A stretch of 64,000 nucleotides of DNA from Hymenobacter tibetensis. GTDB taxonomy: Bacteria > Bacteroidota > Bacteroidia > Cytophagales > Hymenobacteraceae. Positions 1 to 64,000 of this stretch are shown here, in pieces (position 1 is the stretch's first letter; every line of letters starts with the position of its first letter). Made by a program: the position numbers and the translations under genes. Location of the stretch: contig NZ_CP094669.1 in the NCBI RefSeq assembly GCF_022827545.1, positions 3,500,001-3,564,000 on the forward strand. Direction: 5' to 3'. Under the pieces are notes generated by a model. The model worked only from the letters and a program-made list of their open reading frames with translations. It searched no databases and had not been told where the DNA came from.

Positions 1-329
1 AGTCTGACTCCCTGCGCCCCCTCATTATGGCCTACGACGTGCGGCCTAGTGGTCAACTCGGCAAGGGGCGCGTGTTTTTCGACATGAGCAAGCTCAACCG
101 GCCCCGGCCCAAGGAAACGCCCGATGGGCTAAAAACCGACCGCAACGGCAATATCTGGGCTTCCGGCTTCGGGGGCATCGTTGTGCTATCGGCGCGGGGG
201 CAGCACCTGGGCACCATCGACACCGGCGAAGTGGTGGCCAACTGTGCCTGGGGCGACGACGGGCGTACGCTCTACATTGCCTCCGGCAGCTTCTTATGTC
301 GGGTAAAAACCTTGGCGCAAGGTTTCTGA
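1..329 (+). CDS. SMP-30/gluconolactonase-like protein, C-terminal part
   Basis: The reading frame is open from the left edge (first full codon at position 3) and ends at 329, so only about the last 108 residues are present. The fragment contains the motifs PDGLKTDRNGNIWASG and ANCAWGDDGRTLYIAS, which are typical of the last blades of the six-bladed SMP-30/gluconolactonase/LRE propeller. Proteins of this family hydrolyse sugar lactones with a divalent metal ion. The N-terminus, any signal peptide and the first metal ligands are outside the window, so substrate and cell location cannot be given. The family call is fairly secure; the exact reaction is not. Confidence 0.8.
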   Translation, partial: SDSLRPLIMAYDVRPSGQLGKGRVFFDMSKLNRPRPKETPDGLKTDRNGNIWASGFGGIVVLSARGQHLGTIDTGEVVANCAWGDDGRTLYIASGSFLCRVKTLAQGF

Positions 330-571
330 TTCTCAACTCCCTACCACTCCATTGCATTCAGTGGAGTTCTATTCGTGTCTGGCCCCGCCTGGCCCTTGGG
401 TGTGCCTTCAAGGGAAGCGTTGGAGCGGTTGCCGAGCGCCGCCTAGCGCCCCGGCAACATTTGGCTACCAGATAACCTTTGCCATCTGAGAGAAGTATTC
501 TACTGCAACTGATAAGCTTGCGGCACGCGCAGGTTCTATTTTGCTCAGTGCTTAAAGCTGCCTGTTACGCT

Positions 572-3568
572 ATGTCCACTGTGTTTTCGCCACCTGACTA
601 CCAACACATTTTTCGCTCTTTACCTGGTTGCTGCCTGTTGCTAACGCCCGACGGCACCGTGGTTGAATGCTCGGTTGGGTTCGCAACTGCCACGGGGCAG
701 TTGCGGGAAACTGTTGTTGGGCACGACCTGGCCGCGGCGTGGTCTACTGCTCCTACTCTAGTCCCGCACCTCACCGATTCGCTGGCCCACGTACAGGCTA
801 ATCGGCAGCCGCATACTATCCGCCACAACGCGCCCGGCGCGCCCCTGCTACTCACCCAAAGCCCGATACTCAACGCCCAAGGAGAGCTGCTTTTCATTCT
901 GCATACCGCCGAGCCAGCGCCGCTTGCAAGCAACGACAGCACCAACAGCAACGACAGTTCGGCGCTGCACAAACTTCAGCAAGAACTGAACACGGCCAAC
1001 CAGGAACTACAACAGGCGCTGTCGGAAGCCAACACCCAACGCAAGCGGCTGCACTCGCTCTTCATGCAGGCGCCCGCGGCCATTGCCACCTTGCGCGGTC
1101 CGAAGCATGTGTTCGAAATGGTGAATCCAGGCTATCAGCAGCTAGTGGGCAATCGGCCGTTGGTAGGCAAAACCATTCGGGAAGGACTGCCGGAGTTGGA
1201 GGACCAAGGCTTTTTCGAGCTGCTCGACTCGGTGTATCAAACCGGCCAAACCTACTACGGCAAGGACACAGTAGCCTACCTAGACCGCCACAATACGGGG
1301 CGCGTCTCGCCCTACCATTTCGATTTCATCTATCAGGCCATTCTCGATACGGCGGGGCAAATAGAAGGCATTCTGGTGTTTGCCTACGATGTATCAGAGC
1401 GAGTATCATCCCGGGAGAAGATGGAGCATAGCGAGTTGGAGCTGCAAACCGCCAACGAGGAACTAGCGACCATCAACGAAGAGCTACACGCTTCCAACGA
1501 GGAGTTCCACGCCAATAACGCCGAGCTGTCCAGCACCCAGCAAGAGCTACGGAGCCTCAACCTGGAGCTGGAATCCAGAGTGAAAGCCCGAACTCTGGAA
1601 CTGGACCTAACCCGGCAGGAAGCCGAGCAGCAACGCGCCCGCCTGGAGCGCTTTTTTATGCAGGCGCCGGCGGCTATCTGCGTACTGGATGGCCCCAACC
1701 TGGTATTCGAGCTGGTAAATCCTGGCTACCAACACATGTTTCCGGGCCGCGTGCTGCTGGGCAAGCCCATCTTGGAAGCCCTGCCCGAAATAGCCGGCCA
1801 CCCCATGTGGCAAACGCTACGTGAAGTATACAGAACCGGCGTGACGCACGAGGAAAAAGGCATTATGCTGTCCATCGTACGCACGGCAGGCAGCCCGCCC
1901 GAAGACCTGTATTTCAACTACATTCAGCAGGCCCGCTTTGATGCCCGAGGCCGGATTGATGGCATCTTGGTGTTTGCATACGAAGTAACCGAGCAGGTGC
2001 GGGCCCAGCAACGGGAAGCACATGCAGCCCGGGCTTTCGAAACCATGACCAATGCCGTGCCACACCAGGTCTGGACGGGCACGCCCAACGGCGACATGAA
2101 CTACTACAACCAGCAGTGGTACGACTACACGGGCAGCACATTCGAGGAAGTGAAGGGCCAGGGCTGGCAGCAGTATTGCCACCCCGAAGACCTGCCCCGA
2201 CAGCGCAAACAATGGCTCAGGGCCGTGCACAGTGGCCAGCCTTACCAGACAGAAGCCCGCCTACGCAACCGCGAAGGAGTTTTCCGCTGGTTTCTGATTC
2301 GGGCCCAGCCTTCGTACAACGACCAAGGCGTGGTCGTTAAGTGGTTTGGCTCGAACACCGACATACACGAGCAGAAGCGCCTAGAGCAAACTTTGCTGGA
2401 GAGTGAACAGTACTTCCGGGCCATGGCCGACAACGTGCCTGCCATGATTTGGGTGACGCGGCCGGATGGGCAGTGCGTGTACCTCAACCAGCAGTGGTAT
2501 GAATACACGGGCCAAACCGAGCAAGAAGCCTTAGGCTTCGGCTGGACCAACGCCATTCATCCAGATGAATCCGAGCAAGCAGGCCAAGCGTTTCGCGACG
2601 CCAACGACCGGCACGAAACGTACAGCATGGTGTATCGCCTCCAAACCAACACCAATTTGTACCGTTGGGTGGTGGATACTGGCAAGCCCAAGTTCAGCGC
2701 TACTGGCGAGTACCAGGGCTTTGTAGGCTCCGTGGTGGATATTCATGAGCGTAAAATGGCCGAGCAGGCGCTACGCCTGGCCAGCCAACGCCTAGCCACC
2801 ACCAACAAAGAGCTGCGCGCCGCCCACCAGCGAAGCCAGCAAGCCAACGCCGAACTGGCCTTAACCAACGAGCAGCTCACGCGCATCAACCAGGACCTCG
2901 ACAACTTTGTGTACACCGCCTCGCACGACCTGCGGCAACCCGTCAACAACATGGCGGGCGTGTTCGAGGAGCTGAAGCGCAGCGCCACCTTCCACGACCC
3001 CGAGGCCGAGCAACTGGTGCAGATGTTCGAGGGCGCCTTGCACCAGATTCATACCACCATTCAGGGGCTGGCGGAGGTGGTGCACGTGGAGCGCCGCAAC
3101 GAGCAGTTTCCGCTGGAGCCTGTGGAGCTGCTGCCCCTCACCAACGGTGTTATTCAAAGCATGAAAAGCCAGGTGGCCGCCCTGAAGGCCGAGTTTGAAC
3201 TGGATTTCAAGGCGCTGCCCACCGTTCATTTCGCCCAACTCAACCTGCAAAGCATCCTGTATAATCTGCTCAGCAACGCCCTCAAATACGCGCACCCCGA
3301 CCGCAAACCCGTAGTACGCGTCAGCAGTGAGGTGGCCCCGGATGGCAGCCCCGTTTTGGTGGTGCAAGACAACGGCCTGGGCCTGGATATGGAGCGCTAT
3401 GGCAGTGACCTGTTCAAGATGTTCCGCCGCTTCCATGACCACGTAACCGGCTCGGGCATGGGCCTATACCTCGTCAACCGCATTGTGCGGCAAGGCGGGG
3501 GCCATATTGAAGTCGATAGCACTGTTGGCGTGGGCACCACCTTCCGCATCTTCCTGCCCAAAGAGTAG
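572..3568 (+). CDS. Multi-PAS sensor histidine kinase (orphan)
   Basis: A 998-residue cytoplasmic-looking kinase with no clear membrane segment. Five PAS-like domains can be read at about residues 10-110, 164-290, 362-480, 490-610 and 612-735, with a Glu/Asn/Leu-rich coiled coil (about 295-360) between the second and third. A HisKA domain follows, with SHDLRQP (phospho-acceptor His near residue 785), then a HATPase_c domain with NLLSNALKYA, DNGLGL and GSGMGLYLV. PAS 2 and PAS 3 share MQAPAAI, NPGYQ and ILVFAY, so they look like an internal duplication. An in-frame TTG lies at 479, but ATG 572 is preferred because homology begins just after it. No response regulator is adjacent. It probably integrates several intracellular signals by phosphorelay; the ligand is unknown. 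Confidence 0.88.
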   Translation: MSTVFSPPDYQHIFRSLPGCCLLLTPDGTVVECSVGFATATGQLRETVVGHDLAAAWSTAPTLVPHLTDSLAHVQANRQPHTIRHNAPGAPLLLTQSPILNAQGELLFILHTAEPAPLASNDSTNSNDSSALHKLQQELNTANQELQQALSEANTQRKRLHSLFMQAPAAIATLRGPKHVFEMVNPGYQQLVGNRPLVGKTIREGLPELEDQGFFELLDSVYQTGQTYYGKDTVAYLDRHNTGRVSPYHFDFIYQAILDTAGQIEGILVFAYDVSERVSSREKMEHSELELQTANEELATINEELHASNEEFHANNAELSSTQQELRSLNLELESRVKARTLELDLTRQEAEQQRARLERFFMQAPAAICVLDGPNLVFELVNPGYQHMFPGRVLLGKPILEALPEIAGHPMWQTLREVYRTGVTHEEKGIMLSIVRTAGSPPEDLYFNYIQQARFDARGRIDGILVFAYEVTEQVRAQQREAHAARAFETMTNAVPHQVWTGTPNGDMNYYNQQWYDYTGSTFEEVKGQGWQQYCHPEDLPRQRKQWLRAVHSGQPYQTEARLRNREGVFRWFLIRAQPSYNDQGVVVKWFGSNTDIHEQKRLEQTLLESEQYFRAMADNVPAMIWVTRPDGQCVYLNQQWYEYTGQTEQEALGFGWTNAIHPDESEQAGQAFRDANDRHETYSMVYRLQTNTNLYRWVVDTGKPKFSATGEYQGFVGSVVDIHERKMAEQALRLASQRLATTNKELRAAHQRSQQANAELALTNEQLTRINQDLDNFVYTASHDLRQPVNNMAGVFEELKRSATFHDPEAEQLVQMFEGALHQIHTTIQGLAEVVHVERRNEQFPLEPVELLPLTNGVIQSMKSQVAALKAEFELDFKALPTVHFAQLNLQSILYNLLSNALKYAHPDRKPVVRVSSEVAPDGSPVLVVQDNGLGLDMERYGSDLFKMFRRFHDHVTGSGMGLYLVNRIVRQGGGHIEVDSTVGVGTTFRIFLPKE

Positions 3569-3624
3569 TTGAGCGGGTTGCCACGCGCTAGCTGTGGACA
3601 CTCCTGTTCGGCTGGCGCGGGTCA

Positions 3625-5367
3625 CTACACTTCCGTTACGGTGCGACCGGTGGTGGTAGCAGTGCTTTCGGTGGTAAGGCTGGCCACATATTTCCACTCC
3701 GAAACGGCGCTGGCAGCAGTGAAAGTCACTTCCACGAAACCGCGCTGGGAGGCGTCCAGGTAGTGAAGGTCGTCGATGAGGAGCTCGTTGGACTGCTCGA
3801 AGCCCTTGATAGCGGCCGCATTGCCCGCCAGGATAGTCTCGAAGCCCGGCGACGAAACGGACGAGCAGGCAAATTCAGCTCCTAGCTTGCGGCCCCCGTT
3901 TTCCTTTAGGTCGCTGTACCAGGCGTTGTGCGTATCGCCGGCCAACGACACCAGTTTCTTGTTGCCGGCTGCCGCAAACACCGCTTCTCTTTCCGCTGGG
4001 TAGCCGTCCCAGGCATCCAAGTTGTAGGGCAACACGGTGGTAACCCGGGCCCGCTCGGCGGCCGTGACGGTGGAGTCGCCAGCCGCAATCCGGACCTTGA
4101 TACCCGCTAGTTGCGCGGCTACTGTGCTGTATTGGGTGAGCAGCGCCGTAGTCGGGTTGTTGGCGAGCTGGGCTACCAAAAACAAGAGCTCGACCGGTAT
4201 GTACATCTTGCCCATCAGCACCTGTGAGCCCAGTACCTGCCAGCGGGCCGTGCTGCCCCCTAAGCGGCCAGTTAGCCAAGCTTTCTGCTCGGCACCCAGT
4301 ATGGTGCGGTTCGGGTTCAGCCAGGCCGCACCAAACGCCGTGGTGTTGAACGCGCCGGTGGAGGGGTTGATGTAGTCCGCCAAGCTCAGCTGCTTGTCGC
4401 GGCCGATGAGGCGAGTGTCGAGCATCATCAGGTTCACGAGGCCCCCGAAGTCGAAGCTGCGGTAGATTTTCGTTTTGTCGCTCACGCGCGCCGGCAAGTA
4501 TTCGTGCCACACCTGAATGGCGTACTGCTTGCGTTGCTCGAACGCCCCTTCTGTACCTTCCGTGTGGTTTTCGGCGCCCGTCTTATAGGCATCGTTGGCA
4601 ATTTCGTGGTCGTCCCAGACGCAAATGAACGGCTTGAGCTGGTGGGCTTTCTGTAGCTGTTTGTCGCTTCGGTATTGCTTGTAGCGCGTGCGGTAATCCT
4701 CAATGGTAAGGATTTCGCCTGCGGGCAGATGGGCCCGGTTCAGCATGGCGGTAGCTGGATTGGTGCCGTAGCCGCCCGCCCCGTATTCGTAGATATAGTC
4801 GCCGAGGTGCACCACCACGTCGGCCGCAGATTCGGCCACGGCGCCGTATACGTTGAACAACCCAGCCTGGTAATTGGCGCACGACACCACGGCTAGCTTC
4901 ACGCTGCTGGCTTGCCCGGTGGTGGGCAACGTGCGCGTTTCACCCACCAACGATTCCGCTTTCGTTCGGTCGTTGCGGAAGCGGTAGAAGTACTTTTTGT
5001 TGGAAGTTAAGCCAGTGACGTCCACGCTCACTGTATAGTCGGCGGCAGCGGCGGCCGTGGCAGTACCACTTTTAGTTAAGGAGCTAAAGCTGTTGCTTTC
5101 CGCTACTTCCCACTGAATGGCAACGTCGCCGGTTTCGTTGTCGGCGCTGGTGTATCGAGTCCAGAGTATAACGCTGCTGGCAGTTGGGTCGAAGCTGGCA
5201 ACGCCTTCCCGAAAACCAAAGTCGCCGGTATACTGGGTGGCGCTATCGTCGTCATCGGCGCAGCTGCTGAGCACACTAGGCAGCAAGGCCATGCTACCCG
5301 AAACCAGCGCAGTATGCTTGATAAACTCTCGTCTATTGATACGACGGGTACTCTTCTCCTTCGACAT
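3625..5367 (-). CDS. PhoD-family alkaline phosphatase / metallophosphoesterase
   Basis: A 580-residue exported phosphatase. The N-terminus starts MSKEKSTRRINRREFIKH, a twin-arginine type signal, and continues to LPSVLSSC followed by several Asp, a lipobox, so the protein is probably a lipoprotein beyond the inner membrane. A PhoD_N beta-sandwich (about 55-140) precedes the catalytic metallophosphatase domain. Metal-binding motifs are visible: SCANYQAGLFN, HLGDYIYEYG, CVWDDHEIANDAY and LAGDTHNAWY. The family hydrolyses phosphodiesters and phosphomonoesters using Ca and Fe. ATG 5367 is preferred to upstream in-frame starts because it begins right at the signal sequence. It converges with the kinase gene and has no evident operon partner. 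Confidence 0.9.
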   Translation of the reverse strand: MSKEKSTRRINRREFIKHTALVSGSMALLPSVLSSCADDDDSATQYTGDFGFREGVASFDPTASSVILWTRYTSADNETGDVAIQWEVAESNSFSSLTKSGTATAAAAADYTVSVDVTGLTSNKKYFYRFRNDRTKAESLVGETRTLPTTGQASSVKLAVVSCANYQAGLFNVYGAVAESAADVVVHLGDYIYEYGAGGYGTNPATAMLNRAHLPAGEILTIEDYRTRYKQYRSDKQLQKAHQLKPFICVWDDHEIANDAYKTGAENHTEGTEGAFEQRKQYAIQVWHEYLPARVSDKTKIYRSFDFGGLVNLMMLDTRLIGRDKQLSLADYINPSTGAFNTTAFGAAWLNPNRTILGAEQKAWLTGRLGGSTARWQVLGSQVLMGKMYIPVELLFLVAQLANNPTTALLTQYSTVAAQLAGIKVRIAAGDSTVTAAERARVTTVLPYNLDAWDGYPAEREAVFAAAGNKKLVSLAGDTHNAWYSDLKENGGRKLGAEFACSSVSSPGFETILAGNAAAIKGFEQSNELLIDDLHYLDASQRGFVEVTFTAASAVSEWKYVASLTTESTATTTGRTVTEV

Positions 5368-5815
5368 GACACTGAGCATGATAATGAAGGCATAAAAGTA
5401 TACCTGCCACATTATCAAGATATTATTGAAGGATTACCGAATCACTTCCTCTCCTCCACTACCGCCCACAGCCGGCCGTGCCACGCACAATACCCAGGCC
5501 CAGGCTGCTCTTATGTGCTCCTTTACTTCCGGCCAAACTTGTAGGGTACGGCACACGGAGTGAGAGGTTAAGCCCGTATTTTTTTACAGCGCTCCGCACC
5601 TTGGCCTGCCAAAACAAGGACTATGATTTATCATATTTATTTTCTGTCCAGCTTAGTTCACTGAAAAACGGCATTACAGGGCTTTCAACCCATCTTCCTT
5701 CTCAATTATAACATTTTAGCTATCCTTAATTAATACTGTCATTACTTTTTTACTAACAAAATTACAATATAAAATACCTGAAACTCACCATTTCAGGTGG
5801 CGTATAGGGGGTCCA
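5368..5815. other. Intergenic region, no gene seen
   Basis: About 450 bp between two divergent genes, markedly richer in A and T than its surroundings from about 5570 onward. Only short unconvincing frames occur. It should hold the promoters of the PhoD gene and the DUF2382 gene, but no promoter match is clear enough to place. Confidence 0.5.
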
Positions 5816-6292
5816 ATGACAACCTCATCCGACACCTTTTCCGCTGATGCCGCTGGCCGGCTGCCCGCTACTCCTTCGACGGCCCCCCTTGTGGTACCGA
5901 TAATCGAAGAGCACGCCGTTGTTCACCGCGAAGTGGTGGAAAGCGGGCGCGTCCGCCTATCAAAAGTGGTGCAGGAGCACGAAGAGGCTATTGACTTTGC
6001 GCTGCAGCACGAAGAAGTGAAGGTAGAGCGGGTGGACGTTAACCGCTTTGTGGCCGACGAAGCCCCCGCCCCTACCATGCGCTACGAAGGCGACACGCTA
6101 GTCATTCCGGTGGTGCGTGAGGTGCTCGTGAAACGGCTACTCCTTGTAGAGGAGCTGCACGTGACCAAGCACCAAGTGCAAACCCAAGAAACGCAAACTG
6201 TAACTCTCCGCCACGAGCAAGTTCAGGTGGAACGCCTGGCGCCCGATGGCACTGTACTTCCAACTCCCCATTCCCAAAACCCAACCCTTTAA
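5816..6292 (+). CDS. YsnF/AvaK-type DUF2382 stress protein (short)
   Basis: 158 residues. Almost the whole protein is one DUF2382 (YsnF/AvaK) unit: VVPIIEEHAVVHREVVESGR, VRLSKVV and an EEVKVERVDVNRFV segment, then a second half starting LVIPVVREVLVKRLLLVEEL and ending in HEQVQVERL. The repeat alternates charged beta-strands and has no signal peptide, so it is expected in the cytoplasm. The domain is common in bacterial general-stress proteins but has no proven biochemical activity. The larger DUF2382 gene begins 24 bp downstream on the same strand, so the two probably form an operon. Confidence 0.85.
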   Translation: MTTSSDTFSADAAGRLPATPSTAPLVVPIIEEHAVVHREVVESGRVRLSKVVQEHEEAIDFALQHEEVKVERVDVNRFVADEAPAPTMRYEGDTLVIPVVREVLVKRLLLVEELHVTKHQVQTQETQTVTLRHEQVQVERLAPDGTVLPTPHSQNPTL

Positions 6293-6316
6293 TTGTTCAC
6301 TAATTCTCTTAAAGCT

Positions 6317-7201
6317 ATGAGCCAGACAGTAGTAGGAATTTTCGATAGTGCTGCCGAAGCGCAGAATGCTGCCCAGCAACTTCAAGCCGCTGGTTTCAGC
6401 CTTGAGCACGTAGACGTATCAACGGGCAATGCCCAATCCGGCCAATCCAGCCAATCATCGGATTCAAGCAATTACACCAATACTAGCGGTACTGCCACAG
6501 AAGGTGTTGCTGACGCTGCCGGCCGCACCGGCGACGGTATCGGCAACTTCTTCAGCAACCTCTTCGGGGGCGACGAGTACGAAGACACTCAGCGTTATTC
6601 GCACGTAGCTCGCTCAACGGGCTCTATTGTAACCGTACACGCCCATTCCGCTGAAAACGCACACCGCGCTGCTGAAATCCTGGACGCCGCCGGTGCTATC
6701 GACGTAAATGAGCGCGCTCAGCAATCAGGCTACCAGTCTACGGGTGGTCAGGCTTACGCCAGCGAAGCCACTACTGGCAGCGAAGGCATGTCGGCCAAGG
6801 TTATCGAAGAAAACCTACAGGTAGGCAAGCGGGTAGAGCAAACGGGTGGCGCTCGTCTGCGCAGCCGTATCATTGAGCGTCCGGTGGAAGCTAGCGTGCG
6901 GTTGCGTGAAGAGCACGTAACGGTACAGCGCAACCCAGTGAACCGCCCTGCTACCGAAGCCGACTTCAACACCTTCAAGGAAGGCAACATTGAAATCACG
7001 GAAAGCGCTGAGCGTGCCGTAGTAGGCAAAGAAGCCCGCGTGGTAGAAGAAGTAACGCTAGGCAAAGAAGTAACCGAGCGCGAAGAAACCATCCACGACA
7101 CGGTGCGCAAAACCGAAGTGGACGTAGAGCGCCTCGACGGTGGCACCACCGATACAACCGGCTCCACCTACGATGCCGACGACACCACGACTCGTCGCTA
7201 A
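6317..7201 (+). CDS. General stress protein with 17M-like N-terminus and DUF2382 C-terminus
   Basis: 294 residues. The N-terminus (MSQTVVGIFDSAAEAQNAAQQL) resembles the general stress protein 17M fold, a small alpha/beta unit that recurs around residues 95-140 as STGSIVTVHAHSAENAHRA. A low-complexity Ser/Gly/Asn linker lies at about 35-75. The C-terminal half is a DUF2382 domain with KVIEENLQVGKRVEQTGGAR, VRLREEHVTVQRNPVNR and a Glu-rich end. An in-frame start at 6293 exists, but ATG 6317 coincides with the domain start. It is the second gene of a probable stress operon and is followed by a strong terminator. Function beyond a stress association is unknown. Confidence 0.85.
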   Translation: MSQTVVGIFDSAAEAQNAAQQLQAAGFSLEHVDVSTGNAQSGQSSQSSDSSNYTNTSGTATEGVADAAGRTGDGIGNFFSNLFGGDEYEDTQRYSHVARSTGSIVTVHAHSAENAHRAAEILDAAGAIDVNERAQQSGYQSTGGQAYASEATTGSEGMSAKVIEENLQVGKRVEQTGGARLRSRIIERPVEASVRLREEHVTVQRNPVNRPATEADFNTFKEGNIEITESAERAVVGKEARVVEEVTLGKEVTEREETIHDTVRKTEVDVERLDGGTTDTTGSTYDADDTTTRR

Positions 7202-7223
7202 GTTAACGAACTCCATCTGACGG

Positions 7224-7252
7224 AAAAGGCAGCCTACTAGGCTGCCTTTTTT
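7224..7252 (+). terminator. Intrinsic terminator after the DUF2382 pair
   Basis: An 11-bp perfect stem (7224-7234 with 7240-7250) with a 5-base loop, the right arm running into six T. It sits 23 bp after the stop of the stress gene. The left arm begins with four A, so it may also act on the opposite strand. Confidence 0.85.
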
Positions 7253-7304
7253 GTTTTGTGAGTAGCCGGTCGGCGGCAACTTCTTAGGCTGCCCTCTCCT
7301 GCAT

Positions 7305-8495
7305 TTAGACCACTGAAAGCCGGCTGATTGGCTGATAGTGGGTGAACTCTATTTCGGGCGCCAGGTACCCCGCCCGCACGGGCTCTTTGCGGAGCAAGTC
7401 GGTGCTGAGGTACTTTTTGTTGCTGTCGCAGAGTAGCGTCACGACGGTGGCGGCCGAACCCAGGGCCGCTGCCTGCCGGATGGCGCCAATTACATTGGCC
7501 CCCGAGGAAATACCAACTGCCAGCCCGAGCTGGGTTGCCAGTTTTTGCGCCATCAGAATGGCGTCGCCGTCGTTGGCTTGCACCACGTGGTCGAGCTTCT
7601 GAAGGTCTACCAGCGCGGGAATAAACTCGTCGGAAATGCCCTGGATGCGATGCGAGCCTACCTTGTAGCCGGTGGTCAGCGTGGGCGACTCGGCGGGCTC
7701 CAACGGATGAATACGGACCGCCGGATTTTTGCTGCGCAGGTAGCTACCCACCCCCATTACGGTACCGCCCGTACCCACGCCCGCCACAAAGGCATCGGGG
7801 GTGCGGCCCAAGCCCCGTAGCTGCTCCCAAATTTCCACGCCCGTGGTGCGGGCATGCGCTTTGGCATTGACACCGTTCTCGAACTGCCGGGGCAGAAACA
7901 CATTGGGGCAGGCAGCAGCTATGGCTTCGGCTTGCTTGATACTGCCCAAAAAGCCGCCCTGCTCTTTGCTGACTAAAGTTATTTCGGCGCCCAAGCTGCG
8001 GATGATGTTCACCCGCTCGGCGCTCAGCCAGTCGGGCATCAGGATGCGGACCGGGTGGCCGAGGGCTTTTCCAATGGCGGCAAACGCAATGCCGGTGTTG
8101 CCGCTGGTGGCCTCCACAATAGTGTCGCCGGGCTTTATTTCGCCGGTGCGGTACGCCTCTTGCAGGATGTAGAGCGCCATTCTGTCCTTTAGGCTACCCG
8201 TCAGGTTGTAGTGCTCACACTTCACGTAGATGCGGCCGGGCTGGCCCTGATAGTGGTAGTGGAGTTCCAGCATAGGCGTGTTGCCTACCAAGTGCCAGAG
8301 GTGGTTGAATTTCTCGGTTAGCTCCGCCGACAAACAACAAGGCGCTTTGGTAAGATGCGCCGCGTCCGGCGGATGAATGGCAGCAGTAGCTTCTGGCAGC
8401 GCCGCATCGGCGGTCGGCCACTTGGCGGAGGTGGCACGAATGCCAGCTAGAAACGAGACGGGAATGGCGTGCGAAACGCGAGTAGCAACGGTCAT
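7305..8495 (-). CDS. PLP-dependent cysteine-synthase-family enzyme under SAM riboswitch control
   Basis: 396 residues, fold-type II PLP enzyme. The Schiff-base lysine is in [11 protein letters not shown] (Lys 103); the Asn loop is [13 protein letters not shown], the phosphate-binding glycines are [10 protein letters not shown], and the C-terminal serine loop is [11 protein letters not shown]. These match cysteine synthase (O-acetylserine sulfhydrylase), but homology starts near residue 60 ([16 protein letters not shown]), leaving an unusual N-terminal extension of about 55 residues, Ala- and Pro-rich, or a real start further in. The leader carries a SAM-I riboswitch with terminator, which ties the gene to methionine/SAM supply. 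A role in making homocysteine or cysteine for methionine synthesis is inferred; the acceptor substrate cannot be read from sequence. Confidence 0.85.
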
Positions 8496-8584
8496 GGCAG
8501 CAAGACGTTAAGGTGTAAAACACGTACTTAAAACCGCCTCTCTACCTGCTAGCACTCGATCAAGAAAGCTTATCGAAAAGGCAT

Positions 8585-8615
8585 AAAAAAAGCCCTCCCG
8601 ACAAGTCAGAAGAGC
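8585..8615 (-). terminator. Riboswitch expression platform: intrinsic terminator
   Basis: On the minus strand an 11-bp stem with G-U pairs (8605-8615 with 8592-8602) and a two-base formal loop is followed by seven U. The segment ACUUGUC (8600-8606) inside it can instead pair with GAUAAGU (8641-8647), the 3' strand of riboswitch stem P1. SAM binding would therefore free the terminator, and lack of SAM would allow the antiterminator. Confidence 0.85.
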
Positions 8616-8641
8616 AGCACCTTTCCGTGCGCATCTTTCAA

Positions 8642-8752
8642 CTTATCTTCTCCCAAGCAAACCGAAGTCTTCTTGGAACAGGATTTAGCACCTGGTATCA
8701 CTACTGGTTGCTAAGGCATCATAGGGCCTGTCCCTCCGCCTTTCTTGATAAG
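8642..8752 (-). promoter_or_regulatory. SAM-I (S-box) riboswitch
   Basis: Reading the minus strand, the P1 stem CUUAUC ... GAUAAG encloses the S-box core in the right order: AAGAAAGGCGGAGGGA with the kink-turn region, the pseudoknot partner GGCCCUAUGAUGCC, UUAGCAACC, then CAGGUGCUAAAUCC, then a P4 hairpin closed by CUUCGG. It lies about 150 bp upstream of the cysteine-synthase-like gene, with an intrinsic terminator between. The known class turns genes off when S-adenosylmethionine is abundant. Confidence 0.93.
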
Positions 8753-8916
8753 TGCTCCGGTGAAGGAGCGTGCCGTAAATATAGGAACGAGAACTAACTA
8801 TGCAAGAGCACGCTACAAAAAATCAAGCAAGTCATTCGCCATACAACAGAGTACCCGCCACCCCGAGTACCGCTCTGCCGGCTCGTCCCAGCACCCCGCT
8901 GCTGGCCACGCAACAG

Positions 8917-8946
8917 AAAAGGCTCCAGCAGTTGCCGGAGCCTTTT
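8917..8946 (-). terminator. Bidirectional-looking terminator
   Basis: A 10-bp perfect stem (8917-8926 with 8937-8946), beginning with four A and ending with four T, 24 bp after the stop of the minus-strand dehydrogenase at 8970. It separates that gene from the SAM riboswitch leader. Confidence 0.75.
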
Positions 8947-8969
8947 ATCTTCTCGAATCTAAGATAGCG

Positions 8970-9770
8970 CTACTTGCTTTCGTCTACGGGTTTGCCTTGC
9001 TGGTGCATGTTGGCGGCTACCATGTCGTCGGGCATCAGGTTGCTGCTATACACCATGGCTTTGTTTTTCAGGCCGGATATCACTTTGTCTGTGCCCGCTA
9101 GCAGCGCCTCGTAGCCGTCTTTGGCCACTTCGGCAGGGTCGGCTTTGCTGCCTTCGGCCACCAGCTTCGACTGGTTCATGTCGGCTTTGTTGAAGAAGTC
9201 GGTATCCGTTACGCCGGGCAGCAGGGCCGTAATGGTCACGCCCGACTCTTTGGTTTCTTCCCGGATGGCTTCCGTAAACGACGTCACGAAGGCCTTGGTG
9301 CCGTGATATACGGCCTGGAGCGGGCCAGGCATCTCGCCGCCGATGCTGGATACTTGCAGGATTTTACCTTCGCCGCGGGCTACCATCTCTTTCAAGAAGC
9401 ACTTGGTAAGCACCACGTACGCCCCAATATTTAGTTGGATGATGTCTAGTTCGCGGTAGATGTCGGTTTCCACAAACTCGCCATACTGGCCCTGGCCGGC
9501 ATCGTTCACGAGCACATCTATCTGAATGCCTTCGGCTTTCACTTGGTCGTACACCTGGAACGGCGCCTCCCGCTGAAACAGGTCGCGCGCAATCGGAAGC
9601 ACGTTGATGCCGTATTGCTGCCGGAATTCGGCGGCCGTGCTTTCCAGCTCTTCCTGGTTGCGGGCCACCATCACTAGGTTGTAGTGGTCTTGCGCAAATA
9701 GCTTGGCTAATTCGTAGCCAATGCCGCTAGTGGCCCCGGTGATGAGGGCATATTTTGAGTTGTCTGCCAT
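8970..9770 (-). CDS. Short-chain dehydrogenase/reductase
   Basis: 266 residues, classical SDR. The dinucleotide-binding motif TGATSGIG is at residues 11-18, the NDAG motif at 89-92, and the catalytic set is Ser 141/142, Tyr 155 and Lys 159 (VSSIGG ... YHGTK). The VARN segment after beta-strand 2 suggests a preference for NADP. The family reduces carbonyls or oxidises alcohols; the substrate cannot be predicted. It is a single gene between a terminator and a long gap. No signal peptide, so cytoplasmic. Confidence 0.88.
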   Translation of the reverse strand: MADNSKYALITGATSGIGYELAKLFAQDHYNLVMVARNQEELESTAAEFRQQYGINVLPIARDLFQREAPFQVYDQVKAEGIQIDVLVNDAGQGQYGEFVETDIYRELDIIQLNIGAYVVLTKCFLKEMVARGEGKILQVSSIGGEMPGPLQAVYHGTKAFVTSFTEAIREETKESGVTITALLPGVTDTDFFNKADMNQSKLVAEGSKADPAEVAKDGYEALLAGTDKVISGLKNKAMVYSSNLMPDDMVAANMHQQGKPVDESK

Positions 9771-10183
9771 CGTATGTAGATGTTGTGTGGTTGGATCAGG
9801 CTTGGGTTTACGGTGGTAATTAATCCTCGTTTAGCATATCGGTTACGCGTTTTTCCCCGTATAAAAAGCCGGATAGCGCAAAGCTGAGCCGTAGGGTGAA
9901 AGGGTTGATTGCCTTGAAGGAGGTTGAGTTGCCACACGATGTGGCCCTATTGACTCGATAGGCCCTTTGCTGGGTGTTACAACTTTGCTTGCTGCCATTT
10001 TCCACTGATAGCCTACGTACTTGGTGTTGTGCCTTACCTTTTTTCTTGTTCTGTAAAATCAGGGTTTCCCCCACCAGAAACCCGTACAAATCCGGGAGCT
10101 AAAACCCGGCATGTGGCCGTTGTTGCTACTACCTGAATCTTCCACGTCAGATAGACCTCCGCCACATCACCAACCAACCCCTT
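9771..10183. other. Intergenic region, no gene supported
   Basis: About 410 bp between divergent genes. Small frames exist on both strands, but their translations look random. No repeat or RNA structure was recognised. Confidence 0.4.
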
Positions 10184-10501
10184 ATGCTTTCTTCCAGCTA
10201 TCCACCCGTAGCAACACCCGCGGCCGCGTTGCAGCTCCACCTGGTTCCAGCCGGCCGTCGCCTCGACTTCGAGATTCTGCCCAACTACTTTGCCTACGTG
10301 TACCGCCGCCAGAACCAGAACGAGTGGCAGTGCGTGGCGCGCAATGCCTGCAGCCCCTACTTCGACCATTCTCCGGTGCCCGCTACCTCACAACCCGAGT
10401 ACATGGTTTGCTACTGCGACGCGGCCGGCACTACCAAAGCGGCTACTGCCATTGCAGCAACTCCGCCAGCTACTTTTCCCGCCTCCCACCGCGCGGCGTA
10501 G
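10184..10501 (+). CDS. Hypothetical protein, 105 residues
   Basis: Not recognised. The middle part (about residues 27-80) has a normal soluble-protein composition, with FEILPNYFAYVYRRQ and four Cys (CVARNACS and CYC). The N-terminus and the Ala/Thr/Pro-rich tail are low complexity. ATG 10184 follows an A/C-rich leader, as is usual in this organism. The next small gene begins 52 bp downstream on the same strand, so they may be co-transcribed. It could be a lineage-specific small protein; no function is proposed. Confidence 0.5.
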   Translation: MLSSSYPPVATPAAALQLHLVPAGRRLDFEILPNYFAYVYRRQNQNEWQCVARNACSPYFDHSPVPATSQPEYMVCYCDAAGTTKAATAIAATPPATFPASHRAA

Positions 10502-10552
10502 CCCAACCGGCAAGAGCACAGCACTTTCTTTTCCACCACCAACCCCACTACC

Positions 10553-10810
10553 ATGGCCTCTTCTAGCCCCGACATCGATCCTACTCAATTAGTGCGCTTC
10601 ACCCTGCAAGTGGAAAACCTAACTTCTCCCGACCGCATTAGTGAAATGCGCCAACAGCTTATGGGCATGGGCTTGCTAGTTGACCGCATCGATCAGGGCG
10701 AGGTGGAAGTGGCGGCCAATCACGGTACCAACCCAGGAGCCGACTCTATCCGCAAGGTGCTGAACAACGCAGGATTTTCGGTGGGCGACATTACGGCCAC
10801 CCCTGGATAG
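10553..10810 (+). CDS. Hypothetical small protein, ferredoxin-like (HMA-like) fold suspected
   Basis: 85 residues. The order strand (RFTLQVENL), helix (RISEMRQQLMGMG), strand (VDRIDQGEVEVAA), helix (ADSIRKVLNNAGF), strand (VGDITAT) matches the pattern of heavy-metal-associated domains, and the ending NNAGFSVGDI resembles their usual ending. The metal-binding CxxC is absent, so metal binding is unlikely. Preceded by another small gene and followed by a hairpin terminator. The fold is an inference from pattern only. Confidence 0.6.
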   Translation: MASSSPDIDPTQLVRFTLQVENLTSPDRISEMRQQLMGMGLLVDRIDQGEVEVAANHGTNPGADSIRKVLNNAGFSVGDITATPG

Positions 10811-10885
10811 CGTACACTCCTACTTGCTGACTTGCCTGCGGTGTTTTGGTGAAAACTACAACCGCTAGAGTGCGTTCCCAATCTG

Positions 10886-10927
10886 ATAGCCATTGTCGCC
10901 AGTAAGCTGGCTGGCAATGGCTATTTT
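10886..10927 (+). terminator. Intrinsic terminator after the small-gene pair
   Basis: The outer stem of 10 bp (10886-10895 with 10914-10923) encloses a second 5-bp stem (10898-10902 with 10907-10911). The right arm is followed by TTTT. It lies 75 bp after the stop at 10810, just before the WYL regulator. Confidence 0.65.
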
Positions 10928-10936
10928 GCTGATGCT

Positions 10937-11890
10937 ATGAATCGTTTCGACCGTATTACCGCTATTCTGGTGCAGTTGCAAGCCCGTCGCCTCGTACGAG
11001 GACAAGACTTGGCTGAGCGGTTTGGCGTAAGCCTACGCACCATTTACCGCGACCTGCGCACCCTCGAAGAAGCGGGCGTACCGCTGTGTGGCGAAGTGGG
11101 GGTCGGCTACTCTTTGGCCGATGGCTACCGGTTGCCGCCCGTCATGTTCACTCGTGAAGAAGCCACGGCCCTCGTCACGGCCGAAAAGCTGGTAACCCAA
11201 CTCACCGATGTACACACCGCCCAACTCAGCAAGGGGGCCATGGACAAGTTGCGGGCCGTGTTGCGCCGCACCGACCGAGATTATCTGGAAGAACTGAGCC
11301 CCCACATTACTATTCTGGGGGGTCGGCATCAGCAGGCAGCCATGCCTTTGCCGCCCAACACGCACCAATTGTTGCTCACGGGCATTGCCAGCCGGCAAGT
11401 GGTTTCGCTGGACTATCGGGCGGGCTACCACGGAGCCCCCACCCAGCGCGACGTTGAGCCAATCGGCATCTACTTTGGCCACTATTGGCACGTGGTAGCT
11501 TTTTGCCGCCTGCGCCAAGAGTACCGCGACTTTCGCCTCGACCGTATTGCGCAACTGCGCCTCCACGACGAGCAGTTTGCGCCGCGCCCCGAAACCCTGC
11601 ACACCTACTGGCAACAACTGGCGGCCAAGCGGCAGCAACAGTCGGCGGTGGTGCGGTTTGCGCCCGAAGCCCTGCCCCACTTCGAAGAAAACAAGCGCTA
11701 CTTCGGGTGGGCGCATGAGCAACGCCTACCCGACGGCTGGGTGGAGGCTACCTTCCTGACCAGCCAACTCGACTACTTAGGACGCTGGCTGCTACTTTTT
11801 ACCGGGCAAGTGAACGTGGTGTCGCCGCTGGCCCTACAGGAGCAATTGCGCGCATTGGCACTGGCGGCCTACGAATACTTTGCCAAGTAA
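10937..11890 (+). CDS. YafY-type transcriptional regulator, HTH + WYL domain
   Basis: 317 residues. The N-terminal winged helix-turn-helix spans about 1-60 with VRGQDLAERFGVSLRTIYRD and LRTLEEAGVPL, typical of DeoR/YafY regulators. A WYL domain follows at about 140-220, including the block EPIGIYFGHYWHVVAFCRLR, then a WCX-like C-terminal region. WYL domains sense nucleic acid or small ligands in related regulators. The DinB-family gene starts 110 bp downstream on the same strand, a common pairing in Bacteroidota, so it may be the target. Cytoplasmic; DNA site not identified. Confidence 0.88.
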   Translation: MNRFDRITAILVQLQARRLVRGQDLAERFGVSLRTIYRDLRTLEEAGVPLCGEVGVGYSLADGYRLPPVMFTREEATALVTAEKLVTQLTDVHTAQLSKGAMDKLRAVLRRTDRDYLEELSPHITILGGRHQQAAMPLPPNTHQLLLTGIASRQVVSLDYRAGYHGAPTQRDVEPIGIYFGHYWHVVAFCRLRQEYRDFRLDRIAQLRLHDEQFAPRPETLHTYWQQLAAKRQQQSAVVRFAPEALPHFEENKRYFGWAHEQRLPDGWVEATFLTSQLDYLGRWLLLFTGQVNVVSPLALQEQLRALALAAYEYFAK

Positions 11891-12000
11891 GAATTGAGGT
11901 AGCTAATTGAAAAAAGTACGCGGGTCGAGTTTTCTACTGACATAGGGCTGTCATAGAGGGCAAGTAGGTTTGAGACATCATTCACCTAACCCCTCTTTCT

Positions 12001-12525
12001 ATGCTGACCGACACGCTAGCCCCCCTCGCCCATGCCCTGGTAGTTGAACTAGAAGACGAGCTACAAACCACCCGCCGCGTATTGGCGCGTGTTCCCGACG
12101 CCCAGTTCAACTGGCAGCCGCACCCCAAGTCGATGCAGATCGGCTACTTAGCATCGCACATCACCGACTTGATGGGGGGCATTGCTAATACCTTAGTAAC
12201 CACGGAACTGGATTTAACTTACTTTCTGGAACGCGAAGCGCAGCCCGCCACAAATAGCCGAGAGCTACTGGAGCGCCTCGATACCAACGGTGCTACTGCC
12301 CTCACGGCGCTCACCGCCGCCACCCCCCATGATTTCGAGCACCTCTGGACCCTGCGCCAGGGCGAGCAGATACTGATGAGCCAGACCCGCGCCGAAACAA
12401 TCCGCCACCTCATCAACCACATGGCCCACCACCGGGGCCAGCTCAGCGTGTATCTGCGCCTACTCGATGTGCCGGTGCCCGCCATCTACGGCCCCTCCGC
12501 CGACGAGCCTATGTTTGAGGCGTAA
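12001..12525 (+). CDS. DinB-family metal-dependent protein
   Basis: 174 residues, the usual length of the DinB/YfiT four-helix bundle. The three-His metal site is visible: His 53 in LASHITDL, and a pair in HLINHMAHHRGQL (His 140 and His 144). Relatives include bacillithiol or mycothiol S-transferases and damage-inducible proteins. No signal peptide. It follows the WYL regulator on the same strand and is probably co-regulated with it. A thiol-transferase or hydrolase activity is possible, but the substrate is not shown by the sequence. Confidence 0.88.
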   Translation: MLTDTLAPLAHALVVELEDELQTTRRVLARVPDAQFNWQPHPKSMQIGYLASHITDLMGGIANTLVTTELDLTYFLEREAQPATNSRELLERLDTNGATALTALTAATPHDFEHLWTLRQGEQILMSQTRAETIRHLINHMAHHRGQLSVYLRLLDVPVPAIYGPSADEPMFEA

Positions 12526-12538
12526 ACCGAAATCCTGA

Positions 12539-12590
12539 CCACAGCCCAATACCCCCTACTAGCGCACCAGTGGGAGGTGTTGGGCTGTGG
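12539..12590. terminator. Long hairpin between convergent genes
   Basis: An 11-bp perfect stem (12539-12549 with 12580-12590) extended inward by C/G-rich partial pairing. There is no T run on either side, so termination strength is uncertain. It lies between the convergent DinB and CHAP genes. Confidence 0.45.
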
Positions 12591-12643
12591 CCTGCGGCTA
12601 CGGCAATAGCCTGAGGATGCCGGTTGTGCAAGGCGCTTCTTAC

Positions 12644-13198
12644 TTACGCTTCGTTGTGCGAGAGGGCCGTGGTGGTGGCCAGTCGGATCCGGCGCACGTT
12701 ATCGGGCTGTAGTTGGTAAGCGGGCCGGCGGGCCGTGTAGAGGCGCGTTTTCGCCATTCTAGTCACGCACACACAGTCGCCTTGATTGCCCCCGAGTACG
12801 TGGTAGGCGGTTTCGTCTTCGCCCACATACAAACCCACGTGCCCGGCCCGGCTGCCATCGGTCGTACGCCGTACGAACACCAGGACATCCCCGAGCATCG
12901 GGGTTTTGGTGAACACACCAAACGTACCCCAGTTCAGGGCCCATAACGGGTCTTTGACCAGTGGCTTATCGGCGCGCTTGGCTACTACCGCCATAAAGAG
13001 GCCACACCACGGAATGCTATCGGCCACGTACATCTGGGTAACATTTTTCTCGCCGGTTTCCTTGGCCCAACTGATAATAACCGGGTTGTTTGGGTCGCCG
13101 GGCTGCTCTACCGTCCCGAACACCGCCAGGGCCTCTTTAATCATGCGGGGGCCGGGTTCTTCTGCCAGCCACTGATATTTCTTGGGAAGCGTTGCCAT
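12644..13198 (-). CDS. CHAP/NlpC-P60-like amidase (TIGR02594-type)
   Basis: 184 residues. The catalytic cysteine is in SIPWCGLF (Cys 65) and the histidine in AGHVGLYVGE (His 120); LGGNQGD follows as in the TIGR02594 group of CHAP-like proteins. These are cysteine peptidases or amidases acting on peptidoglycan, often carried by phages or secreted. No N-terminal signal peptide is visible, so it may be cytoplasmic, or released by lysis or another secretion route. No holin or other phage gene is nearby. The fold call is secure, the role is not. Confidence 0.8.
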   Translation of the reverse strand: MATLPKKYQWLAEEPGPRMIKEALAVFGTVEQPGDPNNPVIISWAKETGEKNVTQMYVADSIPWCGLFMAVVAKRADKPLVKDPLWALNWGTFGVFTKTPMLGDVLVFVRRTTDGSRAGHVGLYVGEDETAYHVLGGNQGDCVCVTRMAKTRLYTARRPAYQLQPDNVRRIRLATTTALSHNEA

Positions 13199-13351
13199 AT
13201 ATACATACCACCGTTAGATGCACCCTCTTTATCAACGTCCTTAGCCTTGGCTCTTTCTCCGTCGGCCACACTGGTTGTCTGGCAGTTAGATAATATTAAT
13301 ATTTTCTAATATACTATACAAGTAACTGATTTTTAGCTTGGAGTGGGCAAA

Positions 13352-13412
13352 CAACCAGTGAAAAGACCGTCATGCTTCAGACCGCGCAGCATGACGGTCT
13401 TTTCACTGGTTG
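13352..13412. repeat. Perfect 25-bp inverted repeat
   Basis: Arms 13352-13376 and 13388-13412 are exact reverse complements with an 11-base loop. The inner part reads GTCATGCT ... AGCATGAC, the same core as the larger palindromes at 28123, 53794, 56733 and 63097. It lies in an AT-rich gap of about 430 bp (13199-13625) with no gene. It may be a diverged member of that family or a terminator. Confidence 0.8.
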
Positions 13413-13625
13413 AATCGCTCTTGATAACCTGTTCATATAAGCTGCTTGCTTGAAGCTAGGCCTTGACATTAGCACCTACTCAGCTTCTGAACCTGCACCT
13501 CTGCTTTCTTGGAAAGACTAAAGAGTACGTATAACCTCTTCGCGGCCAACGCTTCAGCGGCTATTTGCCGTTTTGCGTTAACTTTTAGGTGGCTCCGGCG
13601 GTAGCTTATCCGTAAAATCACTTGC

Positions 13626-14933
13626 ATGATGGAAGCGGAAATTATTGTGGTGGGGGCTGGTGCGGCGGGGTTGCTGGCAGCTCGCACGCTCGCGGAGGCG
13701 GGCAAGCGGGTGCTTGTGCTGGAAGCTCGCAACCGCCCTGGTGGCCGAATCTACACCTTCACCGACGCTGGCTTTTCGGGGTTGGTGGAAGGAGGCGCCG
13801 AGTTTTTGCACGGTTCGGTTCCCCTTACCCGAAGCTTGCTGGAAGCAGCCGGCAAAACCAGCTTCCCAACCACCGGCACCACCTACCAGGTGATCCAAGG
13901 GGAGCTCCACGAGTCGGAAGATTTCATTCAGGAGGCACCCCAGCTGCTGGAGCAACTCCACGCGCTACCCCACGACATGCCCCTAGCCGACTTTCTAGCT
14001 GAATACTTCCCCGACGAGCACTATGCGCCCCTCCGCGAGCAGGTCACGCGCTTTGCGGAAGGCTATGACGCGGCCGACGCACAACGCGCCAGTTCCTTTG
14101 CCCTGCGCGACGAGCTAAGCGGCGGCGGCTTCGACGACTCGCCGCATCCGGAAGGCACGTACGCAACCGTAATCAACCGACTTGTAGAAGCCACCCAAGC
14201 CGCGGGCGGCGAGCTACATCTGGGAGCGGTGGTTCAGGAAATAAACTGGCAGCCCCGCCACGTGGAAGTTCGCACCATAGATGGCCGTTGCTTCCGGGCG
14301 CAGCAAGCGGTGCTCACCTTACCGCTAGGCATCTTGCAAACCACTCCGGATAGCCCAAGCCACATTCGCATCGAGCCGGAGCTACCCGAGCACCGCGCTG
14401 CCGCCGCCAGCCTCGGCTACGGAGCCGTTATCAAGGTGCTGTTAGAGTTTGAAACAGCCTTTTGGGAGCAGGGCTCAGCGCAACTAACCCGGCCGATGCC
14501 CGAGCTGAGCTTCTTGTTTTCTGATGCCCCCTTCCCTACCTGGTGGTCGCAGCTGCCGGATACGCGCCCGTTGCTTACGGGCTGGCTGGCTGGCCCCACT
14601 GCTACCCAGCTTCGTGAAGTTTCCGAAGAGCAGCTACTCGTACAGGCGCTGGATTCGTTGGCTGGTTTGCTGGGCACCACGCCCGCTTTCCTACGCAGCC
14701 AACTGCAAGCTCACCGCATCATTAACTGGGCCGCCGACCCTTATGCGCTTGGCGCTTATGCCTACACCACCGTTGGAGCTTCGGCGGCTCGCGCAACGTT
14801 GGCTGCTCCCGTAGCCGACACGCTGTTCTTTGCTGGTGAGGGCGTGTATGATGGCGCCTACATCGGCACCGTGGAAGCGGCGTTGGTTAGCGGTGCCGAT
14901 GCCGCCCAGCGGCTTCTCCACAAAGACGCTTAG
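13626..14933 (+). CDS. FAD-dependent amine oxidase
   Basis: 435 residues. The N-terminal Rossmann motif is IIVVGAGAAGLLAARTLAEAG with VLVLEARNRPGGRIYT, the signature of the flavin monoamine oxidase family. A C-terminal FAD-binding block is present (DTLFFAGEGVYDGAYIGTVE AA). The region GGAEFLHG in the first 60 residues also fits. The family oxidises amines or polyamines to aldehydes with release of peroxide. No signal peptide. Two adjacent ATG codons (13626, 13629) are possible starts. It stands alone; the substrate is unknown. Confidence 0.88.
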   Translation: MMEAEIIVVGAGAAGLLAARTLAEAGKRVLVLEARNRPGGRIYTFTDAGFSGLVEGGAEFLHGSVPLTRSLLEAAGKTSFPTTGTTYQVIQGELHESEDFIQEAPQLLEQLHALPHDMPLADFLAEYFPDEHYAPLREQVTRFAEGYDAADAQRASSFALRDELSGGGFDDSPHPEGTYATVINRLVEATQAAGGELHLGAVVQEINWQPRHVEVRTIDGRCFRAQQAVLTLPLGILQTTPDSPSHIRIEPELPEHRAAAASLGYGAVIKVLLEFETAFWEQGSAQLTRPMPELSFLFSDAPFPTWWSQLPDTRPLLTGWLAGPTATQLREVSEEQLLVQALDSLAGLLGTTPAFLRSQLQAHRIINWAADPYALGAYAYTTVGASAARATLAAPVADTLFFAGEGVYDGAYIGTVEAALVSGADAAQRLLHKDA

Positions 14934-15013
14934 CGCTTGGCACCCACTGGATTGCAGACTTGGCACTGAGCTAGGTCGGAGCAGCACCCCTTGTAATCGT
15001 TGGATTAGGCCAC

Positions 15014-15063
15014 AAAAAAACAGGTGGAGAAGCATACGGCCGCCGAGCCCGCTTCCCCACCTG
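15014..15063 (-). terminator. Minus-strand intrinsic terminator
   Basis: A 13-bp stem with one G-U pair (15051-15063 with 15021-15033), followed on the minus strand by seven U. Its upstream minus-strand gene is unclear because a second terminator already follows the gene at 15461. Confidence 0.7.
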
Positions 15064-15199
15064 CGCTGTTTCGGGCCCGCTCAAGTTGCTTATGGCAACC
15101 GTTGCGCAGCCCCAGCTTTTTGTTTTCGGCCGTCTTTTTCCGAACGACCGACTACATAGGCCTGCTGCAGGTGGGTGACAAAGCCAGTGCAGCAAGCAC

Positions 15200-15231
15200 A
15201 AAAAAAGCCTTCCAGAGAACTGGAAGGCTTT
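15200..15231 (-). terminator. Terminator after the PD-(D/E)XK gene
   Basis: A 12-bp stem (15204-15215 with 15220-15231) with a four-base loop; on the minus strand it continues into a U run. It lies 230 bp after the stop of the nuclease-like gene. Confidence 0.7.
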
Positions 15232-15460
15232 CAAAGGAAAATCAAGAGTTGATTTTTATATTTCCAATGGTGCAATAGCCTTCCTAGCCCGAACCGGATT
15301 ATTGTTCGAGTTATTATTAGAAAGATTATTGCTGCAAAGACGCATGTAAGAGGCCGTTTTGGGGGCGTTTATGCAAGTATAGAAATCCGGTTAGGCAATT
15401 CCTAACAAAACAGCAGATAGTTTACCGGTACCCTGCAGAATTTGCCACCAGCGCGGGAGA

Positions 15461-16168
15461 TTATTCGTCGCCCAGCAGAGAGTCGCGCACTTTCCGGATG
15501 GCACCTGCTACGGCAGTCGGAACGAGGGTATCAGGATGCAGCAGCTTCAGCAGGCGCATATACTTGCTGCGGCCTTCAGCCAGCATGTGTGGCGGCACCT
15601 CAAACACGAACAGGCTGAAGGGCTCCACTTTCTGCACTCCCACCAGCAAAAACCGGTCGGCACGCAGGGCATCGGAATAGAATGCGGCTTGCCGGTCGTA
15701 GTCGTAGCCGGTGCATTGCGAAATGAAATGGTCATGGTCGCGGGCCAGAGTGGTTTTGAAATCCACAATGGTATAGGGCTGATTGGGCCGGTCGATGATG
15801 AGGTCGGCGCGGAGCTTGCAGAGGGTGCCGGTGGTGGGCTCCGTGAAGATGCAGCTGGGTTCAGGAGTGCCTATTTCCAGGAGGTGGTTGATGTCGGGGT
15901 TCAGCTTCACGCCGTCTACCATCCACCAAATCAACGAGTCGTTGATGCCGGGCAGGCCAGGTTCGTAAAGGTCGGGCTCTAGCAGCGCCGTATGAAAAGC
16001 TGTACCCAAACCCAATGCCCCCAGCGAGCTGGCTTGGCGCGGCGGCCGGCCATGCAGCGCATCGCGCAGCCGCGAAAGGTCGGAGTTGGCGATGGCCGGC
16101 AGGGCACGGTAGTCATCGTAGGGTACGCGCAGCAATTCGGGGCGCGGGGTGGGAGTAAGATCAGTCAC
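15461..16168 (-). CDS. PD-(D/E)XK nuclease-like protein, RecE/exonuclease VIII-like
   Basis: 235 residues. The core shows the restriction-nuclease pattern: Asp in KLRADLIIDR, then TIVDFKTTLA (D-x-K), then a Tyr/Gln motif in DYDRQAAFYSDAL. This order matches the exodeoxyribonuclease VIII-like PDDEXK family often found beside RecT in prophages. The N-terminal ISNSDLSRLR-like segment (IANSDLSRLRDALHG) also fits. No RecT, integrase or other phage gene is visible nearby, so it is a lone copy. An active nuclease is plausible from the retained acidic and Lys residues; its role is unknown. Confidence 0.75.
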   Translation of the reverse strand: MTDLTPTPRPELLRVPYDDYRALPAIANSDLSRLRDALHGRPPRQASSLGALGLGTAFHTALLEPDLYEPGLPGINDSLIWWMVDGVKLNPDINHLLEIGTPEPSCIFTEPTTGTLCKLRADLIIDRPNQPYTIVDFKTTLARDHDHFISQCTGYDYDRQAAFYSDALRADRFLLVGVQKVEPFSLFVFEVPPHMLAEGRSKYMRLLKLLHPDTLVPTAVAGAIRKVRDSLLGDE

Positions 16169-16454
16169 AGGGGAACAACAACGGAAGCCGGGAAAAGGCT
16201 CCTTGATAGGAAAGCGGAGTACGAAGCGGGATGATAAGGCTTTTTCAGGAAACTCGCCCGCTTATCAGCCAGCAGCCCGTCCCTTCATGGCCCCCAAAAT
16301 AGCCCTGGCTGCGCCACTCTATGCCTGCTTCACTTAACCGATCCGCTTCCTAATTTTCTAAGCCGTTAGCAGCCTGCTAGCTAGACCTCACCTAGGCAAA
16401 CTGCTCGACCTACGGTCCATGACACACGCATGGGGTCACTACACTGCCGCTTCT

Positions 16455-17084
16455 TTAAGGCAGCACAGTTCGTGGCCGGGCAATCACGCGGGCGGGAGCA
16501 CCGTCGGCTCCGTTGATTTTCAATGGAAGGCAAATCAGATCGTAGAGCCCAGGCTCTACGTGTTGCAATGCCAGCCCTTCAATGATGCTGATACCAGCTT
16601 TCAGCAAGATATTGTGCGTGTCGGCGGGGCCTACTGATAGGTAGTCAACCCCAACGCACACCACTTCCTGCTCGCGCAGCCACTCGGCCGCATCGGCGCG
16701 CACACGCACAAAATCGGGGTTGAACGGTTCTTGCGCCCACTCCCTATCGGAGTTGCGGGTTTTGAAAAGCAGCCGCTCGCCGGGCTGCAACAACAGGCCC
16801 TCCAACTCGGCGCGGGTGATGAAATGCGGGTCTTGGATGGCTACCACGTGGGCCGGCCCCATGAGGGTGTTCAAGTCCAACGAAGCCACATCGGCGCCAT
16901 CGTCTAGAAAGTGCAGCGCGGCATCAACGTGGGTGGCGGTGTGCACGCTCAAACTCATTTCCGTTACGTTGGCGGCGTCACCGCGCTGGATACTGAGCGT
17001 TTTCTTGATGTGGACGGGCGCGTTGTCGGGCCAGTAGGCCATGCCGTCGGAAATGGGGGTGGTGAGGTCGAGCCAGTCAGACAT
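16455..17084 (-). CDS. Cyclase-family (kynurenine formamidase-like) hydrolase
   Basis: 209 residues from ATG 17084, chosen because homology begins at MSDWLDLTTPISDGM; a longer in-frame version to 17129 adds only random-looking residues. The metal motif is HTATHVDAALHF, a variant of the usual HxGTHxDxPxH with Ala replacing Gly and Pro. Further family features are LLFKTRNSD and VGVDYLSVGP. Members hydrolyse N-formyl-kynurenine or cyclic amides. No other tryptophan-catabolism gene is near, so the substrate is open. Cytoplasmic. The GH63 gene lies 108 bp upstream on the same strand. Confidence 0.85.
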   Translation of the reverse strand: MSDWLDLTTPISDGMAYWPDNAPVHIKKTLSIQRGDAANVTEMSLSVHTATHVDAALHFLDDGADVASLDLNTLMGPAHVVAIQDPHFITRAELEGLLLQPGERLLFKTRNSDREWAQEPFNPDFVRVRADAAEWLREQEVVCVGVDYLSVGPADTHNILLKAGISIIEGLALQHVEPGLYDLICLPLKINGADGAPARVIARPRTVLP

Positions 17085-17192
17085 AATACGTTGCGTTACG
17101 TGTTGTTGCTTACCACCTACTAGGTGCAAGCTGCCAGAGTTGCCGATTCCTGACGTTCACGAACTGGCAACTCACACTTGGTAGCTGGCAAC

Positions 17193-19835
17193 TCATTCTC
17201 CCGCTCTGGGTTGAAGCAGCTTGGCAATGAGGCCGGTCCAGCCGGTTTGGTGGCTGGCGCCGAGGCCTTTGCCGTTGTCGCCGTGGAAATACTCGTGAAA
17301 GAGTAGGTAGTCGCGGAAGTGCGGGTCTTGTTGCAGCTGCTTGTCGTCGCCGAAGGCGGGGCGCTGGCCGCTGTCGTCGCGCAGGAACAGCTTGGTGAGC
17401 CGGGTGGTAAGGGCCTGTGAAATTTCCAGCAGCGAGCAGTGCTGCCCGGAACCCGTCGGGTATTCCACTTTGAAATCGGGCCCGTAGTAGTGGTAGAAGC
17501 GCTGCAACGACTCCACAATCATGAAGTTCATGGGCATCCAGATGGGGCCGCGCCAGTTGCTGTTGCCTCCGAACAATGATGTACTGGACTCGCCGGGCTC
17601 GTAATCAACTCGGTCGTTGCCGCCGTCGGCGTGCTCGAAGATGTAGGGGTTCTGCTGGTGGTAGCGCGACATGGAGCGTACGCCGTACTCCGACAAAAAC
17701 TCGGCCTCGTCCAGCATGCGGCGCAATAGCTTTTTCATGCGGTGGCCGCGCAACAACGACAGCAAATGCGTCTGCCCTTTGCCCGGCTCCTGCCAGCGCG
17801 ACACCATCGTAGCCAATTGGGGCCGGTTTTCCAGAAACCAATTCATGCGGCTCACAAACTGCGGGGCGCTTTGCAAGGCATCTTCTTCCAGCACTTCCAC
17901 CGCAAACAGCGGCACCAGCCCCACCATAGACCGTATGCGCAGCGGAATACGCTGGTTGTCGTCGTTGAGCAGCACATCGTAGTAGAACTCGTCTTGGTCG
18001 TCCCACAGGTCTAGTTGCAACTCGGCCACGTTGGCCATGGCGTAGGCGATGTACAGGAAGTGCTCGAAGAACTTGCTGGCTAGGTCCTGGTACACTGGGT
18101 TGGTTTTGGACAGTTCCAGCGCAATGCGCATCATGTTCAAGGCAAACATGGCCATCCAGCTTGTACCATCGGCCTGCTCGATGTGGCCGCCGGTGGGCAG
18201 CGGGGCGCTTCTGTCAAACACCCCAATGTTGTCGAGGCCTAGGAAGCCGCCTTCGAATACGTTGCGGCCATTCAAGTCTTTGCGGTTCACCCACCACGTG
18301 AAGTTGAGCAGCAGCCGGTGAAACATGGTTTGCAGAAAGGCGGTATCGGCAGGACCGTTGTGCTTGCGGTCCATCTGGTACACGCGCCACGTGGCGTAAG
18401 CGTGCACGGGCGGGTTCACATCCGAGAGGTTCCACTCGTAGGCGGGCAGCAAGCCGTTGGGGTGCATGTACCAGTCGCGGGTCAGGAGCAAAAGCTGGCT
18501 CTTCGCAAATTCAGCATCTACCAACGCCAGCGGGATACAATGGAAAGCCAAGTCCCAGGCTGCGTACCAGGGGTACTCCCACTTGTCGGGCATCGAAATG
18601 ATGTCCATGTTGTTTAGCTGCTCCCAGTTGGAGTTGCGGCCCTGGCGGCGTTGGCGCGGCGGCGCGGGTTGCGCGGGGTCGCCGTGCAGCCACTGCCACA
18701 CATCATAGTAATAGAACTGCTTGCTCCACAGCATACCGGCCAGCGCTTGGCGCTGCACGTTGCGCGCATCGGCGTTGTGCAGGTCGGTTTGCAAGTGGTG
18801 ATAAAACTCGTCGGCCTCCTGACGACGCTGCTTCAGTATCCGGTCGAAATCGGCAAAAGGGTCTTTCAGTTCAGGGGAGGCCAGCCGCACCCGTAGCACA
18901 CGGCTTTGTCCGGCCGGTACGTGCAGCACGTAGTGAGCGGCAGCTTTAGTGCCGCGCTGCGCCGGGTTTATGGCCTGATGCCACCCGTGCACGAGGTAAT
19001 CGTTGATGCCGTCTTTCTGATAAAGCTCCTCATTTGGGCAGTTGTGAAGCCGCTGCAAGTTGCTTTCGTTGTCGCAGAAGAGCAGTTCCGGCATCTGCCC
19101 GTCCAGTGGCTCGCAATGCAGCATGAGGTCGGGCAGATTATCGTGCTGAATTTGCACCTGACCGGCTTCTGTGGCGCGGAGTTCGGGCTTGTAGTCGTCG
19201 TAGCCCCAACTCCAAGTGTTCCGAAACCAGAGCTGCGGCAGCACATGCAGCGGCGCATCCTGCTCGCCGCGGTTGTGCACCGTTATTTGCAGAAGGATGT
19301 CGTGGGGGTCGGCCTTAGCGTAGTCGAGGAAGATGTCGAAGTAGCGGCTGTTGTGGAATATCTGCGTGTCGTTGAGCTCGAATTCTGGCTTTAGGCGGCC
19401 GCGGCGGGCGTTTTCATGCACCAGCCATTCGTACGGAAACGTGTGCTGCGGATACTTGTAGAGCATCCGCATGTAGGAGTGCGTGGGGGTGTTATCGAGG
19501 TAGTAGTACAGTTCCTTGACGTCCTCACCGTGGTTGCCTTCGGGCCCACTGAGGCCGAAGAAACGCTCTTTCAAGATTGGGTCGTGGCCGTTCCAAAAGG
19601 CTGGCGCTAGGCACAGAAGCTGTTTCTGGTCGCAGATGCCGCCGATGCCTTCCTCGCCCCAGCGGTAGGCGCGGCTGCGGGCTTGGTCGTGGGTGGTGTA
19701 GGTCCAGGGTTGGCCGTCAGCGCTGTAGTCTTCGCGCACCGTTCCCCACTGTCGGTCACTTACATAGGGGCCGAATTGGTGCCAGCGCGCTTTCCCCTTG
19801 TGTTCTTCGTGTTGCCGTTCTTGCTCTTTCGTCAT
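17193..19835 (-). CDS. GH63/MGH1-like glucosidase
   Basis: 880 residues from ATG 19835 ([13 protein letters not shown]), chosen over 19907 because the extra residues are not conserved-looking. It has an N-terminal beta-sandwich region and an (alpha/alpha)6 barrel with motifs [39 protein letters not shown] and the C-terminal [13 protein letters not shown], characteristic of bacterial GH63/mannosylglycerate-hydrolase-like enzymes. No signal peptide is seen, so it is probably cytoplasmic and acts on alpha-glucosides, perhaps storage or osmolyte sugars. A glucose-dehydrogenase-like SDR is the next gene upstream on the same strand. Exact substrate unknown. Confidence 0.85.
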
Positions 19836-19956
19836 GGACCTCACCCTAAAATTTCCATTCACAAGAAGATAAAAGCTCGGCGTTAAGTTTTGATGAAGTA
19901 CCGACAAAAGCTGCTTTTCCTCTCAAAGAGAAGCAAAGTACTAGTTCTAAAACATT

Positions 19957-20002
19957 AGAAAGCTAGTTTCCCTTCTCAGTTGAGGAGGAGAACTAGCTTT
20001 CT
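19957..20002. repeat. Intergenic palindrome, family B copy 1
   Basis: Imperfect palindrome whose ends (AGAAAGCTAGTT and AACTAGCTTTCT) pair exactly and whose centre reads CTCAGTTGAG. A near-copy occurs at 38534-38589. It lies between the SDR stop and the GH63 start, both on the minus strand. It may terminate transcription or be a small mobile repeat. Confidence 0.7.
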
Positions 20003-20066
20003 GGATTTGTAGCTTACTCTTCTTTTCAGCTTGGGAGCAGAGCCAAAGCTCCCTTTTATTCTTAAC

Positions 20067-20885
20067 TCAACCGTTGTCGGCGAAGCCGGGGTAGAGGGTC
20101 ATGCCGCCGTCGGCGAAGAGGGTGATACCGGTGACGTAGTCGGCTTCGTCGGAAGCTAGCCAGACGGCTACGCTGCCGATGTCGGCGGGCTCACCGATGC
20201 GGCCGTAGGGAATGAGGGTGAGCAGGCTCTTCTCTTCTTCGGGCGTGTCGCGGGCCGACTCGTTGATGGGGGTAGCAATGGCGCCGGGGCCGATGCTGTT
20301 CACCCGAATTTTGTGGGGCGCTAGTTCCTGCGCCATCGTTTTCATGAGCTGCATGATGCCGCCTTTGCTGGTGGCGTAGTTGACGTGGCCGGCCCACGGA
20401 ATCACTTCGTGCACCGAGCTCATGCAGATAATCTTGCCGGTGGCCTTGGAAATTTCGGGCTGCGGGCCGCGCTTCACAAACTCGCGGGCGGCTTCGCGGG
20501 CGCACAGAAACTGGCCGGTCAGGTTTACGTCGATTACCTTCTGCCACTGCTCCAGCGTCATTTCCAGCAGGGGCGCATCCACTTGAATACCGGAGTTGTT
20601 GACGAGGATGTGCAGCGTGCCGAACTCCTTGCGGATTTGATCGAACATAGCCAGCACCTCGTCTTCTTTGCTCACGTCGGCTTTGATGGCAATGGCTTTG
20701 CCGCCGGCCTTCGTGATTTCGTCTACCACTTCTTCGGCTCCTTCGGGGCTGTGGGCATAGTTGACAACGACAGTGGCTCCTTCGGCGGCCATGGCTATGG
20801 CTACTCCGGCTCCGATGCCGGAGCTGGCTCCGGTTACTAGGGCTACTTGGTTTTGCAAACGTGGGGTTGCAGCAGGCGAAGACAT
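20067..20885 (-). CDS. Glucose 1-dehydrogenase-like SDR
   Basis: 272 residues from ATG 20885 (MSSPAATPRLQNQ). Classical SDR motifs: TGASSGIG, NNSGI in place of NNAG, Ser in SSVHEV, and YATSKGG with Tyr and Lys. The ending DYVTGITLFADGGMTLYPGF is typical of the glucose 1-dehydrogenase group. The NYAHS segment after strand 2 suggests NADP use. The GH63 glucosidase is next downstream, so oxidation of released glucose is a reasonable but unproven idea. Cytoplasmic. An extended frame to 21008 exists but looks non-coding. Confidence 0.87.
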   Translation of the reverse strand: MSSPAATPRLQNQVALVTGASSGIGAGVAIAMAAEGATVVVNYAHSPEGAEEVVDEITKAGGKAIAIKADVSKEDEVLAMFDQIRKEFGTLHILVNNSGIQVDAPLLEMTLEQWQKVIDVNLTGQFLCAREAAREFVKRGPQPEISKATGKIICMSSVHEVIPWAGHVNYATSKGGIMQLMKTMAQELAPHKIRVNSIGPGAIATPINESARDTPEEEKSLLTLIPYGRIGEPADIGSVAVWLASDEADYVTGITLFADGGMTLYPGFADNG

Positions 20886-21081
20886 AGTATTGCGGGTTGA
20901 TGAATACCTCAAGACTAGATTATTGGGCTGTAGGTTACATGAAGTTTGCGTTTCCTGCTCAGCGGACGAGCTGCACTCACCTGTTTCTAGCTCCGAAAAG
21001 CCCCTCACCTAAGCATGACAGTACAGGCAGGCGGACTACAGGACGGATAGTACTTTTAATGACGTCACCTACCACTCTTCC

Positions 21082-22419
21082 ATGAACCGTACTCTTTTCC
21101 TGCCGGCCGCTTTCCTTGGCGTGCTTTTCACTTCGGGCGTCGCGGCGCAGTCGGGCAAGACGAGCTACAAGTTTGATTTTGGCGCCGGTAGCGTAGCGCC
21201 CGGTTATCGGCAGGTACTCCCCTCCGCCACGTACTCCGAGGAGCGCGGCTACGGTTTCGACTTCAACACCACCGTTTCAGCCGTGGACCGCAAGGGTAAG
21301 GATGCGCTGAAAAGTGATTTCGTGACCAGTGACAAACCCTTTTATTTCTCGGTGGATTTACCGGAAGGCAACTACAACGTGACCGTCAAGCTTGGCGACT
21401 TAAAGAAGCGGGCTTCGACGATGGTGAAGGCAGAATCACGCCGTTTGCTGCTGGAAAAGACGGAAACCGCGCCCGGCAACTTCACCACCGAAACCTTCAC
21501 GATTAACATCAAAAACCGCCGCATCAACGACACCCTGACGGTGGGTTTGAAGCCGCGGGAAGTAGGCAAGCTGGATTGGGACAACAAGCTCACGCTGGAA
21601 TTCAACGGCGCGGCCACGTGCCTCAACGCCCTAGAAATAACGCCGGCTCCTAACGCCATAACGGTTTTTTTGGCCGGCAACTCCACCGTCGTCAACCAGG
21701 ACGATGAGCCGTGGGCCGCGTGGGGCCAGATGATTCCGCGCTTCTTCAAACCGGGCGTCGCCATTGCTAACCACGCCGAATCAGGCCTGAGTTTGGGAAG
21801 TTTCTTGGGTTCGCGCCGCCTCGACAAGGTGCTGAGCGTGATGAAGCCCGGCGACTACCTATTCGTAGAATTCGGACACAACGACCAGAAGGAAAAAGGC
21901 CCTAATGACGGCGCCTACAAATCCTACACCGAGCGGCTACAGTTCTTCGTGCGCGAAGCCAAAAAGAAGGGCGGCATTCCAGTTATCGTGACGTCCACGG
22001 CCCGCCGCAACTTCGACGAGGCAACAGGCAAAAACGTGAACAACCTCGGCGACTACCCCGACGCGGCCCGCAAAGTGGCCCAAGAAGAAGGTGTGGCGCT
22101 AATTGATTTGAACGCCATGACCACTACGCTCTACGAAGCGCTGGGCGTACAAGCGTCGATGAAGGCTTTCGTGCATTACCCCGCCAATACCTACCCCGGC
22201 CAAGAGAAGGCCCTGGCCGACAACACGCACTTCAACCCCTACGGCGCCTACGAAATTGCGAAGTGCGTGGTAGAAGGCATCAAAGCCAACAAGCTAGGTT
22301 TGACGAAGTACCTCAAATCGGACATCCCGGCCTTTGACCCCGCGCATCCCGATGCCCTGGATAAGCTGGCGTGGGCCGACAGCCCCCGCAATACAGTGAT
22401 AAAACCCGACGGAAACTAG
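21082..22419 (+). CDS. Rhamnogalacturonan acetylesterase, CE12-type with N-terminal beta-domain
   Basis: 445 residues with a signal peptide (MNRTLFLPAAFLGVLFTSGV, cleavage near AAQS). An N-terminal malectin/CBM-like beta-sandwich (about 28-185) precedes a GDSL/SGNH hydrolase domain: LAGNSTVV (nucleophile Ser near 200), NHAESG, FGHNDQK, and a late DNTHFNPYGA carrying the catalytic Asp-His. This matches CE12 esterases that remove acetyl groups from rhamnogalacturonan I. It heads a probable operon with the GH105 (57 bp) and GH43 (88 bp) genes. Secreted or periplasmic. It prepares the backbone for lyases and hydrolases. Confidence 0.9.
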   Translation: MNRTLFLPAAFLGVLFTSGVAAQSGKTSYKFDFGAGSVAPGYRQVLPSATYSEERGYGFDFNTTVSAVDRKGKDALKSDFVTSDKPFYFSVDLPEGNYNVTVKLGDLKKRASTMVKAESRRLLLEKTETAPGNFTTETFTINIKNRRINDTLTVGLKPREVGKLDWDNKLTLEFNGAATCLNALEITPAPNAITVFLAGNSTVVNQDDEPWAAWGQMIPRFFKPGVAIANHAESGLSLGSFLGSRRLDKVLSVMKPGDYLFVEFGHNDQKEKGPNDGAYKSYTERLQFFVREAKKKGGIPVIVTSTARRNFDEATGKNVNNLGDYPDAARKVAQEEGVALIDLNAMTTTLYEALGVQASMKAFVHYPANTYPGQEKALADNTHFNPYGAYEIAKCVVEGIKANKLGLTKYLKSDIPAFDPAHPDALDKLAWADSPRNTVIKPDGN

Positions 22420-22476
22420 CGTTAACCGAAGCAGCACCTGAACCGCAAGCACTACTACCACCCTACTTTACCTCAT

Positions 22477-23859
22477 ATGAAAAGAACTTCTTCTCGGCAC
22501 CTGACAGTAGGTTTATTAGGATTAACTCTGCTGGCTGGCACGCCCTTGCTGGCCCAGAAAGCCCCGGCAAAAACGACCCCAGTAAAAGCCAACGACACCA
22601 CCACGCCGCTGCACCTGTTGCAGCCGGATTATCCGGTGCCGTACGGCAAAACCAAGGCCGAGGAAGTGAAGCAGGTACTGGACCGAGTGTACACGTATTT
22701 GGATGCGGCCACGCCTGCCCAGCTGGTTGATAAGCAAACCAATGCCGTTGTTAGCACCAGTGCCAAGTTCAACCCCAACGCCGTTATCAAGCCCGGCGAC
22801 TTCCGTCTAACCAGCTACGAATGGGGCGTTACGTACTCGGGCATGCTGCTGGCCGGCGAAGTAACCGGCGATAAGAAATACACTGCCTATACCTTCGACC
22901 GGCTTAAGTTTCTGTCGGAGCTGGCGCCGTACTACAAGGAGTTCCAAAACGCCAATCCGAAGGCGCCTACGCCCATGCGCGGCTTCATGAACCCGCACGC
23001 CCTCGATGATGGCGGGGCCCTAACGGCCTCCATGATCAAAGCCCAACGGGCCGGCCTGTCCGCCGATTTGCGCCCCCTAATCGACGGCTTCGTCAACTAT
23101 ATTATGACGAAGGAGTTTCGGTTGACGGATGGCACCTTGGCGCGCAACCGCCCGCAGCCCAACACGCTCTGGCTCGACGATATGTACATGGGCATTCCGG
23201 CCCTGGCGCAGATGGGCAAACTTACCGGTGAGAAGCGCTATTACGACGAAGTGGTGAAGCAGTACACGCAGTTTTCGCAGCGCATGTTCAACCAGCAAAA
23301 GGGGTTGTATATGCACGGCTGGGTGCAGGAAATGAGCGTGCACCCCGAGTTCCACTGGGCCCGGGCCAACGGGTGGGCCCTCATGACCACCGTTGACATT
23401 CTGGACGTGCTACCCGAAGACCACCCCGGCCGCCCTGCCATGCTAGCACAGCTAAAGGCCCACGTAAAAAGCCTAGCTGCGCTGCAAGCCGGCAGTGGCT
23501 TCTGGCACCAGCTCCTAGACCGCAACGATTCTTACCTAGAAACTTCGGCCACAGCCATCTACGCCTACGCCATTGCGCACAGCATCAACAAAGGCTGGCT
23601 CGACACTAAGGCTTACGGTCCCATGGCCCTATTGGCCTGGAATGCCGTGAGCACGAAAGTCAACACCAAAGGGCAAGTGGAAGGCACCTGCGTGGGCACC
23701 GGCATGGGCTTCGACCCGGCTTTCTACTACTACCGTCCCGTGAATGTGTACGCCGCCCACGGCTACGGCCCGGTTATCTTGGCGGGCGCCGAAATCATTC
23801 GTTTGCTGAAAACTCACCCCTCCGAAATCAACGACAGTTCCGTTCAGATAACCAACTAA
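22477..23859 (+). CDS. GH105 unsaturated rhamnogalacturonyl hydrolase
   Basis: 460 residues, exported (signal MKRTSSRHLTVGLLGLTLLA, then LLAQK). The (alpha/alpha)6-barrel shows the motifs of YteR/RhiN enzymes: LTSYEWGVTYSGML, TLWLDDMYMGIPAL (with the acidic residue used to hydrate the double bond), HPEFHWARANGWAL and a C-terminal GTGMGFDPAFYYYRP. The enzyme removes the unsaturated galacturonate from the products of rhamnogalacturonan lyases, such as the PL11 enzyme at 28341. Middle gene of the CE12-GH105-GH43 group. Periplasmic action is expected. Confidence 0.92.
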   Translation: MKRTSSRHLTVGLLGLTLLAGTPLLAQKAPAKTTPVKANDTTTPLHLLQPDYPVPYGKTKAEEVKQVLDRVYTYLDAATPAQLVDKQTNAVVSTSAKFNPNAVIKPGDFRLTSYEWGVTYSGMLLAGEVTGDKKYTAYTFDRLKFLSELAPYYKEFQNANPKAPTPMRGFMNPHALDDGGALTASMIKAQRAGLSADLRPLIDGFVNYIMTKEFRLTDGTLARNRPQPNTLWLDDMYMGIPALAQMGKLTGEKRYYDEVVKQYTQFSQRMFNQQKGLYMHGWVQEMSVHPEFHWARANGWALMTTVDILDVLPEDHPGRPAMLAQLKAHVKSLAALQAGSGFWHQLLDRNDSYLETSATAIYAYAIAHSINKGWLDTKAYGPMALLAWNAVSTKVNTKGQVEGTCVGTGMGFDPAFYYYRPVNVYAAHGYGPVILAGAEIIRLLKTHPSEINDSSVQITN

Positions 23860-23947
23860 CTAGGCTGACTGACACCAATAATTTGCCTTTCCCGTTAAGC
23901 TTTAGCTTTCCTTCTGCTCGTTACTTTCTCTCCCTCACCTATTTTCA

Positions 23948-24922
23948 ATGCACAGAAGCACTTATCGAGTTGCCGTACGTATTTGCACCGCGCTAGGTGT
24001 TTTCGGGCTTGCCTTGGCTGCCCTGCCCGCGTTGGCGCAACAGCCAGTCAAGAAAGGAGAGCCGCTGGTGTTTTCCTACTTCAAAGGCAACGGCGAAGAC
24101 GGTCTGCACCTCGCCTACAGCCGCGACGGATACGCTTGGACTTCCCTGAAAAAAGACAGCACCTTCCTGCGCCCCACCGTGTCGAAAGACAAGCTCATGC
24201 GCGACCCCTGCATCATCCGGGGCAAGGATGGTTTGTTTCACATGGTTTGGACTGTAAGCTGGAACGACAAAGGCATCGGTTATGCTAGCTCCAAAGACCT
24301 TGTCAACTGGAGTGCGCAGCAGTTTGTGCCCGTGATGCAAAAAGAGGCGGAAGCCCGCAACTGCTGGGCCCCAGAAATCACCTACGACGCTGCCACCGGC
24401 GCCTACGTCATCTACTGGGCGACCACCATCAAGGGCCGCTTTCCCGAAACCCAAAGCACCGCCGACGCGGCCTACAACCACCGCATCTACTATGTCACGA
24501 CCAAGGACTTCAAGGCGTACTCCGATACCAAGCTGCTCTACGAACCCGGCTTCAACGTTATTGACGCCACCATTCAGCGCGACGGCAAGCGCTACGTGAT
24601 GTTCCTGAAAGACGAAACCCGCGAGCCGGCTCAAAAGAACTTGCGCGTAGCATTCAGCAACAGCATTACGGGTCCGTACAGCAAAGCCTCCGCTCCCATC
24701 ACCGGCAAGTATTGGGCGGAAGGCCCCACGGCTGTGAAGTTTGGCAACGAGTGGCTGGTGTATTTCGACAAATACACCGAGCACAAATACGGCGCGGTGC
24801 AATCCTCTGACCTTGAAACCTGGACCGACGTATCCGACAAAGTGCAGTTCCCCAAAGGCCTGCGCCACGGCACCGTTTTTCCGGTGACCGAGAAAGAACT
24901 TAATGTGCTATTGAAGCAATAG
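23948..24922 (+). CDS. GH43-family glycosidase
   Basis: 324 residues with a signal peptide ending at ALPALAQQ. The five-bladed propeller pattern is seen with candidate catalytic residues: Asp in MRDPCII (base), Asp in NVIDATI (pKa modulator) and Glu in WAEGPTAVKF (acid). Other blade motifs are CWAPEITYD and RIYYVTTKDF. GH43 enzymes release arabinose, xylose or galactose from side chains; the setting beside rhamnogalacturonan genes suggests action on RG-I side chains. Last gene of the operon, followed by a strong terminator. The subfamily is not assigned. Confidence 0.85.
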   Translation: MHRSTYRVAVRICTALGVFGLALAALPALAQQPVKKGEPLVFSYFKGNGEDGLHLAYSRDGYAWTSLKKDSTFLRPTVSKDKLMRDPCIIRGKDGLFHMVWTVSWNDKGIGYASSKDLVNWSAQQFVPVMQKEAEARNCWAPEITYDAATGAYVIYWATTIKGRFPETQSTADAAYNHRIYYVTTKDFKAYSDTKLLYEPGFNVIDATIQRDGKRYVMFLKDETREPAQKNLRVAFSNSITGPYSKASAPITGKYWAEGPTAVKFGNEWLVYFDKYTEHKYGAVQSSDLETWTDVSDKVQFPKGLRHGTVFPVTEKELNVLLKQ

Positions 24923-24942
24923 GACCGACGCAAAACCTTATT

Positions 24943-24985
24943 CATAAAAAAGTGCGTCCTGCTTAGCAGGACGCACTTTTTTATG
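24943..24985. terminator. Strong bidirectional terminator
   Basis: A 20-bp perfect stem (24943-24962 with 24966-24985) with a TTA loop, A-rich on the left and T-rich on the right. It separates the convergent GH43 gene (+) and lactate dehydrogenase gene (-). Confidence 0.9.
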
Positions 24986-25083
24986 AGCATAATCACCAGC
25001 AGCTTCCTGGTGCTCTTCATTCAGAGCGGGTTGACTTAGGCTGCTTGCAAAACCTATTCTGTTTGTCTTTGGATGCTCACTCG

Positions 25084-26076
25084 TCAGGACTTTACAGCGT
25101 TTGCGAGCGGTTTTCCTTGTTCGAAGTCGGTGATGTTCTGTAGGGTAATGCGCGCGATGTTGTGCAAGGCGTCGGCGGTGAAAAAGGCTTGGTGGCCGGT
25201 GACAAGCACATTGTTGAACGAGAGCAGGCGCATAAACACGTCATCCTGGATGACTTTGCCCGACATATCCTCGAAGAATAAATCACCTTCCTCTTCGTAC
25301 ACATCCAACCCCAAGTATTTGATCTTTTCGCACTTAAGGCCCTCAATCACCGCTCGTCCATCAATAAGGGCGCCGCGGCTGGTGTTGATGAGCATCATGC
25401 CTTCTTTCATTTGGTTGATGGACTCCTCGTTGATCAGGTGGTACGTCTGGGGCGTGAGGGGGCAATGCAACGAAATAATGTCGGACTGAGCATATAGAGT
25501 TGGGAGGTCTGTAAACTCCACGCCTAGCTCGTCGGAAGCAGCGCTGGGTTGCACATCATACCCGAGCACCCGGCAGCCGAAGCCTTTCAGAATGCGGGCC
25601 GTCACCAACCCGATGGCGCCTAGCCCAATAAGCCCGACCGTGCGCCCATGCAAATCGAAGCCCATGAGGCCGTTGAGGGCGAAATTGCCTTCCCGGACTC
25701 GGTTGTAGGCGCGGTGCGTTTTGCGGTTCAGCGCCAAAATCAAGGCCAAAGTATGCTCTGCCACGGCATAGGGCGAGTAGGCTGGTACGCGCACCACTGG
25801 CAAGTTGAGGGCGGCGGCCGTTTTCAGGTCCACGTTGTTGAAGCCCGCGCACCGCAGAGCCAACAGTTGAACTCCATTTTCAGCTAACTGGTGCAACACC
25901 TGCGCATCAACCACATCATTGACAAACACGCATACTACCTCCGCGCCTTGGGCCAGTGGAGCAGTGCTGGCATTGAGCGGCACCTCCAGAAACCGGAGCT
26001 GATGGCCGTACTGCTGATTAACTTCTTCGAAAAACTGGTGGTCGTAGGGCTTTGTATTGAAGAAGGTGATAGTCAT
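25084..26076 (-). CDS. ldhA: D-lactate dehydrogenase (2-hydroxyacid dehydrogenase)
   Basis: 330 residues, D-isomer-specific 2-hydroxyacid dehydrogenase. NAD-binding motif GLIGLGAIGLVTA; catalytic Arg in MLINTSRGALIDG, Glu in LGLDVYEEEGDLFFED, His in VTGHQAFFT. The DVYEEEGDLFFED block is typical of fermentative LdhA. It reduces pyruvate to D-lactate with NADH in the cytoplasm. It sits inside the pectin locus but has no evident link to the pathway; the rhamnose route yields the L-isomer, handled by LutABC. A single-gene unit with terminators on both sides. Confidence 0.9.
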   Translation of the reverse strand: MTITFFNTKPYDHQFFEEVNQQYGHQLRFLEVPLNASTAPLAQGAEVVCVFVNDVVDAQVLHQLAENGVQLLALRCAGFNNVDLKTAAALNLPVVRVPAYSPYAVAEHTLALILALNRKTHRAYNRVREGNFALNGLMGFDLHGRTVGLIGLGAIGLVTARILKGFGCRVLGYDVQPSAASDELGVEFTDLPTLYAQSDIISLHCPLTPQTYHLINEESINQMKEGMMLINTSRGALIDGRAVIEGLKCEKIKYLGLDVYEEEGDLFFEDMSGKVIQDDVFMRLLSFNNVLVTGHQAFFTADALHNIARITLQNITDFEQGKPLANAVKS

Positions 26077-26221
26077 GCAGAGGAAGTAAGAAGGAACCCG
26101 AGAAAGAACAACTACGCTCCGGCCCTATTGTGTTGAGAAGTCGGCAGTAAATCAAATAACCACGTTTTCTGTACCACTGAGCGGCCGCGGTGTTGCCGAA
26201 CAAGCTTGTTGTTCATCAAAA

Positions 26222-26270
26222 CGCCGCGCAACAAATCCAGAAACGGCAGTTCTGAATCTGTTGCGCGGCG
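26222..26270 (-). terminator. Long hairpin, probable terminator
   Basis: A 12-bp perfect GC-rich stem (26222-26233 with 26259-26270) with further partial pairing inside. It follows the stop of the esterase gene at 26348 on the minus strand and precedes the ldhA start. No long T run, so activity is uncertain. Confidence 0.55.
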
Positions 26271-26347
26271 CATCATTCCGAACAGTACGGGGCTACTACC
26301 AAGCGTAAGTTGACAGGCAGCTATTTACCAGCCGCTTACCAGCCGCC

Positions 26348-27178
26348 TTATGCTTTGACCATGTACTTAAGGAGCGGGTTCTTCTTGATGCTCTTCAGCC
26401 CATCAACTACCGATTCGGCGTTTTGGCGGGCGCCGGCCTCGATGGTGTGGGTGTGGTCGGTGGTGTTGAAATACGTGCTCTTTACTTTCTCCTCCCCTTC
26501 CTTGTCGTATTTGTCGGCAATAATTTTGTTGAGGTCGATAAAGTAGGCGCCGCCTTGCTTGGCCGCTTCCGAGGCCCACAGGCCGTAGTCGGCGGTGGCG
26601 CGGTTCACTTTGCCGGCAGTCCAGGTATTGCGCGGGATGGGCGAGCAAACATAGACCGTGGCGCCTTTGGCTTTGGCCTCGGCAATGAATTGGCGTAGGT
26701 ACCAGCCGTAGCTGTGCACCACTTCCTGCTGCTTCTTGATGGGGTTGTAGATTTCCTGGCTTTCCTCGCCATTGCTTTTGATGGTGCCCCGCGCCCGCGC
26801 CGTGTCGGCTAGCGGGCCGTTGTCGTTGTGGCCGAATTGCATGATTACGAAGTCGCCGGGCTTGATGTTCGCTTGCACTTTGTCCCAGAGGCCGTTGGTG
26901 CGGAACGTGCGGCTGCTGGTGCCGCCGAGGGCGTTGTTGCGCACCGCAAGGCGGGTGGTATCGAAATGAGCCGGCAGGAAATTGCCCCACCCCCATAGGC
27001 CACCGTCGCCCTTGCCTTTGCCGTTTTTCACCGTCGAATCACCTATCAGGAACAGCGTTGGTTTCTTGGAAGCTTGCGGCAGGATGGTGAAAGCGGAGAG
27101 AGCAAGTAGCACGAGCAATAAGCCATAGGTTAAAACTCCTTTGTTGCGCTGCGTGCTTTCGTGTGGTTGGTGTTGCAT
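26348..27178 (-). CDS. GDSL rhamnogalacturonan acetylesterase (copy 2)
   Basis: 276 residues from ATG 27178 (MQHQPHESTQ), with one hydrophobic N-terminal segment (GVLTYGLLLVLLALSAFTIL) as signal or anchor. SGNH motifs: FLIGDSTVKNG (Ser nucleophile), NALGG, MQFGHNDNG, and DHTHTIEAGA with the Asp-His pair. A GTG at 27214 in the same frame would overlap the upstream gene's stop as GTGA, so translational coupling from there is an alternative. Similar along its length to the neighbouring esterase. It removes acetyl groups from rhamnogalacturonan. Periplasmic or outer surface. Confidence 0.88.
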   Translation of the reverse strand: MQHQPHESTQRNKGVLTYGLLLVLLALSAFTILPQASKKPTLFLIGDSTVKNGKGKGDGGLWGWGNFLPAHFDTTRLAVRNNALGGTSSRTFRTNGLWDKVQANIKPGDFVIMQFGHNDNGPLADTARARGTIKSNGEESQEIYNPIKKQQEVVHSYGWYLRQFIAEAKAKGATVYVCSPIPRNTWTAGKVNRATADYGLWASEAAKQGGAYFIDLNKIIADKYDKEGEEKVKSTYFNTTDHTHTIEAGARQNAESVVDGLKSIKKNPLLKYMVKA

Positions 27179-27210
27179 ACGTGAGGTTCTGCGTGTTGCG
27201 AAATAGGTTT

Positions 27211-27972
27211 TCACTTCTTCGCCAGAAATTTAGTGAGCGGCAACCGTTTGGCTGCTTTGATGCCGTCTGCTACCGATTCGGCGTTGAGGCGGGCGCCGGC
27301 TTCGTTGGTGTGAGTATGGTCGCCGGGGAAGAATTTCTTTACTTCATAGGGGCCGAGCTTGTCGTATTTGTCGGCCGTGATGCTGTTCAAATCAATGAAC
27401 GTCACCCCTTCCTGCTTGGCTACTTCGGCGGCCCACTTGCCGTAGTCGTTGGTGGCCCGAATCACCTTGCCTTCTTTCCACTCGTTGCGCGGAATCATGG
27501 AGGCCACCATGGGCGTGGCGCCTTTGGCTTTCGCCTCTTTTATGAATTTGCGCAGGTACCAGCCGTAGGTATGCACCGTTTCCTGGCGGCCATCGGGCCA
27601 CACCAAATCCTTGGTTTCTTCGCCGGTACCCTTAAGCACGCCTCGGCGGCCGGCCTTAGTGGTATCGGGGGCGCTGCCTTCGTTGTGGCCGAACTGCATG
27701 ATCAGAAAGTCGCCGGGCTTTAGAGCGTTGTGCACTTTGTCCCAGCGACCTTCCGAGATAAACGTACGGGTGCTACGGCCGGCCATGGCGCTGTTGTTGA
27801 TGCTGATTCTGGTGGTATCGAAGTAGCTAGCGAGTTGGCTGCCCCACCCGGCTTGGGGTGCGTTAGTATTGCGCACTGTGGAGTCGCCGATAAGGTAGAG
27901 CGTGGGCTTGGATGGCTTTAGGAAGGCGGTTAAAACGCAACATAGCGCGAGCAGCGCAAATAAGTTTTTCAT
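27211..27972 (-). CDS. GDSL rhamnogalacturonan acetylesterase (copy 3)
   Basis: 253 residues from ATG 27972 (MKNLFALLALCCVLTAF, a signal peptide). SGNH motifs: YLIGDSTVRN, NSAMAGRS, MQFGHNEGS (Glu instead of Asp after HN), and GDHTHTNEAGA. It shares WYLR-FI-EAKAKGAT and PRN-W--GKV-RAT with copy 2, showing a tandem duplication. Same strand as copy 2 and 32 bp from its ATG, probably one operon. Its own upstream region carries the nested palindrome at 28091-28277. The call to RG acetylesterase is well supported by context. Confidence 0.88.
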   Translation of the reverse strand: MKNLFALLALCCVLTAFLKPSKPTLYLIGDSTVRNTNAPQAGWGSQLASYFDTTRISINNSAMAGRSTRTFISEGRWDKVHNALKPGDFLIMQFGHNEGSAPDTTKAGRRGVLKGTGEETKDLVWPDGRQETVHTYGWYLRKFIKEAKAKGATPMVASMIPRNEWKEGKVIRATNDYGKWAAEVAKQEGVTFIDLNSITADKYDKLGPYEVKKFFPGDHTHTNEAGARLNAESVADGIKAAKRLPLTKFLAKK

Positions 27973-28090
27973 GGATGCGGGGTGTTGCTTCTCTTGAACT
28001 TCGCTGTGGATGTTCGAAATGAATTTAAAGTGACACGCCCAAAACGCAGTCAGCTTAACCAGAACAGAAAGTCTTGCAAAGCTTGCCAAA

Positions 28091-28277
28091 GCATTGGGCG
28101 TGCTGACGCTAAGGAAGGCATTGTCATGCTGAGCGGAGTCGAAGCATCTCGCTTGATTTATTGGGTTAGTCTTACAACCTTAGCACGCGAGATGCTTCGA
28201 CTCCGCTCAGCATGACGTTCTAGTTGTGCTAGGCATTAGCACGCCCAATGCTTCGACTGCGCTTGCCCTCAGCATGA
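28091..28277. repeat. Nested palindromic repeat, family A copy 1
   Basis: The inner palindrome has 30-bp arms (28123-28152 and 28187-28216) that are exact reverse complements, core GTCATGCTGAGCGGAGTCGA. An outer pair of 14-bp arms (28091-28104 and 28238-28251) flanks it. A degenerate third arm ending CAGCATGAC runs to 28277. Relatives are at 53794, 56733, 63097 and in shorter form at 13352. All are intergenic. Confidence 0.88.
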
Positions 28278-28340
28278 CAAACGGATTAGGTTGGCACGAT
28301 TGCAATTAGATGGAATGCTATGTTGATTAGGCTTGGCTAA

Positions 28341-30341
28341 TCACTTGCCAATTTTTGCCGTTTCCGGTTTCATGCCTTCACCTAAGTAGTAGCTGGTGTG
28401 CGGGGGCTGGTTGTAACCCACGTTTTCGCGGGCTACGCCAAGCCGATACGCGGGGTCCTGCATCAGGGTCACGAAACGGTGCGTAGTCGGAATGGTGGTC
28501 GTGAAAATCAGCAGCTCGTCGTTGTTGGCGTTGCGCCACATCACTTCTTCCCGCCAGTCGCCGAACAGGTCAGCACTCACGCAAGGCGTAGCTTTTGTGC
28601 CGTTGCACGAAGCCGCCCCGAACGGCTTGCCATCCAGCAGCGTGCTGGCAGCTCCGGCCTTGTACTCCCACTTGGAAACGGTGGTGCCATCCAGCAGTTC
28701 GCGCAGTAGGTCGCCGTCCCACCACAGACCGAAATTCACGGCACGCGGCGCGGGGCCAATAGGTTCGCCTTTGCAAGTAAGCAAGCCCAGTTCCCGGTTG
28801 CTAACCCAGACCTCGGCACCCGCATAACGTGGGTCAATATCAGCGGCCATACCCCGGCCTACATCCTGACCTGGCAGCCCCGAAAACAACACCTTGCCCG
28901 TAAGAGCATCGTACATGGCGGCGCCTGGCCCATTTTCATGACCGGGCACTTTCTCTTCGTTTTCGTGCACACCCCAGGCTTCCAGGTCGGGCGTGGAAGG
29001 GTCGAAGTTGCTGACGTGCAGCGCATCACCGTGGCGCAGGCCGGTGCTGAATAGGCCCTTGCCATTGTCATCCACTACCATCGAGCCATACACAATTTCG
29101 TCTTTGCCATCGAAATCTACATCGTTGACGCTCAGGCCGTGGTTGCCCATCCCAGAGAACGGGTTCTTGTCGTCTTGCGAGTCGAACATCCAGCGGGAAG
29201 TGAGCTTGCCGTCGCGCCAGTCCCAGGCGGCCAGCACGGTGCGGCCGTAGTAGCCGCGGCACATTACGGCGCTGGCGTGCACGCCATCCAGATACGCTAC
29301 GGCGGCCAGCATCCGGTCGGCGCGGTTACCGTGGCTGTCGTTGCCGCCGTTGCCCCCAATGCCGCCCCAGCCGCCCAGCGGGTCGCGGCCGGGCGCGTAG
29401 GGCGCGGTGGCCAGCGCGGCTCCGGTCAGGCCGTTGAACACAGTGAAAAACTCGGGGCCCGCCAGTACCCGGCCGTATTTACTGTCGCGGGGGCTGGCTA
29501 CGGGCGGGCCATCGGTGGGCACGGTGAGGGTCCGGTAGTCTTTGCTGGCGTCGCCGATGATGGTGCCTTTGCCGTCCGTGGTGCCATCGGCGGTTTTGCA
29601 GGCCACTTCGGCTTTGCCGTCCCCATCAAAGTCGTACACCAGAAACTGCGTGTAGTGCGCCCCGGCTCGGATGTTCTTGCCCAAGTTGATGCGCCACAAC
29701 TGCGTGCCATCGAGCTTGTAGGCATCGAGCAGTACTGGCCCCGCAATGCCCGCCGAACCATTGTCGCGGGCGTTGGAAGGCTCCCACTTCAGCACAATCT
29801 CGTACTGCCCGTCGCCATCCAAATCCGCTACGGAGGCGTCGTTGGCGGTGTAGGTGTATTCGCTGGTTTCGGTGCCGCTGCTTACGCTACCGCCGGCAGG
29901 GCGCTTCAACGGGACTCGCATAAAGTTCTGCGCCCATACGGCCGCTTGCTCAAGGGGCGCATCCTGCGGGCTGCGGCTGGTGCTTTTGCCCGCTACCAGC
30001 TGCACCGAGTACGAGTAGGTTTGGGTGGCATCGGCGGTTTTATCGACCCAATTGGTGCTGGTGGCAATGGGCTTGCTGGTCAGCTTTACGGCCTTGCCTC
30101 CCTTCGCCTGGCGGAACACCAGAAACCCCGCACCCTCCGGATCGGAATTCAACAGGCGCCAGCTTACAAACACCCCGCCTCCCTCCTGCTTTACCGCCAC
30201 TACGCCGCGGCCGAGCCGTTCCAGTTGGCGCTGCGTGGCGGCAGGGTGAGACGTGGATTTCAACCTTGGCTTAGTGGAAAAACCAGCGGCCAGCAAGCCG
30301 CTACACAGCAACATATAGCCTGCTTTGTTGGTGTACTTCAT
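28341..30341 (-). CDS. PL11 rhamnogalacturonan lyase
   Basis: 666 residues, exported (MKYTNKAGYMLLCSGLLAAG). A short fibronectin-like N-terminal domain (about 40-130) precedes the eight-bladed propeller of PL11 lyases. Calcium-binding loops are visible as VADLDGDGQYE, YDFDGDGKAEVACK and VDFDGKDEIVYG; conserved blocks include SRWMFDSQ, GMGNHGLSVNDV, GRGMAADIDPRY and the C-terminal LMQDPAYRLGVARENVGYNQPPH. The enzyme cleaves the rhamnose-galacturonate backbone of RG-I by beta-elimination. The unsaturated ends are substrate for the GH105 enzyme. Upstream lies the SusC/SusD pair, separated by a terminator. Confidence 0.94.
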   Translation of the reverse strand: MKYTNKAGYMLLCSGLLAAGFSTKPRLKSTSHPAATQRQLERLGRGVVAVKQEGGGVFVSWRLLNSDPEGAGFLVFRQAKGGKAVKLTSKPIATSTNWVDKTADATQTYSYSVQLVAGKSTSRSPQDAPLEQAAVWAQNFMRVPLKRPAGGSVSSGTETSEYTYTANDASVADLDGDGQYEIVLKWEPSNARDNGSAGIAGPVLLDAYKLDGTQLWRINLGKNIRAGAHYTQFLVYDFDGDGKAEVACKTADGTTDGKGTIIGDASKDYRTLTVPTDGPPVASPRDSKYGRVLAGPEFFTVFNGLTGAALATAPYAPGRDPLGGWGGIGGNGGNDSHGNRADRMLAAVAYLDGVHASAVMCRGYYGRTVLAAWDWRDGKLTSRWMFDSQDDKNPFSGMGNHGLSVNDVDFDGKDEIVYGSMVVDDNGKGLFSTGLRHGDALHVSNFDPSTPDLEAWGVHENEEKVPGHENGPGAAMYDALTGKVLFSGLPGQDVGRGMAADIDPRYAGAEVWVSNRELGLLTCKGEPIGPAPRAVNFGLWWDGDLLRELLDGTTVSKWEYKAGAASTLLDGKPFGAASCNGTKATPCVSADLFGDWREEVMWRNANNDELLIFTTTIPTTHRFVTLMQDPAYRLGVARENVGYNQPPHTSYYLGEGMKPETAKIGK

Positions 30342-30411
30342 ATGTGATTAGGTAGGCACAAAGAATAGCAATGAGTCGTCTGGAGGACTAGCGCTTCAAC
30401 AGCTCCAAAAA

Positions 30412-30442
30412 CAATGGGCAGCTTTTATCCAGCTGCCCATTG
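30412..30442 (-). terminator. Terminator after SusC/SusD pair 1
   Basis: A 12-bp perfect stem (30412-30423 with 30431-30442) followed on the minus strand by five U, 17 bp beyond the SusD stop. It separates SusCD expression from the lyase gene. Confidence 0.85.
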
Positions 30443-30458
30443 CACTCGAAACTACCCG

Positions 30459-31997
30459 TTAGTTGTACCCCGGATTCTGCTCCCAGAAGCCAGGATTGAG
30501 CCGCAATTCCAACAGCGGAATCGGGAAAATCAGGTCGTGCTCGTCAAGCTGCCGGAAGTTGGCGCCGCCAGTGGCCGTGGTGCCCGTGGTGCTACGCTTA
30601 AAGGCCGTCATGACGGAAATGGCATTGCCGGTGCGCACCAGGTCGTGCCAGCGCTGGCCTTCGGCGATGAACTCGTAGCGGCGCTCTTTCAGCACGGCAG
30701 CCCGGAAGGCATCCCGGGAGGCAGCCTCGGGCGAAGCCGCAGTGTACTCAGGGATTCCCGAGCGTTTCCGAATCAGGTTAATGAGCGTGAGGGCCATGGC
30801 TGGGGGCGGGCCGCTGGTTTCCTCGCCCAACACCTCGGCGTACATCAGCACCACATCCTCGAAGCGGATGATGGGGAAGTTGTTGGGGTAGTCGGTGCGG
30901 TTTTGAATGCCGGTAATGCCTTTCTCCAGGAACTTGGTTAGCTGTGGGCGGCCCGCCGTAATGGCATTAGTAGTAGGGTTGCGAATAACCGAATCCAGCG
31001 TTGCGGCCTTGCGCTTGTCGATCTTAGGCCAGTTGGCACCGAACAACGCAGGAGGCAACGTGAAATCTGCTTGAAACCCGGTAAACGGCGACCAGAACGT
31101 AGGAAATACCTGGCCTTGCTGCCACGGAATAGGGTTGCCCAAGCCAGTGCCGCCCGAAATGTATTGCAGCTCAAATACCGCATATTTGTTGTCGTTGGCT
31201 GACTTGAACAGGTCGGCGAAGTTCGCAGCCACCGAGAAGGTACTGGCCCCACCAGCGGCGTACACGTCTGCAAGCTGCTGCTTGGCCAGCGGCAGGGCGC
31301 TGGCTTGGCGCAGCGGGTAGCCGTACATGGTCAGGTACACTTTGGCTAGCAAGGCTTTCGCCGCCCACCGGGTAGCCCGGCCTTTCTCGGTCGTACCATA
31401 GCTGGCAGGCAGGTTGGCCGCCGCGAAGGTCAAATCGTCCACGATGAACTTGTACACGTCGGCTACCGGGGAGCGGGGCACTTGTTTCGCCTCCTCGATG
31501 CCCAAGGTCTTCTCAACGATCGGCACGGCGCCCCAATAGCGCACCAGGTCGAAGTACGCCAAGGCCCGCAGAAACCGCGCCTCCCCCTTGAACTGCTCGA
31601 CGCGCGCAAACGTGAAGGGCTCGACTTTCTCCTGCAAGATGTTGGCCCGGTACACAATTTCATATAAGTCGGTCCAGGTAGCTTGCAGCTGATTGGTTTG
31701 CGACGTGGTGTTGAAGTTGCTTACGTCGCTGTAGTCGCGCTGTACCGAAGCCACGTCGGCCGCCACGTTGTCGGAGCGGAATTCCGCTAAAAACCAGTAC
31801 GAGTTTTCGGGCAATGACAGGCAGCCATTGTAGATAGCAAGTACGGCCTGGTTGAGTTGAGTTTCGCTGTTGTAAAACTCGTCGGCTATGTTGTTGGCTA
31901 CCGGCGGAATATACAGGATGTCTTCGCTGCAGGCCGTAGTCAGCAGTCCGGCCAAGCCCAGGGCTGCGGCGTAAGTGAAATATTTATAGGATTTCAT
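30459..31997 (-). CDS. SusD/RagB-family lipoprotein 1
   Basis: 512 residues with a lipobox ending TTACSEDILYIPP, so a surface lipoprotein. SusD family motifs: LRALAYFDLVRYWGAVP, YAEVLGEE, LINLIRKRSGI, LKERRYEFIAEGQRWHDLVRTG and the C-terminal WEQNPGYN. It caps the TonB-dependent transporter encoded 26 bp upstream and binds oligosaccharide at the cell surface. Given the neighbours (PL11, esterases, GH105), the ligand is probably rhamnogalacturonan oligosaccharide; this is inferred from context. Confidence 0.92.
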   Translation of the reverse strand: MKSYKYFTYAAALGLAGLLTTACSEDILYIPPVANNIADEFYNSETQLNQAVLAIYNGCLSLPENSYWFLAEFRSDNVAADVASVQRDYSDVSNFNTTSQTNQLQATWTDLYEIVYRANILQEKVEPFTFARVEQFKGEARFLRALAYFDLVRYWGAVPIVEKTLGIEEAKQVPRSPVADVYKFIVDDLTFAAANLPASYGTTEKGRATRWAAKALLAKVYLTMYGYPLRQASALPLAKQQLADVYAAGGASTFSVAANFADLFKSANDNKYAVFELQYISGGTGLGNPIPWQQGQVFPTFWSPFTGFQADFTLPPALFGANWPKIDKRKAATLDSVIRNPTTNAITAGRPQLTKFLEKGITGIQNRTDYPNNFPIIRFEDVVLMYAEVLGEETSGPPPAMALTLINLIRKRSGIPEYTAASPEAASRDAFRAAVLKERRYEFIAEGQRWHDLVRTGNAISVMTAFKRSTTGTTATGGANFRQLDEHDLIFPIPLLELRLNPGFWEQNPGYN

Positions 31998-32023
31998 TGG
32001 AGTGGCGATTGAAATGGGGGACG

Positions 32024-35000
32024 TTACAGCGACAGGTTGAAGCCAAACGTGTACGTGCGGGACTGCGGGTAGCTACCGTTGTCGAAGCCACCGGCCTGCA
32101 GGGCCTCAGGTGAGAAGCCGCCGGTGTAGTTGTGCCAGATGTAAGCGTTTTCAATGGCCACATACACGCGGGCTCCGGCGTAGAACGACTTCTTGGGCAA
32201 GTTGTAGCCCAGCGTGATGTTCTTGAGGCGGATGTAGTCGGAGCTATATAGCCAGCGCGAATCGAGCAGGGAGCTGTTTTGCGCCGTGATGCTCGGCGTT
32301 TTGCCGTCGCCCGGCTCGTCCACTGACTTCCAGCGGTTGTTCCAGGTGCTGGCGTGGTTGTAGAGGTAGCCCATACCCGGCCGGTCGATGGAGCGGCCAA
32401 TCAGCGAGTACAAGTCGCCGCCCGCCTGGGCGTTCACCAGCACGTTCAGGTCGAAGTTCTTGTAGCGGAAGCTATTGGTAACACCGAAGATGAATTTGGG
32501 CTGCGGGTTGCCAATGATGGTGCGGTCGTCAACGGTGATCTTGCCGTCGCCATTCATGTCCTGGTACTTGATGTCGCCTACGCGGGTGTTGTCTAGCTTG
32601 GGCTGGGTGTCCACCTCGGCTTGGGTCTGGTACACGCCAATGGCCTTGTAAAGCAAGAACGAGTTGATGGGCGCTCCTACTTGCAGGATGCTAACAAAGC
32701 CGCCAGGGCTTTCCCCGCTGGGCACGGGCGTGTTGTCGTAGTCGAGCCGCTCTACGCGGTTGATGTTGTAGGAAGCGTTGAAGTTGGTAGTCCACTCGAA
32801 GGCCTTCACCATGTTGCGGGAAGTCAACCCCAGTTCTACCCCCTGGTTGTACACTTCCCCGATGTTAACGAACGTGCGGGTGAAGCCCGTCAGCGACGAC
32901 AGCGGCACCCGATAGAGCATGTCGGTGGTGTTTTTCGTGTAGTAGTCGGCCGTTACTTGCAGGCGGCTTTGCAGCACGCTGAAGTCGAGGCCGTAGTTGA
33001 AGCTGGCGGTCTGCTCCCAGCCCAGGTTGGTGTTGTCGATGCCGCTGGAGCTGAACCCGTTAACGCTTACCCCATTCAAGGGGTAGTTTGCTGCGCCCAA
33101 GAGGGCGAACTGCGAGTTGTTGGGAATACGGTTGTTGCCCGTCACGCCCCAGCTGGCCCGCAGCTTCAGGTCGCTGACGAGGGTCACGTCCTGCATGAAA
33201 TCCTCGCCCGACAAACGCCAGCCCACCGACACGGCCGGGAAGTAGCCCCACCGGTTGTCGGACCCGAATTTGGATGACCCGTCGCGCCGCAAACTGGCCG
33301 AGACTAGGTATTTCTGCTTGTAGTCGTACTGGGCCCGGGTGAAGTAAGACAACAGAGCTTCCTTGAAGGCGAAAATACCGTTCTGGTTGGTGGTCGAGTT
33401 GTTGCGGTCAAACAGGAAGGTGTTGTCGTTGGGCAACTGGGTGTTTTCCTGGGTGGACCGGTCTTCGCGGGTGCGCTCCACAGAGTAGCCCAGAATGGCA
33501 TTCAGACTGTGGTCGCCGAAGGTGCGGGTGTAGTTCAACACGCTCTGGAAGAGGTAACGTGTGTTGAACGTTTGGTAGTAGCGCGAGCGGCTCAATGAGC
33601 CCTCCGGAGCACCAAACCATTCGCGGCTGGAGTTGGTCGGGAAGAACTGCTGGTCCTGGAAATAGCCGTTGTCCATGGCGCCCAGCAATTGCAGTTGCAG
33701 GCCCTTGTAGATGTCGAAGTTCAAGCCCATGTTGGCGTTGAGGCGGGTACGGGTGCCATTGGCCTGGGTGCGTTCCATTACGGCCACTGGGCTGATGTAG
33801 CGGCCCGACCACGCATACGTAGTGTAGGGGTCAGCGCCGACATATATGCCCGCTTCTTTGGGGCCTACGGGCGGCATTTGGGCGGCGTTCAGGGCCTGCC
33901 CGCCGGTGCCATCCACACGGCCCAGGCTGCTCCACTCCATGCTGGGCGCCAGGGTCATGAACAGCTTGATTCCCTTGCGAATTTGGGCGTCGAAGTTGGC
34001 CCGGAGCGTGGCGCGCTTCAAGTCACTCCCAATGATGATGCCCTTCTGGTCCAGGAAAGAGCCGTTCACGTTATAGGTTATGTTGTCGGTACCGCCCGAC
34101 ACGCCCACTGTGTACTGCTGCATAATGGCACGGCGGAAAATAGCATCCTGCCAGTCGATGTAGGAAAGGCTGTCTTCGCCGTAGGCCCACTTCGGGTCGT
34201 GGGTGTAGCGGATGATGTTGGTGCCGCTTGGCGGCGTGCCGTTCACGGTCAGGCGTTGAATGCGGGTTTCACGCGAGTCTTCTATGCGGTTGATAGGATT
34301 TTGCGCCAGCCAGTCCAGGTCGATGCCTTCCTTGCGCATCTGAATCCACTCTTCAGCCGATTGCACATCGAGGCGGCTTTCCGCTATCTGCATGCCCGTG
34401 AAGCCGGAGAACTGCAGCTTGGCCGCGCCCTTCTTGCCGCGTTTGGTGGTCACGAGCACCACACCGTTGGAGCCGCGCGAGCCGTAAATAGCCGCCGAAG
34501 CTGCGTCTTTCAGCACCTCGATGTTGGCTACGTCGGTGGGGTTGATGCCGCGCAGGTTATCTACGGGCACACCATCCACTACGTACAGCGGATCATTGGA
34601 GGCGTTGATGGAGGCGGCACCCCGCACCCGAATCTGCAATTCGGCACCGGGCTCACCCGAAGGGGTTTGCACGTACACACCAGGCATCTGACCAACCAGT
34701 GCATTCTCGATACGGTTGACGGGCCGTTCCTCGATTTCCTTGGCCGTGATACCCGTAACGGCACCCGTGACGTTGCCCGCCTTTTGGGTGCCGTACCCCA
34801 CTACCACCACTTCGTCCAGGGCCTTGGTATCGGCCGTGAGACTCACATTGATGGTTGTTTTGCCGTTTATTTCCACTTCCTTGGTTAGGTAGCCAACAAA
34901 GGAGAAAACCAGCTTACCGGTGGTGGTAGGAACCGAGAGTTGGAAGCTGCCATCGGCATTGGTACCCGCCCCAATGGTGGTACCCTTTACTACTACCGTT

Positions 35001-35137
35001 ACGCCCGGTAGCGGCTCGTTCTTATCAGAGGTCGTGACTTTGCCGGAAATCGATTGCGATTGAGCGAAGACGGACCGCGTAAACAGCAGTATTGCCAGCA
35101 ACGGCAATAATCTGGCTAAGCAGTACATGTTTTTCAT
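32024..35137 (-). CDS. SusC/RagA TonB-dependent outer-membrane transporter 1
   Basis: 1037 residues. Signal peptide (LLPLLAILLFTRSVFAQS), then a carboxypeptidase-regulatory-like domain (SGKVTTSDKNEPLPGVTVVV), then the plug with VVVGYGTQKAGNVTGAV and AIYGSRGSNGVVLVTTKRG, then the 22-strand barrel ending TYTFGFNLSL. It takes up oligosaccharides with SusD as lid, powered by TonB. First gene of the SusC-SusD unit. It has no copy of the rhamnose promoter element seen at four other genes, so its control is separate. Confidence 0.94.
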   Translation of the reverse strand: MKNMYCLARLLPLLAILLFTRSVFAQSQSISGKVTTSDKNEPLPGVTVVVKGTTIGAGTNADGSFQLSVPTTTGKLVFSFVGYLTKEVEINGKTTINVSLTADTKALDEVVVVGYGTQKAGNVTGAVTGITAKEIEERPVNRIENALVGQMPGVYVQTPSGEPGAELQIRVRGAASINASNDPLYVVDGVPVDNLRGINPTDVANIEVLKDAASAAIYGSRGSNGVVLVTTKRGKKGAAKLQFSGFTGMQIAESRLDVQSAEEWIQMRKEGIDLDWLAQNPINRIEDSRETRIQRLTVNGTPPSGTNIIRYTHDPKWAYGEDSLSYIDWQDAIFRRAIMQQYTVGVSGGTDNITYNVNGSFLDQKGIIIGSDLKRATLRANFDAQIRKGIKLFMTLAPSMEWSSLGRVDGTGGQALNAAQMPPVGPKEAGIYVGADPYTTYAWSGRYISPVAVMERTQANGTRTRLNANMGLNFDIYKGLQLQLLGAMDNGYFQDQQFFPTNSSREWFGAPEGSLSRSRYYQTFNTRYLFQSVLNYTRTFGDHSLNAILGYSVERTREDRSTQENTQLPNDNTFLFDRNNSTTNQNGIFAFKEALLSYFTRAQYDYKQKYLVSASLRRDGSSKFGSDNRWGYFPAVSVGWRLSGEDFMQDVTLVSDLKLRASWGVTGNNRIPNNSQFALLGAANYPLNGVSVNGFSSSGIDNTNLGWEQTASFNYGLDFSVLQSRLQVTADYYTKNTTDMLYRVPLSSLTGFTRTFVNIGEVYNQGVELGLTSRNMVKAFEWTTNFNASYNINRVERLDYDNTPVPSGESPGGFVSILQVGAPINSFLLYKAIGVYQTQAEVDTQPKLDNTRVGDIKYQDMNGDGKITVDDRTIIGNPQPKFIFGVTNSFRYKNFDLNVLVNAQAGGDLYSLIGRSIDRPGMGYLYNHASTWNNRWKSVDEPGDGKTPSITAQNSSLLDSRWLYSSDYIRLKNITLGYNLPKKSFYAGARVYVAIENAYIWHNYTGGFSPEALQAGGFDNGSYPQSRTYTFGFNLSL

Positions 35138-35259
35138 ACGGAGTGAAGTGTGGTTGACGCTGAGGGGCCTGAAAAAAGTTCAGGAAGTTATTGTTACCCA
35201 GCGCGCGTTCCTTCCCGTACTTACCTGCTTATAATAATTAATTCAGGTCTGTGTTAGAT

Positions 35260-35294
35260 GCAAAAGAGCCCGGCGTATAACCGGGCTCTTTTGC
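35260..35294 (-). terminator. Terminator after rhaT
   Basis: A 14-bp perfect stem (35260-35273 with 35281-35294) with a 7-base loop; on the minus strand the distal arm contains a U run. It lies between the rhaT stop and the SusC start, so it insulates the two units. Confidence 0.8.
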
Positions 35295-35435
35295 GCGTAT
35301 GAACGGATGATAGTAGGCGAAGCGGGCGTGCACTCGTTTGCACTACCCAACCCCTAAATGTGCTGTGTTAGCAACCAGTACCTGCGCTTCCTACGCGCTT
35401 CAGCTAGCGTTACTGCCTTCTGGCCTGTGCAGTTG

Positions 35436-36551
35436 CTACTCGGCCTGCGGCTGTTCGGCGGCCACCTGCGTTACTGGCGTGGTGGTAGTGGAGGTAGCCG
35501 TTTGCTCGGTGTTGTCGGAGCCCAAATAGTTGCCGTAGCCCACAATGATGGTAGACAGCACCACCGTCAGAATACCCAACGACACAGTGCGCATGGTGGC
35601 ACGGTTGGCGCCCCGCCATTCATGCAGATACAACCCCCACATTGAGCTGAACGCAATGATGAAGGCCATGTGCAGTGTCCAGCCCGAGAAACGGTAGACG
35701 CCCAGCTTGGTGTCGCCCATGCCGTAGAAGAAGAACTGGAAGTACCACAGCGTGCCCGCCATAGCGCAGAAGATGATGTTGCGTAGCGCCGGGAAGGTTG
35801 GGTTGAAATAATCGGTGTAGGTGCGGTTCTTGAGGTTGAGGTACAGGCACCACACGGCATTGGTGGTGAGGCCACCGAGCAGAATCACCACCAGAATGGC
35901 GTTGTTCTTATAGAGTGGGTCGGCGCCCTGCTGCACGGCCAAGTCGGCAATTTTCTGCCCCGCTTCCAGCCCGAAGGCGAAACAGGCGCTCATGATGCCC
36001 GAAAACACGGCCACCAGCAAGCCTTTCCGCAAATCATATTCGGCAATCGACTCGCCCTTCTCGGCCGCCGACAACGACTTCTCTTTCATGATGCCGGCCC
36101 GGCTGCAAATCAGGATACCAACCAGGCACACGAACAAGCCGAAGATTGTCACCTGCCCCGAGGCGGTACTCATCAGCTGCGACATGGTGCCGCCCCAGAT
36201 AGGTGGCACCAGCGTGCCCACCAACGCGCACAGCCCCATGATGACGGCCATGCCCAACGACAACCCTAGGTACCGCATAGCCAGCCCAAAGGTTAAGCCG
36301 CCAAACCCCCAGAGCACGCCCCAGAAGTACACCCAGAACAGCGTGCTGCTATCGGTCTGGCGCAACACGTCCGTTAGGTTCGGGATGGTGAGGAAACCGA
36401 GCAACCACGGAACCAGCAGCCACGAAACGATGCCGCCTACCAACCAGTAGCTTTCCCATGACCACCCTTTTACCTTTTTATAAGGCAGGTAGAAACTGCC
36501 GGATGCAAAGCCGCCCAATGCGTGAAAGATAACTCCCCAGATTACAGCCAT
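35436..36551 (-). CDS. rhaT: L-rhamnose/proton symporter RhaT
   Basis: 371 residues with about ten hydrophobic membrane segments. The N-terminus (WGVIFHALGGFASGSFYLPYKKVKGWSWE) and the segment WGFGGLTFGLAMRYLGLSLG are typical of the RhaT family; NALWCLY-like and MGDTKLG segments also fit. It imports L-rhamnose with a proton across the inner membrane. The promoter element common to the rhamnose genes ends 43 bp upstream of the ATG, and a terminator follows, so it is a single-gene unit. The C-terminus after the last helix is Thr/Gln-rich. Confidence 0.92.
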   Translation of the reverse strand: MAVIWGVIFHALGGFASGSFYLPYKKVKGWSWESYWLVGGIVSWLLVPWLLGFLTIPNLTDVLRQTDSSTLFWVYFWGVLWGFGGLTFGLAMRYLGLSLGMAVIMGLCALVGTLVPPIWGGTMSQLMSTASGQVTIFGLFVCLVGILICSRAGIMKEKSLSAAEKGESIAEYDLRKGLLVAVFSGIMSACFAFGLEAGQKIADLAVQQGADPLYKNNAILVVILLGGLTTNAVWCLYLNLKNRTYTDYFNPTFPALRNIIFCAMAGTLWYFQFFFYGMGDTKLGVYRFSGWTLHMAFIIAFSSMWGLYLHEWRGANRATMRTVSLGILTVVLSTIIVGYGNYLGSDNTEQTATSTTTTPVTQVAAEQPQAE

Positions 36552-36568
36552 AGTCGTATGCTTTTCAA

Positions 36569-36613
36569 CAAATCTGCCCTATATACCACTATAAACTGTC
36601 CTGTGCTCTCCTG
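36569..36613 (-). promoter_or_regulatory. Rhamnose-regulon promoter element upstream of rhaT
   Basis: Minus strand: CAGGAGAGCACAGGACAGTT (36594-36613), then 20 bp, then ATTTG (36569-36573). The same layout occurs upstream of rhaEW, rhaI and GH28. After ATTTG come TTGAAAAGCA, nearly identical to rhaEW. The distal GTT probably overlaps the -33 box and ATTTG is the core of the -7 box. Confidence 0.82.
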
Positions 36614-36671
36614 AGCAATTGGCAAAGCGCAGAAGCGCCTGATTTTCACAGGCTACTGGGTTCTATCCCAC

Positions 36672-36716
36672 AAAAAAAGCTCCTAGCCACTCCGCAAGTA
36701 AGGAGTAACTAGGAGC
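36672..36716 (-). terminator. Terminator after M20 amidohydrolase
   Basis: An interrupted stem, GCTCCTAG with CTAGGAGC (36709-36716 with 36679-36686) plus an inner ACTCC/GGAGT pairing, followed on the minus strand by seven U. It ends the SusC2-SusD2-protease-amidohydrolase unit before the rhaT promoter. Confidence 0.88.
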
Positions 36717-36789
36717 CGAAGCGTACGGGTTTGCAGCAATGCCCAGGCCCCACTTTGCCGAACAGAACAAGGTAGAAAAGTAGTTTCTC

Positions 36790-38457
36790 TTACTCTCCGC
36801 CGCTGCTGACGGCCTTAGAGGCATCGGCCGGCCGCACCGTGGGGTACTTGATGCCAAGCTGCTCTAAGTACGTTTTATACTTCGCCGGATTGTAGTAGTA
36901 CTTCTTCATCTGAGGCCGATATTCTGCCATAATCCGCTCGTTGAGGGTAATAGCGGGCTTATCGGTTTTGGAAATCAGAGGCGTGTACTTGGTGTTCTTG
37001 GTTTGCACCTCGTTGAAGTACGCCCAGGCCTCCTTCAGGATTTCCGGTTTCACCAGCATGTCCAGCAGTGTCATGGCCTCGGCTTTGGCACCGGCCGTTA
37101 CACCTTTGTGCGCAATGGGCGTGGCCATGGAAATAGCATTCGACCAGTGGTGGCCCGGCAAGCCCGGAATATTGGACGGGTAGCGCAGCACGATGGTAGG
37201 CACGTTCCAGGATATATCGGCAATGTCGTCGGAGCCGCCCCCAATAGAGAATTCCTCGGGCTTGTTGAGCGTGTCCAGCTTCATGGCTAGGCCATCAATG
37301 GGCTTGTTGCGCCGGTCGGTTTTGGGCGCTTTCATTTCCACTTGCGTGGCTCGGGCCAGCACTTGGTCGTCGGCGCTCCAGGTGGGCAGTCCTACCGTCC
37401 GGATGTTCTGGTACATGGTTTCGGCCATGGGCTTGTTCATGTGGCCGGGCCAGGCGCTGCCCAGCACTTCGTGCGTGACGGTGGTGTTGGTCATCAAGGC
37501 AGCGCCTTCGGCCATCTTCTGGGCATCGGCATACATCTGCATGATTTTGGGGTAGGTCCGGTCGCGGAGGTAGTACCACACTGATGCCTTGGAGGGTACC
37601 ACGTTGGGCTGGTCGCCGCCGTCGGGAATCACGTAGTGCGAGCGTTGGGTTACTTCCATGTGCTCCCGGTGGAAGTTCCAGCCGATGTCCATCAACTCCA
37701 CGGCATCCAGGGCGCTGCGGCCCCGCCACGGCGCACCCGCCGAGTGGGCTGCCTGCCCCTCGAAGTTGAACTTCACGGAAATCATGCCGTTGCCCCCACC
37801 ATCGCCATACGACACGCCCAGGTTGTCGGCAACGTGGGTGAAAATGCAGGCATCTACGTCTTTAAAGTATCCGTCGCGGACATAGAATGCCTTGGCGCCG
37901 AGCTGTTCTTCCGCCACCCCGGGCCAGAGCATAAGCGTGCCCGGAATCTTTTCGCGCTCCATTATTTTCTTAAGCGCCAATACTGCCGTGATATTCAGCG
38001 GCTCGCCGGAGTTGTGCCCTTCGCCGTGCCCCGGCGCGCCCGCCACAATAGGGTCGTGGTAGGCTACGCCGGGCTTCTGCGACGCCTTCGGGATGCAGTC
38101 GATGTCGCTGCCGATGGCAATGAGCGGCTTGCCCGAGCCCCATTTCGCTGTCCAGGCGGTGGGCACGCCCGCAATACCCTGCTCGATAGTGAAGCCGTTC
38201 TTCTTAAGAATCCCCGTTAGGTAGCGCGACGTTTCCACCTCCTGAAAGCCTAGCTCACCGAAGCTGAACACCATGTCCACCATCTGCTGGGTGGCTTTCT
38301 GCTGCTTGTCAATCTCGGTGGCCAGCTCTTTCTTGAGAGCTTCGAGCTTGGCGGGCGACATGGTCGTTTGGGCCGCCCCGCGCTGGGGCAGCGCAAGCGT
38401 GCCCAACAAGCAGCCCACGCCTACCAAGCGGCGAAAGAAAGTAAAGTTCTTCTTCAT
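36790..38457 (-). CDS. M20-family amidohydrolase (AbgB-like), exported
   Basis: 555 residues with a signal peptide (LVGVGCLLGTLALPQRGAAQ). M20D features: IGSDIDCIPKASQKPG, the metal motif GHGEGHNSG, the Glu pair in PGVAEEQLGAKAF, HVADNLG, and a lid domain starting FEGQAAHSAGAPWRGRSALD. Similar to the B subunit of p-aminobenzoyl-glutamate hydrolase, and longer than the usual 400-480 residues at its C-terminus. It should cleave an amide bond in a small peptide or acyl-amino acid in the periplasm. It follows the metalloprotease gene on the same strand, separated by 186 bp that carry a palindrome. Confidence 0.87.
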   Translation of the reverse strand: MKKNFTFFRRLVGVGCLLGTLALPQRGAAQTTMSPAKLEALKKELATEIDKQQKATQQMVDMVFSFGELGFQEVETSRYLTGILKKNGFTIEQGIAGVPTAWTAKWGSGKPLIAIGSDIDCIPKASQKPGVAYHDPIVAGAPGHGEGHNSGEPLNITAVLALKKIMEREKIPGTLMLWPGVAEEQLGAKAFYVRDGYFKDVDACIFTHVADNLGVSYGDGGGNGMISVKFNFEGQAAHSAGAPWRGRSALDAVELMDIGWNFHREHMEVTQRSHYVIPDGGDQPNVVPSKASVWYYLRDRTYPKIMQMYADAQKMAEGAALMTNTTVTHEVLGSAWPGHMNKPMAETMYQNIRTVGLPTWSADDQVLARATQVEMKAPKTDRRNKPIDGLAMKLDTLNKPEEFSIGGGSDDIADISWNVPTIVLRYPSNIPGLPGHHWSNAISMATPIAHKGVTAGAKAEAMTLLDMLVKPEILKEAWAYFNEVQTKNTKYTPLISKTDKPAITLNERIMAEYRPQMKKYYYNPAKYKTYLEQLGIKYPTVRPADASKAVSSGGE

Positions 38458-38533
38458 AGCATTTGGGTTAGAGTTTGGCTTTTTGTGGTTGGATCAGGCT
38501 GAGCATACTAAATCATTTCATGGTCACTACTTG

Positions 38534-38589
38534 ATGCTAGAAGTCTAGTTTCCCTCCTCAGCTGAGGAGGAGAATTAGTTTTCTAGCAT
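38534..38589. repeat. Intergenic palindrome, family B copy 2
   Basis: Palindrome with outer ends ATGCTAGAA and TTCTAGCAT and centre CCTCCTCAGCTGAGGAGG. It shares the order CTAGTTTCCC ... CTCAG ... TGAGGAGGAGAA with copy 1 at 19957. Lies between two minus-strand genes. Confidence 0.75.
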
Positions 38590-38643
38590 TAAAGGTCTAG
38601 TCCTTAGCAAGCCGGATGCCTCTGCTCGGTTGGAAGCAAGAGC

Positions 38644-41187
38644 TTAATACACAATGTCGTCCCCCAGAAAATCCAGGGCGGGCATGCCGATGGGCGCGCC
38701 GGGTGGCATTTCCAGGCCGGGCACGGGCAGAAACTTGTTGGGGTCTTCGTTGAACTTAGCAATCTGGGCAAGGCCGAAAGCCAGATTAGCTTTCTGACGG
38801 GCTTCGGCGGTCGGCATCTTGCCGGCCATCCACTGCTGTAGCTCCTGCACTTTCAGCAAGGCCTGCCCCCGAGCACTTTCCGACGCCTTGGTATCGGCGG
38901 CTAGTTCCAACAGATTCTTCAGCGTCACGTTGTTGACCATGGTGTGCAGCTCGCCTTTGTAGCCCGCCGGCAGCGGGGCTTTCCAGGTGGCCGTGAGCAA
39001 CTTATCCACTACCGGCATGAAGCCGGGTTGCTGACTGTCGCGGGCTTGGTACTCAATGAGGCGGGCGGCCCGCTCGGGGTTCAGAATGGAGGCAATGGTT
39101 TCGCCTGCCGCCGCCTCGGCCGTGGCAATGGGGTCGAAGGTGGGGCCGGTGTGGCGGCTGAACAGCTCCGACGAGTTGGTGTACCCCGACGGGCGCGGCG
39201 GAATCATCTGAATTAGCTTTTCGGGCAGCGCCAACGCGTCCGGCGTGATAGTGGTCAGCAGTGCATCGAAGGCCCGCCACTGCTCGGCAGGCGCTACCAT
39301 TTTCGTGGGCACCTGCCCGTCGCCTTTCACGGCCGGCGAAAAGTACAGCCCACCCAACGATTTGGCGGTGGCTTCAATCTGGTAGCGGTGCAACAGGTAA
39401 ATCGGCACCAGCACTTCCTCTAACGTCGCCATGGGGGCTTGCTCCCGAATGGCTTTCTCCGAGAAGTTGTCGAGTACATGCCGGCGCACGGTCATCAGCT
39501 TGGTAAGCTGGGTAATAGCGTTTTCGCCGTCGTCCCATTGGTGCGACGTGGGGTGCGTGTAGCCGCCAATATCCGGGATGAAGAGGTGGCCCTGCTTGAG
39601 GGTTTCCTGCATTATTTTCTCTAGGCCCGCATCCTCGTCGGTGCCTTTGGGGAAGTCTTGGTAGCCCCATACCACCGCCCGCTTATCCCAACTGCCAATG
39701 CCCGCATCGTAGGCGTCGGACACGTCCACGGTACCATCAGCCTTGAGCGAGAAACGCGGAAACGGATAATCCATCACCGAAGTTCGGCCTTTAGGGCTAG
39801 CCGCGAAGTTGTGAAAGAAGCCCAGCGTGTGCCCGATTTCATGAGCCGATAATTGGCGAATACGAGCTAGGGCCAACTGCTCCATTTTGTCGGTATTGCC
39901 TTTGCCACCGTACGGCTGCAACAGGCCTTCCGCAATCAGATAATCTTGCCGGTGCCGGTCGGAGCCGAGCGTTACCACGCCCTTCATGATTTCGCCGGTG
40001 CGCGGGTCGATGTACGACGAGCCGTAGGAAAACGCGCGGGGGTTGCCGGCCCGGTCCACCCAGTTCACTACGTTGTAGCGAATGTCCATGGGGTCGGCGC
40101 CAACGGGTAGCTCCTGAATCTGAAAGGCGTTTTTGTAACCGGCTGCCTCAAACGCCTGGTTCCACCAGGAACCGCCTTCAATCAGCGCCTTCTTGATTTT
40201 TTCGGGTGCGCCGCGGTCCACGTAGTACATGATGGGCTTCACCGGCTCGCTCATAGCGGCCCGGGGGTTCTTTTTTTCCAAGCGATGCCGCCGCGAGAAA
40301 CGCACCAGCTCCGGCTCGGTCATTGGGGCCGAAAAGTCCATGTAGCTGAACATGTTCATGCCACTGCGCGGGTCGAATTTGCGGGGCTTGTAGTTGTTGT
40401 CGGGCAGTTCTACCAACGACTGGTGCATGTTCACCGTTATCGAGTTCGGGTCGGGCGCAATTTCCGAGCCGCCTCCGAAGCCCCGCCCCCCAGCCGTAGC
40501 GCCGCCCGTGAACGTGACCATGGCCTCAAACTCGGTGTTCTTGGAGAAGTTCTTGGTGTTTTCGAGCAGCACGGCCGAGCGAGACTCATCGAAGCGGTAG
40601 GGCGCCGCCGAAGCGGCCGGAGCGGGCGCGCCCCGCAACCCCGCAAACGACCGTGCGCCCAGCCGGTCACCAATTTTTTGGCTGTCGCGCACCAAGAAGG
40701 GCGTGAAATCCACCAATGCTTTGTCCCCCTCGGTGGCCGCGGCCGTGAAGCCCCAAATGACGGACTTGGCAAAGGCGCTGGCCACCGATTTTTGCTCGTC
40801 CACGTTCTTCGTGACGGCGCGGTAATTATAGTTGGGAGCCAGCAGCATCACCTTCGGCCCCATGCGCACAAACTTCACAATCGACGACGACGCCTGCCCC
40901 TTCTCTGGCCCGCCCATGCCCACGCCTTCGGTCAGCGAGCTGAAGTACAAGAACTCCTGATTGAACTTGTCGACCTCTAGAAATATTTTGCCGGTTTTCT
41001 CGTCGTAGTAAAAAGGAAAGTAGCCCTCGTATTTCTTCATTCCCTGCGTGAAAGCGGAAATACTGGTGGACGGTTTTGCCTCTGACTTGCTGGTGGGTGG
41101 CGCTTGCCCTGCGGGGGCGTTTTGGGCGGGGGCTGGGTGGTGGAGGGTTAAGAGAAGGGCTACTGGCAGGTACTTTGTTTTCATCAT
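38644..41187 (-). CDS. Zinc-dependent metalloprotease, DUF5117/DUF5118 type
   Basis: 847 residues from ATG 41187, exported (YLPVALLLTLHHPAPAQ). The metzincin zinc motif HEIGHTLGFFHNF is complete (three His and the Glu base). The N-terminal region (about 30-400) with KKYEGYFPFYYDEKTGKIF matches the DUF5118/DUF5117 domains that accompany this protease type in Bacteroidota. It probably digests proteins or peptides in the periplasm or at the surface. It is downstream of SusC2/SusD2 (54 bp gap) and upstream of the amidohydrolase, giving a peptide-uptake-like set. Confidence 0.9.
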   Translation of the reverse strand: MMKTKYLPVALLLTLHHPAPAQNAPAGQAPPTSKSEAKPSTSISAFTQGMKKYEGYFPFYYDEKTGKIFLEVDKFNQEFLYFSSLTEGVGMGGPEKGQASSSIVKFVRMGPKVMLLAPNYNYRAVTKNVDEQKSVASAFAKSVIWGFTAAATEGDKALVDFTPFLVRDSQKIGDRLGARSFAGLRGAPAPAASAAPYRFDESRSAVLLENTKNFSKNTEFEAMVTFTGGATAGGRGFGGGSEIAPDPNSITVNMHQSLVELPDNNYKPRKFDPRSGMNMFSYMDFSAPMTEPELVRFSRRHRLEKKNPRAAMSEPVKPIMYYVDRGAPEKIKKALIEGGSWWNQAFEAAGYKNAFQIQELPVGADPMDIRYNVVNWVDRAGNPRAFSYGSSYIDPRTGEIMKGVVTLGSDRHRQDYLIAEGLLQPYGGKGNTDKMEQLALARIRQLSAHEIGHTLGFFHNFAASPKGRTSVMDYPFPRFSLKADGTVDVSDAYDAGIGSWDKRAVVWGYQDFPKGTDEDAGLEKIMQETLKQGHLFIPDIGGYTHPTSHQWDDGENAITQLTKLMTVRRHVLDNFSEKAIREQAPMATLEEVLVPIYLLHRYQIEATAKSLGGLYFSPAVKGDGQVPTKMVAPAEQWRAFDALLTTITPDALALPEKLIQMIPPRPSGYTNSSELFSRHTGPTFDPIATAEAAAGETIASILNPERAARLIEYQARDSQQPGFMPVVDKLLTATWKAPLPAGYKGELHTMVNNVTLKNLLELAADTKASESARGQALLKVQELQQWMAGKMPTAEARQKANLAFGLAQIAKFNEDPNKFLPVPGLEMPPGAPIGMPALDFLGDDIVY

Positions 41188-41241
41188 GAGTTGGGAAGTT
41201 TGAGAGAGGAGTGGCGTGCTATGCACTAGCGCGGAGCTGTA

Positions 41242-42720
41242 TCAAAGTAGCTTGTTGGTGGATATTTCGGCGTTCGGAATCGGGAAGATGTACTCGGGCT
41301 GCGTGGGCGCCACGGACGGCGCAGTGCCTTTCGCTGGAATGGGCAGCATGTTGCGCAGCAAATCGTTGGAGCGGAACCCCTCCCCCAACAACTCGATGCG
41401 CCGCTCCACCAATATAGCATTTACCAAGGCGGTGGCTGTAGCGGTAGTGGCGGCCGGAAATACGTAGCTGGCGTCGGAGCGCTGGCGCACAGCGGTTAGC
41501 AAGCTGGTGGCTAGCGGCAGATTGGGGGTGCTGCTTTTGGCTAAGGCTTCGGCGTAATTGAGCAGCACTTCCGAGTAGCGGATAACCGGTACATAATCTA
41601 GGTAGGGATTGGCTTTCTTGTATTTGGTTAGGTAAAGCAAGGTGCCGGCGGTGCGGAGCATGGTTTTGCGCTCGTCGGTGGCCCGCCAGGTAGCGTTGCC
41701 TAGAATGCCGGTTGGGTTCAGGTTATATTCCTGATTGACGGTGTACTCGTAGCCCAGCGAGCTTTGGCCGCTGATGTTGTCTAGCTCCGTCATGGGCATG
41801 GAAAAAATGCTTTCCGTAGTGGTGTAATCGGAGTTGAACACGGTGCTGATGCTAGCTTGCAACTGATGCTGCACGCCGCTACTGGCCTTGAAAGGCGTGG
41901 CAGCCGAAACAATCTTGCGGGCTTCCGTCACGGCGTTGTCGTATTGGCCCATGGTCAGGTATACCCGCGTTTTGAGCGCAATGGCTGCGTTGCGGTGGGC
42001 GCGGGTGGTGTTGAGCAGCGGCGTGCCATAGGTAACCGGCAAGGCGGCTTCCGCCTCGTTCAAGTCCTTGATGATTTGGGCGTACACCTCCCCTACCGTA
42101 CTGCGGGCCATGTCGTTGTTGGCGGAAGTGGTTTGGCCTTGCAGCCGCAGCGGTATCCCCGGCGAAGCTCCACCATCCTTCACGTACGGCTGCCCATAGA
42201 ACGTAATCAGGCTGAAGTAGCTCAGGGCCCGCACAAACTTGGCTTCGCCTACATATTGCGCTGCCAAGGCAGCTTCCACCGCACCGGAGTGTGCCGCCAA
42301 GCCATCTATCACCAAATTCGAGGAGTTGATGGCCACGTAGGCCGCGCTCCAAGTGGTGAGGGCGTCATTGGACCCGGAATTGATGGTGTGGTTCCAGGCG
42401 TCGTAGCCAGTAAACACATTTTGCAGCCGGTTGATAAACTCTTCGCCCCGAATGTCGCTCAGCATCAGGTAGCGGCCACCGTAGAAATTGCCCACTTTCA
42501 GCGCTGAGTACAAGCCATTTACTTGGCCCAGTACGCGGGCCGGCGTGTCGAACAGGTTGGCGTCGGGCAAGGAGGTATCCGGCGCCGGATTCAGCAGTTT
42601 GTCTTCGTTGCAGGCGCTGGTGCCCCACAAGGTACAGGCCAGCAGAAGCAGGCAGGCTAGTTTGTGCGGCTTCGCTGGGCGGAAGTTGCGTGCGGTTATC
42701 GTCTTCATCTGTTGCAGCAT
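41242..42720 (-). CDS. SusD/RagB-family lipoprotein 2
   Basis: 492 residues with a lipobox ending LWGTSACNEDKLLNP. SusD motifs: GEAKFVRALSYFSLITFYGQPYV, RYSEVLLNYAEALAKSS, LLTAVRQRSD, ILVERRIELLGEGFRSNDLLR and the final YIFPIPNAEISTN. Surface lipoprotein partner of the TonB-dependent transporter encoded 5 bp upstream. With a protease and an amidohydrolase downstream, the ligand may be a peptide or glycopeptide rather than pectin; this is inference. ATG 42708 is an alternative start. Confidence 0.9.
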   Translation of the reverse strand: MLQQMKTITARNFRPAKPHKLACLLLLACTLWGTSACNEDKLLNPAPDTSLPDANLFDTPARVLGQVNGLYSALKVGNFYGGRYLMLSDIRGEEFINRLQNVFTGYDAWNHTINSGSNDALTTWSAAYVAINSSNLVIDGLAAHSGAVEAALAAQYVGEAKFVRALSYFSLITFYGQPYVKDGGASPGIPLRLQGQTTSANNDMARSTVGEVYAQIIKDLNEAEAALPVTYGTPLLNTTRAHRNAAIALKTRVYLTMGQYDNAVTEARKIVSAATPFKASSGVQHQLQASISTVFNSDYTTTESIFSMPMTELDNISGQSSLGYEYTVNQEYNLNPTGILGNATWRATDERKTMLRTAGTLLYLTKYKKANPYLDYVPVIRYSEVLLNYAEALAKSSTPNLPLATSLLTAVRQRSDASYVFPAATTATATALVNAILVERRIELLGEGFRSNDLLRNMLPIPAKGTAPSVAPTQPEYIFPIPNAEISTNKLL

Positions 42721-42725
42721 AAAGG

Positions 42726-45700
42726 TTAAAATCCGACGTTCAGGCCCAGCGTAAACGTGCGGCCTTGCGGGATAGAATTCTTGTCGACGCCGGGCGTCGT
42801 GTTGCTGTTCCCGTTCGAGGAGATGTCGGGGTCGGTGCCCGAGTAGTTGGTGATCAGGAAGGCGTTGAACACCTGCGTGTACACCCGTACCGAGCTAACG
42901 CCCGACTTGCCAAACAAAGCCGCCGGCACCGTGTAGCCCAACGCCGCCGATTGCAGCCGCAGGAAGTCGGCCTTCTCTACATTTTCTGAAATCGGAAACG
43001 ACGAACCGTTCGACACCAAGTCCCCAATCACCACCCGCGGAATGTCGGTTATCTGCCCTTCGGTGGTCCAGCGGTCCAATACTTCGGTGGAATTGTTCCA
43101 GAAGCGTTGGTCGCGCCAAGTGCCTTTCGTCCCGTTCATGACGTAGTTGCCGCCCGAGTACGTGAAGTTGATACCCAAGTCGAAATTGCCATACTTGAAC
43201 GTGTTGTTGAAGCCCCCATACCATGTGGGTAGTGCGTTGCCAAGCAGGTAATAATCGGAAACGCTGATGGCGGGTGCCGGGGAGCCATCCAGGTACGTCC
43301 AGCGACTTTGGCCCGAGGCCACGGCGTGGCTGTACTGCACCTGTTCGCCGTTTCGGTTGATGAAGATGCGTTGGCCGGTGGCCGGGTTCACGCCGTCGGT
43401 TTTGGCCCCGTACAAGCTCCCCACCGAGTAGCCCACCCGCGTGATGTTGCTGGTTTCGGCCGTGGCGCTGGTGGTACCCACAATCTCCGACCCGTTGCCA
43501 AACAAAGCCGTTACCCGGTTTTTGTTGGTGGTGTAATTGAAGTTGGAGCTCCACGTAAACTTGCCAGCATTGATGATATCGGCGTTGACACCCACTTCCA
43601 GCCCCCGGTTGTACATAGAGCCCACGTTCATCAGAATGGCGCTATTCGGAATGCCTTTCGACGGCGTCTGAGGCACGTTTAGGATCAGCCCGTCCACGTT
43701 GTTGCGGTAATACGTCAGGTCGAACCGCACCCGGTCGTTGAACAACCCCAGGTCGGCGCCCACGTTGGTTTGCTTGCTGGTTTCCCACCCCAAGTCCGAG
43801 TTGCCGCCCTGGCTGAAAATCCAGGTGGCCGCCGAGCCGTATAGCGCCGAATTATAGAGAGACAACGAGCCATAGCTGTTCGACAAGTTGCCGTTGCCCA
43901 CCCTGCCCCAGCTCGCCCGCAGCTTCACGTTGGTAAGCACCTCAGCCAGCGCCGAGTTCTGGTAGAACTGCTCTTCCGCCAACGACCAGCCACCGGATAC
44001 GCCCCCGAAGTTGCCGTACTTCTTGCCCGCTCCCAGCGCCGAGTTGCCGTCGCGCCGGAAATTGACAGTCAGGAAATACCGCTTGTTGAAATCATACGTG
44101 AGGCGCGAAAACACCGAAGCAAACGCCCGCTCGTTCAGGAAGTTGTTGGCCGGTACTATGCTGCCGTAGCTGCCCTGAAAATCGTTGAAGAAGGCATCCG
44201 ACAAGATGGAGCGCGTGGCACCCCACGACGAGTTGTTGAACTTTTGCACGTCGTAGCCCAGCAGAACCGACACGCTGTGTTGATTGGAGGGCAGCGGCAG
44301 CTGGTAGGTGAGCGTGTGCGTCAGGTTCCAGTTGTCGATCAGTAGGCTGGCGTTGCTGGCTCTGCCCCCACTCGTGGGCGTGCCGTAACCCGGGCCATGC
44401 ACCGCGCTTTCAAAGGTTTGATTTTCAATTTTGAGCCGGTCGATGCCATAGCTTAGGCGGTACGCCAGCCCCTTGAGCGGAGTGAAATCAGCCGAGAAAC
44501 TGCTAATAATCCGGTCGTTTTCCGAGGTGTACTTGTTGAGGTCCAGCAGCGGCACGGGGTTGTAGAAGTTGCTGGCCACCGTGTTGTTGCCCATGCCCAG
44601 CGTGTTGGCGGCACTCAGGTTGTAGGAGCCATCGGGGTTGCGAGCGTACACGTTGGGGGCCGAAAGCCACGCCAGCCGAGCCGAGCCCACAATCCCGAAA
44701 GCGTTGCCTTCCAAAGAGCCTGTGTTGGGTGAGGAGTTCAGGCTGTTGTTGAAGTTGGCGTTGCCTGATAAGCTGATCCATGGCGTCAGCTTGTGGCTCA
44801 GGTTGAAGCGCACAGCTTTGCGGGTAAATTCGTTGGTTTTGAGGATGCCTTTCTGGTCGCTGTAGTTGGTGGAGAAATAGTATTTTGTACTTTCCGAACC
44901 GCCCGATACGCTCAGGCTGTGGTTTTGCGAGAAGCCTTTTTGGTACACTTCATCGTACCAATTGGTGTCCACCAAAGAGCCATCGTCGTTGTATGTCGGG
45001 AAGAACGAAGCTGAGGGCACGCTAGCGTTGTTGGCGTTGCCCGTCAGGATTTTAGAGTTTAGAACGGCTTCGTTCTTGATAAGCATAAACTGCTCGGCAT
45101 TCAGCATGGTAGGCAGGCGCACCGCCTCGGTTACCCCGGCCCAGCCTTCGTAGGTCACGCGAGGCTTGCCGGCCTTGCCGCTTTTGGTGGTGATAAGAAT
45201 CACGCCGGCCGCGGCCCGGGAGCCGTAAATAGCTGTGGAAGCGGCATCCTTCAACACATCAATGCTTTCGATATCCGCCGGGTTGATGTCGCCCAATGGG
45301 TTGTTGGCCACCGTCGTGCTGCCCGACGCGTTGCCTGTATTCACCGGAATACCGTCTACCACCACCAGCGGATACGAGCTGAGCGAAATAGAATTAATTC
45401 CCCGAATCCGAATAACGGGCGCGTTGTTGAGCACCCCGTTGGGCTGGCCAATACTGACCCCAGTGGCTTTGCCCGCCAACCCCTGGTCGAAGCTCTGCAC
45501 GGGCATATCTTTCACAGCTGAACCCGAAACCCGGGCTGCGGAGCCCGTAAATTCCGCTTTGGTTTGGGTGCCGTACCCTACCACCACCACTTCGTCCAGG
45601 GCTTTGGCGTCGGCCCCCATGGTCACCGACACAGAGGAGCGCCCCGCCACCGAAACTTCCTGCGATTTGTACCCTAGAAAGGAGAATACCAAGACACTGT

Positions 45701-45893
45701 TTGGGTCTCCTTCCAACGCAAACGTACCATCCATGGAAGTGGCTCCTCCCCGCGTGGTTCCCTTCACGAGCACCGTCACGCCAGGCAGTGGAGAACCGTT
45801 GGCTTCTGTTACTTTGCCCGTAATCTTTTGGCTTTGCGCACTAGCTTCCGCCAAAGGAAGCAGCGCCAGGACAACCAGTAAAGGTTTTTTCAT
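42726..45893 (-). CDS. SusC/RagA TonB-dependent outer-membrane transporter 2
   Basis: 1055 residues. Signal peptide (LLVVLALLPLAEASAQSQ), carboxypeptidase-regulatory-like domain (TGKVTEANGSPLPGVTVLV), plug with VVVGYGTQTKAEFTGSAARV and AIYGSRAAAGVILITTKSG, barrel ending TFTLGLNVGF. It belongs to the RagA/SusC class and shares only the family framework with transporter 1, so the two are not a recent duplication. First gene of the SusC2-SusD2-protease unit. Its promoter must lie in the long gap upstream. Confidence 0.93.
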   Translation of the reverse strand: MKKPLLVVLALLPLAEASAQSQKITGKVTEANGSPLPGVTVLVKGTTRGGATSMDGTFALEGDPNSVLVFSFLGYKSQEVSVAGRSSVSVTMGADAKALDEVVVVGYGTQTKAEFTGSAARVSGSAVKDMPVQSFDQGLAGKATGVSIGQPNGVLNNAPVIRIRGINSISLSSYPLVVVDGIPVNTGNASGSTTVANNPLGDINPADIESIDVLKDAASTAIYGSRAAAGVILITTKSGKAGKPRVTYEGWAGVTEAVRLPTMLNAEQFMLIKNEAVLNSKILTGNANNASVPSASFFPTYNDDGSLVDTNWYDEVYQKGFSQNHSLSVSGGSESTKYYFSTNYSDQKGILKTNEFTRKAVRFNLSHKLTPWISLSGNANFNNSLNSSPNTGSLEGNAFGIVGSARLAWLSAPNVYARNPDGSYNLSAANTLGMGNNTVASNFYNPVPLLDLNKYTSENDRIISSFSADFTPLKGLAYRLSYGIDRLKIENQTFESAVHGPGYGTPTSGGRASNASLLIDNWNLTHTLTYQLPLPSNQHSVSVLLGYDVQKFNNSSWGATRSILSDAFFNDFQGSYGSIVPANNFLNERAFASVFSRLTYDFNKRYFLTVNFRRDGNSALGAGKKYGNFGGVSGGWSLAEEQFYQNSALAEVLTNVKLRASWGRVGNGNLSNSYGSLSLYNSALYGSAATWIFSQGGNSDLGWETSKQTNVGADLGLFNDRVRFDLTYYRNNVDGLILNVPQTPSKGIPNSAILMNVGSMYNRGLEVGVNADIINAGKFTWSSNFNYTTNKNRVTALFGNGSEIVGTTSATAETSNITRVGYSVGSLYGAKTDGVNPATGQRIFINRNGEQVQYSHAVASGQSRWTYLDGSPAPAISVSDYYLLGNALPTWYGGFNNTFKYGNFDLGINFTYSGGNYVMNGTKGTWRDQRFWNNSTEVLDRWTTEGQITDIPRVVIGDLVSNGSSFPISENVEKADFLRLQSAALGYTVPAALFGKSGVSSVRVYTQVFNAFLITNYSGTDPDISSNGNSNTTPGVDKNSIPQGRTFTLGLNVGF

Positions 45894-46936
45894 GCTTCTG
45901 AAGAGTAGGTGAATCCATTAGTTTTCAAGCGGCTCACGGAGCCGAGGGGTTGACAACACAGCACAGTCCAACAAGCAGGCGCAGCTGCACCCCACGCAAG
46001 GGGCACACGGAGCCTACAAGGAAGGCCCCACACAAGACAGGCGAGTCTATCGCCGAGAGAAAGGAAAAACTGCTTTTAGGACGTAGCGAAGCCGAACACG
46101 CACGGTGCGTACAGCTAAAACGAGGCAGTGGGCGTGCCTCAGGCAACGGGGTAGAATGGTGCCTAGGACGTATCCTGGCAGGGCGTGGATGACAGAGGTA
46201 GGTGGGAGTACCTCACAAGCTGTTCCGGTAGCGACCGTGAACTGCTAAACGCGCGGATTCTGGCAGTTGTAGTCACTCAGCTGATACCCAGCGTGGAGCA
46301 GAGCAGTGCAAAAGCGACTTATGACAATGTTAATGATTAATTAACTATTGTGCAAATCTTCCATAAATTTTATTGATTCGTTACAAATGCAGCAATCAAA
46401 GACGCTTTTCATTGCAATCGTGTGCATACCATGTACAGCTCCACTGTATCCTCCTTGTTATAGGGTAGCTGGCAGCAGCCCCTCACGCATTACGGTAACG
46501 TACTGTTCTTTTCTCTCTATAGTCGCTGCATTCTGTCAGCAAGCGTTGTCTGTAGTAGCCTTACTGCAAAGCAAGGCTAGGCTGCCGCTCGTGCGTTGGT
46601 CAGACATAAGTACCGCGGGCTACATGCGGTGCAGACGCTTCAACTGAAACGGCTAGAGTCAGTGGGCACATAGTTGGAAGCCTTGGGGTGCTTTGGTTTC
46701 CAGCTTTATTGTGGTATATAGTAGGTAGCATGAAAGCCCCTTATTACTTGCCCAGCTTGCGGCCTGCTTACCTCGTTGCACTGCTGATAGCAGGCTTTTG
46801 GATTGGCACACGCAACGGCAAGCACCTAAGCGGGCCACCTATCCGGTGATTTGCTTCAACCCCAGGAAACTGAACTTTTCTTTGCCCCTATTTGAGAAGG
46901 GCAACCGATGAGGCCAACAATTATTTTACAAACGAG
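45894..46936. other. Long divergent intergenic region
   Basis: About 1 kb between SusC2 (-) and rhaEW (+), mixed composition with an AT-rich stretch near 46320-46390. No convincing conserved gene. A 39-codon frame with one membrane segment is listed separately. It should carry the SusC2 promoter; no sure match was found. Confidence 0.4.
46730..46849 (+). CDS. Possible small membrane protein, 39 residues
   Basis: ATG 46730 to TGA 46849. The translation has a hydrophobic stretch (YLVALLIAGFWIGTRNG) flanked by polar residues, as in small single-pass proteins, and normal codon use for this region. It is short and may be chance. No function proposed. Confidence 0.2.
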   Translation: MKAPYYLPSLRPAYLVALLIAGFWIGTRNGKHLSGPPIR

Positions 46937-46981
46937 CAGGAGAGTGCAGGAGGTTGTCCTTCTATATACAAGCGTAATTTG
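46937..46981 (+). promoter_or_regulatory. Rhamnose-regulon promoter element upstream of rhaEW
   Basis: CAGGAGAGTGCAGGAGGTTG (46937-46956, the most diverged of four copies, 16 of 20 matching the consensus), then 20 bp, then ATTTG (46977-46981) inside TAATTTG. ATTTG is followed by TTTAAAAGCA as at rhaT. It ends about 50 bp before the ATG. Confidence 0.75.
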
Positions 46982-47031
46982 TTTAAAAGCACTCAATTAT
47001 TGTTTTCTGGTAAATTCACAGAAGCACTACT

Positions 47032-49140
47032 ATGGAAAAAACGCTAACCTTTCAGCACGTGAGCTACCTCTGGGATGAGGCCCAGGCGCTGGCGCTCGGC
47101 GGCGACGAAGTGGCCCTCTTCCTCTACCGTTCTAACCTGCTCGGCGCTGACTTGCGCCTGACCAACTACGCCGGAGGCAACACCTCCTGCAAAATCCAGG
47201 AAACCAACCCCGTCACGGGCGAAGCGGCCGAGGTGATGTGGGTGAAAGGCTCGGGCGGCGACATTGGCACCTTAACCAAAGCCGGCTGCGCCAACCTCTA
47301 CGTTGAAAAGCTGCACCAGCTCAAAAATCGTTACCGCGGCCTAGCCCACGAAGACGAGATGGTGGGCTTGTTCGAGTACTGCCTCTTCGACCCCAAGTGC
47401 GCCACGCCTTCTATTGATACGCCACTGCACGGCTTGCTGCCCTTCAAGCACATCGACCACCTGCACCCCGATGCCCTGATTGCCATTGCTGCCAGCAAAG
47501 ACGGCGAGCAAATCATGCACGAGATTTGGGGCGACACGATGGGTTGGTTGCCGTGGCAGAAGCCAGGCTTCGACCTAGGCCTGCAACTCGAGAAAATCGT
47601 AGCCGACAACCCGCACCTGCGCGGCGTTATCCTCGGCGGCCACGGCCTCTTTACGTGGGGCGAAACCTCCTATTCCTGCTACCTCAACACGCTTGAAGTT
47701 ATCGAGCAAGCCGCCACCTACCTGGAAGCCAACTATGGCAAGAAGGGTCCCGTGTTCGGCGGCGTGAAGCGTGAGCAGACCCTAGATGCCACCCAGCGGC
47801 GTCAGCAAGCGGCTACCGTAATGCCCGTGCTGCGCGGCCTGGCTAGCAGCCAGCGCCGTATGCTCGGCCACTACACCGACGACGCCCGCGTACTCGAGTT
47901 CGTTAACTCCAACGACCTGCCCCGCCTGGCGCAGAAAGGCACTTCTTGCCCCGACCACTTCCTGCGCACCAAGATTCGTCCGCTCGTGCTCGACGCCGAC
48001 GTGATGCAAGGCGACGCAGCTAGCGTGAAAACGTATCTGGAGGAGCAGTTTGCGGCCTACCGCCAGGACTACGCCGCGTACTATGAGCGCAGCAAGCACG
48101 CTAATTCGCCAGCTATGCGCGACGCTAACCCGGTAATCATCCTGTGGCCCGGCGTGGGCATGTTCGCCTTCGCCAAAGACAAGCAGACCGCCCGCGTGGC
48201 TGCCGAGTTCTACACCAACGCCATCAACGTCATGAAAGGCGCGGAGGCCGTGAGCGAATACACGGGTCTGGCCGAACAGGAAGCCTTCAACATCGAGTAT
48301 TGGTTGCTGGAAGAAGCCAAGCTTCAGCGCATGGCCCCACCTAAAGCTCTTTCGGGCAAGGTGGCTTACGTGACCGGCGGCACCGGTGGCATCGGCAAAG
48401 CTATCTGCGAGGAGCTGCTTAAGTTCGGCGCCTGCGTGGTAGCCGTGGACCGCGACCGGCTGGAAGAAACGCAGGACGAACTGCGCAAGAAATTCGGGAA
48501 GGACAGCGCCCTGAGCGCGGCCATCAACGTGACCGATGCCGACAGCATCGCCGAGTCGTTGCGCCAGAGCGTCCTGCAATTCGGCGGCGTTGATATCATC
48601 GTCAACTGTGCCGGCCTTAGCATCAGCAAGCCCCTAGCCGACACCACCCAGGCCGACTGGGACATCCTCAACGATGTACTGGTGAAAGGCCAATTTCTGG
48701 TCAGCCAAGCGGCCGTTACCATCCTACGCCAGCAGGCCCTAGGCGGCGACATCGTGAACATTGCCAGCAAGAACGGACTGGTAGCCGGTCCGAACAACGT
48801 AGCCTACGGCACGGCCAAGGCCGCGCAGCTCCATATGAGCCGCCTGCTGGCCGCCGAACTCGGCGCCGACAAGATTCGCGTCAACACTGTTAACCCCGAC
48901 GCCGTGTTGCGCGGCTCCAAGATCTGGGAAGGCGACTGGGCCGCGGGTCGGGCCAAGGCCTACGGTATCTCGGTAGAAGAGCTGCCCGCGCACTATGCCA
49001 AGCGCACCTTGCTCGGCGAGGAGCTGCTCTCCGAAGATATTGCCAAGGCCGTACGCGTATTCGTGGATGGCTCATTGAGCAAAAGCACCGGCAACGTGCT
49101 CAACGTAGATGGCGGCGTAGCCATGGCCTTCGTCCGCTAA
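47032..49140 (+). CDS. rhaEW: Bifunctional rhamnulose-1-phosphate aldolase / L-lactaldehyde dehydrogenase
   Basis: 702 residues, two domains. The N-terminal class II aldolase part (about 1-420) has NYAGGNTSCK, WVKGSGGDIGTL, HPDALIAIA and GGHGLFTWGE with zinc-binding His. The C-terminal part (from about 442) is an SDR with TGGTGGIGKA, NCAGLS, SKNGLVAG and YGTAK (Tyr near 591). This fusion splits L-rhamnulose 1-phosphate into DHAP and L-lactaldehyde and oxidises the aldehyde to L-lactate with NAD. It carries the rhamnose promoter element and is followed by a perfect terminator, so it is a single-gene unit. Cytoplasmic. Confidence 0.93.
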   Translation: MEKTLTFQHVSYLWDEAQALALGGDEVALFLYRSNLLGADLRLTNYAGGNTSCKIQETNPVTGEAAEVMWVKGSGGDIGTLTKAGCANLYVEKLHQLKNRYRGLAHEDEMVGLFEYCLFDPKCATPSIDTPLHGLLPFKHIDHLHPDALIAIAASKDGEQIMHEIWGDTMGWLPWQKPGFDLGLQLEKIVADNPHLRGVILGGHGLFTWGETSYSCYLNTLEVIEQAATYLEANYGKKGPVFGGVKREQTLDATQRRQQAATVMPVLRGLASSQRRMLGHYTDDARVLEFVNSNDLPRLAQKGTSCPDHFLRTKIRPLVLDADVMQGDAASVKTYLEEQFAAYRQDYAAYYERSKHANSPAMRDANPVIILWPGVGMFAFAKDKQTARVAAEFYTNAINVMKGAEAVSEYTGLAEQEAFNIEYWLLEEAKLQRMAPPKALSGKVAYVTGGTGGIGKAICEELLKFGACVVAVDRDRLEETQDELRKKFGKDSALSAAINVTDADSIAESLRQSVLQFGGVDIIVNCAGLSISKPLADTTQADWDILNDVLVKGQFLVSQAAVTILRQQALGGDIVNIASKNGLVAGPNNVAYGTAKAAQLHMSRLLAAELGADKIRVNTVNPDAVLRGSKIWEGDWAAGRAKAYGISVEELPAHYAKRTLLGEELLSEDIAKAVRVFVDGSLSKSTGNVLNVDGGVAMAFVR

Positions 49141-49240
49141 TTCGCTTCGAGCTGCACAAGCCGCTTGTTTCGAGCTAGATAGGTGTAAGAATGCGCCCCT
49201 AGCGCACGGACAGTATTCTCACAGTACAAGTTGCCACCTC

Positions 49241-49278
49241 AAAGAACCTGACGAACTATAGTTCGTCAGGTTCTTTTG
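49241..49278 (+). terminator. Terminator after rhaEW
   Basis: A perfect 36-bp palindrome (49241-49258 with 49259-49276) ending in TTTT, 100 bp after the rhaEW stop. The pure symmetry would let it work on both strands. It splits rhaEW from the regulator gene. Confidence 0.85.
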
Positions 49279-49575
49279 GTTTAGGAGGTGTAGCTTCTTG
49301 AACCAAGTTAAAATCCGGTGCGTCGGCAACGTTCCCGGTGATTTTTACCAGGAAAAATTGGCTTTCTAACTGTTCAAACGAGCTTTTTTCAGTATTTTCA
49401 ACCACTTGGAATCCTTCCGCTTCCGCCCTTGCGGTTCGCGACGCGGCAGATCCAAGATGCTGTCACCGCCCTAGGCTTCTCTTATATCAATCGATTGCAT
49501 TACAGATAATTCCAGAGCCGCGCCGGTGTTTGGCAGTTGTTGCCCCTCAATTCCCACCTATTTCTTCCTTCCACC

Positions 49576-50667
49576 ATGATCTACAAATCTGCCTCCCGCG
49601 ACCGAAACCCCAGTATCGGTCTGGCCGAGAACCGAGAGTTGCTGGTAGCTCCCGAATTCTATAAGCTACAACTGAAGCCCCAGGACAAGACCCCGAAGTA
49701 CAAACAGATTGTGCAGTCGGTGATAACGGATATCGAGCGGGGTTTGCTGAAGAATGGTGACCAGCTTCCTTCTATCAGCGAGCTGAGCGTGGAATATTAC
49801 ATTGCCCGCGACACCGTGGAAAAAGCGTACCGCGAACTGCGTGAGCGAGGCTTTATTACGTCGGTGCAGGGCAAGGGCTACTACGTGCAGGCCAGCGACA
49901 CGACCAAACTCAAAATTCTGCTGGTATTCAACAAACTCAGCTCCTACAAGAAGATCATCTACTACGCTTTCCTGGAAGCCCTGGGTGAAGCAGCCACCGT
50001 CGACCTGCAGATTCACCACTACAACGTGCATTTGTTCGAGGAAATCATCGAGAAAAGCCTTGGCAAATACAACTACTACGTGGTGATGCCGCACTTCACC
50101 CTCGACACCGAAAAAGCCACGTATCAGAACATTCTCAACAGAATTCCCTCGCAGGAGCTCGTGCTGCTCGACAAGGATATTCCGGAGCTAAAGCACGACT
50201 GCCTGCGCGTGTTCCAGGACTTCGACAAAGACATTTTCAACGCCCTGGAAAACGCGGCTGATCTGCTAGAAAAGTATTCGCGCCTGGTGCTGATTCTGCC
50301 GAACGATGCCAACCACCCCGAGGAATTGCCGTGGGGTTTCCGCTCGTTCTGCCTGCTGCACAACAAGACGTTTGCCGTAGTGGAAAACGCCATGAACGAA
50401 GTGCTGCAAGTAGGAACCGCCTACGTAGTGATTCGGGAAACCGACTTGGTGGAACTGGTTAAGAAAATGCGCCAAACCAGCTACTTGCTCGGTCGTGAAG
50501 TGGGCATTATTTCGTTCAACGAAACTCCGCTGAAGGAGCTGCTCAACATGACGGTTATCACCACCGATTTTGAAGCCATGGGCCGCACCGCCGCCACCCT
50601 CCTGCTCGACAAGCAGCGCGTGAAAGTGAAGAACCCCTTTTATACCATTCGCCGCGGCTCCTTGTAG
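49576..50667 (+). CDS. GntR-family transcriptional regulator with sugar-binding-like C-terminus
   Basis: 363 residues from ATG 49576; a TTG-initiated longer frame starts at 49537 but adds no domain. The winged helix (about 40-110) has KYKQIVQSVITDIERG, QLPSISELSVEYYIARDTVEKA and FITSVQGKGYYV, typical of GntR. The rest (115-363) resembles a periplasmic-binding/LacI-type effector fold (ILLVFNKLS, VVMPHF, REVGIISFNETPL, TTDFEAMGRTAATLLLDK). It sits between rhaEW and rhaI, so it is the best candidate for the rhamnose regulator, sensing rhamnose or a pathway intermediate. Its DNA site is not proven. Confidence 0.88.
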   Translation: MIYKSASRDRNPSIGLAENRELLVAPEFYKLQLKPQDKTPKYKQIVQSVITDIERGLLKNGDQLPSISELSVEYYIARDTVEKAYRELRERGFITSVQGKGYYVQASDTTKLKILLVFNKLSSYKKIIYYAFLEALGEAATVDLQIHHYNVHLFEEIIEKSLGKYNYYVVMPHFTLDTEKATYQNILNRIPSQELVLLDKDIPELKHDCLRVFQDFDKDIFNALENAADLLEKYSRLVLILPNDANHPEELPWGFRSFCLLHNKTFAVVENAMNEVLQVGTAYVVIRETDLVELVKKMRQTSYLLGREVGIISFNETPLKELLNMTVITTDFEAMGRTAATLLLDKQRVKVKNPFYTIRRGSL

Positions 50668-50700
50668 TATACTGGCCTGAGCAGCCACCTTTCGTAGTCA

Positions 50701-50798
50701 GCGAAATCCGCTCTGCAACGAGTGCAGCGAGTATCGGGTAATGCTCCAGTTGGCGCTTACTCATTGCTCCCACCCCTCGTTGCAGAGCGGATTTTCGC
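50701..50798. terminator. Long-armed hairpin after the regulator gene
   Basis: Arms of about 22 bp (50701-50722 and 50776-50798, one bulged T) with a 53-base loop, starting 34 bp after the regulator stop. The remaining gap (to 51088) is otherwise without a gene and holds the rhaI promoter element. It may be a terminator or a repeat. Confidence 0.6.
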
Positions 50799-50950
50799 AT
50801 TACACAGGGGCACTTGCGCTTTCGTGCTTGTCTGGTAACGGAACGTCAGACACCCCATCATTTCATGTACGTTGAACAGCCTAGCTGCTGAGTGGGCAAG
50901 GGCAGCAACGTGGAGTTACTTCCGATTTTGCTTATAAAAAACACGATAGA

Positions 50951-50995
50951 CAGGAGAGTTCAGAACAGTTCGGCAGGGGTTGCCCAACTAATTTG
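50951..50995 (+). promoter_or_regulatory. Rhamnose-regulon promoter element upstream of rhaI-rhaB
   Basis: CAGGAGAGTTCAGAACAGTT (50951-50970, 18 of 20 to consensus), then exactly 20 bp, then ATTTG (50991-50995) within TAATTTG. The ATG of rhaI is 93 bp further on. Confidence 0.82.
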
Positions 50996-51088
50996 CTTGT
51001 ATCAATAAAGCTTCCACCACTTGGAGGGGAAACAAACTGGTCGGCTTGCAGCTGACCGGAGAGCCTTGCCTCCCAAACCTCGACCTTT

Positions 51089-52369
51089 ATGCTTTCCGAA
51101 TCCCGCATTCAAGACCTCAACCAGCCGTTGCTGGAAGAACATCAGTTGCAGTTCAACTTCCTGACCGATCTGCTGGCGCGCCGTCAGGTGGACGCCGGGC
51201 AAGTGGTGCAGCAGCTCATCGATTTTCAGGTGGCTATTCCGAGTTGGGCGCTTGGTACGGGCGGCACACGGTTTGGGCGGTTTCCGTTGGGTGGGGAGCC
51301 GCGCAACTTAGAAGAGAAAATCAACGACGTAGGCCTGCTCCATCAGCTTAATGGCTCGTCCAACTCTATTTCGCTGCACATTCCGTGGGATATTCCGCAG
51401 GATATTGCGGGCTTGCAGCAGCAGCTGAGCGAGCAGAAATTGGTGATTGACTCGGTGAATTCCAACACCTTCCAAGACCAAAAAGACCAGCATTATTCCT
51501 ACAAGTTTGGCTCGCTGAGCAACACTGAAGCCGGGGCTCGGCAGCAGGCCATTCAGCACAACATCGACTGCATCCGGCACGGCCAGGCCCTGAACGCCAA
51601 AACCCTGACCGTGTGGCTGGCCGATGGCTCTAACTTCCCGGGCCAGCAGCACTTGCGCCGCGCCTACCTACGCACCCAAGAGTCGTTGGCGGCCATTTAC
51701 GAGGCCATGCCTTCCGACTGGAACATGCTCATCGAGTACAAGCCCTATGAGCCCAATTTCTACTCCACGGTGATTCCAGATTGGGGCACCTCCTATTCGC
51801 TGTGCCAGTCGCTGGGCAAGAACGCCAATGTACTGGTTGATTTGGGGCACCACTTGCCCAACACTAACATCGAGCAGATTGTGGGGCGCTTGCAGCAGTT
51901 CGGGCGCCTCGGGGGCTTCCATTTCAATGGTTCGATGTACGGCGACGATGACCTGACGACCGGTAGCACCAAGCCATTCCAGTTGTTCCTCATCTTCAAC
52001 GAACTAGTAGACGCCGCCCGCGACCAGACCGTGACTAACCCGACGGTGGCGTACATGATTGACGCCAGCCACAACGTGAAAGATCCGCTCGAGGACTTGC
52101 TGCAATCGGTGGAGAACATCCTGAGTGCTTACGCTAAAGCGTTGCTCGTTGACCGCACGGCCTTGTATGAGGCCCAAGAGAAAAACGACGTAGTTCGGGC
52201 CGAGGAAATCATGCGCGATGCCTTCCTGCTAGACGTTCGGCCGCTGGTAGCCGAAGCGTACCGCCGGGCGGGTGGAGCGCTCCGGCCAGTGGCGGCCTAC
52301 CGCGCCGCTGGCATCCGGGAGCAGCTGATTCAGCAGCGCGGCAAACTCAGTTTATCCACTGGTCTTTAA
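51089..52369 (+). CDS. rhaI: L-rhamnose isomerase (Pseudomonas-type)
   Basis: 426 residues, TIM barrel of the xylose-isomerase-like fold. Metal ligands read in order: Glu in LIEYKPYEP, Asp in VLVDLGHHLPNTNIEQ, His in GGFHFNGSMYGDDDL, and Asp in YMIDASHNVKDP; the WALGTGGTRFGRF segment near the N-terminus also fits. It converts L-rhamnose into L-rhamnulose in the cytoplasm. It is followed after 13 bp by the kinase, so rhaI-rhaB is an operon behind the shared promoter element. This type differs from the E. coli RhaA length and motif set. Confidence 0.92.
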   Translation: MLSESRIQDLNQPLLEEHQLQFNFLTDLLARRQVDAGQVVQQLIDFQVAIPSWALGTGGTRFGRFPLGGEPRNLEEKINDVGLLHQLNGSSNSISLHIPWDIPQDIAGLQQQLSEQKLVIDSVNSNTFQDQKDQHYSYKFGSLSNTEAGARQQAIQHNIDCIRHGQALNAKTLTVWLADGSNFPGQQHLRRAYLRTQESLAAIYEAMPSDWNMLIEYKPYEPNFYSTVIPDWGTSYSLCQSLGKNANVLVDLGHHLPNTNIEQIVGRLQQFGRLGGFHFNGSMYGDDDLTTGSTKPFQLFLIFNELVDAARDQTVTNPTVAYMIDASHNVKDPLEDLLQSVENILSAYAKALLVDRTALYEAQEKNDVVRAEEIMRDAFLLDVRPLVAEAYRRAGGALRPVAAYRAAGIREQLIQQRGKLSLSTGL

Positions 52370-52382
52370 GCTAAGCACGGCG

Positions 52383-53711
52383 ATGAAAAAGTCTGTCTAC
52401 GCGGTATTCGACATCGGCAAAACCAATAAGAAGCTGATCCTTTTCGATGAGGATCGGCAGATTATTGACGAGAACCAACATATCTGTACCGATTCCATTG
52501 ACGATGATGGGTTTGTGTGCGACCACCTACCGCGCCTGACGCAGTGGGTGGAGGACCATTGGAAGATTTTGCGCAACCACCCGCACTACACAGTGAAGGG
52601 CGTCAACTTCACGGCGTACGGGGCCAGCTTTGTGCATCTCGATGCGGATGGTAAGCCGATGCTGCCCCTCTACAATTACCTCAAGCCGATGCCTGAGGAA
52701 GTATTGGAGAGCTTCTACGCCATGCTAAACCAGTCGCCGGAAGAGTTTGCGGCCGAAGCCTGCTCGCCGCAACTCGGTATGCTCAACTCGGGCTTGCAAT
52801 TGTATTGGCTGAAACATACCAAACCGGAGCAGTATGCACATATTCACACGTCGTTGCATTTGCCGCAGTACCTGTCGTACCTGATTTCGGGCGAGAAGTT
52901 CAGCGACTATACCTCGGTGGGCTGTCACACCAACCTGTGGGATTTCGAGCGGGGACAGTACCACGATTGGGTGCGCCGCGAGGGTATTGAAGAGAAGTTA
53001 GCGCCGCTCACCAAAGACTCTATTGCCTCGGTGGTGGACGGCATCATGGTGGGCGTTGGTTTGCACGACAGTTCTGCCGCGGTGATGCCTTATTTGGCCG
53101 AAACCGATGAACCGTTTGTCTTGGTTTCGACGGGTACCTGGTCGGTGACCATCAACCCGTTCAACAGCCAGCCTCTCACGCCGGAGCTGCTGCGGCGCGA
53201 CAGCCTGAGCTTCCTCACGCCCGGTGGCCAGCCCATGCGCGCCGCCCGCGTGTTCTTGGGCCGGGAGCACGACTATCAGGTGGACCGCATTGCCAAGCAC
53301 TTCCACGTAAAGCCAGATTTCTACCGCTCGCTCGTGTTGGCCCGCCCCTACGACGAAGCCTCGGCCAGCTTCCAGCCAGCCTGCATGGCCGGCACCGGCC
53401 CCTTCCCCGACCGGCCCGCCGCCGAGTGGGACATCACCGGCTTCCGCACCGCTTCCGATGCGTATCAGCACCTCATGCACGGCCTCATCAACCTGCTGCT
53501 CGAATCCATTCACCTGGTATGGCAGGGCGAGAAAATCATCTACGTCGATGGTGGCTTTGCGCGCAACCCGTTGTTCATGCAAACCCTGAGCTGGAACTTC
53601 CCCGGCGCCGAAATCCGGACCTTGGAAGTGCCGCAAGCCACTGCCCTTGGTGCCCTAGTACACCTAGAGCAAGGAGAAGCCTGGAAGAAAACTCAGTTGC
53701 TGTTTACTTGA
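52383..53711 (+). CDS. rhaB: L-rhamnulokinase, FGGY family
   Basis: 442 residues. N-terminal phosphate motif VFDIGKTNKKL, then TAYGASFVHLD, SVGCHTNLWDF, the second-domain STGTWSVTINPFN, and C-terminal YVDGGFARNPLFMQTL with Gly residues for ATP binding. FGGY kinases of this length next to the isomerase phosphorylate L-rhamnulose at O-1. Cytoplasmic. Second gene of the rhaI-rhaB operon, ended by the palindrome at 53794. Confidence 0.92.
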   Translation: MKKSVYAVFDIGKTNKKLILFDEDRQIIDENQHICTDSIDDDGFVCDHLPRLTQWVEDHWKILRNHPHYTVKGVNFTAYGASFVHLDADGKPMLPLYNYLKPMPEEVLESFYAMLNQSPEEFAAEACSPQLGMLNSGLQLYWLKHTKPEQYAHIHTSLHLPQYLSYLISGEKFSDYTSVGCHTNLWDFERGQYHDWVRREGIEEKLAPLTKDSIASVVDGIMVGVGLHDSSAAVMPYLAETDEPFVLVSTGTWSVTINPFNSQPLTPELLRRDSLSFLTPGGQPMRAARVFLGREHDYQVDRIAKHFHVKPDFYRSLVLARPYDEASASFQPACMAGTGPFPDRPAAEWDITGFRTASDAYQHLMHGLINLLLESIHLVWQGEKIIYVDGGFARNPLFMQTLSWNFPGAEIRTLEVPQATALGALVHLEQGEAWKKTQLLFT

Positions 53712-53793
53712 TGATTGCTGATTGCAGGATAGTAAAAAAACGTCTTGCTGTATTTATTGAAGCATTTCGCTTGCATCGCTGCCAAACTAGCCC

Positions 53794-53886
53794 GTCATAC
53801 TGAGCGGAGTCGAAGCATCTCGCGTGCTGAGGTTGCAATGCTAACTCAACGAGGCGAGCGAGATGCTTCGACTCCGCTCAGCATGA
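53794..53886. repeat. Family A palindrome, copy 2
   Basis: Arms 53794-53823 and about 53858-53886 match the copy at 28123 nearly base for base (ACTGAGCGGAGTCGAAGCAT and its complement). Spacer about 34 bases. Lies between rhaB and lutA. Confidence 0.85.
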
Positions 53887-53976
53887 AGTTCTTATGAGGC
53901 GAGTATGCTAGGTTGAAGCTCAGTATAATCGTTTTCTCGTGTTTTCTGTTACCTCTTTACCTATTACCCATTACAA

Positions 53977-54717
53977 ATGAAAGTCGCCTTATTCGTGCCG
54001 TGCTACGTCGACCAGTTCTACCCGCAGGTAGGCATTGCGTCGTTGCAGCTCTTGGAGAAACTGGGCGTGAAGGCAGAATTTCCGGCCGCGCAAACGTGCT
54101 GCGGGCAGCCGCTAGCCAACAGCGGCTGCGAGAAGGATGCACTGCCTATTTACCGGCACTACGTCGATACCTTTTCCGACTACGACTACGTGGTAGCGCC
54201 CTCGGGTAGCTGTGTGTACCATGTGCGCAAACACTTCGACAAGCTAGAGCAAACCCCTGCCGTGCAGCAAGTGCGCACGTCCGCCTATGACCTAATTGAT
54301 TTCATTACCACTGTGCTCGGCGTAACAGAAATACCCGGCACGTTTCCGCACCGCGTGGGCTTGCACCTAAGCTGCCACGGCCAACGTGGCTTGCATCAAG
54401 CCAACGAATCGGAGATAACGCCGGTGCGCGACGGGCAACTACGCCGGTTGCTTGGCTCGCTCAACGGCATCGAGCTAACGGAGCTTGACCGCAACGACGA
54501 ATGCTGCGGCTTTGGCGGCACGTTTTGCGTATCGGAAGCCGCTATTTCGGCCCGCATGGGCCAAGATCGAGTGGCCGACCACGAACGCAACGGCACCACC
54601 GTCCTCACCGGCGGCGACATGTCGTGCCTTATGCACCTAGAAGGCATTGTGCGGCGCCGGCAGTTGCCGATGCGGGTACTGCACGCCGCCGAAATACTTA
54701 ACGGCACCCTCTCATGA
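53977..54717 (+). CDS. lutA: L-lactate oxidation subunit LutA (Cys-rich)
   Basis: 246 residues. Two CCG domains: FVPCYVDQFYP, CCGQPLANSG, SGSCVYHV and LHLSCHGQRG, DECCGFGGTFCV. This is the Cys-rich subunit of the L-lactate utilisation complex (YkgE type), which oxidises L-lactate to pyruvate together with LutB and LutC. Its stop overlaps the lutB start by four bases (ATGA). In this cluster it would consume L-lactate from RhaEW. No signal peptide; cytoplasmic or membrane-peripheral. Confidence 0.92.
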   Translation: MKVALFVPCYVDQFYPQVGIASLQLLEKLGVKAEFPAAQTCCGQPLANSGCEKDALPIYRHYVDTFSDYDYVVAPSGSCVYHVRKHFDKLEQTPAVQQVRTSAYDLIDFITTVLGVTEIPGTFPHRVGLHLSCHGQRGLHQANESEITPVRDGQLRRLLGSLNGIELTELDRNDECCGFGGTFCVSEAAISARMGQDRVADHERNGTTVLTGGDMSCLMHLEGIVRRRQLPMRVLHAAEILNGTLS

Positions 54718-56087
54718 ACCATGCTACCCGGGCCGCCAAATTTGTTGGCGATGCTGACCGTACCACTTGGCACGACGAAACCCTTTGGTTTGTGCGCGCC
54801 AAGCGCGACAAAGCCGTGTACGCCGTCCCTGAGTTTCAGGACCTGCGCGAGCTGGCCTCTCAAATCAAAGACCACACGCTGAGTAAGCTGGATACCTACC
54901 TCGAACAGTTCGAGGAACAAGCCAAGCGCAACGGCGTGCACATCCATTGGGCTGCCGATGCGGCCGAGCACAACGCCATCATCCTCGATATTATTCGGCA
55001 ACACAACGCCACGCGGGTGGTGAAGAGCAAGTCGATGCTGACCGAGGAATGCCACCTGAACCCACATCTGCTAAGCAACGGCATCGAGGTGGTGGACACC
55101 GATTTGGGCGAGCGTATCATTCAGCTGCGCGACGAAGCGCCGAGCCACTTGGTGCTGCCCGCCATTCACTTAAAGAAGGAAGACGTCGGCGAGACGTTCT
55201 TTAAGCACCTCGGTACGGCCAAAGGCGAAGTCGATCCGCAAGTTCTTACCGAAGCTGCCCGGCAGCACTTGCGCGCCCGGTTTTTGGCGGCGGAAGTAGC
55301 TATTTCGGGCGTCAACTTTGCGGTGGCTGAAACCGGTGGCGTGGTGGTGTGCACCAACGAAGGCAATGCCGACTTGGGCGTGAATCTGGCGCACGTGCAC
55401 ATTGCGGCCATGGGCATCGAGAAGCTGATTCCGCGGCTTTCCGACTTGGCGGTGTTTACGCGCCTGCTGGCTCGTAGCGCTACAGGTCAGCCCGTTACCA
55501 CTTACACCTCGCACTATACCAAGCCCGCAGCCGGTAAGGAGATGCACATCGTCATCGTGGACAATGGGCGCACCAAGCAGCTCGGCCGACCCGATTTCCG
55601 GGCTTCGCTGAAGTGCATTCGGTGCGGCGCTTGCATGAACACCTGCCCCGTGTACCGGCGCAGTGGTGGCCACTCCTACGACTTCACCGTGCCCGGCCCC
55701 ATCGGGGCCATTCTGTCGCCGAACATCGACATGAAGAAGCACAGCTCGTTGCCGTTTGCTTCCACGTTGTGCGGCTCCTGCTCCGACGTGTGCCCGGTCA
55801 AAATTGACATTCACACGCAGCTCTACAAGTGGCGGCAAGTGCTCGGCGAAGCCAACGAAATACCGGCCTCCAAGAAGTGGAGCATGAAGCTCATGGGGCG
55901 CTTACTAACTAGTCCGAAGGCGTTTGGGGTGGGCGGCAAGCTGGCCCGACACGGCATCAAGTACCTCCCCTACAGCCTCACCCACGCCCGGCACTTCAAC
56001 GTGTGGGCCGTGGCCCGGGAACTACCAACCCCGCCCAAGCAAAGCTTCCGCGAGTGGTATCAACAACAGGCCAATACTCCCGCATGA
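54714..56087 (+). CDS. lutB: L-lactate oxidation iron-sulfur subunit LutB
   Basis: 457 residues. An LUD-type domain in the N-terminal two thirds (GVHIHWAADAAEHN, VKSKSMLTEECHLN, AVAETGGVVVCTNEGN) is followed by two 4Fe-4S motifs: KCIRCGACMNTCPVYRR near 300 and LCGSCSDVCPVKIDIH near 350, and a C-terminal helix-rich tail. YkgF/LutB family. Start and stop overlap both neighbours by four bases, showing tight translational coupling in lutABC. Confidence 0.93.
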   Translation: MNHATRAAKFVGDADRTTWHDETLWFVRAKRDKAVYAVPEFQDLRELASQIKDHTLSKLDTYLEQFEEQAKRNGVHIHWAADAAEHNAIILDIIRQHNATRVVKSKSMLTEECHLNPHLLSNGIEVVDTDLGERIIQLRDEAPSHLVLPAIHLKKEDVGETFFKHLGTAKGEVDPQVLTEAARQHLRARFLAAEVAISGVNFAVAETGGVVVCTNEGNADLGVNLAHVHIAAMGIEKLIPRLSDLAVFTRLLARSATGQPVTTYTSHYTKPAAGKEMHIVIVDNGRTKQLGRPDFRASLKCIRCGACMNTCPVYRRSGGHSYDFTVPGPIGAILSPNIDMKKHSSLPFASTLCGSCSDVCPVKIDIHTQLYKWRQVLGEANEIPASKKWSMKLMGRLLTSPKAFGVGGKLARHGIKYLPYSLTHARHFNVWAVARELPTPPKQSFREWYQQQANTPA

Positions 56088-56650
56088 GCAGTTCACGCGA
56101 AAAAATCCTGGCCGCCGCCCGCGCCAACAAACCCGACGAAAAACCTCTGCCCACCGTCCCCGATTTTGGCGGCGACGATTCCACTGAGCGGTTCACGCAA
56201 GTTTTGACCAGCATCGGCGGCCAAGTGGTCTGGATCGATGGGCCAGAGCAGTTGCAGCCGGTGCTGAAGCAGTTGTATCCGGAGTCTCGGCTTTCGGCCT
56301 CTCCCCTCTTTCCGGGCACCGTGCTTGTGGATGCGTTGACTTCTACGGAAGTCTTGGCTGATGTTGACTTAGCAGTGTTGCCTGGTGAAATGGGCGTGGC
56401 AGAAAACGGCTGTATCTGGCTACCAGAGGCTAATATGCTGCACCGCGCCTTACCCACCATCACCCAACACTTAGTACTGGTCCTCGACCACCGGCGCATC
56501 GTAGCGACCATGCACCAGGCCTATGAACAGTTGCCTTCTACTGGTGGCTACGGAGCCTTTGTAGCCGGCCCTTCTAAGACGGCGGATATCGAGCAGTCCT
56601 TGGTGATTGGCGCGCACGGCGCACGGAGCTTAGTAGTGCTGCTGTATTAG
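56084..56650 (+). CDS. lutC: L-lactate oxidation subunit LutC
   Basis: 188 residues from ATG 56084, which overlaps the lutB stop as ATGA; a longer frame from 56003 would lie inside lutB. LUD domain features: SSREKILAAARANKP, VDLAVLPGEMGVAENGCIW, VLDHRRIVATMHQAY, GYGAFVAGPSKTADIEQSLV and GAHGARSLVVLL. Third subunit of the lactate-oxidising complex. End of the operon; a palindrome follows. Confidence 0.9.
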   Translation: MSSSREKILAAARANKPDEKPLPTVPDFGGDDSTERFTQVLTSIGGQVVWIDGPEQLQPVLKQLYPESRLSASPLFPGTVLVDALTSTEVLADVDLAVLPGEMGVAENGCIWLPEANMLHRALPTITQHLVLVLDHRRIVATMHQAYEQLPSTGGYGAFVAGPSKTADIEQSLVIGAHGARSLVVLLY

Positions 56651-56732
56651 GAGGCAGAACTACGCGCTAGGGTATTTAGTACTAGTAGTACTAGTGTGTT
56701 TCGCCTTGTAGGGGCTTATATACCCAAGTAAC

Positions 56733-56829
56733 TGTCATGCTAAGCTGAGCCGAAGCATCTTGGTAGGGTGGTAAAATCAATAGCACCACAACGCTAGCAC
56801 GCGAGATGCTTTGGCTCCGCTCAGCATGA
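56733..56829. repeat. Family A palindrome, copy 3
   Basis: Arms 56733-56760 and 56800-56829. The right arm carries TTTGGCTCCGCTCAGCATGAC, one base off copy 1; the left arm is more diverged. Lies in the 320-bp gap between convergent lutC and the LytTR gene, which holds no other feature. Confidence 0.8.
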
Positions 56830-56970
56830 CGTTCTTATGGATAGCTCTAGCAGCATCCCCTTAAACCCTCATCTGAGAACTAGCTATGAGACACTAGTTA
56901 TAATCTAGCGCAATTTTTAGGGTAGGATGCTTTGGTAGACTTAACGTGACTTGTACTGCGCCAAATGCTG

Positions 56971-57678
56971 CTAGCTGGCTACGACTTTGGCGAAAGCGGC
57001 GCGGTAGGTGTCCCCGATGGGGATTATGGCCTTGTCTAAGTAGATGCGCTGGCGTTCTACTACCGAGATTTTGTCGAGGGCTACGATGTAAGACTTGTGC
57101 ACGCGTAGGAACTGCGGGTGAGGCAGGCTGTCAGCGAGGTGCGATAGGCTGCTGACGGTGAGCAGCTTTTCGGTGGTGGTGACGATGGTGGTGTAGTCTT
57201 TGCCTCCTTCGATGTAGAGGATAGCATCATAGTCAACCTTGACGAGCCGTTGGTCGGTTTTCACGAACAGGCACTTCGGTTGCACGGCTGGTATGGGAGT
57301 TGAAGGCTGCTCGGCTAGTTGCTCTAGTTGCTTATGTACGCGCTGTACCGCCTTCAAAAACCGCTCGAAAGAAATGGGTTTAAGCAGGTAGTCGGCCACG
57401 GCGTATTCGTAGCCATCGAGGGCGTAGTGGGCGTAGGCGGTGGTGAGGATGACGCGACACTGGTCGCCGAGGAGTTGCAGGAATTGCAGCCCGGTGAGTT
57501 GGGCCATTTGGATGTCCAGGAATACGAGGTCGATGTCGCCTTGCTTCACCCGCAGCAATCCGGCCACCGGATCGGTGGTGATGCCTACTAGGTGCAGAAA
57601 CGGCAACTGCTTGACATGCGTGGTGATGACGCGCAGCGCCAGAGGCTCGTCGTCGATAGCATACACGTTGAGGCGCAT
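56971..57678 (-). CDS. LytTR-family response regulator
   Basis: 235 residues from ATG 57678 (MRLNVYAIDDEPLALR); the longer frame to 57828 runs into the kinase gene. Receiver domain with the acidic pair in AIDDEP, the phospho-Asp in LVFLDIQM, the Thr in LTTAYAHYALDGYEY and the Lys in DYLLKPISFERF. A C-terminal LytTR DNA-binding domain starts KCLFVKTDQRLVKVDYD and contains FLRVHKSYIVALDKI. Encoded 10 bp after the partner kinase, giving a LytS/LytR-type two-component pair. Confidence 0.92.
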   Translation of the reverse strand: MRLNVYAIDDEPLALRVITTHVKQLPFLHLVGITTDPVAGLLRVKQGDIDLVFLDIQMAQLTGLQFLQLLGDQCRVILTTAYAHYALDGYEYAVADYLLKPISFERFLKAVQRVHKQLEQLAEQPSTPIPAVQPKCLFVKTDQRLVKVDYDAILYIEGGKDYTTIVTTTEKLLTVSSLSHLADSLPHPQFLRVHKSYIVALDKISVVERQRIYLDKAIIPIGDTYRAAFAKVVAS

Positions 57679-57688
57679 GGTGGTCGGG

Positions 57689-58735
57689 TTAGGAAACGGG
57701 TTGAAGAACGTGCGTATCGAGTTGTAGGGCGCATTCAAACACATCGTGCTCTTGGCTGACTGCCAGCCGGTGCTGGCCTGGATAAAGTAGTGCCAGCCGT
57801 CGCCGCACGCTGGCCAAGCCAATGCCACCCACTTGGTCTTTGTTTTTGCGCACGATTTGGTTGCGCGTCATGAAGGTAAGCTGGCTGCCAACGACCGACA
57901 GATGCAAGGTAATCGGACAATCGGCATTGGTAACGGCCCCATGCTTGAAGGCGTTTTCCACGAAGCTGATTAGCAACAAGGGCGCAATTCGTTGCCCATC
58001 TACGGGCCCGACCACCGTGAAATCTACGTAAACCGGACCTTCGTGCCGCAGCTTCTCTAAGCTGATGTAGCTGCTTAAATATTCTATTTCCTGTGGCAAC
58101 GACACGTAGGTTTCGTTGCTTTCGTAAAGCACGTAGCGCATTAGCTCCGAGAGTTTCAGCACCACATCAGGCGTGCGTTCGGGCTCGGTGAGAGCTAGGC
58201 CGTAGAGGTTGTTGAGCGTGTTGAAGAGGAAGTGCGGGTTGAGTTGCGACTTCAGGTAGGCTAGCTCGATGGCGTTTTTCTCATGTTGCAGGGCCTCGGT
58301 GCGGAAATGGTCGCGCAGGTGCTTGAAGAGGAAAGCTAGTAGTACGTAGAGGCAACTCGTGGTAAGGTCGCGGAGAGTGAACCCAAGAATGGGGGTACCC
58401 GGTGGGCTGAACCACTGGCCGGTTAGTGGGCCTATTATTTTCTGTTCCAACATGTAGCCAAGAACAGAGTCAAAAACCCCGAGCAGCAGAATCTGAAGGA
58501 AGATAACACCTAACTGCCGCGGGTAAAAGAAGCGGGTGAGCACCCATAGGCTGAGGTAAAAGGTGAACAGTACCCGTCCTTGTTTCACGATGCTAAACAA
58601 GTCGGTGAACTGCCGCAAATACAACTGTAAGCTGAAGGCACCCTGGTTGCGGGCAATGGTGTCAAAGACCACCGATACGCTCACAAATAGCGTCCAAAAA
58701 ACTAGATGGTTGAGTAGGAGACGACGGCGCATCAT
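57689..58735 (-). CDS. LytS-type sensor histidine kinase
   Basis: 348 residues. Several N-terminal membrane helices (about 10-140), then the His_kinase domain with QLNPHFLFNTLNNLYGLAL (phospho-His) and an ATPase domain with LLLISFVENAFKHG and GGIGLASVRRRL. No separate sensor domain, so the membrane part probably senses the signal. Partner of the LytTR regulator just downstream on the same strand. Target genes unknown; the serine hydrolase gene diverges from it 290 bp away and is one candidate. Confidence 0.9.
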   Translation of the reverse strand: MMRRRLLLNHLVFWTLFVSVSVVFDTIARNQGAFSLQLYLRQFTDLFSIVKQGRVLFTFYLSLWVLTRFFYPRQLGVIFLQILLLGVFDSVLGYMLEQKIIGPLTGQWFSPPGTPILGFTLRDLTTSCLYVLLAFLFKHLRDHFRTEALQHEKNAIELAYLKSQLNPHFLFNTLNNLYGLALTEPERTPDVVLKLSELMRYVLYESNETYVSLPQEIEYLSSYISLEKLRHEGPVYVDFTVVGPVDGQRIAPLLLISFVENAFKHGAVTNADCPITLHLSVVGSQLTFMTRNQIVRKNKDQVGGIGLASVRRRLALLYPGQHRLAVSQEHDVFECALQLDTHVLQPVS

Positions 58736-59026
58736 GGGCGAGCGAACTGAGTAGCGGCTTCGACAAGTAAACTAGGAAAATCGGCGTACACGGTGGCCTC
58801 TACTCCCGCCAACACCCCAAAACTCCCCGCCACTACCTAAGTGAAACGTTGAGCCGCGCGACTACCAATAAAGCTACAAGCGAGTTGGCGGTGGGAACAG
58901 ACCCGTTGGCGGATTTGTGGTCTGCAGGCAGAGAAGCAAGCGCACCTTGCGCCAGCAAGTGGCGCAGTTGGCTAAGAGCCAGCCCACGGCGCTTGACACT
59001 GCCTTTACTGTTCTCCGCCAATTCCT

Positions 59027-60892
59027 ATGAAACACCTGTTGCTCTTGCTGCTACTTAGTTTTTGTCTGCCGGTAGCAGCCCAAACCCCGCCACCCAACGA
59101 AACACCCCGAAGTCTACCTGAACTACTAAAGCGCATTGAAGTGGTGATGCAGCAGGAACGAATTCCGGGGCTGATGCTAAACATTGTCACCAAAGACTCG
59201 GTGCTGTTTGTCGGAGGCTTTGGCTACGCCAATCTGCAAACGCAAGCCAAGGTGACCCGCGCAACCCGGTTTCGCATGGGCTCCGTCACCAAGAACTTCA
59301 CGGCGCTAGGCATCCTTCACCTCCTGCACGAAGGCAAGCTGCATCTCTCCGATAAACTCAGCGTCATAGCCCCGGAAATAGGCGTTGTGAACCAGTGGGA
59401 AGCTATTGCCCCGGTGCAGGTAGTGCACTTGCTGGAACACACGGCCGGTTTCGATGATGTGTATTTGAACAAGACGTTTCGTGTTTCCGGCCCTGAGTTA
59501 AAGGGACTAAAAGCAGTGAAGCTCTACCAGCCGCAGTTGGTTTCGCGCTGGCGGCCCGGTGAGCGGATGGCCTACTCCAACGCGGACTACATCGTGCTTG
59601 GCTACCTGATAGAAAAGCTGTCGGGGGAGCCTTGGGACCAATACCTGACCCGCCACGTGTTGCAGCCACTCGGTATGCGCCATTCCAGCTTTGCGCGGCA
59701 CATAGAGGCATCAAGCACGCAGGCGCACGGCTACCTGATGCAGGATGGCAGAGCCATACCCGTACCGTTTTTCGAGTTGCAAGGCAATGGAGCCGACGGC
59801 GCCCTTACCTCTACAGCCGACGATATGGCCCGATTCCTCCGTTTCTACCTCAACGACTGGCAGCTTGACAACACACCTTGGCTGCCCGCTTCTTACTTGC
59901 AAGAAATGGAAACGGTGCACAGCACGTTGGCTTCCTGTCTCGGCCTGCGCTCCGGTTACGGCTTAGGCAACCATACGTTCCGATTGCCCAAGGCGTCGTT
60001 TCAGGGCCACAGTGGTGCGTTGGTGGGCACCAATGCCACTTTTCAGTACAACCGTCAGCTCGGCATTGGCTTTGCGCTGGCCCTCAACGGCGGTTACAAC
60101 GGAGGCCGCATCGAACGGTTAGTAGCTGATTTTGTGACCCGAAATCTACCAGAGCCGCCGCGCCGACCAGCCGTGGTACCCGCACCAACCACGTTGGAAA
60201 CCTACAGCGGCTACTACCAGCCTGGCAACTCCACGCACGAGCGGTTCTCCCCTATCGAGCGCCTCACGCAAGGCATCAGTTTGCAGCGGTCTGGCAACCA
60301 ACTGGTGCTACACGGCCGAGGCGGCCCCGATACGTTGGTAGCGGAAGGGCCGCACTTGTTTCGCAGTATGCACCAAGCGGTGCCCACTGTGGTGATGGGC
60401 ACTGATGCTGCGGGTGTGCAAACAGTAATTATTGATGACACTTACTACCAACCTGCTTCTTTGGCTTGGGTCCGGGTGCAGCAAGCGTTGCTGGCACTGA
60501 GTGTACTTGCACTAGCTGCATCGGTGTTCATTGGGCTTGTGGGGTTAGTTCAGGTGCTGCGAGGCAAGTTGCCGCGTAAGCAATTGTTCCTGCATCTACT
60601 GCCCGTCGCGGCTACGCTAGCCCTGGCGGCAGCCCTGAAACTGTTGTTGCAGCCGGATCAAGACTTTTTTGCCTTTGCCTCCGTCAATCTAACCACGCTC
60701 ACCATTTTCGTGGGCACTATGCTTTTTGGTGTGTTGGTAGCGGTGGAAATTGTGCTTCTGCTTCGGCACTGGAAAGGCCTTGGTAACCCTTGGACAAGGC
60801 ACCTGCTTGCCTTTACCACTTTCGGCCTTGCCTATCTGGCTGGTTGGTTGCTCGTGCACGGCTTCGTGGGCGCGCGGGTGTGGGCATGGTAG
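59027..60892 (+). CDS. Beta-lactamase-fold serine hydrolase with C-terminal membrane domain
   Basis: 621 residues with signal peptide (LLLLLLLSFCLPVAAQT). Class C-like motifs: SVTK in FRMGSVTKNF, YSN in MAYSNADY and HSG in QGHSGALVG. A C-terminal part (about 485-615) contains four hydrophobic helices (LLALSVLALAASVFIGLVGL, LLPVAATLALAAALKLL and two more), anchoring the protein. Members are D-aminopeptidases, esterases or penicillin-binding-like hydrolases acting in the periplasm. Divergent from the LytS/LytR pair. Substrate unknown. Confidence 0.88.
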   Translation: MKHLLLLLLLSFCLPVAAQTPPPNETPRSLPELLKRIEVVMQQERIPGLMLNIVTKDSVLFVGGFGYANLQTQAKVTRATRFRMGSVTKNFTALGILHLLHEGKLHLSDKLSVIAPEIGVVNQWEAIAPVQVVHLLEHTAGFDDVYLNKTFRVSGPELKGLKAVKLYQPQLVSRWRPGERMAYSNADYIVLGYLIEKLSGEPWDQYLTRHVLQPLGMRHSSFARHIEASSTQAHGYLMQDGRAIPVPFFELQGNGADGALTSTADDMARFLRFYLNDWQLDNTPWLPASYLQEMETVHSTLASCLGLRSGYGLGNHTFRLPKASFQGHSGALVGTNATFQYNRQLGIGFALALNGGYNGGRIERLVADFVTRNLPEPPRRPAVVPAPTTLETYSGYYQPGNSTHERFSPIERLTQGISLQRSGNQLVLHGRGGPDTLVAEGPHLFRSMHQAVPTVVMGTDAAGVQTVIIDDTYYQPASLAWVRVQQALLALSVLALAASVFIGLVGLVQVLRGKLPRKQLFLHLLPVAATLALAAALKLLLQPDQDFFAFASVNLTTLTIFVGTMLFGVLVAVEIVLLLRHWKGLGNPWTRHLLAFTTFGLAYLAGWLLVHGFVGARVWAW

Positions 60893-60916
60893 CTGACTGT
60901 AACCGGCAGCTGGCGC

Positions 60917-60951
60917 AAAAAAGAAGCGGCCTCCAAGTGGAAGCCGCTTCT
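60917..60951 (-). terminator. Terminator after the GH28 gene
   Basis: An 8-bp GC-rich stem (60923-60930 with 60943-60950) with partly paired interior, followed on the minus strand by six U. Lies between convergent genes, nearer the GH28 stop. Confidence 0.8.
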
Positions 60952-60974
60952 CTAGCCTTATTCTTCACTTCACT

Positions 60975-62408
60975 TTAAAAATTCATGCTGGCGCTGTTCT
61001 GCACCGCTATGGGCTCTTGGTTTTGCGCCGTGATGGTGAGGCCTTTCACGCTCCACCCTTTGGCGTGGTCTATTTTGCCAGCTTTGGCGCTGGTAATCAT
61101 AATGTTTTCGAGGGTGAAGTTTTCCAGCACCGAGGTAGGCAGCCCCTCGGCCGAAATAGCTTCGTCGGCAGCAGTGGCGCGCAGGTTGCGGATGGTTACG
61201 TTGCGAAAGTGCGGCGTGCCTTGCTCAGGACTTACCGTAGCAAGCATCTTCTTCCAGTGCTCGGGCAGCGTATTCTCGGTGTAGCCAGCGGGCAGGGCAG
61301 AATAACTGTAGGTCGGGTTCCAGTTCATGGTCATGATGATGGGCACGCGCACCGCCTCCATTTCTATGTCCTCCACTAGGATGTCTTCCACGATGCCGCC
61401 CCGGTTGGTAGCCGATTTAAGACGGATACCACATTTGGTGCCTTTCGCCTTGAGGCCGCGGGCAATGATGTGGCGGATACCACCCGACGTTTCGGAGCCG
61501 CACGTAAACAGCCCCCCACCAGCACCGGCCACGCAGTTCTGGATGATGACGTACTCGGTGGGCCGGTTCACGCGCAGACCGTCCGAATCGCGCCCGGCCT
61601 TGAGGCAGAAGTTGTCGTCGTTGCAGTCGATATCGCAGTTCTGCACCAGCACGTAGCTGCTCGAGTCGATGTCAATGCCGTCGGTGCTGGGGCCGTGGCC
61701 GCCTACATTGTTGCGCACGATCAGACCGTCAGCAGTAACGTTCTTGGAATACAAAATGTGGACCGTCCAGAACCCGGCGCGTTGCAGAGTGATGCCCTTC
61801 AGACTCACGTTCGAGGAATTGGCCACGATGAGCGTGCGCGGGCGCTTGGCGTCGTAATCAATAATCCAACGCAAACCCTTGGCGTCGTAGTCTTTGCGCA
61901 TACTCCAATAGTTATCCCAAAAGGGCTTGCCTTGCCCATCGACGGTGCCTTGACCGGTAATGGCCACGTTGTCTTGGTCGAGGATGTTGATGAGGCCGGC
62001 GGGCCACACCATTTCAACGCCCGCCACACGCGAAGGCAGCTCGGGATAGTCTTTGAGGTCTTGGCTGCCAAGCAGCGTGACGCCCTTATCGAGTTGCAGC
62101 GTGACACCTTTCTTGAGGAAAATAGAGCCAGTGAGGTACTCGCCGGGCGCAAACGTAACGATACCTCCTTTTTTGGCGGCCGCATCAATGGCTTTCTGGA
62201 TGGCCTGCGTATTGAGGGTCTTGCCGTCGGCTACTGCGCCGTACTTGCCGGCCGCGAAGATGGTTTTGCTGGAAGGGGTGGTTTTGGCGCCTACTTGCTT
62301 AACCCAAGCTGGATCAGCGGCGGCGGTAGAAGGTTGCGGTACGGGCTCCGTGAACGAGCTCATCCAAGCGAGCAGCGGCAACAGCAGCGAAAGGATGGGC
62401 TTTAGCAT
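60975..62408 (-). CDS. GH28 polygalacturonase / rhamnogalacturonan hydrolase-like
   Basis: 477 residues from ATG 62408 (signal MLKPILSLLLPLLAWMSS); the longer frame to 62543 lacks homology. Right-handed beta-helix with the GH28 motifs: PSTDGIDIDSS (first Asp), NDDNFCLKAG (Asp pair), GSETSGG in place of GHG, and GIRLKSATNRGG (the RxK motif). The GSE variant is common in bacterial exo-acting or RG-directed members. It hydrolyses galacturonate linkages in pectin. It has its own copy of the rhamnose promoter element, so it is probably induced by rhamnose together with rhaT, rhaI and rhaEW. Confidence 0.92.
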   Translation of the reverse strand: MLKPILSLLLPLLAWMSSFTEPVPQPSTAAADPAWVKQVGAKTTPSSKTIFAAGKYGAVADGKTLNTQAIQKAIDAAAKKGGIVTFAPGEYLTGSIFLKKGVTLQLDKGVTLLGSQDLKDYPELPSRVAGVEMVWPAGLINILDQDNVAITGQGTVDGQGKPFWDNYWSMRKDYDAKGLRWIIDYDAKRPRTLIVANSSNVSLKGITLQRAGFWTVHILYSKNVTADGLIVRNNVGGHGPSTDGIDIDSSSYVLVQNCDIDCNDDNFCLKAGRDSDGLRVNRPTEYVIIQNCVAGAGGGLFTCGSETSGGIRHIIARGLKAKGTKCGIRLKSATNRGGIVEDILVEDIEMEAVRVPIIMTMNWNPTYSYSALPAGYTENTLPEHWKKMLATVSPEQGTPHFRNVTIRNLRATAADEAISAEGLPTSVLENFTLENIMITSAKAGKIDHAKGWSVKGLTITAQNQEPIAVQNSASMNF

Positions 62409-62551
62409 ATAGGACCGGAATGGAGGAAACGTAACTTTCCTGAAGCTACCTCTTTTGACGTGACGCGTGGCAGGGTTGGGCAAGACGGATTCCCACGGCC
62501 GCAATTCCCGGTTCCGCCACGCGTCAGTCAAAAGGTACTTCACTCACATTC

Positions 62552-62596
62552 CAAATCTGCCTAATTACTTCCGTAGAACTGTCCCGCACTCTCCTG
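62552..62596 (-). promoter_or_regulatory. Rhamnose-regulon promoter element upstream of GH28
   Basis: Minus strand: CAGGAGAGTGCGGGACAGTT (62577-62596, 19 of 20 to consensus), then exactly 20 bp, then ATTTG (62552-62556), preceded by GCAG as at rhaT. It is 144 bp from ATTTG to the GH28 ATG. The 300-bp gap holds nothing else clear. Confidence 0.82.
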
Positions 62597-62712
62597 CTAA
62601 AAGGTTTTTTTACGCTGAAATTTCTACTTTCAATTAAGGTGAAGCTCCAAGCTATTCTGCTCTATGAGCTGGCCTATATTCCTCGCATTTGTAGAAATAG
62701 CGGAAACGCATT

Positions 62713-63027
62713 TTAGTCCATGTGGAACACTCGCTGCAAGGGTTTCGCCACAGGAGAGTTATCGGGGTTGGTGTCCATCAGATCGGCCATGTAGTCCCAC
62801 CAGCGTTTCATGACTGGCAAACCCGGCAGTTGGTCGGTGGTGTGGTCGGGGGTGCGCTTTTGCACGGCGAACAGGGTGCCGCTTTCCGGGGCGAGGTAGA
62901 TGGAATAATCTCGAATACCAGCTTTTTCCAACGCCTCCGACAGTTCCGGCCAGATTTCATCATGCCGCCGTTGGTATTCGGCTACATTGCCGGGCTTGAG
63001 TTGCATGGTAAAGGCTACTTCTTCCAT
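62713..63027 (-). CDS. rhaM: L-rhamnose mutarotase RhaM
   Basis: 104 residues, full length for the family. Characteristic blocks: FTMQLKPGNVAEYQRRHDEIWPEL (with the catalytic-region His), GIRDYSIYLAPESGTLFAV and a final WWDYMADLMDTN plus PLQRVFHMD. It speeds interchange of the alpha and beta forms of L-rhamnose so that RhaI gets its preferred anomer. It is on the same strand as the probable rhamnosidase (180 bp upstream, with a palindrome between). The only RhaM copy in the window. Confidence 0.94.
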   Translation of the reverse strand: MEEVAFTMQLKPGNVAEYQRRHDEIWPELSEALEKAGIRDYSIYLAPESGTLFAVQKRTPDHTTDQLPGLPVMKRWWDYMADLMDTNPDNSPVAKPLQRVFHMD

Positions 63028-63096
63028 ATGGTTGGGTGAGGTTGAGTGGACGCGGCGGATTTCAGGAAAGTTAGTGCTCTAGCACTTTCTAAGAGC

Positions 63097-63189
63097 GTCA
63101 TGCTGAGCTTGCCGAAGCATCTCGCGTGCTGACACCAGATTAGTATGCCAACCTCAGCACGCGAGATGCTTCGGTAAGCTCAGCATGAC
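63097..63189. repeat. Family A palindrome, copy 4
   Basis: Arms 63097-63132 and 63153-63189, imperfect. The left arm reads GTCATGCTGAGCTTGCCGAA, related to copy 1. The match extends farther on both sides than in the other copies (CTCGCGTGCTGA and its complement). Between the rhamnosidase-like gene and rhaM. Confidence 0.85.
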
Positions 63190-63206
63190 GTATAGTGGGT
63201 TATTAA

Positions 63207-64000
63207 CTACTGCACTTTCGCAGGTTGCGTGGCGGAGGCAGTGGGCGTCAAGGTTACGGGACCTAGCAGGCCCGACTCCTGCGGCGTCCATTTTTCGGCG
63301 GTGAACAGGCCTTCGGGGGTGCGGTTTTCCTTGAGCCGGGCGGCTACGTTTACGTTGTAGAATTTCTTGTACTCGACGTGGTTCTTGTCCATGTCGATGA
63401 TGCGGTTAGCCATGCCATTGCTAACCGTCACGGTCAGGCTGTTGGTGGCTTGCAGTTGCTCTTTGGACACATACACTTGGTAAACTGGCCCGATGAGCGT
63501 GCCGAGTTCTTTGCCGTTGAGTTGCACGCGGGCACTCTGCGCCACGCGGCCAAGGTCGAGCAGCCAGCCGGTGCCAGTGCCTTGCGGCGCGGGGAAGGAC
63601 GTGGTGTAGGTAGCAGTGCCGGAGAACTTCTGGCCCGCTTCGCCAGCCATCGTGGTCCAGGAGTCCAGCTTCTGCGTTTGCAACGGCGCCGGCAGCGTCG
63701 GCCCACCTGATACGAAGGCCACCTTCCAGGTGCCGTTGATGGGCTGCGGGGCACCGGCTGGCTTCACGTAGGCATAGGCCGGGCCGGTGGTGCCGGCTTC
63801 GTTGGTTTCCAGAATGCATGACTCGCCGGGAGCCAACTGCACGTACACTTCCGGCATTCCCTCCGCGGCAGTCCGGATGGAGGCCATACCGAGCTTTTCG
63901 GTCATGGGGTTGTAGAGGGCTACTGATTTGGCGGCGGTTTGCAGCGGCAACCAACCGTCGATAGCCTTGTCGCTCCAGTTGGCCACAAAATAGTAGTGCC
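63207..64000 (-). CDS. Glycosyl hydrolase, probable GH106 alpha-L-rhamnosidase, C-terminal part
   Basis: The gene runs off the right edge; about 263 C-terminal residues are present. The first residues in the window read HYYFVANWSDKAIDGWLPL, and later blocks are YNPMTEKLGMAS, WTTMAGEAGQKFSGTATYTT, LLDLGRVAQSARVQLNGKELG and SGLLGPVTL. The last beta-domain pattern and the SGLLGPVTL ending match GH106-like rhamnosidases of Bacteroidota. In this setting it would release terminal rhamnose from rhamnogalacturonan fragments. The catalytic domain is not seen, so the family assignment is tentative. It precedes rhaM on the same strand. Confidence 0.72.
   Translation of the reverse strand, partial: HYYFVANWSDKAIDGWLPLQTAAKSVALYNPMTEKLGMASIRTAAEGMPEVYVQLAPGESCILETNEAGTTGPAYAYVKPAGAPQPINGTWKVAFVSGGPTLPAPLQTQKLDSWTTMAGEAGQKFSGTATYTTSFPAPQGTGTGWLLDLGRVAQSARVQLNGKELGTLIGPVYQVYVSKEQLQATNSLTVTVSNGMANRIIDMDKNHVEYKKFYNVNVAARLKENRTPEGLFTAEKWTPQESGLLGPVTLTPTASATQPAKVQ

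Follow-up and report, generated by a model that had tools for sequence, protein, structure and literature searches.

The locus raises the question of what four promoters in front of rhamnose and pectin genes have in common and which protein might read it. A preliminary description of the window, by which we mean the whole 64-kb stretch of DNA analysed, had proposed that the four share a 20-bp element with ATTTG at a fixed distance. The 20-mers were found at all four coordinates and strands, their matches to the consensus of that description, CAGGAGAGTGCAGGACAGTT, amount to 16/20 at rhaEW, 18/20 at rhaI, 18/20 at rhaT and 19/20 at the GH28 site, which reproduces the earlier counts, and ATTTG stands exactly 20 bp past the 20-mer at each of the four sites, in the same orientation towards the gene. 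The features concerned are as follows.

35436..36551, minus strand: rhaT (Pfam)
36569..36576, minus strand: -7 box of rhaT, CAGATTTG, CAnnTTTG
36594..36613, minus strand: tandem-repeat element of the rhaT promoter, 18/20
46937..46956, plus strand: tandem-repeat element of the rhaEW promoter, 16/20 to the earlier consensus
46975..46982, plus strand: -7 box of rhaEW, TAATTTGT, TAnnTTGY type, TTTG core at 46978-46981
47032..49140, plus strand: rhaEW, rhamnulose-1-P aldolase / lactaldehyde dehydrogenase (TIGR02632, NF006189 and NF006191 above the NCBIfam cut-off)
49657..50667, plus strand: regulator gene, GntR wHTH and LacI-type sensor (Pfam PF00392, PF13377)
50951..50970, plus strand: tandem-repeat element of the rhaI-rhaB promoter, 18/20
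50989..50996, plus strand: -7 box of rhaI, TAATTTGC, TAnnTTGY type, TTTG core at 50992-50995
51089..52369, plus strand: rhaI, L-rhamnose isomerase (best matches TIGR02629 and TIGR02635, both under their curated cut-offs)
52383..53711, plus strand: rhaB, FGGY sugar kinase (Pfam FGGY_N, FGGY_C_2)
60975..62408, minus strand: GH28 pectinase gene (Pfam; predicted start codon at 62408)
62446..62551, minus strand: conserved structured RNA, about 106 nt (fold z, covariation, covariance model)
62552..62559, minus strand: -7 box of the structured-RNA / GH28 promoter, CAGATTTG, CAnnTTTG
62577..62596, minus strand: tandem-repeat element of the structured-RNA / GH28 promoter, 19/20

The mechanically called ORF of the regulator begins at 49537 and its conserved part at about 49657; the listed ORF of GH28 starts at 62543 and runs back into the structured RNA. 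Downstream of rhaT, on the same strand to 26348, lie susC, susD, the gene for an RGL11 lyase and two GDSL genes (Pfam), and the whole run may form one operon. Lactate oxidation genes of the lutA-lutB type lie downstream of rhaIB (53977-56087 of the window), and lutA has an element of its own in four Spirosoma loci (L055, L056, L059 and L062), with TTTG one base further.

The earlier judgement that chance is an unlikely source of the arrangement is borne out. With up to 3 mismatches, the 20-mer gave 3 matches in the window against 0.01 expected, a count that does not include the rhaEW site, which has 4 mismatches to CAGGAGAGTGCAGGACAGTT. The 45-bp pattern, again with up to 3 mismatches, occurred at three of the four places and at none in 100 shuffles, and the chance of five consecutive identical columns in all four sites within 50 columns was estimated at about 8e-8.

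Structure of the element and promoter geometry

The 20-bp element is indeed shared, but its description has to be amended to a direct repeat with a period of 10 bp. It reads CAGGAGAGTn-CAGGAGAGTT, its halves agree at nine of ten positions, and shuffled letters reached this agreement in 6 of 100,000 trials. The consensus of the 40 sites from which the sequence model described below was built is CAGGAGAGTnCAGGAGAGTT. A palindromic operator was considered and rejected, the best inverted symmetry being 3/6 compared with 9/10 for the direct repeat; the resulting mismatch with AraR-type operators counts only if the GntR-type regulator is the binder.

According to the excerpted text of PMC9723704, TAnnTTTG spans -12 to -5 in Bacteroidota promoters, and TAnnTTGY is handled there as a motif separate from sigma-A. 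On this scale, with start sites placed by prediction, the repeat would cover about -49 to -30, and its downstream half would lie at the place of the -33 box. The repeat is separated from the TAnnTTTG-type -7 box by 17 bp. It had been suggested that the element is operator and promoter at once: the promoter overlap fits the sequence, and the operator part is putative.

Among 127 sites labelled rhaEW, rhaI, rhaT or GH28 (one chance match and two of three register-shifted duplicates being left out), TTTG lies 21 bases past the element in 101, 20 bases in nine and 22 bases in five. The spacer between element and TTTG carries little information, as calculated for loci before L077 with TTTG at the expected place. 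The reading of ATTTG as the -7 box has to be amended: the common core is TTTG, and its spacing shifts by one base in either direction in some relatives. Nor is the form of the box constant, since nine of the 40 rhaI sites, at promoters of relatives, are without TTTG, and all nine read TAnnTTGC. The -7 boxes in the window are variants only (CAnnTTTG or TAnnTTGY), and 21 of 33 non-Hymenobacter sites agree with TAnnTTTG in at least 5 of 6 letters, start sites being predicted here too. The CAnnTTTG box at rhaT is non-consensus yet conserved. The promoters fall into pairs, CAnnTTTG being used by rhaT and the RNA, and the boxes of rhaI and rhaEW fitting TAnnTTGY; in four loci of other genera (L114, L115, L121 and L123), the -7 core is TTTA instead of TTTG.

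Sites elsewhere in the genome

An exact 45-bp degenerate pattern gave no match in 81 genomes of the genus, our own included, and because it was too strict, a sequence model (R1) of 20 positions, built from 40 sites of which two lie in the window, was adopted. R1 ranked the four window sites first in the own genome (6,328,632 bases in 7 contigs; 150 of 1904 candidates scored). The proposed link to rhamnose and pectin genes is supported. Ranks 5 to 8 lie upstream of a SusC gene, a GH43-like gene, a second SusC gene and a gene that matches no family, and no ORF of 100 aa begins downstream of the ninth match. A genome-wide scan, which the preliminary description had recommended, thus returned few matches, mainly at related genes, and not the many at unrelated genes that would have refuted it.

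A loose pattern (up to 3 mismatches) yielded 16 matches in the own genome compared with one for a reversed control; seven of these stand upstream of rhamnose or pectin-type genes (three in the window, and L004, L005, L012 and L014), and the other nine look like chance, most of them lying within ORFs. The loose pattern adds sites at a GH2 gene and at a second GH28, and in the own genome or in relatives further sites were seen upstream of GH43-like, SusC, GH2, UxaC, GH106 and GH88 genes, several of the sites outside the window being without TTTG at +20. The four sites first described are all real, and to them have to be added those outside the window. Downstream of an element at C1:3485720 of the own genome (G000; L103:5835-7235), a 466-aa protein is encoded for which no Pfam or NCBIfam family match was found, and a similar protein stands behind an element in G032 (L204).

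Conservation in relatives and co-occurrence with the regulator

With the regulator protein as query, 80 loci were collected from named genomes, mostly of Hymenobacter and also of Spirosoma, Dyadobacter, Emticicia, Saprospiraceae and others; 51 of them carry rhaT, rhaEW or rhaI, and ten more RGL11, GH28 or a GDSL relative. Allowing 4 mismatches, the 80 loci held 150 matches to the element and one to the reversed consensus. In a gene-anchored search (450 bp upstream to 60 bp into the gene, up to 5 mismatches), the relative loci with upstream sequence had the element at rhaEW in 42/48, at rhaI in 40/43 and at rhaT in 42/42, with 0 for the reversed control at each gene. The element is therefore kept upstream of orthologous rha genes, as the preliminary description had required of a genuine site. 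The six other rhaEW upstreams (Arsenicibacter, Emticicia and Telluribacter) have 6 mismatches, and the control equals this in two. No site was found at gntR itself in any of the 80 loci (best match 6 mismatches, the gene's own strand searched), and autoregulation of the regulator was rejected on this ground.

In L035, a close named relative, the two genes rhaT and rhaEW point away from each other, with their elements within about 100 bp, and in the window the two promoters are 10.3 kb apart, the interval holding a SusCD pair, a DUF4953 metallopeptidase and an M20-type peptidase. The alignment to L035 ends at window position 36617 and restarts at 46934, just outside both elements. Element and -7 box are intact on either side of this stretch, so that each element probably acts on the promoter in which it lies. 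Divergent, neighbouring promoters of rhaT and rhaEW occur in L017 and L018 as well.

Of 194 genomes of the order, 51 have rhaEW, 39 have the regulator (E<=1e-80) and 34 have R1 matches at E<=1, a threshold at which chance matches are expected. In a sample of the genus, sites are present in each of the 6 genomes with the regulator and absent from the 7 without it, a comparison that is confounded because rhaEW shows the identical 6/7 split, so that regulator and targets are inseparable. The test was therefore extended to 46 rhaEW upstreams of other genera by means of a matrix of the 33 Hymenobacter and own sites, from which the 7 non-Hymenobacter rows of the 40 were excluded, and a site was called at p<=0.05 from 300 resampled sequences for each upstream. 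A significant site was present in 14/15 upstreams where the regulator homologue reaches 60% identity or more, in 19/24 where it lies at 38-59%, and in 0/7 without a homologue (none at E<=1e-30; one of these genomes is 62% complete). Site and regulator thus occur together (33/39 vs 0/7; Fisher 3.2e-5, ignoring kinship), with 6 of the 39 upstreams that have a homologue giving no significant site. A second rhaEW copy in G084 was counted as a miss in this test; its use as an internal negative control was dropped, as it sits in a longer same-strand gene run. Among the 33 non-Hymenobacter sites (30 distinct), the preferred offset of TAnnTTTG (at least 5/6 letters) is 17, seen in 21, whereas each other offset is seen in 5 or fewer; because the -7 box is absent from the matrix, this peak is independent support for the geometry. 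Beside rhaEW in the seven loci without the regulator, none of 10 ORFs was an AraC-type replacement regulator.

The regulator protein

The preliminary description had named the GntR protein as candidate binder, and it is the best candidate. Its N-terminus is a GntR winged helix (PF00392, 51.2 bits; cut-off 27) and its C-terminus a LacI/GalR-type sensor (PF13377, 29.3 bits; cut-off 26.5). Its PDB matches include 4egy, the DNA-binding domain of the arabinose repressor, and the structural model (mean pLDDT 90.5) matches LacI-family chains with a best E of 5.3e-12. By Pfam, the protein has neither an aminotransferase-like sensor domain nor an AraC, DeoR or LacI DNA-binding domain, and its NCBIfam matches of MocR type are limited to the DNA-binding part. 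In the model, the linker between the DNA-binding and sensor domains measures about 7 residues, which would make it awkward for a two-fold dimer to sit on a direct repeat.

Two homologues of 42-43% identity (G175 and G223) have SKRTV or AKRTV for ARDTV in the recognition helix, and the elements in these genomes, compared by eye, are changed as well (p 0.027 in G175, non-significant in G223). A paralogue of the regulator (66-68% identity) stands beside a sugar kinase gene at C1:4049063 of G032 and in L067, and L205 has element-like sites upstream of a kinase gene and a SusC gene.

A structured RNA behind the fourth site

The fourth site had been described as a GH28 promoter. The site is real, but a conserved structured RNA of about 100 nt stands between it and the predicted GH28 start at 62408, and often there is no GH28 behind it. 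The fold of positions 62430-62550 has an energy of -53.2 kcal/mol (z -5.3). When the window sequence was aligned with those of 16 Hymenobacter loci (from 19 pattern matches, three of which are not followed by the RNA), two-sided changes were found in 11 of 17 stem pairs, and the alignment held 39 two-sided cells compared with 12.0 after shuffling and at most 9 in slid controls.

A covariance model (R2) was built solely from sequence downstream of TTTG, and the window RNA, one of its training rows, scored 97.8 bits. At E<=0.01, R2 found the RNA in 35 of 120 Hymenobacter genomes. Upstream sequences cover 30 of these, all but the five weakest (G286, G060, G079, G018 and G282), and the tandem repeat and a -7 core precede the RNA in 30/30 loci, the core being TTTG in 29 and TTTA in L236. 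As 18 of the 30 loci hold R2 training sequences that had first been picked by the element, the fair count is that of the RNA loci outside the training set, 12/12 of which have the element in front. When 30 RNAs were aligned with MAFFT (those of 29 loci from this set plus L054; without L223, which has the sequence of L222, and without an antisense match in L225), the alignment had 91.9% paired cells, two-sided changes in 13 of 16 pairs, and 70 two-sided cells compared with 22.0 shuffled and at most 17 slid.

The RNA is also distributed with the regulator, which is present in 53 of the 120 Hymenobacter genomes, among them every one of the 30 whose RNA match reaches E<=1e-4 (Fisher 3.7e-14, ignoring kinship); after removal of the 18 training genomes, the figures are 12/12 vs 23/90 (Fisher 6.2e-7, ignoring kinship). 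Among the five weaker RNA matches, G060 and G282 are without the regulator. In the order, the RNA was matched in 11 of 291 genomes, all of one family.

GH28 follows the RNA in 11 of the 30 loci, window included, and is absent within 1.5 kb in 19. In L225 and L231, the 29-residue GH28 matches stem from the RNA, because the ORF used as GH28 query extends into it. When 17 of the 19 GH28-less loci (L235 and L244 left out) were aligned alone, two-sided changes occurred in 13 of 23 predicted pairs, and identity, which is 0.55-0.72 within the RNA, dropped to 0.17 by about +115. Another conserved island follows at about +237 to +273; its L218 row contains a hairpin with a run of T behind it, a possible terminator.

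Rfam returned no family match for the RNA in five loci, and for window positions 62300-62700 RF02132 alone, at 13.7 bits under a cut-off of 60. A coding sequence was rejected, the longest ORFs of 17 loci varying in frame and length (22-47 aa) with none shared, and so was a repeat element, since a 28-base segment, with 3 mismatches allowed, occurs at one place in its own genome. For 11 genes of the rha locus, examined in up to 16 genomes, pairing of the RNA with the gene start gave no consistent signal; the best mean z was -0.92, for rhaT with the 5' part, 3 of 16 being below -2. In the own genome, the 12-base antisense of the loop has its only exact match at the RNA itself.

Mode of action and alternative explanations

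We consider it probable that a GntR/LacI-type regulator binds the repeat and activates rhamnose and pectin genes together with the structured RNA. The four sites would form the core of a rhamnose / rhamnogalacturonan regulon, in which the protein encoded between rhaEW and rhaI would bind CAGGAGAGTn twice, one helical turn apart, and its LacI-type domain would sense rhamnose or a derivative. Most likely, the ligand-bound regulator would be a class II activator that recruits sigma-A RNA polymerase in place of the -33 box. Its targets would be the genes for taking up and breaking down rhamnose, genes for pectin and rhamnogalacturonan, and a presumably transcribed, structured RNA of about 100 nt that would either stand alone or serve as leader of the GH28 pectinase gene. 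As to the direction of control, we lean towards activation, because the position is constant, the regulator's own gene has no site and the -7 boxes are weak, and regard repression as doubtful.

The main alternative is that the same regulator on the same element is a repressor, which would cover the -33 region and keep RNA polymerase out as long as rhamnose has not released the protein. The overlap with the -33 region suits such a repressor and could by itself fix orientation and spacing, and AraR of the GntR family is predicted, in the excerpt of PMC8579813, to repress from sites in promoters or 5' UTRs. A position constant within about 1 bp across genes and many genera, the missing site at the regulator's own gene and the conserved non-consensus CAnnTTTG at rhaT speak against repression, none of them decisively, and we hold it to be unlikely. 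It appears improbable that the element is bound by a different transcription factor from another part of the genome, with the GntR protein a mere bystander in the cluster. Gene neighbourhood and sites are co-inherited, which would suit a bystander, and DeoR-type rhamnose regulators typically have direct repeats of 10-11 bp (excerpts of PMC3870299); however, a regulator homologue is present in each of the 33 non-Hymenobacter genomes where a site is significant, and none of the 7 without one has a site, G132 has the site with its homologue on a separate contig (40% identity, orthology uncertain), and in G175 and G223 the recognition helix has changed alongside the element. Least probable of all is a promoter part for an alternative sigma factor with no operator in it, for which the fixed distance to the -7 box and the fit of the rhaEW and rhaI boxes to TAnnTTGY, a motif set apart from sigma-A in the text excerpted from PMC9723704, could be cited; against it, TAnnTTTG is the commonest -7 box in other genera, and a repeat of 20 bp greatly exceeds a -33 box in length.

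The RNA, for its part, could be a mere 5' leader of GH28, for example a stabiliser of its mRNA, with no role of its own. The 11 of 30 loci with GH28 downstream agree with this, but 17 of the 19 loci that have no GH28 in 1.5 kb keep the stem and conservation drops soon past it, so that we find such a restricted role rather unlikely. A wider proposal is offered tentatively and with slightly less than even confidence: an AraR-type GntR regulator would have turned class II activator on a one-turn repeat across much of Cytophagales, and in Hymenobacter it would also drive a stand-alone RNA of a new family, adding a post-transcriptional or ligand-sensing arm to the response to rhamnose / rhamnogalacturonan.

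Comparison with known systems

The nearest relatives of the proposed system differ from it in operator, sensor domain or protein family. The AraR operator is usually palindromic, unlike the tandem direct repeat found here, which is fixed to the promoter. As described in the excerpts of PMC4494728, the AraR subfamily resembles our regulator in the fusion of a GntR winged helix to a LacI/GalR-type domain and in the joint control of sugar uptake and catabolism with polysaccharide genes; AraR is, however, a repressor of Firmicutes, whereas the present protein belongs to Bacteroidota, is associated with rhamnose genes and has no site at its own gene. Two points count against our best explanation, namely that GntR proteins as a rule bind inverted repeats and that AraR, of another phylum, has its sites at repressor positions (PMC5320631, PMC4494728, PMC8579813).

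Direct repeats are known from other GntR-type proteins. The MocR-type activators GabR, TauR and PdxR, in the excerpted account of PMC5320631, likewise combine a GntR DNA-binding domain with direct-repeat operators, but their repeats lie two or three helical turns apart instead of one, and their aminotransferase sensor domain is absent from our regulator. NanR, NagQ and FarR of the FadR/HutC type are named as direct-repeat exceptions among GntR proteins in the part of PMC4494728 that treats them, and by description they have other sensor domains. The rhamnose regulators of the AraC, DeoR and LacI families control the same pathway including RhaEW and lactate genes (excerpts of PMC3870299), and DeoR motifs there are also direct repeats of 10-11 bp, but these protein families differ from GntR; neither 'GntR' nor 'Cytophag' occurs in the text of PMC3870299. 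The passages available from earlier rhamnose regulon studies cover Bacteroidales and not Cytophagales. The RNA may be likened, by description, to Bacteroides small RNAs such as GibS, which belong to the same phylum and are tied to sugar use. In the titles and starts of abstracts retrieved by searches of the open-licence PMC literature, neither the motif nor the regulator's operator nor the RNA is named, and RegPrecise or supplementary logos may hold an earlier description.

What the comparison leaves to this locus is a regulon that appears to span much of the order, with a putative operator, a one-turn direct repeat, placed within the promoter, and a covarying RNA without Rfam family that is seemingly under the same control. 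In layout, the promoter resembles those of PhoB-type activators, where two direct repeats about one helical turn apart replace the -35 box; the likeness is one of layout only, as PhoB is unrelated to the regulator here. The promoter code is readable (repeat, 17 bp, TAnnTTTG) and predicts targets in many unannotated genomes, and the regulon offers a sharp test of whether an AraR-type protein can activate on direct repeats.
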